Shown here: positions 1-31,124 of the stretch, one piece after another
How positions within the stretch are numbered: the first letter of the stretch is position 1
Layout of the letters: each line of letters starts with the position of its first letter
Source: a virus
IMG/VR virus record: IMGVR_UViG_3300017757_000070
Coordinates: 1 to 31,124 of that record
Strand: one strand, 5' to 3'
Length of the DNA stretch: 31,124 nucleotides
The notes under the pieces: generated by a model
The model's input: the letters and a program-made list of their open reading frames with translations, nothing else
The model's database searches: none
What the model was told of the DNA's origin: nothing
Translations under genes and position numbers: made by a program

Positions 1-1
1 G

Positions 2-235
2 AAAGGCTGCAATATTGGTAATGGTTGTAAGAGCAAATCGGGTGGTCTAACTGCCAAAGGCAGACGAATGATCAATAAAAAAACAGGCTCTAAATTAAAA
101 CCACCTCAACCCGGAGGAGGATCCCGTAAGAAAAGCTATTGTGCTAGATCAGCTGGGCAAATGAAAAAGTTTCCCAAGGCTGCTAAAGATCCTAACAGTA
201 GATTGCGTAAAGCACGTAGAAAGTGGAAGTGTTAA
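2..235 (+). CDS. Small Lys/Cys-rich protein, 5' end cut off
   Basis: The reading frame is open from base 2 to the TAA at 233-235, giving the last 77 residues; the start lies outside the window. The protein is very basic. It shows a G-L-T-A-K-G-R segment, then P-P-Q-P-G-G-G-S-R-K-K-S-Y-C-A-R, and ends in R-K-W-K-C. From memory, this layout (LTAKGR, then KS[FY]CAR, then a terminal WKC) recurs in small uncharacterised proteins of aquatic phages and algal viruses, probably a DUF6321-type domain; I could not check the family name. Two Cys lie in the first nine visible residues. The function is unknown; a nucleic-acid or metal-binding role is only a guess from composition. Its stop overlaps the next start by one base (TAATG), so it belongs to the co-translated small-gene run that follows. 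Confidence 0.8.
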   Translation, partial: KGCNIGNGCKSKSGGLTAKGRRMINKKTGSKLKPPQPGGGSRKKSYCARSAGQMKKFPKAAKDPNSRLRKARRKWKC

Positions 236-393
236 TGGCTAAGAAAAAGAAAAAAGCAAGTGACGCTTGTACTAAGAAAGTTAAATCACGATATACTAAA
301 TGGCCCTCTGCTTATGCTTCAGGTGCTTTAGTTAAATGCCGTAAGGTAGGAGCTAAAAACTGGGGTAACAAGAGTAAGGGTAAGAAAAAGTAA
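235..393 (+). CDS. 52-aa basic protein with W-P-S-A-Y-A-S-G motif
   Basis: The 52-residue frame starts at the ATG inside TAATG (235) and ends at the TAA whose last base begins the next ATG (393). The N-terminus is MAKKKKK. The core reads C-T-K-K-V-K-S-R-Y, W-P-S-A-Y-A-S-G-A-L-V-K-C-R-K and G-A-K-N-W-G, followed by a Lys-rich tail. The two Cys are 23 residues apart. I recognise the core as a pattern common in small phage proteins from aquatic samples, always of unknown function. It is too short and too charged for an enzyme; small DNA-condensing, head-associated or regulatory roles are all possible. The regular codon pattern and intact motif make it a real gene despite its size. Confidence 0.85.
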   Translation: MAKKKKKASDACTKKVKSRYTKWPSAYASGALVKCRKVGAKNWGNKSKGKKK

Positions 394-614
394 TGGCTAA
401 AAAGAAATCATCTGGACTTAAGAAATGGTTTGGACAGAACAAAGGTAAAGGCTGGGTTGATTGCAAGACTGGCAAACCGTGCGGACGTAAGTCTGCTAAG
501 GGTGGTAGCAAGAGACCATACCCTGCTTGCCGTCCTACTAAATCTCAGTGTAACTCTAAAGCCAAAACTAAAAAAGGACCAAAGCGTATTTCGTGGAAGA
601 AGGGAAAGAAGTAA
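393..614 (+). CDS. 73-aa Lys/Cys-rich protein (W-V-D-C / Y-P-A-C-R-P type)
   Basis: The 73-residue frame overlaps its neighbours by one base on each side (TAATG at 391-395 and 612-616). It starts MAKKKSSGLKKW and contains G-W-V-D-C-K-T-G-K-P-C-G-R-K, then R-P-Y-P-A-C-R-P and S-Q-C, ending in a Lys-rich tail. Four Cys in two spaced pairs in a very basic chain suggest a small metal-binding or disulfide fold, but the His/Cys pattern is not a classical zinc finger. The W-V-D-C..G-K-P-C-G-R..P-A-C-R-P signature is, from memory, found in small proteins of large algal viruses and aquatic phages (a DUF5872-like family; name not verified). Function unknown. An alternative + frame at 430-621 is a shadow. 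Confidence 0.88.
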   Translation: MAKKKSSGLKKWFGQNKGKGWVDCKTGKPCGRKSAKGGSKRPYPACRPTKSQCNSKAKTKKGPKRISWKKGKK

Positions 615-733
615 TGGCTAAGAAAAATTATATATCATCTTGTGGTGGTAAGTCTGTTAAACTAACAGGCAAAGACGCTATGAAGATTTTAGACAAACCT
701 AAAAAGAAAACACCCAAGAAGAAAGGAACTTAA
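614..733 (+). CDS. 39-aa basic protein
   Basis: The 39-residue frame runs from the ATG in TAATG at 612-616 to the TAA in TAATG at 731-735. It begins MAKKNYISSCGGKSVKLTG and ends in a run rich in Lys and Pro. It shares the MAKK start and the basic character of the two genes before it, but has one Cys and no recognised motif. It is short enough that most gene callers would miss it. Support comes from the exact overlap with both neighbours and from the lack of any other frame filling this stretch. Function unknown. Confidence 0.75.
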   Translation: MAKKNYISSCGGKSVKLTGKDAMKILDKPKKKTPKKKGT

Positions 734-927
734 TGGATAATCCACTAAAGAAAAAATCTGAGGGTTTAGGAGATACTGTAGAAAAGGTAGCTTACATTGC
801 TACCCTAGGTCGATTGACCAGTACAGGTGGTTTCCTAGGAAAGAATAAAGAAAAGAAAAAGGATTGTGGTTGTAAGAAACGCAAAGAAGCTTTGAATAAA
901 AAGGCTTCTTATAACAAGGAGGACTGA
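733..927 (+). CDS. 64-aa protein with C-G-C-K-K-R-K-E-A-L-N motif
   Basis: This is the last of five overlapping small genes (64 residues), starting at the ATG in TAATG (733). The first half is mildly amphipathic (G-L-G-D-T-V-E-K-V-A-Y-I-A-T-L). The second half is basic and carries D-C-G-C-K-K-R-K-E-A-L-N-K-K. The CGCxxRxExLN segment recurs at the C-terminus of small proteins of several phage groups and may bind a metal, but no function is established that I know. The ribosome-binding site of the following tail gene (AAGGAGG, 916-922) lies inside its last codons, so the two genes are packed without a spacer. Confidence 0.85.
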   Translation: MDNPLKKKSEGLGDTVEKVAYIATLGRLTSTGGFLGKNKEKKKDCGCKKRKEALNKKASYNKED

Positions 928-930
928 TCT

Positions 931-1572
931 ATGGGTATGTATACCAAACTGGAAGCCATTAACCATATGTTATTGATGTCAGGCGAGCATTTAGTAAATC
1001 ATTTGGAGGATGATTCCGGTGTGGATACAAGCGTTGCTGAGCATGTACTTGCTGAGTCAACCAAAAGCTATGTCATGCGTGGCTTAGTTAACAATACCTA
1101 TAGAAAGAAGTATCTCCCTGATACAAATGGATATATCTACCTTCCTTCTAACACAGCACATGCAGAGATTATTGAAGCTATTTATAGTGCAGACCAACAA
1201 CAAATGATCATCGCTTCTTACAAAGGAATCCCTCCTTATTTGTTTAATGTTACAGATGATACAGCTAACTGGGCTGACAAGGGTGGGATTGATGGTGTAC
1301 ATATTAGAATCATTACTAATCTAGACTGGGAAGACATTGAATCACCAATGCAAAGAGCCATCATGGCTGCTGCTGCTAGAGATTATCAAGTTATCTCCCA
1401 AGGTGATTCGTCTGTTGATCAGTTCTTAGCACAGAAAGAAGCTGTGTATGGGGCTAAGGGCAAGGCAGCTGACATTAATCAAAAGAGAAAGTCTTTCTTC
1501 TCTGGTGGTGATGCCTCAGCAGAACTGTCTGCACGTAGGAACTACACTAGAAATGTTAGAAGGAGGGGGTAA
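931..1572 (+). CDS. Tail tubular protein A (T7 gp11-like)
   Basis: The 213-residue protein resembles the T7 gp11 family in length (T7: 196 aa) and layout. It opens with K-L-E-A-I-N-H-M-L-L-M-S-G-E, has the strand segment Y-L-P-D-T-N-G-Y-I-Y-L-P-S-N in the middle, and W-E-D-I-E-S-P-M-Q-R-A-I-M-A-A-A-A-R helices toward the end. This family forms the ring between portal and nozzle in short-tailed phages and is where tail fibres dock. Start: AAGGAGG at 916-922 is 8 bases from the ATG at 931; the ATG at 937 would be 14 bases away, so 931 is preferred. The next gene begins four bases after the stop and encodes the partner nozzle protein, which supports the call. Confidence 0.93.
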   Translation: MGMYTKLEAINHMLLMSGEHLVNHLEDDSGVDTSVAEHVLAESTKSYVMRGLVNNTYRKKYLPDTNGYIYLPSNTAHAEIIEAIYSADQQQMIIASYKGIPPYLFNVTDDTANWADKGGIDGVHIRIITNLDWEDIESPMQRAIMAAAARDYQVISQGDSSVDQFLAQKEAVYGAKGKAADINQKRKSFFSGGDASAELSARRNYTRNVRRRG

Positions 1573-1575
1573 TCC

Positions 1576-4500
1576 ATGCCATCAGTCAAAGTACCTATTC
1601 AAAGTTTAAATGGTGGTATCTCTAGACGATCTAGTCTTAAAAGGTTACCACAAGAAACACAAGAAGCTGACAATGTTTTACTTAGTGTAGAAAGATCAGC
1701 TGAAAAACGACCACCTATCTCTCACATTGATACAGGTACTGAAGGAGACTACCTTGATATTCCTTATGTTTCAGGGGGACCACCACCCACTGCTAGTGGA
1801 ATCTCTGATCCGGCACTCTATTATAATACGGATAATTTATACTATCACTTTATTGATGTTGATGGGGCTAATCGTTATTGTATCATTATAAATAGAGCGG
1901 TAGAGAACACAAAAGAAATTGTAACTGTCTATCGAATTGAACCTACTCAATGGGTAAAAGAAAATTTTGAGTATCAATCATTTGACAGAGGATTAAAAGA
2001 ATATATCCAACACTTTAATCTAAAGACAGACTCCACCCCTAACCTAAGCATTGATGAAATCATGGGTAGTGTTACGTTTGGTGCAGGTGCTGTGTTTTAT
2101 AACAAACAAAAAGAACTAAAGTTTTTACCTGACAACAGCAGCCAAGTGAAAGTACTTGGTAGTATCTCAGGGTTTCAAGAACCACACCCCGGTTACATTC
2201 ACTCGGGTGATAAGTTTAAATATAAAACAGCAGATATGTTTTTTGTAGATGCTCAGGGCAATCAAGCCAATGGTGCAACAGTTCGTTTCCCTAATGCTAT
2301 TGAAGAGGACGAAGGTATTGTTCCTTATCAACCATCTAAAGATGATGACCTATTATATTCCAAATGGATCTCAACTGTAGCTAGCACATCAGGTGGCGGT
2401 TATAAAAATGTTGACGAGGATATTGAAACAAGAGTTAACTCAGCTACGTTAGTTAGCTTTGAAGTAGGACACTCATTAGAAAACTTTTCTAAGATTCCTA
2501 TCCCGCCTCCCACTGATGATGTAGATTCGCACGCTGGATGGAAAGCCCAAGCAGCAATGAAACATCTCTATCATAGAAGAGAATCAGGTATTCCTAATAC
2601 TGTTGAAGCAGGATCAGCAGCAGCTACTGGAACGATTACTCTTACAGATAACTTACCTGCTGATGGTACATCTTTTGTTTTAAAAAACACTGACACTAAT
2701 GTACAGTTATTTAATTTTAAATTTAAAACAAGTGAAGACCATGTACACCAGCCACCAGAAAGAGATCTTGATGGTAATTATATCATTGGCTTAAATGGTA
2801 TTACTAGCGGTCAGGTGAATGTTACAGGTGCTGCGGTTGCTCAACGAATTAAAGAAGTGTTGACCTACTTGCAACCAATCACTACATTTATTACACCTAC
2901 CGTAGACACAAGTACAAATGTATTAGCTAAAGTTGTTGCTTTAACTATGAATGAACTAGGTACATTTGGTAACGAACCTATTACAACTAGGAATGCACAA
3001 GACGTTGCTGCTACTATTCCAGATGTAACAGTTGCTGGCTTTACTGGTGGTACTGATGCCCCTGACTATGGCTATCTTAGTAGCCCCTTCTCTTCTATTA
3101 CAAGAACTGATTCTGTTTACCAGTATGATGGTGCTAACTCAAATGGCAAAGGTGAAATCTGGTACGCTAGAGATTCTTACTTTACATTCCCTAGTGGTTT
3201 CTACAGAACTGTAGGTAATGTAAACACAGGACAACCTTACTATCAACCAGTAAGAGCAGAGGATAAAAATTCTGTAATTGATCATAGAACTTTCCCTGTT
3301 ATTATTAGAAAAGAATCAGATGGTGTATGGCGTATTAGATACTGTCCCTTGTTACCTAAACAAAATGGTTCAGCTATTAATAACCCCGGACCTACTGCTA
3401 TTAACAGTGAAGAAAAAATTAAGGCTATTGAGTTTTGGAAAAACAGACTGTGGATTGCAACTGAGACTACAATCTTTTCGTCTAGTGTAAATGACTATTT
3501 TAATTTCTTTATTGATGATATCCAAAACATTACTGACACAGATCCTATTGATATTACGGTAAACACAGGTCAGTTTAACTTAGTACAAAGCTTAACATCT
3601 TTCCAAAACTTTTTGTTTATTACAACACAAAGTGGCAATCAGTTTGAAGTACGAGGATCAGCTACAAACGGTGGAGCTATCTCCCCTACTACTGTAGAAC
3701 TAAGAAGCACTAGTTTTTATTCTACTGCGTCTACCGCTAACCCTGTAAAGATGGGGAATAATATTTTCTTCTTTGATACAGAACGTTTGTTTATCTATAG
3801 TGGTACTGATTCATTTGGTAATGAATATGGCACAGCTTTTGAATTGTCTCAACATGCTCATGGCTATCTGCCTTTCAACTACCAAGTAACTACAGCTATT
3901 CCTTCTATGAATACACTAGCTATGGTAGACAGAGATGCTAAGAATAATATTTATTTCTATACAGCAAAAACAAACGGACAAGAACTAGTACAAAGTGCAT
4001 TCTATCGTTGGGTATTAGACCCACAAGATTTAGTACAGAAGATTCATGGGTTTGAGGGAGCTATGTATACGATTGTAAAAAGATCTAATGGATCACAGAA
4101 TGCAATCTATCCTTACTATGCTTCGTTAGAACCAGTAACCCTAGCTACTCCTTTGTTAGATAGGCTAGTTAAACTAGGCTCTAGTAACATCACCTATAAC
4201 AGTGATACTAATCTAACTGAAGTACAGTTACCTTACTATGATCCTAATGCAACAGAGGTAGTACTCGGAGATGACTGGGGAACAAAAGCTTACACAAGAC
4301 ACAAAGCATCAGCCGTGACATCAATAGATTTTGGTAGTCACTTTAAAACTAAGTTAACTTTCCCCGGAAACTTAGCAAGCCAAAGAGTAAGCAATAGTTT
4401 TGTAAACAGGAGTGTATGGGCTGGGCGACCCTACACCATGTCTCTTGAGTTGTCACCTATTCATTATAGAGATAATAACAACAATGCACAGCCCGGAGTT

Positions 4501-4797
4501 CTTACATTAAAGAGAGTTACTACTCATCACAAAGACACAGCTCAGTACGAAGTTGAAATTAAAAGATATAATAGAACAGCATCGACAGTAAGAAGCGAAG
4601 CATTTTCTTTTAATGATACAACAGATTTACTTGGCTCAATTAGAATTGAATCTGAGGGAGAATTACTTTCCAAGGTTATGGGTAACGCAGATTCAACTAC
4701 TATTACTATCAAGAGTGACTTCCCCACACCTTGTAATATTACTGGCTTAGAAGTTATTGCTAACTACAGACCGGGCAATACATCTATTCAGAAATAA
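1576..4797 (+). CDS. Tail tubular protein B / nozzle (T7 gp12-like) with an inserted domain
   Basis: The 1073-residue protein is the nozzle candidate directly downstream of the gp11-like gene. N-terminal V-K-V-P-I-Q-S-L-N-G-G-I-S-R with Q-E-T-Q-E-A-D-N-V-L, and later R-L-F-I-Y-S-G-T, are typical of this family (structural, about 800 aa in T7). It is about 280 residues longer than T7 gp12. Roughly half of the excess is a separable Thr/Gly/Val-rich block at residues 343-494 (about 2602-3057). That block ends in L-G-T-F-G-N, then V-A-G-F-T-G-G-T-D, and resembles blocks inside the next gene. Its likely role is the distal tube through which DNA leaves and a platform for fibres. A strong ribosome-binding site (AGGAGGGGG) lies at 1561-1569. 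The insertion may face outward as an adhesion module; that is inference. Confidence 0.93.
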   Translation: MPSVKVPIQSLNGGISRRSSLKRLPQETQEADNVLLSVERSAEKRPPISHIDTGTEGDYLDIPYVSGGPPPTASGISDPALYYNTDNLYYHFIDVDGANRYCIIINRAVENTKEIVTVYRIEPTQWVKENFEYQSFDRGLKEYIQHFNLKTDSTPNLSIDEIMGSVTFGAGAVFYNKQKELKFLPDNSSQVKVLGSISGFQEPHPGYIHSGDKFKYKTADMFFVDAQGNQANGATVRFPNAIEEDEGIVPYQPSKDDDLLYSKWISTVASTSGGGYKNVDEDIETRVNSATLVSFEVGHSLENFSKIPIPPPTDDVDSHAGWKAQAAMKHLYHRRESGIPNTVEAGSAAATGTITLTDNLPADGTSFVLKNTDTNVQLFNFKFKTSEDHVHQPPERDLDGNYIIGLNGITSGQVNVTGAAVAQRIKEVLTYLQPITTFITPTVDTSTNVLAKVVALTMNELGTFGNEPITTRNAQDVAATIPDVTVAGFTGGTDAPDYGYLSSPFSSITRTDSVYQYDGANSNGKGEIWYARDSYFTFPSGFYRTVGNVNTGQPYYQPVRAEDKNSVIDHRTFPVIIRKESDGVWRIRYCPLLPKQNGSAINNPGPTAINSEEKIKAIEFWKNRLWIATETTIFSSSVNDYFNFFIDDIQNITDTDPIDITVNTGQFNLVQSLTSFQNFLFITTQSGNQFEVRGSATNGGAISPTTVELRSTSFYSTASTANPVKMGNNIFFFDTERLFIYSGTDSFGNEYGTAFELSQHAHGYLPFNYQVTTAIPSMNTLAMVDRDAKNNIYFYTAKTNGQELVQSAFYRWVLDPQDLVQKIHGFEGAMYTIVKRSNGSQNAIYPYYASLEPVTLATPLLDRLVKLGSSNITYNSDTNLTEVQLPYYDPNATEVVLGDDWGTKAYTRHKASAVTSIDFGSHFKTKLTFPGNLASQRVSNSFVNRSVWAGRPYTMSLELSPIHYRDNNNNAQPGVLTLKRVTTHHKDTAQYEVEIKRYNRTASTVRSEAFSFNDTTDLLGSIRIESEGELLSKVMGNADSTTITIKSDFPTPCNITGLEVIANYRPGNTSIQK
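2602..3057 (+). other. Inserted F-T-G-G-x-D module in the nozzle protein
   Basis: Residues 343-494 of the gp12-like protein form a block with the same end signature as three blocks in the adjacent 1748-aa fibre protein: a hydrophobic strand, then G-x-x-G-N, about 15-25 residues, then F-[TS]-G-G-x-D. A helix (V-A-Q-R-I-K-E-V-L) precedes the strand, as in the fibre blocks. I do not know a family name for it. It looks like a mobile virion-surface domain. Confidence 0.6.
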
Positions 4798-4807
4798 GAG
4801 GTGACTG

Positions 4808-7800
4808 ATGGCTGACTGGATTAGATCTCCTGATAATAAATGGTTTATGAATTCTAGATGGGTAGCGTATGCTTTTGAAAGTGCAAAAAATAACTCTACT
4901 CAATGGAACACATACTATGGTGCTTATGGCACACGCTTTAACACAGCAGGACTTAGAGATTCTTCAAACCCTAACTATAAAAGAGGCTCTGTATCTAGCA
5001 GCTGCACTATTTGTGATTTTGTTGGACGATGTGGTTGGACTCCTGTCTTAGAAGATATTGTTTGTAGAATGGCAGACCAACAATGTAAAAATGAAACATG
5101 TGTTGATAACAATGGAAACCCAACGGGGTGTTGGGCTGAATGTTTTAACTGGGAGTGCGATAATTTTGGAAGCGGTTACCCAGCTGATTGGTATTCAAGT
5201 GGGTGTAATAGTCCTGATTTTGAATTACCTTGTGACATGGAGTGTCCAACCCTACCTCCTGAAGATTGTCAAATTGCTTTGTGTAATTATACATGTTCGT
5301 CTCCTCCATTAGATGAATGCCAATATTGTGTGGGTCGAGATGGTAATTTAGTTCCTTGTGTGCTTATTGATGATTCAGTTCCGGGGGTCATAGTTAAAAC
5401 ACCAAACCCTGAAGCAGTATGTAATCCATGTAATGGTGGTTGTGAAGGCATTACTGCTTGTCCATGTGGGCCGGAAGGTTGTTTCCTTTCAATGGGTGAC
5501 AACTGTCCACCTACATGTTGCGTACCCGGAGAATATGAATGCTGTCCTTGTGGTGATTACTGGGCACCCTGTGGTATGTGCTGTGATCCTACTGTAGAAG
5601 ACTGCGGAAGCTGTAGTCCTTATGGTTACCCAGCTCCAGCTTCTTACTGTCGTAGTTGTGAGCATTGTAACAATGATCCAACACAACCTCAGTGTTCATC
5701 AGATCCAACCCCAGATACACCACATGGTTGTTGTCTATGTGATATTAATGATACGTGGTATGATTGTAATATAGAAGACTATTGTATTCCACCAGAGTGT
5801 GATGATTTCTCTTCTAACTGTTATGCTTGCGGCGACAAAAGAATTCCAATCTGGTTTGATTGTGAAGAAGTAGATCCGTGTGCTAATCCCTATGACCCAG
5901 ATTGTAATCAAACAGGAGATCCTATTGTGTGCTACGAATATAACACAAACGACCCAATTTATTATAATGCATCTAACTTAGGTGCTACAGTTATTATTGA
6001 GTATGAGAACCCCGTCACAGGCGGCTCTGGATACTCTTACGGAAACGTAGCTACACTGTGTGAAGTCCCTGACCAATTACAGTTGTGCGTTTTTTTAAAA
6101 ACTTCCGGTGGTGCAGAAACTAAATTAACATTTGAAACAGACTACACTTTAGCAAACGAAAAAGTAATCTTAAATAGCTCAGTAAATACTTCTGGCTTTA
6201 CAAAGCTATTACTTAAGAGATGTACAGACGATTCTAAAATGTTTGTTACCTTTAAAGACGGAGCTAAGTTAAGTGCTGATGATGTTAATGCTTCTATGCA
6301 CCAGCTATTGTTCTTAATTCAAGAAAAAGAATTTGCAGCTAATGCATATACTCAGGTATTAAATGCAGCTACTACTAAAGCGTCTATTGATTTCTTCTTA
6401 GACTCTACAAAAATTAAATCAACTGCTCTTAATGCATTGAACACTGATGGTGTCTATGCTGCTGGCCTTGATGAGTCTATTAGCTTTGCTATACCTGCTG
6501 CCCAAGGTGGTCAGGGTACTACCACTATTACTCTTGACAAAGACAAGGGTACTAATGCTAGTGGAGCAGCTAACACAATTGTTATTGGTACAATTGGAGC
6601 AGCCTCAGCTACAGCCTTGACTTGTGCTGCTGGTACAGCGGCTCATGGGCTTACTGAAAAGCAACACCTTACTCTAACATCTACAGATGGTACAGCTAAA
6701 AGGTATGTTATTACAGATACTGCTAATGGTGGCGTAGCTACAAGTACTGTGCTTAGTGACAGTGGTAACACTGATACAGGTACAGGAACTGCGGGTGCTG
6801 CTGAAGATGGTGGTATTGCTGTTGGCTTAAACTTAAGTAGTGCTACTCAACACGATGTACTAACACAATTTAAGGTAGCTATTGAACATGCTAACGGACA
6901 CAATGGTAAGATTACTGTAGCTGCTGTTCCTTCAACAGGTGGCGGTGGCCTAAGCGTTGCTCTTACTCAAGCTACTGCTGGCCTTGATGGCAACAAAACT
7001 GTAACAGAAGACTTAGCTAGTACAATTAACTGTGCTAACTTTAGTGGGGGTGGTCTTACCGACACTGCTGTAAGAGATCTTCTTGTTAAAGCAATTAACG
7101 GAACCCTTGATGGGGTTATTAAAGATGCTACCTCAGGCAACGGAACTGATGGTATTCAAGGAGTTACTGCAAGTGCTTCTAGTACTACTCAAATTAATCT
7201 AGAGATGGATAGGGCTGGTACTATTGGTAATATTACTAGTGCTTTGGCTGAAGCAGATGGTACTACAGGAGATGAGCTTGTCGCAGTCACAGCGTTTACT
7301 GGAGGTAAAGACTTTACTTCCACAGAGTTTGATGCCTTTACTTTCCAACTCTCAGCGTATGAGACTTCTGGAGTTACAACAAAGACATATGTATTTGATG
7401 ATGATAATGACGGAGCAACAGGCACACTTGATGGCTCTGGTCAAGTTCGTATTCAACTCCATAACCTTGCATCTATGGCTGAACTCTCTACTGCTATTGA
7501 AGCTGCTATTGCTCATTCCAATGGGCATGGTACTAAGCTTACTACACAGCGAGCAACATTTGATCCTTATGGTAACTCTGATGTTACATACAATAGGCTT
7601 GTTGTTAAACAAAGTGTAGCAGGAGTGGCTGGTAACCTACAAAACCTAACACATAGTGCAGAACTTAACGCTAGGATGAACGCTAATGGTGCTGGTCAAG
7701 CTAATACAGCATGGAACTTTACTGGTGGGCAGGACAATGACGCTTCAGATCCTATCATTACCTTTGATCCTCCAACATCATTGCCTGTTAACTTTGATTT

Positions 7801-10054
7801 AAGTGCCGTACAAGTAAACAGTGTTCTATCATGGGATGGTACTGGTGGGTTTATTGGTGCTTCGCCTACGCAAATTGTACAGCAAGTTCCTGTAGGCAAT
7901 CACTCAGACATTAGTCTAGGTACTGTATCAACAGGTGACTTCTTATTGTTTGATGGTACTAACTGGACTGACAGGAACCTAGAGACCGAAGTTAAAGCTA
8001 TTACTAATGTCTTTGACTTTACTAATTGGGTCAGTTACAGCTTAGGCTCAGACTCTACGCTAGATAACTACTATCTTTCTGATTGCGATGGTCTTATCCA
8101 AACCGAATGGACTAATGCTGGTACTTGTATTACTAATCTTGATAAAAAGCTAGTACCTAATGCTATTACTTCGTTTGGTATTGGTTATTATGCAGCTGCT
8201 GCACAGATTAAAGCACAAACAATTGATGCAACCAGTGACCTAGTAACTAAAATTACTGAACAAGTAAACAGTGTTACTAGTGGTGGTGCTATTCATGCTT
8301 CCTTGCGATGGGAATTAAGTAGAGCAGAAGGTAGAAGCGGAACTGGATTAACTGCCTACCCACTATCTTACTTTGATATTAGAGACTTTGATTATCTAGA
8401 TCATGCAGAAGGTACGTCCTCTGCTGGAGAACTAGATGGAGATAATACTCCTAACTCAACTACAACTAATACAGCTTATTATAGAAACTGGGGAGGCATT
8501 ACTGGCGATTCTAATAATACACACAAGAACAAATTGTTTATTAATAACATCAAGAGCTTTGTGTTTGACCCAGAAAAATCTAGATGCTCTGGCTTTGGTC
8601 CTCACTGTATTGATACAAACTGTGATGGTAATATCTTAACAGGAACTCCTCAGAATAAACCTTCAGAAGATAGGTATTTAAATTCTATTAGAAGAGTGAT
8701 TAATAAAACTGATTGGGATACTGCTCTTAACTATGGTTATGCAAGCTCACACCCACTTAAGGATTATCCAAACGCTACTAATAGTGGCTCAACTCCTCCT
8801 GTAAAATCATACTTAGACTTTACTAATGAGCTTATCTATCCTATGTATACTTATAATACTCTTAAGCAAACCGACAAAGAAGCTTCTGGTAGTACATCAG
8901 AAACAACAAATGGTTGGGTATGGAAGTCAACTAAAAACGTTCCTCTTGTTGTGACTTACTACTTGTCTCACCTATGGGGCAATGGCGTAGGTGCAGCAGA
9001 ACCAAGTCTATTACAATGGGATGGTAACATTGATGCACTTGGTGATATGGATGCAATGACAGATAATACTAACCCATACAATTCTTCTACTCATGGTGGC
9101 GTAACCTATGCTACTAAGACACAAGAAACATTCCTTGGGGCAACAGGAAACAATTGGTTCTATTGGAAGTGGTTGATTCTTGGTAAAGATACTGACACTA
9201 GTGGTAGTGCCAATGATTCTACAAAGTACGATGAACTGTCACACTTTAATCCATTTAATAAAGCTCACCTTGCATTAGATAGTGACAATAAATATTCGCT
9301 ACTTCCTGCTGATGGTGAAGATGCTTCTGGTTTCTCTGCTACTAAAGAAGCTTCAAGAGATTCTGCCTATTCGTATTTGGTTCCGGCTAACCAAGTATTT
9401 AGTAATCTAGCTAATGTTCTTCCTGATCTAAAGGATGAGTATGTCTTTAGTGTACGCTTTAGAACTCCTAAGGTCTCAACACTTGACTGTCCTGACGCAA
9501 GTTGCTATCAAGTTAGAGCTGTTATTGAAAAATTCATTGACGGTTCAGCAAGCTCAGGTGATACTAGGTCTACTAAGGTTGGTAGTGCGGCAAGTGAAAA
9601 CAACGGACACCATATTTATCCTGAAGACTTTGATGCCAATGTAGTTAAGGTATGGGAATCATATCCCTATGAGGATTTGGATATTGAAATTAGATCTAAG
9701 ACCGGAGATGGTTTTGATCTAGTGCTTAGAGTCCCTAGGCTTAAACGAATTGGTGTGATTGATTTATATGCTGATGAATTTGATGGTCCTGACTTTGACT
9801 ACAGGCATCAAGCACTTAGTTGGCTAGCTGATTATGTTGCAACTGACTTTGATGGTGCAGCTACAGTCAGACAGCCTGACGGCACTAGTGATACTGCTAA
9901 TGACCCTGCCCAGTTGCAGGCTCTTAAGACAGACAGTATTGCAGCTGTGAGCGTTGAGACAGCAATTCAATTCGTTAGGTTGGGTATCCCATCTAGCGTT
10001 AGAGTTGAGTTCTCAGTTACTGATACCCCACAAAAACGTGTCTTCTCAACATAA
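4808..10054 (+). CDS. Giant tail fibre / adhesin with Cys-rich N-terminus and gp17-type segment
   Basis: The 1748-residue protein has several parts. Residues 1-65 are aromatic-rich (S-R-W-V-A-Y-A-F). Residues 66-375 carry about 50 Cys, with C-x-x-C, C-C and C-P-C-G patterns. Residues 466-508 resemble the T7 gp17 tail-fibre N-terminal domain (F-V-T-F-K-D-G-A-K-L-S-A-D-D-V-N, then L-L-F-L-I-Q-E-K-E). Residues 568-976 hold three modules ending in F-[ST]-G-G. Around 1026-1060 is the fibre motif H-S-D-I-S-L...G-D-F-L-L-F-D-G-T-N-W. The last 700 residues are unassigned and rich in Asn, Ser, Tyr and Trp, as expected for receptor-binding regions. It would sit on the tail with the gp11/gp12-like proteins. 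The Cys-rich segment lies before the attachment domain, which is unusual because gp17-type domains are normally N-terminal. Start: ATG at 4808 after AGAGGTG at 4798-4804. Confidence 0.9.
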   Translation: MADWIRSPDNKWFMNSRWVAYAFESAKNNSTQWNTYYGAYGTRFNTAGLRDSSNPNYKRGSVSSSCTICDFVGRCGWTPVLEDIVCRMADQQCKNETCVDNNGNPTGCWAECFNWECDNFGSGYPADWYSSGCNSPDFELPCDMECPTLPPEDCQIALCNYTCSSPPLDECQYCVGRDGNLVPCVLIDDSVPGVIVKTPNPEAVCNPCNGGCEGITACPCGPEGCFLSMGDNCPPTCCVPGEYECCPCGDYWAPCGMCCDPTVEDCGSCSPYGYPAPASYCRSCEHCNNDPTQPQCSSDPTPDTPHGCCLCDINDTWYDCNIEDYCIPPECDDFSSNCYACGDKRIPIWFDCEEVDPCANPYDPDCNQTGDPIVCYEYNTNDPIYYNASNLGATVIIEYENPVTGGSGYSYGNVATLCEVPDQLQLCVFLKTSGGAETKLTFETDYTLANEKVILNSSVNTSGFTKLLLKRCTDDSKMFVTFKDGAKLSADDVNASMHQLLFLIQEKEFAANAYTQVLNAATTKASIDFFLDSTKIKSTALNALNTDGVYAAGLDESISFAIPAAQGGQGTTTITLDKDKGTNASGAANTIVIGTIGAASATALTCAAGTAAHGLTEKQHLTLTSTDGTAKRYVITDTANGGVATSTVLSDSGNTDTGTGTAGAAEDGGIAVGLNLSSATQHDVLTQFKVAIEHANGHNGKITVAAVPSTGGGGLSVALTQATAGLDGNKTVTEDLASTINCANFSGGGLTDTAVRDLLVKAINGTLDGVIKDATSGNGTDGIQGVTASASSTTQINLEMDRAGTIGNITSALAEADGTTGDELVAVTAFTGGKDFTSTEFDAFTFQLSAYETSGVTTKTYVFDDDNDGATGTLDGSGQVRIQLHNLASMAELSTAIEAAIAHSNGHGTKLTTQRATFDPYGNSDVTYNRLVVKQSVAGVAGNLQNLTHSAELNARMNANGAGQANTAWNFTGGQDNDASDPIITFDPPTSLPVNFDLSAVQVNSVLSWDGTGGFIGASPTQIVQQVPVGNHSDISLGTVSTGDFLLFDGTNWTDRNLETEVKAITNVFDFTNWVSYSLGSDSTLDNYYLSDCDGLIQTEWTNAGTCITNLDKKLVPNAITSFGIGYYAAAAQIKAQTIDATSDLVTKITEQVNSVTSGGAIHASLRWELSRAEGRSGTGLTAYPLSYFDIRDFDYLDHAEGTSSAGELDGDNTPNSTTTNTAYYRNWGGITGDSNNTHKNKLFINNIKSFVFDPEKSRCSGFGPHCIDTNCDGNILTGTPQNKPSEDRYLNSIRRVINKTDWDTALNYGYASSHPLKDYPNATNSGSTPPVKSYLDFTNELIYPMYTYNTLKQTDKEASGSTSETTNGWVWKSTKNVPLVVTYYLSHLWGNGVGAAEPSLLQWDGNIDALGDMDAMTDNTNPYNSSTHGGVTYATKTQETFLGATGNNWFYWKWLILGKDTDTSGSANDSTKYDELSHFNPFNKAHLALDSDNKYSLLPADGEDASGFSATKEASRDSAYSYLVPANQVFSNLANVLPDLKDEYVFSVRFRTPKVSTLDCPDASCYQVRAVIEKFIDGSASSGDTRSTKVGSAASENNGHHIYPEDFDANVVKVWESYPYEDLDIEIRSKTGDGFDLVLRVPRLKRIGVIDLYADEFDGPDFDYRHQALSWLADYVATDFDGAATVRQPDGTSDTANDPAQLQALKTDSIAAVSVETAIQFVRLGIPSSVRVEFSVTDTPQKRVFST
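5003..5932 (+). other. Cysteine-dense segment of the giant fibre
   Basis: Residues 66-375 of the 1748-aa protein contain about 50 Cys, roughly one per six residues, with many Pro, Asp, Gly and Asn between them. Local patterns include C-N-P-C-N-G-G-C, C-P-C-G-P-E-G-C, T-C-C-V-P-G-E-Y-E-C-C-P-C-G and M-C-C-D. The spacing is irregular, so it is not a clean EGF or zinc-ribbon repeat. The rest of the same protein has very few Cys. Confidence 0.9.
6509..7735 (+). repeat. Three related F-[TS]-G-G modules in the giant fibre
   Basis: Three diverged blocks are visible at residues about 568-747, 748-834 and 842-976 of the 1748-aa protein. Each ends with a hydrophobic strand, a G-x-x-G-N turn and F-[ST]-G-G. 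Blocks one and three share the helix-end motif A-I-x-H-[AS]-N-G-H before the strand. The block in the upstream nozzle gene belongs to the same type. Boundaries are approximate because the similarity is at motif level. Confidence 0.65.
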
Positions 10055-10064
10055 GGAGTTATAA

Positions 10065-11948
10065 ATGTCACATAGAACAGCATCAACTGTAATTGAAAAG
10101 ATTTTTACAGCTACTACTTATGAAGTAGACGCAGTAACTTGGGATCCTTATTTAACTTTGATTCCAGAAATGGGTATCTCCCAACTCCAAGTTTATTACA
10201 GGACTACGGGAACTACTGAATGGGCATTTGTAACAAAGGCATCGTGGAGTAATACATATAACTCTTCTGCTAACACAATTGATTTAACAAACGCAACTGT
10301 TACCTCAAGTGGTTCTGAAATCCCAGCTACAATAAATGCAACTACGCATGATATTAAACTAGTAAGAGATACATCAGAAAGTTTGTTTGTTAGTTTTAAA
10401 AATGGAGCTAAGCTTGACGCAGACGATCTTAACGTAGTAAATCTACAAGCTATCCATCTTATTCAGGAACTAGATAATACAGTAGTCGTTGATGATGATA
10501 ACATCTATACTTACATTGCTGCTCAGCTAGCAAACTACTATACTAAAACAGAGATTAATAATTTCTTTAGTTCTTTAACGTTACCTAACTGGCAGGCAGA
10601 TTATCCTTATGTAGTTGGTGATACTGTTCTTCATGATGATCCTAATACAACAGAAACTACTCTCTTAATTTGGTATTGCGGAGTAGATCACACAAGTGAA
10701 ACAGCTAATCAACCAACAAGTGGTAGTAATATTTGGACTAACGTTGCACCAGATTCTTCGTTAGATAACCTACAATACATCAGAAAAATTCCAGGTTTAG
10801 ATGCAACAGAACTTAATTGGAATACAATCATACCACAAAACGCTAATGCACCTGCTTTAGTTCTTACACCACACGCTTCTCAATCGGTTAGTATGTTTAA
10901 ACTTACAAACAGCAACCAGACTACTGATCTAATTACAATGAGTTTAGAAAGCGCAAACATAGGTAAGCTTTATCTAGACCGTGCTAATTTATATGTAGAT
11001 AATACTTCTTATTTGGGTCATGATGGTCTTTCCTCTACTCTTTTTCATTACAACGGAGTAACACAAGGACTTACTGCTCGTCCAACAATTGGTATAAAAC
11101 AAAAAAGCAACTCGCATGCTCTGTTAGTACAAGACAGTGGTACTACTGATAACTCAAACACTGCCAATAATATATTTACTGTTGGTAATTTAGGGACTAA
11201 TTTAACAAAGGTTTGGGGAGACTTTAAAACAACAGGAACAGTAACAGAAATTAGTTCACCTAATATTGTCTTTGGTTCTACTAGTTCTAAAGATTGTTAT
11301 GGTACGTTCCTTAGTTTTGGTGGCGGTGGTCCTATTGATAGTCCTATTAGAATTCTTAGAGGTGTAAATGTTGGAACAGTTGATAATTGTACTAACAATG
11401 CTTTTACTTCTAGATTTACTGTGTTTGAAACTACAGGTAATTTTACTAGTGCAGGTGATGCAACTATTACTGGTACTGTAACTGGTGGTGAGTTTAAAGA
11501 CGCAACGTTAGCTAATGCTACATATCTTTCAGCGGATGCTAACGGAGTTATCTCTAAAGAAACAGGAAGTATCCCAGCAACAAACAGATTGTCCCTTGCT
11601 ATCACAGGATCTAACACAACTCTTAGTGATCGTGATGTTGTTTATTTAGATAATAGCTCAGGGTTGTGGACCAAATCTGTAGCATCTGATCCCTCTAAAT
11701 TATCTATTGGTATGATTGATGATAAGACTGGAAGCGATGGCAGTCAATCATTTAATGTCATTTTCTCTGGATCTGTTGGTGGTTTCTCAAGCTTAGAAGT
11801 AGGAAACTATTGTTGGCTTAGTGGAACTGGCGGCATTACACAGACCAGACCTACGTCAGCTGGCGCACTTGTAGACCCTGTTGGTCTTGCAGTATCAGCT
11901 ACTACTGTATATGTCTTACCCGCTAGACCACACAAGGAACCCACCTAA
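10065..11948 (+). CDS. Second tail fibre with gp17-type N-terminus and carbohydrate-binding-like domain
   Basis: The 627-residue protein carries a T7 gp17-like tail-attachment segment at residues about 97-137 (I-K-L-V-R-D-T, F-V-S-F-K-N-G-A-K-L-D-A-D-D-L-N, H-L-I-Q-E-L-D). A short helical motif Y-Y-T-K-T-E-I-N-N-F-F follows at 158-168, often seen at fibre trimer junctions. Residues 176-227 look like a small CBM5/12-type sugar-binding domain. The shaft region is rich in Thr and Asn, and the last 120 residues form a beta-rich cap with repeated Gly. It starts after AAGGAG (10053-10058), ten bases from the previous stop. It may form a second fibre type or a branch with the 1748-aa protein. It contains the only CCWGG site in the window (10791). 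Confidence 0.9.
   Translation: MSHRTASTVIEKIFTATTYEVDAVTWDPYLTLIPEMGISQLQVYYRTTGTTEWAFVTKASWSNTYNSSANTIDLTNATVTSSGSEIPATINATTHDIKLVRDTSESLFVSFKNGAKLDADDLNVVNLQAIHLIQELDNTVVVDDDNIYTYIAAQLANYYTKTEINNFFSSLTLPNWQADYPYVVGDTVLHDDPNTTETTLLIWYCGVDHTSETANQPTSGSNIWTNVAPDSSLDNLQYIRKIPGLDATELNWNTIIPQNANAPALVLTPHASQSVSMFKLTNSNQTTDLITMSLESANIGKLYLDRANLYVDNTSYLGHDGLSSTLFHYNGVTQGLTARPTIGIKQKSNSHALLVQDSGTTDNSNTANNIFTVGNLGTNLTKVWGDFKTTGTVTEISSPNIVFGSTSSKDCYGTFLSFGGGGPIDSPIRILRGVNVGTVDNCTNNAFTSRFTVFETTGNFTSAGDATITGTVTGGEFKDATLANATYLSADANGVISKETGSIPATNRLSLAITGSNTTLSDRDVVYLDNSSGLWTKSVASDPSKLSIGMIDDKTGSDGSQSFNVIFSGSVGGFSSLEVGNYCWLSGTGGITQTRPTSAGALVDPVGLAVSATTVYVLPARPHKEPT
10590..10745 (+). other. CBM5/12-like segment in fibre two
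   Basis: Residues 176-227 read W-Q-A-D-Y-P-Y-V-V-G-D-T-V at the start, I-W-Y-C-G-V-D-H-T-S in the middle and N-I-W-T-N-V at the end. The pattern Y-x-x-G-D-x-V, then [WY]-x-C-x-x-x-H-T-S, then W-x-x-[VL] matches small carbohydrate-binding modules known from chitinases and phage fibres. A role in binding surface sugars is inferred. Confidence 0.55.
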
Positions 11949-11959
11949 GGAGAAAACTA

Positions 11960-13153
11960 ATGGCACAGAATATTGACTTAATTGAAATTGTTTCAGCAGC
12001 CAGTGGTGGCTGTGGTTGTTCAGCTGGTGATTTTGCTGGAGACTTTATTGCTAAGACTGAAGGTACATTCATTACTTCCTTAAGTTCTACTGGTGGAAAA
12101 TCTACTTGGGCTTATAGTGGAGACACTGCAACATTTACCTTAGGTACGTTATCTTCTACAGATGTAGGAACGCTTACAGTTCAAGGAGCTACTGATGCAG
12201 ACGCTATTATTTATGTAAAAAGTAATGATGGCTCTTCTACAACCATTACTCCTGTTAACGTTAGTGCTGAAACACTTACTATCTCTGGTGCTGCAACCAC
12301 AGCAGCCTTGACTGTATCAGGAAACCTAGAACCTAGTGCAGACTCAACAGATGGAAGTGATGGATTATATCTAGGTGCTAGTGGTAAACGATGGAGAAAA
12401 GTTTGGGCTAGGGACTTAGACGTAGAAGGTACGTTTACTGTAGCTAACTTAACTTTATCAGGGAACCTTGTAGTCAATGGAGATACTACTCTAGGTAATG
12501 CATCAGGTGATGCTGTTACTGTTACAGGTACAGCTACGTTTACACAAGAGGCAGAGTTTAATGGTGGTATTAATTGTGATGGTACATTAGCTATGGAAAG
12601 TAATGTTGTATCGGCTACAAACTGGGGCATTGCTTCCAATGGTAATGTTACTACATCAGGAACAGTAATTAGCTCAAGCGAAACTGCGTCTAACTTTCAA
12701 AAACTTATTGTAAACGATGCACCAACTTCAAACAAACACGCAGTTAGAAAAGTAGATGTTGATTTAGATACAGACGGTACATTTCAAATGGCTAGCGTTG
12801 TAGTTTCTGGTGGGTTTATTACTGGGGTGTCTGCAACTACAACAGCTAACATGTTAGACCACGCAGAACCCAACCACGCCACTACTAAGATTGATGGTAC
12901 ATCTCCTGCTAGTGGTAATGAGTCTGATGCTATTCATCCTTACATGGTAGGTGCTGTTGATAGAGAAAAACCTGTAGTAAAGGGACAGTTAGCTTTAACT
13001 TATAATGGAAGCAACGGATCTAATGATAACTATAGATACCCCGGAGAAACAAGCGCACAGTCTGTACCATATTTTAAAGTGATTGAAGCCACTGCAAATC
13101 CTACAGACGAGTCCGGTCCTCCTAATCAAATTATTTTTAGAAAGAGGACGTAA
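11960..13153 (+). CDS. Tail fibre / spike shaft protein
   Basis: The 397-residue protein is dominated by short beta repeats rich in Thr, Ser, Gly and Val. Residues 130-150 (G-S-D-G-L-Y-L-G-A-S-G-K-R-W-R-K-V-W-A) and 165-190 (L-S-G-N-L-V-V-N-G-D-T-T-L-G-N) match the fibre motif in which a G-x-x-x-K-x-W-x-x-V-[YW] strand precedes a beta-helical stack. The N-terminus has an S-G-G-C-G-C cluster at 15-20. It lacks the gp17-type attachment segment, so it may join the fibre complex through another fibre protein. The stop overlaps the next ATG (TAATG at 13151-13155), implying coupled synthesis with the 892-aa adhesin; one may be the shaft of the other. Start follows AAGGAGA (11947-11953). Confidence 0.88.
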   Translation: MAQNIDLIEIVSAASGGCGCSAGDFAGDFIAKTEGTFITSLSSTGGKSTWAYSGDTATFTLGTLSSTDVGTLTVQGATDADAIIYVKSNDGSSTTITPVNVSAETLTISGAATTAALTVSGNLEPSADSTDGSDGLYLGASGKRWRKVWARDLDVEGTFTVANLTLSGNLVVNGDTTLGNASGDAVTVTGTATFTQEAEFNGGINCDGTLAMESNVVSATNWGIASNGNVTTSGTVISSSETASNFQKLIVNDAPTSNKHAVRKVDVDLDTDGTFQMASVVVSGGFITGVSATTTANMLDHAEPNHATTKIDGTSPASGNESDAIHPYMVGAVDREKPVVKGQLALTYNGSNGSNDNYRYPGETSAQSVPYFKVIEATANPTDESGPPNQIIFRKRT

Positions 13154-15831
13154 TGGGTACAGAAGATGAAAACAGACTATGGATTAGAGACAACAGCGGC
13201 AATCCTGTAGAGGTCGATGGCGTGTGGGCTAGAGATTTTAGCGGAACTGCTCATGAAATTGGTGAAATTTGGATTAGAGATCTTACTGGTACGCCAGTTC
13301 AAGTTTACCCTCATCTTCCCGGTGCTGATAACCCCCAAGACGGAGCTATCTGGAGACAAGATCACTATTGTGAATGGTGTCAGTTTAATAATCCCGGCAC
13401 TTCTGATTATCCTCAGTGGTATACAGGAGGATCTTCTGTTGCTTTGCCTGAGTTAATTGAAAAGGGAGAAGGACTGAACAAAGCATTGTGGTTCTTTACA
13501 AATTATGGACAAGACCCACAAAGTTTTGCAACAGAATATACAAGATATAAATGGCTTCAACCCGGAGCAAGTGCAACAAACGATGGTGGAGAATACCCCC
13601 TTAATAAATTAGAGTGGGGTTCATGGGGTACAATTATTAGAAGAGTACCTAACATTAACAGTCTAACTGAGTCTGCTAGTAATTTTATTGAAAGAATTTG
13701 GGTTCGTCCAGCTACTATAAATTCTATAGACAAATCAGGTGGGTGGGATTCTGCTACAAATGCTATAGTGTGGGATCAAGAAGTAGAAGAAATAGAAGAT
13801 GTCCAATCTATTGACATAGATAGGGCACTCAATATTAATAGGCTATCAAATACCTTAGAGTATTTTGAGTTTGAGTCCCAAGGAAACAAGGGAGTAGAGA
13901 ACCAATTACTTTCTTTTAATCTACCAAACTCTTGTCAGCAAACAGGAGATATCTTAGGTTATTTTAATATGAGAGGAACAGATGGTTTTTCAGATCTTAT
14001 TAAACCTATTCAATTTAGGAGTGATGTAGATTTCAATCGAGGATCGTACACTTCTGTAAACAATATAGATACTGTGCCTCATGTTAAACTAGATAACTCT
14101 GGTTCTCCAGCAGATAGAACGGCTAAGTGGGTCGTTATTACTAATACTAATTGGAATACTAGTGTAGAATATGGTACTACTAACAATAGAGCATATTGTG
14201 GTCAAAACTCTAATGCTTCTATTTGGCTTAGAAACTTTCCATGTAACAAAGACAAGGACGTTGCTGACGAATATTCAACACACAAAGAAATTATTGTAGC
14301 CTTAGTAGCTAACAAGACAAACGGTACTGGATCGGCTTACGATTTTGCTGCAAACTATAATGGAGATGCGGACGACGCTAACTTCTTTGCTGAATCTAAT
14401 GGATCAGTTGCTTCTGATAGATGGCACACATGGGATGGTGATGGTCAAGTATTTTTATTTGTAAGATACAGAACATCTTGTTTTGGTAAATATCACCACA
14501 GTGGAAACCCATTTCTTAATGAAGTTTCTAATTGGCAAACCCCAGAACCAGCAATAAAAGAATTTTGGATTCAACCTAAAGCATGGAAGTATGTAAATGG
14601 TACAGGATTAGAATGGAATGCTTCAGATAGTAATGATGCTACTCAAGATAAGTTTATTGGTATGGTTCTTGATACTATCCCAACTACTTATTCAGATGTT
14701 TGTAGTGGATATGGAAGACTTACACCAGAAAAAGCTGCATTTAATCTACCAAAATATTTCTTTTGGAATGTACCACTAGATAAATGTGATCCTAATTTCC
14801 CTCCGGGTGGAACCGCATTAGTTGGTTTTGATTCTATCTCTTCTTCTGGTATGCCAACTAACAAATGGTGTTGGGGTACTTCAATAGGAAGCGAAGGATG
14901 GTCTGGTACTACAGGCAGACAAGATTTAATTGGTGCTGGTGTCTATTCATGGGAAAGTGGATTTGATCCTAACCCAACTGCAAATCAATACTTAGCACCT
15001 GATGCATCTTATGAATTTAAATTACTTCAATTTAATAAAGACTGGTCTTCAATGGATGGGTTCCCTTATGGGGTAGGTCATGCATGGGGCGGTGATATTT
15101 TATCTCCCGGTCCTTGGTGCCCTTGTACAATATCACCAGCTTATGATACTAGTAGCGGATTTGACAGCAGCGATCCTGATGATCCCGGTTGGACTAACAC
15201 AAATCATTATGGTCATGCTAGTAACCCTTGTCCTTGCGGTGAGAGTGGTAATGACGATTGGCGAACTACAGGCGGAACCACTCTTCTCTATGCTAATAAT
15301 TCTAACATGTGTTGTACACCTACGGCCCAGCCTACTAGTGTGTATATGATTAGAATGACAGAAGCAAACCAAGATTGGTCTGAATCTGATTGGGCAACTT
15401 ACAGTAACTCCGCAGCTAATATCATTTGGAGCAATTGCTCTAACGATCAAGGCTATCAATGTCAAGCTTGTGCTGAAACTTCACCGTTCTGTGGTAATTG
15501 GTGGGAGTATCACCCCGGAGCTTTCCATACCCCTGATGCAGAAGTTGGCGATGGTTGTAATGGTGGTGGTATTGCTATTGGATGTGCTATAGAATCATTC
15601 TGGGATCAGTTTGATTGGTGTTATACACCTCCAGAACAATGGGGCGAAGGACACCCCGGATGGAATTGTGAATGTATTTGTGCAGCGTTCTCTGAAGCGT
15701 ATTACGAAGGCTATGCAGACAATGGTGGGACGTGTGAAACCAGAGCAAAAGCATTGTATGCCGCTTCTCCGTGTGATTGTACAACAGTAGCAGGAGGTGT
15801 CTTTAATAGTGCCACCGAGTGGTTAAGATAA
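13153..15831 (+). CDS. Trp/Cys-rich tail adhesin with three W-x-R-D repeats
   Basis: The 892-residue protein opens with three tandem 15-residue repeats at residues 9-53. The middle (54-650) is rich in Trp, Asn and Asp, without a domain I can name. Residues 656-876 hold 19 Cys, with C-P-C-G, M-C-C and C-E-C-I-C patterns, plus many Trp. The protein has no signal peptide or membrane segment. Its place at the end of the fibre block, coupled to the shaft-like 397-aa gene, suggests a distal receptor-binding protein. The Cys-rich C-terminus echoes the Cys-rich N-terminus of the 1748-aa protein, although spacing differs. Function beyond adhesion is not supported. Confidence 0.87.
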   Translation: MGTEDENRLWIRDNSGNPVEVDGVWARDFSGTAHEIGEIWIRDLTGTPVQVYPHLPGADNPQDGAIWRQDHYCEWCQFNNPGTSDYPQWYTGGSSVALPELIEKGEGLNKALWFFTNYGQDPQSFATEYTRYKWLQPGASATNDGGEYPLNKLEWGSWGTIIRRVPNINSLTESASNFIERIWVRPATINSIDKSGGWDSATNAIVWDQEVEEIEDVQSIDIDRALNINRLSNTLEYFEFESQGNKGVENQLLSFNLPNSCQQTGDILGYFNMRGTDGFSDLIKPIQFRSDVDFNRGSYTSVNNIDTVPHVKLDNSGSPADRTAKWVVITNTNWNTSVEYGTTNNRAYCGQNSNASIWLRNFPCNKDKDVADEYSTHKEIIVALVANKTNGTGSAYDFAANYNGDADDANFFAESNGSVASDRWHTWDGDGQVFLFVRYRTSCFGKYHHSGNPFLNEVSNWQTPEPAIKEFWIQPKAWKYVNGTGLEWNASDSNDATQDKFIGMVLDTIPTTYSDVCSGYGRLTPEKAAFNLPKYFFWNVPLDKCDPNFPPGGTALVGFDSISSSGMPTNKWCWGTSIGSEGWSGTTGRQDLIGAGVYSWESGFDPNPTANQYLAPDASYEFKLLQFNKDWSSMDGFPYGVGHAWGGDILSPGPWCPCTISPAYDTSSGFDSSDPDDPGWTNTNHYGHASNPCPCGESGNDDWRTTGGTTLLYANNSNMCCTPTAQPTSVYMIRMTEANQDWSESDWATYSNSAANIIWSNCSNDQGYQCQACAETSPFCGNWWEYHPGAFHTPDAEVGDGCNGGGIAIGCAIESFWDQFDWCYTPPEQWGEGHPGWNCECICAAFSEAYYEGYADNGGTCETRAKALYAASPCDCTTVAGGVFNSATEWLR
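13177..13311 (+). repeat. Three 15-residue W-[IA]-R-D repeats
   Basis: Residues 9-23, 24-38 and 39-53 of the 892-aa protein align without gaps: L-W-I-R-D-N-S-G-N-P-V-E-V, V-W-A-R-D-F-S-G-T-A-H-E-I and I-W-I-R-D-L-T-G-T-P-V-Q-V, each followed by two variable residues. The consensus is [LVI]-W-[IA]-R-D-x-[ST]-G-x-[PA]-x-[EQ]-[VI]. The unit looks like a beta-hairpin repeat at the attachment end. Confidence 0.9.
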
Positions 15832-15838
15832 AGGAGAA
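15831..15838 (+). promoter_or_regulatory. Ribosome-binding site deciding the 15843 start
   Basis: AAGGAGAA directly follows the stop of the 892-aa gene and lies about five bases before the ATG at 15843. An upstream in-frame start at 15819 lies inside the previous gene with no such site, so 15843 is preferred. Confidence 0.75.
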
Positions 15839-15842
15839 GGTG

Positions 15843-16100
15843 ATGAAAAAAGATAGTTTAAATCCTGTGTTACAGGTACTACAGATCCTTGTCCTAGCAA
15901 TAGGATTGGCAGGAGTTTTTATTAGGCTAGGAGAAAGCCAAGCAAAAATTGAATATAATCATTCTGAGTTAACTGAACTTAAAGAAATTGCTAGAGATTT
16001 AGTTGGTTCTCAATTAGAGTTCGCAGCTACTGATGCAAGACTGGAGGAAAGAATTGAAGGCTTACGTATTAGGCTTGACAGTCTTGAGTCTAGGCGTTAG
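15843..16100 (+). CDS. Small membrane protein with coiled coil (inner spanin-like)
   Basis: The 85-residue protein has one membrane segment at residues about 8-28 (N-P-V-L-Q-V-L-Q-I-L-V-L-A-I-G-L-A-G-V-F-I). A charged, heptad-like helix runs from about 33 to the end (E-L-T-E-L-K-E-I-A-R-D-L...L-E-E-R-I-E-G-L-R-I-R-L-D-S-L-E). This N-in, coiled-coil-out layout is that of inner-membrane spanins (Rz, T7 gp18.5). The position just before the terminase genes, as in T7, fits a lysis role. The next gene starts inside it and encodes a lipoprotein-type N-terminus, the usual Rz/Rz1 arrangement. No catalytic motif is present. It could instead be a holin-like or membrane-scaffold protein. Confidence 0.83.
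   Translation: MKKDSLNPVLQVLQILVLAIGLAGVFIRLGESQAKIEYNHSELTELKEIARDLVGSQLEFAATDARLEERIEGLRIRLDSLESRR
16043..16047 (+). promoter_or_regulatory. GGAGG ribosome-binding site inside the spanin-like gene
   Basis: GGAGG lies inside the 85-aa gene, six bases before TTG at 16054. The ATG at 16033 has no comparable site upstream. It therefore favours a TTG start for the overlapping lipoprotein-like gene. Confidence 0.55.
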
Positions 16101-16605
16101 CTGCTCAAGCGTAGAAAAAATTAGTAACAATACTATGGAGATTGCACGCACCGCACACAGCAGTCAGGGCCGTTTTGATAGTATTAATGAAGAAGCCCGA
16201 GTAACCGGGTATGTTGATGTGAATAAAATCCAAGTTGAAGCCAGTGAGGGATCCAAGGAACAAGCCTACATCGTAAGTCTAGCCGAGGAGGTGATCCAAG
16301 AAATTCCCAATGTTGAAGATAGTGTCCCTTGGTGGGCTGGCTTAATTAAATGGGGTTTTATTAGCACATCTGTTATTGGAGTTTTTGTTATTCTTTGGTA
16401 TTTAGGATTAGGTTATCCGATCAAAGCATTAATGAGAACATTCAGTTCGTTTATTCCAACTCCTAAAAAGGAGTCGGCAAAGTTACTATTGCAAGCACAA
16501 GATCCAAACAAAGAGACTACTTATCGAGAAGCGGTGGCAGTCATGAGGGCAACCGATAAGGATTTCAATGCTGCATACAAAAAACAAACAAAGGAGTCTA
16601 AATGA
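16054..16605 (+). CDS. Lipoprotein-like membrane protein overlapping the spanin-like gene
   Basis: From TTG 16054 the protein has 183 residues and a short lipoprotein-style leader: M-K-A-Y, then V-L-G-L-T-V-L-S-L, then G-V-S-C with Cys at 17. The residue three before the Cys is Gly rather than the usual Leu, so the lipobox is imperfect. ATG 16033 in the same frame would add seven residues but lacks a ribosome-binding site. A second hydrophobic segment lies at 96-120 (L-I-K-W-G-F-I-S-T-S-V-I-G-V-F-V-I-L-W-Y-L), followed by a charged C-terminus. It overlaps the upstream membrane/coiled-coil gene by 47 bases in another frame, as Rz1-type outer spanins do. The internal membrane segment and the length are unlike a classic outer spanin, so the role is uncertain. 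The stop overlaps the next ATG (ATGA at 16602). Confidence 0.8.
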   Translation: MKAYVLGLTVLSLGVSCSSVEKISNNTMEIARTAHSSQGRFDSINEEARVTGYVDVNKIQVEASEGSKEQAYIVSLAEEVIQEIPNVEDSVPWWAGLIKWGFISTSVIGVFVILWYLGLGYPIKALMRTFSSFIPTPKKESAKLLLQAQDPNKETTYREAVAVMRATDKDFNAAYKKQTKESK

Positions 16606-16727
16606 TTTTAGCAAGTATTAGTGGTTTCCTAGGAAGTCTTTGGTTTGCTGGCCTAATGGCACTAGCAGGTTACATTGGCGGTTGTATTATTCCAATCTCC
16701 AAGATTAAGGAAATGATTTCCAAGTGA
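16602..16727 (+). CDS. 41-aa single-pass membrane protein (holin candidate)
   Basis: This 41-residue frame overlaps both neighbours: ATGA at 16602-16605 and GTGA at 16724-16727. Residues about 3-32 are almost entirely hydrophobic with Gly (S-G-F-L-G-S-L-W-F-A-G-L-M-A-L-A-G-Y-I-G-G-C-I-I-P-I), followed by a short Lys-containing tail. AAGGAG at 16591-16596 lies five bases before the ATG. T7 has its holin (gp17.5) between fibre and small terminase, exactly this position, so a holin or pinholin-like role is reasonable but unproven. It is easily missed by gene callers. Confidence 0.72.
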   Translation: MILASISGFLGSLWFAGLMALAGYIGGCIIPISKIKEMISK

Positions 16728-16942
16728 GTAAAGTAAAACAACTAAATGAAATGTTACTGGATGCGCTTGCTCGGGATCTCATGGATCCCGACAAGTGTAC
16801 TCCCGGTCTATACACAGTGGTACGGGGTATTGTTAATGACAATAGAGAAGAAGCTGATAGCATTCCTAGTGAAGCACTGCAAAAAGTGAAGGAAGCTATG
16901 GCTCAGTCCGCACCATTTAAAATCAAAGAAGCAACTTACTAG
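16724..16942 (+). CDS. terS: Terminase small subunit (T7 gp18-like), GTG start
   Basis: The 72-residue protein begins at GTG 16724, overlapping the previous stop. The segment L-N-E-M-L-L-D-A-L-A-R-D-L, then D-P-D-K-C-T-P-G-L-Y-T-V-V-R-G-I-V-N-D-N, resembles the T7 gp18 layout (F-L-E-M-L-D-T-A-M-A, then S-P-Q-L-Y-N-A-I-N-K-L-L). That is the DNA-recognition subunit of the packaging motor. T7 gp18 has 89 residues, so this is slightly short. The large subunit follows ten bases later. GTG is chosen because the alternative ATG at residue 9 would remove part of the conserved first helix. Confidence 0.77.
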   Translation: MSKVKQLNEMLLDALARDLMDPDKCTPGLYTVVRGIVNDNREEADSIPSEALQKVKEAMAQSAPFKIKEATY

Positions 16943-16952
16943 TAGGTGACAT

Positions 16953-18605
16953 ATGATTCCAACTGAAGAGGTCTTAAATGATTTTCGTAATCATGTATAT
17001 TTTTGTATGAAGTATCTGGGGCTAGGTGAACCAACCCCAATGCAATATGAGATTGCAAGACAACTTCAAGAGGGACCAAATGATTTTATCTTGGCAGCTG
17101 GCCGTGGTACGGGTAAGTCTACCCTCACGGCTATGTTTGCCTCTTGGTTTATGCTGGTTCACCCAGACAAAACCGTGCTTGTTCTATCAGCAACTCAACA
17201 GAAAGCTATTGAGTTCGTATCTCAGACTAGAAAGATCCTTAGTGTTGTACCTTATTGCAACCACATGATCCCTAATGAGCATACTAAAGACTCAGCTCTT
17301 GGCTTTAACCACAATGTACGGACAACCTTTACTCAGGACATGTCTTGTACAGCTCGTGGTTCTACTTCACAGATTACAGGACTGCACTCTGACCTAGTTA
17401 TCTGTGACGATGTAGAAATTTCTACCAATACACAAACTGTTGAAGCAAGAGAGAATCTTTTGCATAAGCTGACAGAACTAGAGTCCGTAAGAAACAAAGG
17501 ATCTAGGGTTTTGTTCCTAGGTACGCCTCACTCTGCTGAATCTATCTACACAACATTAAAATCATCTTACCCAATTGTAAAATATCCAGCTATGATGCCA
17601 GATATCTCACTTCCGGGTGAGTCTGAAGACATTGCTGACTGGATTTGGGAACTAAACTACGAAGCAGGTGATTCTACACAGCCTGAACGGTTTGATAAAG
17701 AGATGTTGCTAGAAAGAAAAGCTAAGATTGGACCAAAAGCGTTTGCTTTGCAGTATATGCTAGACACTACCCTGTCTGATGCAGATAAATATCCATTAAA
17801 GCTGTCTGATCTTGTTGTAATAGACGTAGATGTTAGCTCAGCACCTGAAAAAATTGTATGGCAAGGACAAAACTCTAATAAAAAGATGCCTAGCTGGGGA
17901 TTATCAGGTGATATGATCATGGAACCTATGTTTGTTTCTCAAGAATACTTAGATTACCAACATAGGCATATGGTTATTGACCCATCAGGCCGTGGTGCAG
18001 ACGAAACAGCTGTATGTGTGGCCTCTTCAGCAGGTGGTATGATCTATATCCACGAATTGACAGGGTGGGACGGTGGTTACAGTGACGTAACGCTTAATAA
18101 GATTGCTAAAATGTGCGTTGAGTATAACATCAATCTTGTACGTATTGAATCTAACTTTGGTGATGGTCTCTTCTCTAAAGTTATTACACCTGTATTACTA
18201 GAAACCTGTGGTAGAGTAGGTATTGAAGAGTTCAGGGTATCAGGCCGCAAAGAAACTAGAATGCTTTCTACGCTAGAGCCTGTGATGGCTCAGCATCGCC
18301 TCTGTTGGGACCGTCGTGTAGCTAAGGATGAGAAGAACCAAATGCAATTGACACGCCTTACAGACGAAAGAGGATGCCTTAAGCATGACGATAGAGTTGA
18401 TGCATTAGCTTCAGCAGTAGAGTTCTATAAAGATCTTATGGTACTAAGTACTGACAAGGCGGTTGAGATGCGGAAGCAAAGTAACTGGGAAGAAGAAGTT
18501 AAGGAGTGGGCTAATGATTTTAGGGCAGGTAATTATGTAGCACACAGTGGTGCAATAAAAGAAACCCCTAAGAAAAAATCTAAACGTAATCAGTGGGGGT
18601 GGTAA
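16953..18605 (+). CDS. terL: Terminase large subunit (T7 gp19-like packaging ATPase/nuclease)
   Basis: The 550-residue protein has an ATPase then a nuclease domain. Walker A is A-A-G-R-G-T-G-K-S-T at 48-57, Walker B L-V-I-C-D-D-V-E at 148-155, and the coupling motif F-L-G-T-P-H at 188-193. The RNase H-like nuclease has D343 (V-I-D-P-S-G-R-G-A-D-E-T), E399 (R-I-E-S-N-F-G) and D480/D483 (H-D-D-R-V-D-A-L). This order and the length match T7 gp19 (586 aa). It powers DNA translocation into the procapsid and cuts concatemers. Start ATG 16953 follows TAGGTGA at 16942-16948. The stop overlaps the next ATG (TAATG at 18603-18607). Confidence 0.98.
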   Translation: MIPTEEVLNDFRNHVYFCMKYLGLGEPTPMQYEIARQLQEGPNDFILAAGRGTGKSTLTAMFASWFMLVHPDKTVLVLSATQQKAIEFVSQTRKILSVVPYCNHMIPNEHTKDSALGFNHNVRTTFTQDMSCTARGSTSQITGLHSDLVICDDVEISTNTQTVEARENLLHKLTELESVRNKGSRVLFLGTPHSAESIYTTLKSSYPIVKYPAMMPDISLPGESEDIADWIWELNYEAGDSTQPERFDKEMLLERKAKIGPKAFALQYMLDTTLSDADKYPLKLSDLVVIDVDVSSAPEKIVWQGQNSNKKMPSWGLSGDMIMEPMFVSQEYLDYQHRHMVIDPSGRGADETAVCVASSAGGMIYIHELTGWDGGYSDVTLNKIAKMCVEYNINLVRIESNFGDGLFSKVITPVLLETCGRVGIEEFRVSGRKETRMLSTLEPVMAQHRLCWDRRVAKDEKNQMQLTRLTDERGCLKHDDRVDALASAVEFYKDLMVLSTDKAVEMRKQSNWEEEVKEWANDFRAGNYVAHSGAIKETPKKKSKRNQWGW

Positions 18606-19108
18606 TGATTGGTATAACAGGCATTGGACCTAGGGTAGGTACTTCTTATATTCTTCAAGAAGCCATTAAACAAAATATCCCTATTGCAGCTGACAATAAA
18701 TTTATTCCGTGGGTACATGTAGAACAACAAAATCCTGATGGCTATTGGGAAGTAGATCCATTAGAAGTAAACAACGGTATCCATACGGACAAATACAAAG
18801 GTAGATTATTAAAGTTATGGAGTCATGTATTATTACAAACCCCATCACACTTAGTCAAAAGAGTTTTGTTTATCGAAAGAAAAAACAAAGCTGCTCAAAG
18901 AGAAAGCATTCTTCGTACATTAACATTAGAAGAAGAACAACTTGGTGTTAAAACAAACTTAACTGCTGACTCTGTACTACAAGCGCATACTATAAATATT
19001 TTTAACTGGCTTAAATCAAAACCATCTTCTGCAATTAAAATTGTATACACAGAAGAACTAACAGAAAGATTAGATGAGATATTTAATTTTATAAAAGGAG
19101 AGAACTAA
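18605..19108 (+). CDS. Small P-loop protein, sulfotransferase-like
   Basis: The 167-residue protein starts at ATG 18605 in TAATG; a GTG at 18593 is possible but lacks that coupling. The N-terminus M-I-G-I-T-G-I-G-P-R-V-G-T-S-Y resembles the 5'-phosphosulfate loop of sulfotransferases (G-x-P-R-S-G-T-[ST]). Residues 86-101 (R-V-L-F-I-E-R-K-N-K-A-A-Q-R-E-S) resemble the strand-R-then-S segment of the 3'-phosphate site, with R92 and S101 nine apart rather than the usual eight. The protein is shorter than typical sulfotransferases (250 aa or more), so it may be a minimal or inactive relative, or another P-loop kinase-like protein. It lies between terL and the gp14-like gene and is coupled to both (TAATG at both junctions). 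The role in the phage is unknown. Confidence 0.83.
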   Translation: MIGITGIGPRVGTSYILQEAIKQNIPIAADNKFIPWVHVEQQNPDGYWEVDPLEVNNGIHTDKYKGRLLKLWSHVLLQTPSHLVKRVLFIERKNKAAQRESILRTLTLEEEQLGVKTNLTADSVLQAHTINIFNWLKSKPSSAIKIVYTEELTERLDEIFNFIKGEN

Positions 19109-19731
19109 TGGGCGTATTAGCAGGATTAGCTGTTGCTGGTGTAGCTGCTGGAGTAATGGGTGGTATCTCTGCATCTAATGCAGCAGCCGCTCGTAACAGA
19201 GCTAACACACAGGCTTGGGTGGAGGGCGAATTACAAAAGGGCGTAGAGAACGGAAGACAAATGTTCCAAGCTGTACACCAAGAGATGAAGCAAGCTGAAC
19301 GCAATCGTGCTATTATGAGATCAGCCTATATGTTCCAAGATGAATCACTTGTAGCATTACAAAAGCAAACAAGATTTCAAAACAACGCTCTTAATAGATC
19401 TACTATGCAAGCAAAAGGTGCCATCACAGCTAACATGGCAGGCGGAGGCACACAAAGAGCAATGCTTATGGCATCAACTCTTAATGCTTTAGATAATACA
19501 ATGCAGATTGAAGAAAACGAACAACAGTCTATTAGAAATATTAACCGACAGACATCTTCCATGATGTCACGTATGACTAACAATGTGTTTATTCCAAATC
19601 AAATGGGTTCGGCTGCTAAACCTGAGATGGAAGATACTGTAATGCCGCTTATTGGTGGTATCGTTAGTGGCGCAGCTCAAGGGCTGGGCGGATATACTTC
19701 AGGCGTAAGTGCGGGCCTAGGCCCAGCGTAA
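19108..19731 (+). CDS. Internal virion protein, T7 gp14-like
   Basis: The 207-residue protein begins with a Gly/Ala-rich hydrophobic segment (G-V-L-A-G-L-A-V-A-G-V-A-A-G-V-M-G-G-I-S-A) and continues in long Gln/Arg/Asn-rich helices (R-N-R-A-N-T-Q-A, A-E-R-N-R-A-I-M-R-S-A). This is the layout of T7 gp14 (196 aa), the ejection protein that enters the outer membrane first. The two long helical genes that follow would be the partners corresponding to T7 gp15 and gp16. There is no enzymatic motif. The start overlaps the previous stop. Confidence 0.85.
   Translation: MGVLAGLAVAGVAAGVMGGISASNAAAARNRANTQAWVEGELQKGVENGRQMFQAVHQEMKQAERNRAIMRSAYMFQDESLVALQKQTRFQNNALNRSTMQAKGAITANMAGGGTQRAMLMASTLNALDNTMQIEENEQQSIRNINRQTSSMMSRMTNNVFIPNQMGSAAKPEMEDTVMPLIGGIVSGAAQGLGGYTSGVSAGLGPA
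19683..19727 (+). other. GC-rich inverted repeats at the end of the gp14-like gene
   Basis: GCTGGGC at 19683-19689 can pair with GCCCAGC at 19721-19727 (7 bp, 31-base loop). The overlapping GGGCCTAGGCCC at 19713-19724 is a perfect 12-base palindrome. It stands out in an A+T-rich genome, just before the stop codon. No U-tract follows, so a terminator is not supported; a pause or RNA-processing structure is possible. Confidence 0.35.
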
Positions 19732-19746
19732 TTAAGGAGATACTAA

Positions 19747-22700
19747 ATGCCAATCAACCCCGGATGGATGAATCCAGAACCAGTTAATCCCAATACCCAA
19801 GTTGCACCGGAATCCTTTTCAGCTAAAGGCCAACCCGGACAGGTTTCTGGAGGACAAATCCGATTAGGTAGGCAATTCCAAGCTGCTGCCGTTGATGCCG
19901 ATGCAGTAATGTTTGCAGAATTAGCTAAAATTTCTAAAAACGCCGGAGACATTACAATGAATGCTGGTCTTCTTGCTGAGGGTATTCCTCAAGAACAAGG
20001 AGAACAAGTAAGAGAAAATCTCTTGAGGGCAGAAGAAGCAGATAGATTAAAAGAGATTGAAGCTTCTATGGCAGAAGCCACTGCAAAGAATGAAGGCATA
20101 GAATATATCACTGGGCCTGCTGGACCAACGTTTAAAAACGAACAAGGATTTGAAGTATCTCCAAAGTCTTCTGCTCCTGTTACTGATGAGTATAATCTGG
20201 CTGATTCAGAACAAAAAATGAAATGGTTAGAAAGAAAATGGACAGGGCTAATCGAGCCTCATACATTTAAAGATCCCACTATTAAAAAACGTGTAGCAGA
20301 TCAAACACAAGCTTATTGGAATGCTAATAACAAAGCTACAAGAGCAGAGGCTGTTGAGGATCTTCAAAGAATTGATCAGATTAGATCAAAATATATGCTA
20401 GAAAACCAAGGGGATCCTTCTCAAACCAGACAGGATATGCAAAACGATCCAGAAGTTCAAGAGTTACAAAAACAATTAAAGAAAAGAATTGAAAATAGCC
20501 CTGAACAAATGGAAGACATTGCTCTTAACCTCCAACAACAGGAAAGCAACTGGTCTTTACAAGCTAATGCATATAACCAAGAAGCTTTTGTTGATGCCTT
20601 AGAAACTGCAATGGCTGAGAACGGAAGAATTCTTCACGATGAGTTTTCTAGGATTCTTGATCCAGCAATGGGCCTTACACCAGATCAACAAGCAGTGGCA
20701 ATGATGGAGTTTTTAACAGGTGATAAAGATTTTAGTATACTTTTTAACACTCCCGAAGGTAATGCTTTGACTGCTCAAATTACCGCAGAAACTATGGCTA
20801 ATATCCAAGGAAATGCTGGAGCTAGAACTGATTTTGTAAGGGGTGTTTTAGATAGTTACTTAAGCACTATCGTAACTGAAGATTCAAACTCTATTGCTAA
20901 AAAAACAAAAGACAAGGTAATCAATAAGTTTTTAAATGGCGTTAGTTTAAAAGAAGCTGAGAATATTCGTCGAGATAAAATTAGAGAAGCAGAAGCAAGA
21001 AGACGATCTCAGACTATGATCTTAAAACAACAAGTAGCAGATTCAGATGGTAGTTTAGAAGACGAAATTGCTGCTGCAACACACCCACCACAAGCATTTT
21101 TTAATCAATCCAATGCAGCAGGACAAAGAAGATTTATTTCAGACGAACAGTCAATGATAATTACAGATCAAGTTGGATCTTTATCAGCTAATTGGCAAGA
21201 GATAAGTAAGTCTATTAGAGATGATAACCCAATTGATCTTGCAATCGGTATGCGTTTTTCTAACTTAACAACAGACAAAGATACAAGATTTAGAAACCCT
21301 AAAGGTGTTAAAGGCAGGACTCTTACCGAAGCGGGCAAAGCTGTTCTGTATGGGGGGATGGGAGACGCTTCTGGGTACGATGCAGCTACAGGAAAGATTA
21401 ATGAAGACGGTGCTAGGTGGTTATCTTCTGAGTACAACGCAGAAAGGCGATTGCAGTTTGCTTCTGATGCAAACCAAACAAGGATCTCAGTTGCATTTGA
21501 TAACGCTATAGCATCCTACCCACCCGGTAGCATTGTAGGCAACCCTTCGCTAATTGAGACTGATCTTGTTAATTTTTATAGAGGCATGACAGGTGATATG
21601 GATACATCACGAGAAAATGTACTAAAGATAATGGGAGCAAGAACAGAAAGAGATGAAAAGGGTAATGTTATTCCTCCTAAATGGCCCTCTGAAGCTGCCT
21701 TTACTAGAAGACTTAAAGATGATACACAAAGAAGATTAGAAAAAGCAATGAATAAGACGCATAATCTTATTAATAACATTGATACAAATAGGATTGCTGA
21801 TGCTGCGGGTCTTCCAAGATCTGATGGGCAACTAAAAACAAGTAATGTTGCGGGTCATGTTAGTGGTTTGTTATTAGGATCTGTAGAAGACCCAGACCAA
21901 GAAAGCGGAACAGCAAATGCTGCTGCTGCAAGAGAAATTAACTCCCGATGGCAAGCATATTCTTATGGCCTAGCAATGGCTATGGAAAAAGATGCCTTAG
22001 CTACAAGCACTCAAGAAGATGGAGAAGATACATCGTTTAGCGGGTGGTACGATAGATACTCTGGATATTCTAGCAATAGAGAAAAACTTCAGACCATAGT
22101 TAATAGCCCCGGATACAGCGACACAGATAAAAAGAAGGCTGTAGAAAGCATAGCTACACTTGATACTCAATTCCAAGAAGTCTTAAAAAGACAATCAGCT
22201 TATTCAAGATTAGAAAGAACAATGATGTTAGCTACCCAAGGAAAACGTGGGCTTTCTTTAGATAGACCACCAGAAGAACGCTTATCATCTTTCTTAACCA
22301 ACAGAGCTGGAGGCCGTGGGATTACAAGTATTGTTAGTGATGAGGGTGTAATTAATCCTGAGTTTGAAACAGCTGTAGACCATGCTTTGTTACCTTTGTA
22401 TGTAGAGTATAGTGGCGTAGGCTTAATGAGCGGTTGGGATGCGAATCTAGTTCAGCCAGTTGTTGCTGCAATAAAACAATTACAAGTAGAAATAGGTAAT
22501 TCTGGAGTAGATTCCCCTAAAGGAAAAGCTGCCGCAGCTGGATTAACATATATGCTTAATGAAATGAGGCAGTTTGGGTATACTCCTTCAGGAGAATCTG
22601 ATACACTACACTGGCATGACGAAACAGGAAAACCGCAGAGCCAATTAATTCACTTTACTGCACGAACAGGTGGAATCCTTGATAACCTTATTGGTCACGC

Positions 22701-24507
22701 ATCTAATGCAGACGATACTTTTTCAAAATATTCTCTTCAAGCTTTATATAATCTTTCTGATGCCATCTGGGCACAGCCCCCAGAAAATATTATTGCAGAG
22801 TGGAAGGAAAACGTAGCTGTATTGTTTGCTGCGGTTCAAGAAGCTGCCCACATAGGTACATCTACTGGGGAAATAGATTATTCTCTAGGTCTTGTTAACG
22901 ATGATCCCGGCTACCTGCGCAATAACCCAACGATGAGTGTTTCAACTGCCATGTTTCAAAGAAACCAAAGTGCGGGTAAGCTATCGAATTCTGACAACCC
23001 TGAATTAGGTGATGCATTGGATCTTTATTATGCACAAGCTCATTCAGAAGGAATCCCAATTGGGGGCGTATCACCAGAAAACAGCGCACAAGGTTTCCTC
23101 TCTGCTATCCCTGCTTCATACCCTATTAGAGACCCGGCTACAGGAGAGATGTCTACAGCTGGAGCAATTCTATCTTCACCAGTGTTTACAGATCTCTTAG
23201 AAGCTCGTAAAATTCACAACGTTGGTGATGAGTTTGAGGGATATCCTTTTGAAGATAATAACAGCCAATGGGGAGACAGCTCAGCAACTGCTGTAGCAAA
23301 AGGACAAAACCTTGGTTGGACTACATATGAAGGAATGTTGTTAGGAGGAGGAGAAAGCGAATACGCGATCATAACTGGATATGATGACACCTACGGTGAG
23401 CTTGCTAAGTATTCGCACTTTAGAGAAATGTGGATTGATGCTATTGTAGCTTATGAAAATACTTTTCAAGGAGCTGTTAATGCATTCCCAATGCAAGGTG
23501 GAGGAGCAGGCACTACTACTAATATGGCTCAGGCAGGTTTTTACGAAATGCGAAGAAGAACAAACCTTAAAGATAATACAGATTCTGGCGGCATAGGAGG
23601 CAGGTCACCAACAAGTAGAATAGCAATGGCAAGTCTTCTTTCTGATCAAAGTACTGGCTTAGGGTTAAACTCTATTGGCTCTGCAAGTGGTGTTATGGCT
23701 CCAAATGAAAAAGGAGCATTGGTAATGAGAGAAAATTTAGATCCAAGATATGGAGACTTATTAAGACCTATGTCAGGTTATACGCTAGGTGGACTAGATG
23801 ATCCTCAGCAACGGCTACTTAGAGATCCTAATGAATCATTAGCTGTGCAAGTGTTACTTCATACACCAACAAACGAAGCTGGTCAAATAGCTAGATATGA
23901 GATGGCTAAACAAGCTATACAAAACACACTTACTGCTGAACAAGATACAGCTTTAGCTGAACTAGCTCAATTAAATATAACAACAGGTGCATTCTTCGAT
24001 TTAATTTCTGATAGGGTAGGAGTTGAAACAGGACTACCTACATTCATTAATGCAGTTAGCTCAGGAAACATGCCTACACTAACATTAGGAGCAACTAAAG
24101 AACAAAGAGAAAATAACAAGTCATTTGTTCCTAGGATTTCTATTGACGGTTACAACGATGATGGACATGTAAGTCTTCAAGTTATGGGCGGTGACTATAA
24201 ACTCTATGATGCTTTACATATTCCTCCATCCTTGTTTCCAAATGAATCAGAAAAAATTAATATTAATCTGGGTTGGCAGGGTATGATGGGAGAGAAACAA
24301 CAATGGTCTAGGGACCAAAGATATCCTACTTATTCATATACTTTAGATCCTCTTCCACCCGGAACAAAAGCCAGAATGACACCTACATATAGTTGGAAGT
24401 ATTCAATGAGTCGTAACTATGGAGAACCAGTTACAAAAGATTCTTCTGCGTGGATGGACCAATACATTGAATATTCAAACAACCACAATAAAATGAGGAG
24501 CAAGTAA
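19747..24507 (+). CDS. Large internal virion protein (ejection protein, T7 gp15 position)
   Basis: The 1586-residue protein is mostly helical and polar, with repeated Gln/Glu/Lys-rich stretches (E-V-Q-E-L-Q-K-Q-L-K-K-R-I-E). A more beta-like, Asn/Gly-rich section lies around 1000-1300, and an aromatic C-terminus (S-W-K-Y-S-M-S-R-N-Y) ends the chain. There is no signal peptide and no obvious membrane span. Position after the gp14-like gene and before a protein with hydrophobic ejection-type segments points to the gp15 role in the inner core and DNA-ejection tube. It is about twice the length of T7 gp15 (747 aa). I looked for a lytic transglycosylase or lysozyme signature and saw none. Start follows AAGGAG (19734-19739). 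Its stop overlaps the next start (TAATG). Confidence 0.9.
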   Translation: MPINPGWMNPEPVNPNTQVAPESFSAKGQPGQVSGGQIRLGRQFQAAAVDADAVMFAELAKISKNAGDITMNAGLLAEGIPQEQGEQVRENLLRAEEADRLKEIEASMAEATAKNEGIEYITGPAGPTFKNEQGFEVSPKSSAPVTDEYNLADSEQKMKWLERKWTGLIEPHTFKDPTIKKRVADQTQAYWNANNKATRAEAVEDLQRIDQIRSKYMLENQGDPSQTRQDMQNDPEVQELQKQLKKRIENSPEQMEDIALNLQQQESNWSLQANAYNQEAFVDALETAMAENGRILHDEFSRILDPAMGLTPDQQAVAMMEFLTGDKDFSILFNTPEGNALTAQITAETMANIQGNAGARTDFVRGVLDSYLSTIVTEDSNSIAKKTKDKVINKFLNGVSLKEAENIRRDKIREAEARRRSQTMILKQQVADSDGSLEDEIAAATHPPQAFFNQSNAAGQRRFISDEQSMIITDQVGSLSANWQEISKSIRDDNPIDLAIGMRFSNLTTDKDTRFRNPKGVKGRTLTEAGKAVLYGGMGDASGYDAATGKINEDGARWLSSEYNAERRLQFASDANQTRISVAFDNAIASYPPGSIVGNPSLIETDLVNFYRGMTGDMDTSRENVLKIMGARTERDEKGNVIPPKWPSEAAFTRRLKDDTQRRLEKAMNKTHNLINNIDTNRIADAAGLPRSDGQLKTSNVAGHVSGLLLGSVEDPDQESGTANAAAAREINSRWQAYSYGLAMAMEKDALATSTQEDGEDTSFSGWYDRYSGYSSNREKLQTIVNSPGYSDTDKKKAVESIATLDTQFQEVLKRQSAYSRLERTMMLATQGKRGLSLDRPPEERLSSFLTNRAGGRGITSIVSDEGVINPEFETAVDHALLPLYVEYSGVGLMSGWDANLVQPVVAAIKQLQVEIGNSGVDSPKGKAAAAGLTYMLNEMRQFGYTPSGESDTLHWHDETGKPQSQLIHFTARTGGILDNLIGHASNADDTFSKYSLQALYNLSDAIWAQPPENIIAEWKENVAVLFAAVQEAAHIGTSTGEIDYSLGLVNDDPGYLRNNPTMSVSTAMFQRNQSAGKLSNSDNPELGDALDLYYAQAHSEGIPIGGVSPENSAQGFLSAIPASYPIRDPATGEMSTAGAILSSPVFTDLLEARKIHNVGDEFEGYPFEDNNSQWGDSSATAVAKGQNLGWTTYEGMLLGGGESEYAIITGYDDTYGELAKYSHFREMWIDAIVAYENTFQGAVNAFPMQGGGAGTTTNMAQAGFYEMRRRTNLKDNTDSGGIGGRSPTSRIAMASLLSDQSTGLGLNSIGSASGVMAPNEKGALVMRENLDPRYGDLLRPMSGYTLGGLDDPQQRLLRDPNESLAVQVLLHTPTNEAGQIARYEMAKQAIQNTLTAEQDTALAELAQLNITTGAFFDLISDRVGVETGLPTFINAVSSGNMPTLTLGATKEQRENNKSFVPRISIDGYNDDGHVSLQVMGGDYKLYDALHIPPSLFPNESEKININLGWQGMMGEKQQWSRDQRYPTYSYTLDPLPPGTKARMTPTYSWKYSMSRNYGEPVTKDSSAWMDQYIEYSNNHNKMRSK

Positions 24508-27290
24508 TGGGATATTTAGATAACTGGGATCCAGTGGTTGCTGAACAAAATGCATATGCTTTAGAGAACCAAAAAAAACTTAAAGAACAATTGGATCTTA
24601 GAAGAAACAAAAGAGAAATGGAATCTCTTCCTGAGTTAGGAAAGTTTTGGGATGATGTCAAAGCTTATAATATCTATAATAAACCTATGAATAATCAAGC
24701 AGCAATGAGGGCAAAAGGTATCTCTCATTTTAGGCGAGCAGAACAAATCCAAAACAAACAATGGAGTGAAGATCTTGCAGAGATCAGAGGGTTTGCAGGG
24801 ATTACGCCAGAAGAAATAGCTAACCAAAGCCAAAACGGATATAGTGGTCCTATGATTTCATGGGAAACTGGTGACATGGTTCTTGATAACACTCTAACTT
24901 ATTGGGATGCCTCGGCACGAGGAGCTTATGGACCAGAGAATGAACTAGGTTTAATTGGTATTGAAACCGAAGCTCGTTATTGGACAACAAGATTAATTAC
25001 TGGCGGTAATAATTTTTGGGGTCCGTTATCAGAAAAAACAAATAATGCTTTTGCTATAACTGCTAATGAAGCAGAAGCAATTGCATTCTACACTCAAGAT
25101 CACAGCAGCTACGCTAGGTTTAATCCGCTAGATCCTGATAGGTGGTCATTATCTGATAATGTTATTGTCAATGCTATTCCAACTTTAGGTGATAACGCAG
25201 TTTTTAATAATATTCCTGCTGCACTTTCAACAGAAGGATTAGGATTTAGTTTTGATTATAAAAGAATGACTGCTAAAAACTTTTTCTTTTCAAGAAAAGA
25301 TGAAAACTGGGATGCTGAAAACGTTCTCAAAGTGTTTGCAGAAGAACACCCCGGAATCTTAGGACACTTAGATCGAATTGGTTTAAGTAGTGAAGAACTT
25401 TTAGAAACAAAAAACAAATGGGACTTTAGGTTTCAAATTAATGAAGCTCTAACAATGCAAAGAATTGGCACTACTTTAAGCAGAATCCAAAGAGAAGGAA
25501 CATCAGCAGGAAACTCCGCTCGATTTGTAGGTTCTTTTGCTATTAATACATTTAAGTCTGTTGATATGGTAGGGGAATCAGCACTAGCTGTAGCAACTTG
25601 GGGTACATCAGCAGCTGCTAGTATAGGCTTAAGAGGTAGAAAATTATACCAAGCTTATAGGACTGCTGATAATTTTCAAGACCGGCTTGAAGCTATTGTA
25701 GATTTTAATAAGACTATGAAACGGTTTCAAGACAGGGCTTCATATATTACTGGGTGGACACCAAGTAACCTTCCTCATACTATTGTATCAGGAGGATTTA
25801 AAAAAGCTTTTGGTTCTCAAATTACAGGACAGACTTGGAGAGAAGTACTTATCCCAACCAGCAAAATGTGGTGGCAAAAAAGAGGATTAGACTTTGCTGT
25901 TGGTACTGTTGAAGGAGGACTGTACGGGGCACAGAACATGCTCTCAGAAAGAACATGGGATAACGGTAGGTTCTGGGAAGAAGTCATCAGTGAAGGCGTA
26001 GGACAGACTGTAGCCGGTCCTGCTTTTAGAACCGTGTTTGGTACAGGTCTAGCCATGCCTGTTGTTAAAATGCGTACAGGAGGATTAGCCACTGTCTATG
26101 ATAAATTAGATATCTCTCCTGAAGTTCGAGTAATGATTAATGAAGTATTTGCACCAGCAGAAGAAGGGTTTAGTTTTATGACCCAAGACCAGCAGTCTGC
26201 TATTATGACTGGTAAGATTATGATGGCTCTTACTCATGAGAATTGGAATAGCATAACTGGAGGAACAGATGGTGTTCCTGCTACTCTTCAGGGAATGGTA
26301 ACTCAAATTCAAAACCATTTGCCTGATGATAAGAAACTAAACATCCATCATATTATTGCAGCTACCCAAGAAAGACTTCCTGTTGATGAGGAAACAGGAG
26401 AGAAAGTAGTTCTTAATCCTAGAGAAGCAGCCATTGCTGTGACTCATGGTATTCTTACACAGCTAGATCAAAACGGAAGATCATTAACAGCTGATCAAGA
26501 AAATGCTATGTTTAGAAATGTTATTGCTGGTAACATGGTAGATACTCTTATTGCTGATACTGGTGGTGATCCAAACAAAGCTGAAGATAGATTGAAAGCT
26601 ATTGAAGCAATAGGTGCTTTGGATGAAAAAGAAATGGATGAGATGATGGAAATTGGTGTGGCTGCTTTTAAGTCTGTTGCACAAAAATTAGGACTAGATA
26701 CTACTTCTATGAAACTTAAGCCAGAAGCTAATATCCAAGTAGCTGGTCTTTCTCCAGACACAATAAGCAACCTTCAGCACTTAGCTAGAGAACTTAATAT
26801 TGAAATAGATATAGAAGACGCAGAGCTTCCTCCTCATCAGCTAGACGAAATAGCCAGACCACCAATGACTGTACAACAAAAAGAAGCAGCAACAGAATTC
26901 TGGAGCGGGAGAGAAGATCAAGATTTAATAGATATCTATAATAATCCAGAAGCGGCTGAAGGTACGAAACTAGCTGTTGGGGCAGAACTTAAAAGAAGAG
27001 GTGTCAGTGACGCTTTATTAGATACAAACATAGAAAGATTAGAAACTATGGAAGAAGGAGAGCTAGGCTTCGATCCAGTAATTGGATCTAGTAAGTTACA
27101 AATAACCGGGCCTATTGAAGTGAATTCCCCTGATGTACCTATTAGTGGTAAATCAGAGGCAGATTCTGTGGCAGCTACCGATGCTGTCGAATCAAATGAA
27201 ACAGTAGACAGCATGACAGAACAAATGAAAGCACTGCCACCAGAGCTAGTGCAGTTCACACGAGATGCTATAGATAAAAATCTATGTTGA
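24507..27290 (+). CDS. Internal virion protein with Gly/Ala-rich membrane-type segments
   Basis: The 927-residue protein has a helical, charged N-terminus. Two hydrophobic, small-residue-rich regions follow at about 339-374 (F-V-G-S-F-A-I-N-T-F ... A-V-A-T-W-G-T-S-A-A-A-S-I-G-L) and 463-520 (F-A-V-G-T-V-E-G-G-L-Y-G-A ... G-V-G-Q-T-V-A-G-P-A-F). Such segments are typical of ejection proteins that insert in the cell envelope, such as parts of T7 gp16. The C-terminal 200 residues are acidic and low in complexity. It is coupled to the 1586-aa gene by TAATG. No transglycosylase motif is seen. The likely role is the inner-membrane part of the ejection conduit. Confidence 0.9.
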   Translation: MGYLDNWDPVVAEQNAYALENQKKLKEQLDLRRNKREMESLPELGKFWDDVKAYNIYNKPMNNQAAMRAKGISHFRRAEQIQNKQWSEDLAEIRGFAGITPEEIANQSQNGYSGPMISWETGDMVLDNTLTYWDASARGAYGPENELGLIGIETEARYWTTRLITGGNNFWGPLSEKTNNAFAITANEAEAIAFYTQDHSSYARFNPLDPDRWSLSDNVIVNAIPTLGDNAVFNNIPAALSTEGLGFSFDYKRMTAKNFFFSRKDENWDAENVLKVFAEEHPGILGHLDRIGLSSEELLETKNKWDFRFQINEALTMQRIGTTLSRIQREGTSAGNSARFVGSFAINTFKSVDMVGESALAVATWGTSAAASIGLRGRKLYQAYRTADNFQDRLEAIVDFNKTMKRFQDRASYITGWTPSNLPHTIVSGGFKKAFGSQITGQTWREVLIPTSKMWWQKRGLDFAVGTVEGGLYGAQNMLSERTWDNGRFWEEVISEGVGQTVAGPAFRTVFGTGLAMPVVKMRTGGLATVYDKLDISPEVRVMINEVFAPAEEGFSFMTQDQQSAIMTGKIMMALTHENWNSITGGTDGVPATLQGMVTQIQNHLPDDKKLNIHHIIAATQERLPVDEETGEKVVLNPREAAIAVTHGILTQLDQNGRSLTADQENAMFRNVIAGNMVDTLIADTGGDPNKAEDRLKAIEAIGALDEKEMDEMMEIGVAAFKSVAQKLGLDTTSMKLKPEANIQVAGLSPDTISNLQHLARELNIEIDIEDAELPPHQLDEIARPPMTVQQKEAATEFWSGREDQDLIDIYNNPEAAEGTKLAVGAELKRRGVSDALLDTNIERLETMEEGELGFDPVIGSSKLQITGPIEVNSPDVPISGKSEADSVAATDAVESNETVDSMTEQMKALPPELVQFTRDAIDKNLC

Positions 27291-27302
27291 TAAGGAGATT
27301 AT

Positions 27303-30300
27303 ATGTCTAAAGGTTGTGATCCTAATTGGTTAGCAAATCAAAAGAAAGCTATGGAAGAAGCAGGATTTGCTAAAAATGATATTAAAATCGCTCTTGATAT
27401 AATGGCAAAAGGAACGGTAGAACGAGGAGCATTTGCTAAAGCCGTTAGTTCTGCGGTGGAGGTCGAAACATTTAGCGAAGGTGAACAATCAGAATTAGAC
27501 AACCTTAATCTAAAAATTTGGGCAAAGCTTGGTGATAATAAAAATAGAAAAAACATGGTTGAAGCTTTAGACAGTGATGATTACTCTCGATTTAAATTCT
27601 TGCAATTAAAAAAACAAGCGGCTGAAACAAAAACAAGAGGCATTACTATGAAGCCAAGGAAAAAAACCTTGGGATATAAAGAAGCCCTTGAAGCACAGAT
27701 TGCAAAGTATGAACAAACTAGACCAAACAAAGCAAAGAGAATTAAAAAAGCAGTAGATGATATGGTCCGAACAGGACAAGTAAACAGTAATCTAAACAAC
27801 TCTTTTAAAAAAGTAAATGATTTATTTCGTGATAAAGAAAAGCTAAAAGAACTTTGGTTATTTACCAACCAACAAATCAACCTTCAAAACCCTAAGTATA
27901 AATCTTATGTTGCTGATAAAAAAGAAATCATGGGCAGAAAAACTCAGGCAAATAAAGAGCTAACTGACTTATCAAAAAGAATTGACAAGCTTCAAGCTAA
28001 ATTAGAATCTTTAATTGAAGGCGGTCAAAACTCTCCTAGTGCAACAGAAAAGATTAATGAGACATTAGCAAAGATTGCTAAGCTTAAAGACAAAGCAGAC
28101 AAACTTAATATACAACTTCTAAAAGAAGATGGGTTATTAAATAAAATCTGGCAAGAATTAAAAAAGTCAGAGGAAAAAAATCCAACTACAAGAAACCTTG
28201 TTGATATTAGGAAAGCTATTGGTAAAGAAATTAAGAAGATTGATTATGAAATGACATCCGCTGGTTTTGTGCATGAAGGATTTATCCAGCACATTCTTGA
28301 TACCGATACTAGTGCTACCCTTCGAGGCATGACAGAGGATATGAAACTTGCTAAGGCTGATGCTGATGCAAGAGAAAAACTTTACAAGACATACTTTGAA
28401 GAAAAAGAAGAAGTAAGCACTGTCACAATCCAGCAAACTCTTGGTCAAACTTTTGTAGAACAAAGAGCTGAAGGTAAAGACTTTCTTACAGAAGAAGAAG
28501 TAGACAAGATCTTTAAAGAGTGGAAAGGTATTAACTTTCAGTATGCAGGCACACAAGGTATTCTATTAGCTGACATTGAGTTTGCAACTTCTGAAACTTT
28601 GCAAGCTATGGCTGATGCAGCACAGGCAACCAGTGAAAGCAACATTGATCAAACAAACAATGACACTCTTATTATTCCTATCTTAACAATGCGAGAGGTT
28701 ATTGAAAGATCTAATCCCGGTACAATCCCAGAAGAGAATAGAGGGATTACCCCACAAGAAACATACAACAAACTAGCACAGGTATTGAGAAAACTTGCTA
28801 CGCTTAGGTCTATGCCGGGATATGGCAAACATGTTTCTAGCGCACGCATCCAAAAAATCTTTGCGGATATTACTGGCATTGATGATGTTAACCCATTAAT
28901 TTTATTTAGTGATGATATCGTTAGCATGAACAGACAAGCACCAGAGCTTGATGCTGATAACAGAGTATCATTGCTTAGAAAAAGTATGGAAATGCTAGGC
29001 TATACTCCTGAACAAATTGAAACAATGCCGGAGTTACAGAACTATTCTGAATGGCTACAAGATGATAAAGCAGTATCTATTGATATTGAAACTTCTTTGG
29101 AGGACGATAACAATACAATTCTTGTAGTATCTGTAGTTGGAACTAACGGTAAGAGAGTTAAGTACGAGCTAAACAAAGATGGAATTACTCAGGAATCTGC
29201 TGCTGAAGTACTACAATTATTAGAAGACTCTCAGAACGACGGGATTAAAGTTGTTACTTATAATGGCAACGGGTTTGACTTAGTTAAGCTTGGTAATGTA
29301 GCTAAGAATCCTAATCAGGCAGCTAGAATTGCTTTAAGAAGTATTGACTTAATGCAGAATTTTGCTCACATGGACGCACATGAAGGAAGTTCTGTTACTA
29401 CCTTTGCACCTAAGCTAGATAACATTGCTAAAGCTATGGGCATGAAAGGGAAAACAGATAAGGGCGGAGGTCTTCTTACTTCTCTTTGGGCACTTAGAGC
29501 TTCTGATGAAAACTATACAGTTACAAAAGAAGATTTCCAAAAGAGAGGATTAGATAGAGCAGGCTATGATATGGAAGAAGTGCTTAAAGATATTAATGCT
29601 TTATCTTCTGTAGAGGCAAAGAAAAAAATTAAAGAGTATGCAGAACAAGATGCTGCTCTTAACCTTAATATCATTTATGGTCAACGACAGGAAGACGGAT
29701 CTAGTGTTGCAGGGCTTCGGCAGTATGGAGATGAAGGCACTACTGAATTCCCTCAGCCTGTAATAAATGCATCTAATCAAAAAGTTAATTTTGATATTAA
29801 ACCATATGCCCCTACTTGGAATATCACAGGATCTTCTACTAGTAGGTATGCTTTAAACAAAGGAATGGAAACATTTTTGTTAGTTCCTTCTGTAAATGAA
29901 ACACTTGGAAACGCTACTGAGCAATTTGGTACTGATTGGGAAGCTAATCAAATGGTTGATATTGATGGAGCAACACAAACTCTTCTCAACCTAATGGCTA
30001 GAGCTAAACATGCTGACCCAGAGACTAGATTATTTGCTACTGAGCTAGTCAAGATGGCACAAGAAGCTGCTACACCACAGCAAAAACTATTAGCTGAGGA
30101 GATTGAGCGACTTGAGCGACACCAAAATGCACTAACAGATATCGTAGCAGAAAACATTAAAACAGATCAAGAGAATAACAGACACTATCCTTTACGATTT
30201 GAAGCAGAAGGTCAGATTTCTTTTGCTAGTGACTCAGCTGAAGGAACAGAAACTGATTATAAACAACAGTACATTGACACAACTGTACTTGGTCTATTAG

Positions 30301-31124
30301 AGTATCTTAAGTTTACTAATCAAAGTTTAGACTCAGCTGCTAAAAAAATAAACTTTAGAAATAGAAACAACGATGAACAACAAGCTGATTATGCTATTGC
30401 TATGATGGAACACGTTTACAATACATATACACCTAACGAAAATATTAATCTATTTGACTTAGGGAATGGTAAGGTAGACTATGCCCCCGCTTTTAGTGTT
30501 GGTATTGGTATTGGTCAATTGATTTTTAATCAAAGAGAAGGTTTTATTCCTCGACCACACGATGCACAGATGAGAGAAGAGGGATACAAGTTTGCTAAGA
30601 CAGCAAAGAATGAACAAGAGAAGCACAATAGATCTATGTTCTTTAGAACCCCTTACCACCAAGATGTGAATCAAGCTTTGCCTAGATCTCTAGCAGAGGT
30701 TGATAGGGCGTTTAATGACTTTAGGCGAAGAGAAAGAATCAAGCATATCTTAGGGTATGATATTAAAAGTAATGAAGAAGCACTTGCTATTCTTAAAGGC
30801 TACACTAATCGAACAGAAAGTCCTGATGAAGTTTTATCAGAAGGCGGGACTCCTGTTCCTGAGCTAGTACCCAATACAAGCAATGCTATGCTTTTAAACA
30901 GAATGCCATCTTTAGAAGAACGTAGACGAATGGCACTAGAGTCCATGTTGGATATGCCTTCTATTCTTATGGCATGGAACCATGACGCATCGACACACGG
31001 CTTAGGACAAAGAGTATATTTAGATCCCCAAAAAACACCAACGTTCTTTGAACGAGCAGAAGAATCAGCAGGCGGCCCTACTGGCTCCACGCTTCTTTCT
31101 GGTATGGGACCACAGAGATCGGAA
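27303..31124 (+). CDS. Giant probable virion protein with internal DEDDy 3'-5' exonuclease, 3' end cut off
   Basis: The frame is open from ATG 27303 (AAGGAG at 27292-27297) to the window end, giving 1274 residues with no stop. Residues 60-330 are Lys/Glu-rich helices with coiled-coil character. Residues about 590-790 form a DnaQ-like domain: ExoI S-I-D-I-E-T (D594, E596), ExoII Y-N-G-N-G-F-D (D659) and ExoIII Y-A-E-Q-D (Y779, D783). Between them, K-L-D-N-I-A-K-A-M-G-M-K-G-K-T with G-G-G matches the DNA-polymerase-B-like exonuclease group (DNA_pol_B_exo2 type). All metal-binding acids and the Tyr are present, so activity is likely. The remaining 480 or so residues are unassigned. The gene follows the ejection-protein genes at 12 bases, which suggests a packaged protein; a replication role is the alternative. 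The last three codons may be adapter sequence. Confidence 0.92.
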   Translation, partial: MSKGCDPNWLANQKKAMEEAGFAKNDIKIALDIMAKGTVERGAFAKAVSSAVEVETFSEGEQSELDNLNLKIWAKLGDNKNRKNMVEALDSDDYSRFKFLQLKKQAAETKTRGITMKPRKKTLGYKEALEAQIAKYEQTRPNKAKRIKKAVDDMVRTGQVNSNLNNSFKKVNDLFRDKEKLKELWLFTNQQINLQNPKYKSYVADKKEIMGRKTQANKELTDLSKRIDKLQAKLESLIEGGQNSPSATEKINETLAKIAKLKDKADKLNIQLLKEDGLLNKIWQELKKSEEKNPTTRNLVDIRKAIGKEIKKIDYEMTSAGFVHEGFIQHILDTDTSATLRGMTEDMKLAKADADAREKLYKTYFEEKEEVSTVTIQQTLGQTFVEQRAEGKDFLTEEEVDKIFKEWKGINFQYAGTQGILLADIEFATSETLQAMADAAQATSESNIDQTNNDTLIIPILTMREVIERSNPGTIPEENRGITPQETYNKLAQVLRKLATLRSMPGYGKHVSSARIQKIFADITGIDDVNPLILFSDDIVSMNRQAPELDADNRVSLLRKSMEMLGYTPEQIETMPELQNYSEWLQDDKAVSIDIETSLEDDNNTILVVSVVGTNGKRVKYELNKDGITQESAAEVLQLLEDSQNDGIKVVTYNGNGFDLVKLGNVAKNPNQAARIALRSIDLMQNFAHMDAHEGSSVTTFAPKLDNIAKAMGMKGKTDKGGGLLTSLWALRASDENYTVTKEDFQKRGLDRAGYDMEEVLKDINALSSVEAKKKIKEYAEQDAALNLNIIYGQRQEDGSSVAGLRQYGDEGTTEFPQPVINASNQKVNFDIKPYAPTWNITGSSTSRYALNKGMETFLLVPSVNETLGNATEQFGTDWEANQMVDIDGATQTLLNLMARAKHADPETRLFATELVKMAQEAATPQQKLLAEEIERLERHQNALTDIVAENIKTDQENNRHYPLRFEAEGQISFASDSAEGTETDYKQQYIDTTVLGLLEYLKFTNQSLDSAAKKINFRNRNNDEQQADYAIAMMEHVYNTYTPNENINLFDLGNGKVDYAPAFSVGIGIGQLIFNQREGFIPRPHDAQMREEGYKFAKTAKNEQEKHNRSMFFRTPYHQDVNQALPRSLAEVDRAFNDFRRRERIKHILGYDIKSNEEALAILKGYTNRTESPDEVLSEGGTPVPELVPNTSNAMLLNRMPSLEERRRMALESMLDMPSILMAWNHDASTHGLGQRVYLDPQKTPTFFERAEESAGGPTGSTLLSGMGPQRSE
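29070..29672 (+). other. DEDDy exonuclease domain
   Basis: Residues about 590-790 of the giant protein contain all three exonuclease motifs in the right order and spacing: D594-x-E596, D659 in a Y-N-G-x-G-F-D context, and Y779-x-x-x-D783. It ends about 480 residues before the window edge, so it is internal rather than terminal. Confidence 0.88.
31116..31124. other. Possible sequencing-adapter remnant at the contig end
   Basis: The last nine bases, AGATCGGAA, equal the first nine of the common Illumina adapter (AGATCGGAAGAGC). The match lies flush with the end, where adapter read-through would leave it. The bases also keep the reading frame open, so a chance match cannot be excluded. Confidence 0.55.

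Follow-up and report, generated by a model that had tools for sequence, protein, structure and literature searches.

What is a module of about 50 cysteines doing at the front of a T7-like tail fibre? The usual picture of a phage fibre is of a variable distal tip and a plain N-terminal anchor; in the fibre studied here, a large, fast-exchanging Cys module lies before the anchor, and the start codon of the ancestral gene is still present within the fusion. We addressed this question in a window of 31,124 nt (the whole stretch of DNA analysed), a fragment from an uncultivated virus, deposited as IMG/VR record IMGVR_UViG_3300017757_000070.

The structural cluster of the window is T7-like: a tail protein, the nozzle, the Cys-module fibre, a second gp17-like protein, two structural-looking ORFs and the terminase. 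The fibre gene (4808..10054; this gene, its parts and its two neighbouring genes are on the + strand) encodes a long form of 1748 aa in one open frame and, as in all relatives, lies directly 3′ of the nozzle gene (gp12-like; 1576..4797; Pfam PF25675 Phage_nozzle, E 1e-65; PHROG 457). The T7-type terminase gene lies downstream of the fibre genes, and its product is ~37% identical to the terminases of marine and other podophages. Directly 3′ of the fibre gene is a second gp17-like fibre or adaptor gene (10065..11948), which matches PHROG 31166 tail fibre (E 2e-4) and PF03906 with an E of 0.0025, a score under the Pfam cut-off. In this second protein, residues 302-456 (10968-11432) are 49% identical between the window and a close relative (L003), compared with 80-92% around them. 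The nozzle protein is 1073 aa long in the window and in L003, as against ~917-922 aa in the other relatives, and thus carries extra sequence.

The fibre contains 63 cysteines, and 51 of these fall within the 310 residues 66-375, one per 6.1 residues; when the full-length sequence was shuffled 2000 times, no 310-residue stretch held more than 26. An earlier note on this DNA had put about 50 cysteines in this segment, and our count bears it out. The cysteines occur in four CC, three CxC and ten CxxC motifs. Because sister phages without the module carry C375 too, we assign this residue to the fibre anchor, so that the module proper comprises 50 cysteines in residues 66-366. It falls into two halves: a fast-diverging half with high dS between the window and L003, in which the cysteines are all kept (residues 66-238; 5003..5521), and a slower half holding the densest block of invariant cysteines (residues 239-366, CCPCGDYWAPCGMCC ... 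CYACGDKRIPIWFDC; 5522..5905). The N-terminal 60 residues (4808..4987) are free of cysteine and belong to the same extension; they form a Trp/Tyr-rich head (MADWIRSP..WF.N..W..YAFE....QWNSYYG) with 20 invariant columns in eight members, which is absent from the sister phages.

Profile searches of Pfam, PHROGs and the PDB returned no significant match over the Cys module, so no known Cys-rich family, a possibility that the earlier note had allowed for, came up. Among the isolated phages searched, neither the module nor the distal fibre had a relative; a search of bacterial genomes (GTDB) gave pattern matches only, none of them a relative; and an AlphaFold prediction of residues 1-520 (pLDDT 34) gave no usable model of the module. 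We found no tandem repeat at the DNA level, and because a Cys-hairpin motif (C...WIP...C) recurs weakly above shuffles and in some members only, we make no claim of repeats.

Searches of IMG/VR with the module, and then with alignments of the growing family, recovered relatives that share the module at ~40-100% identity. Main-type relatives were found in L001, L002/L003, L024/L025, L026, L027, L036, L039, L040, L041, L042 and L050. The contig L001 matches the window at 99.7% identity across 6.2 kb and represents the same virus; L002/L003 are ~93% identical to the window in DNA and keep 51 of 51 cysteines, in L003 despite an identity of 53% over residues 66-200. Between the window type and other lineages, pairwise conservation is 69-90% for cysteines and 37-45% for other residues; in comparisons of the window itself with the more distant lineages, the figure for other residues is 38-41%. 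A second, divergent type of module with 53 cysteines and the N-terminus MINSY/MPILNSY occurs in L056, L057 and L058, where the fibre is short (~810 aa) and the terminase follows soon after. The rear part aligns between the two types (hhalign probability 94%, E 1.6e-7, a score that Cys-rich composition can inflate); in the window this part is the slower half of the module.

An assembly or frame artefact, or a chimera, as the source of the Cys-rich ORF was considered and ruled out; nothing spoke in its favour. The same open frame recurs in many independent contigs from different metagenomes, with a dN/dS of 0.08-0.50 where computable, and the L001 and L002/L003 contigs confirm the frame, in which the earlier note had allowed for an error; such an artefact is vanishingly improbable.

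The part of the fibre behind the module can be assigned. Residues 375-511 (5930..6340) form a T7 gp17-type anchor of a jelly roll and a helix: PF03906 matches residues 440-511 (29.7 bits versus a cut-off of 25.2, E 6e-7); PDB profiles match T7 gp17 (7boz, E 8e-6) and also the P-SCSP1u fibre; and the fold that AlphaFold predicts for residues 374-521, with a core pLDDT of 70-93, is matched by Foldseek with probability 1.0 to 7y1c, 7ey9 and 7boz, the fibre N-termini of T7 and Kp9. The placing of the Cys-rich segment in a tail-fibre protein, ahead of a gp17-type attachment domain, was thus read correctly in the earlier note. The remaining residues, 512-1748 (6341..10051), make up the shaft and distal fibre and are conserved among the metagenomic relatives.

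A search with the nozzle protein identified sister phages (nozzle proteins 37-40% identical) in which the next gene is the orthologous fibre. These sister fibres match the fibre profile with E 1e-31 to 1e-55 and align only from profile position 335 on; their N-terminus, M-P-C-Y-N-Y-S-S-N-D-P-I-Y-Y (MPCYNYSSNDPIYY), lines up with window residue 374 onward. The sister gene begins exactly where the module ends; therefore, residues 1-373 constitute an N-terminal extension. A search of 13 sister contigs, which are fragments, turned up no module elsewhere in them. Comparison with the sister genes shows that a cassette of ~370 residues has been added in frame ahead of an entire gp17-type fibre, between the nozzle and fibre genes. 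The window fibre shares its profile, fold and gene order after the nozzle with the N-terminal domain of T7 gp17 (PF03906; 7boz, 7ey9; P-SCSP1u gp28, 8i4m). Whereas the fibres of T7 and of the sister phages begin with the anchor domain, the long form of the window fibre carries 373 residues with 50 cysteines before it; only in the predicted short form would the anchor stand at the N-terminus of the chain. The window fibre is a variant of the T7-like fibre, and its Cys segment belongs to no described Cys-rich family.

The short form is predicted from the junction itself, which reads ACA GGA GAT CCT ATT GTG TGC TAC in the window. Inside the coding frame, a Shine-Dalgarno sequence AGGAG (5914..5918) precedes codon 374, a GTG (5927..5929) that stands opposite the ATG start of the sister genes, whose own start region reads TAA-GGAGA-NNN(N)-ATG. 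The AGGAG lies in the same column in 7/7 main-type genes scanned and in L050, and the arrangement AGGAG-8 nt-GTG is in frame in all eight of these full-length genes. In each of the seven scanned, an AGGAG spaced at 5-9 nt is found for this GTG and for no other in-frame start codon, whereas synonymous shuffles contain 0.13-0.29 such sites per gene; predicted anti-SD pairing at the site ranks 1-3 among in-frame start codons in every gene. The motif contains three fourfold sites (ACA, GGA, GTG), all of them fixed over five lineages, versus 8/115 elsewhere (hypergeometric 6e-4); neighbouring synonymous sites vary, and the divergence across which the motif sites are fixed is saturated. GTG accounts for 14% of Val codons and for 5/19 in other Val-Cys pairs, yet it is kept in every member of both module types; in the second type, the Shine-Dalgarno sequence is a weaker AAGGA, 10 nt upstream.

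Internal Shine-Dalgarno sequences can be non-functional, and SD-like sites can also slow ribosomes. The motif could accordingly be a conserved pause, or a protein motif, that aids co-translational folding of a fibre made in the long form only. The flanking amino acids (TG, VCY) are themselves conserved, as this explanation would have it; a pause, however, needs no GTG at a fixed distance of 8 nt, and the site coincides exactly with the codon at which the sister genes start, so we consider the pause rather unlikely. The conserved ribosome-binding site and start codon instead suggest a candidate dual-start gene: given that both elements of the old start have been kept under selection in the fused frame, it is most likely that the gene makes two isoforms, a long fibre of 1748 aa and a short one of 1375 aa. 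A precedent for the arrangement is T7 gene 4 (63-kDa and 56-kDa proteins), which likewise has two in-frame starts and an N-terminal Cys-rich (zinc) domain in the long form alone; gene 4, however, encodes the helicase-primase for replication, is unrelated in sequence, and has 4 zinc-binding cysteines as against 50. A search of the literature on Cys-rich or dual-start tail fibres found nothing matching and, as far as we found, a nested-start fibre made with and without a Cys module is apparently undescribed for tail fibres.

The extension is also a site of exchange. When the window is compared with L003, residues 1-238 have a dS of 0.74-1.96, which falls to mostly 0.1-0.3 further on, and the amino-acid identity is 51-63% over residues 76-238; for L024 and L036, a dS of 0.74-2.45 across residues 1-303 gives way to 0.04-0.59 thereafter. 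A jump of dS inside the extension thus occurs in two independent pairs, and L024/L027 form the reverse mosaic, the extension being more alike than much of the adjoining nozzle. On these substitution profiles, the front part of the extension is swapped between genomes, giving the mosaic expected of an exposed, exchanged segment; exchange of an exposed region, though, need not mean receptor binding. In the nozzle, residues 151-300 (window 2026-2475) show strong divergence for the pair L024/L036 (dS 1.5) and weaker divergence for window/L003, much like the adjoining fibre extension. It is possible that the nozzle block and the fibre extension are contacting parts that are co-exchanged.

Three roles had been proposed for the cysteines in the earlier note: metal binding, disulfides formed after lysis, or a new adhesion fold. 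Of these, disulfides after lysis appear to fit best, because the cysteine number before the anchor is even in all eight full-length main-type members (50, 52, 48, 48, 48, 46, 44 and 50) with differences of two, the module is acidic with 0-3 histidines, and no thioredoxin or glutaredoxin was found. L003 differs from the window by two cysteines, a difference located within an insertion or next to it. The window module is strongly acidic and Pro-rich (53 D+E, 8 K+R and 39 P). As the second module type has an odd number, 53, the parity argument is not universal. Genes for thioredoxin and glutaredoxin were not found in 11 contigs from the relatives, a negative that does not extend to the Erv1 oxidase, for which the control gave no match; oxidation after lysis is therefore the simplest idea.

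Alternatively, the module could be a scaffold for zinc or another metal, loaded in the reducing cytoplasm and kept loaded in the virion. Such a scaffold would draw on the ten CxxC motifs and would fold inside the cell without an oxidant, in line with the lack of thioredoxin and glutaredoxin hits; against it, main-type cysteine numbers differ by two and not by four, histidines are few, the composition is strongly acidic and Pro-rich, and Pfam gives no match to a zinc-ribbon or zinc-finger family. We regard a metal scaffold as fairly improbable. The most likely state of the module is one held by disulfides, oxidised after lysis and facing the host.

Disulfides might also act between chains. The tail of the Agrobacterium phage Milano, disulfide-rich despite its synthesis in the bacterial cytoplasm, is stapled by disulfides, released by reduction and argued to need reduction before ejection (PMC10811340). 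By analogy, bonds between the module and the nozzle or adaptor could close the tail as a redox lock that would have to be opened by reduction at the host surface before ejection can proceed. The nozzle block that diverges along with the module would suit such a lock; this correlation, however, comes from two pairs (L024/L036 and, more weakly, window/L003), the nozzle ORF has only 3 cysteines, and the even counts suggest closure within the module. We therefore judge the lock unlikely, more so than the metal scaffold. The two systems also differ in build: in Milano, the disulfides join subunits of a contractile tail, in its sheath, tube, baseplate and receptor-binding proteins (PMC10811340), whereas the window encodes a podophage fibre with one discrete module of 50 cysteines.

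We propose, with moderate confidence in the explanation as a whole, that a fused cassette, two isoforms and a knob of disulfides formed after lysis at the tail hub act together in adsorption. The cassette consists of the 60-residue Trp-rich head and the ~50-Cys module, fused in frame before the complete gp17-type fibre. The two starts of the fused gene, for which the signal is plain and the translation presumed, would yield both an ordinary short fibre and a long one bearing the module. In P-SCSP1u, the three fibre N-termini of each trimer are non-equivalent and lie between the adaptor and nozzle docks (PMC10575957). Eighteen extra modules of ~40 kDa would be crowded at such a dock, and the short isoform would offer a simple route to mixed trimers, with fewer than three modules each at the adaptor-nozzle dock. 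Intramolecular disulfides would form only once the virion is outside the reducing cytoplasm, and would make the module a rigid knob at the hub that resists proteases. Exchange affects the front half of the module far more than the sequence around it; the knob therefore probably points towards the host or its surface polymers and may take part in adsorption, which is the weakest step of the proposal.

A different outcome would be that the module never enters virions, either because it is cleaved off or because the long product serves as an assembly chaperone, and that only the short fibre is built in. The short form corresponds to a complete sister-phage fibre, and a position N-terminal to the anchor is unusual, both of which speak for this outcome; but we recognise no protease or chaperone domain, and the strong conservation of the cysteines and the recombination of the front half better fit an exposed part of the virion, which makes the outcome quite improbable. 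Returning to the disulfide knob, we entertain tentatively, and with clearly less confidence than in the explanation above, that the window defines a new type of fibre: one with nested-start isoforms, mixed trimers and a recombining ~50-Cys module, oxidised after lysis on the hub side of the anchor, as a second element of host contact or ejection control beside the distal tip.

If both isoforms are made, the gene would be a clear example of a fusion that keeps the old product, and would provide a testable case of viral control over the number of accessory domains per fibre trimer. The module is also a test case for how virion parts rich in cysteine become oxidised when their synthesis takes place in a reducing cytoplasm.

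Several other ORFs of the window deserve mention. Another protein with many cysteines is encoded at 13153-15831, an 892-aa ORF with 28 cysteines, mostly within its last 240 residues, and without a relative among isolated phages; its positional counterpart in L024 (10675-11910, 411 aa) has N-terminal WIRD repeats in common with it and is not Cys-rich. Upstream, 5′ of the tail genes, lie small Lys-rich ORFs with few cysteines (393-614 and 733-927; GWVDCKTGKPCGRKS; KKDCGCKKR). At the far end, a large open ORF (27303-31124) contains a stretch that, judged by eye, resembles a DEDD-type exonuclease (SIDIETS...VTYNGNGFDLVKL).
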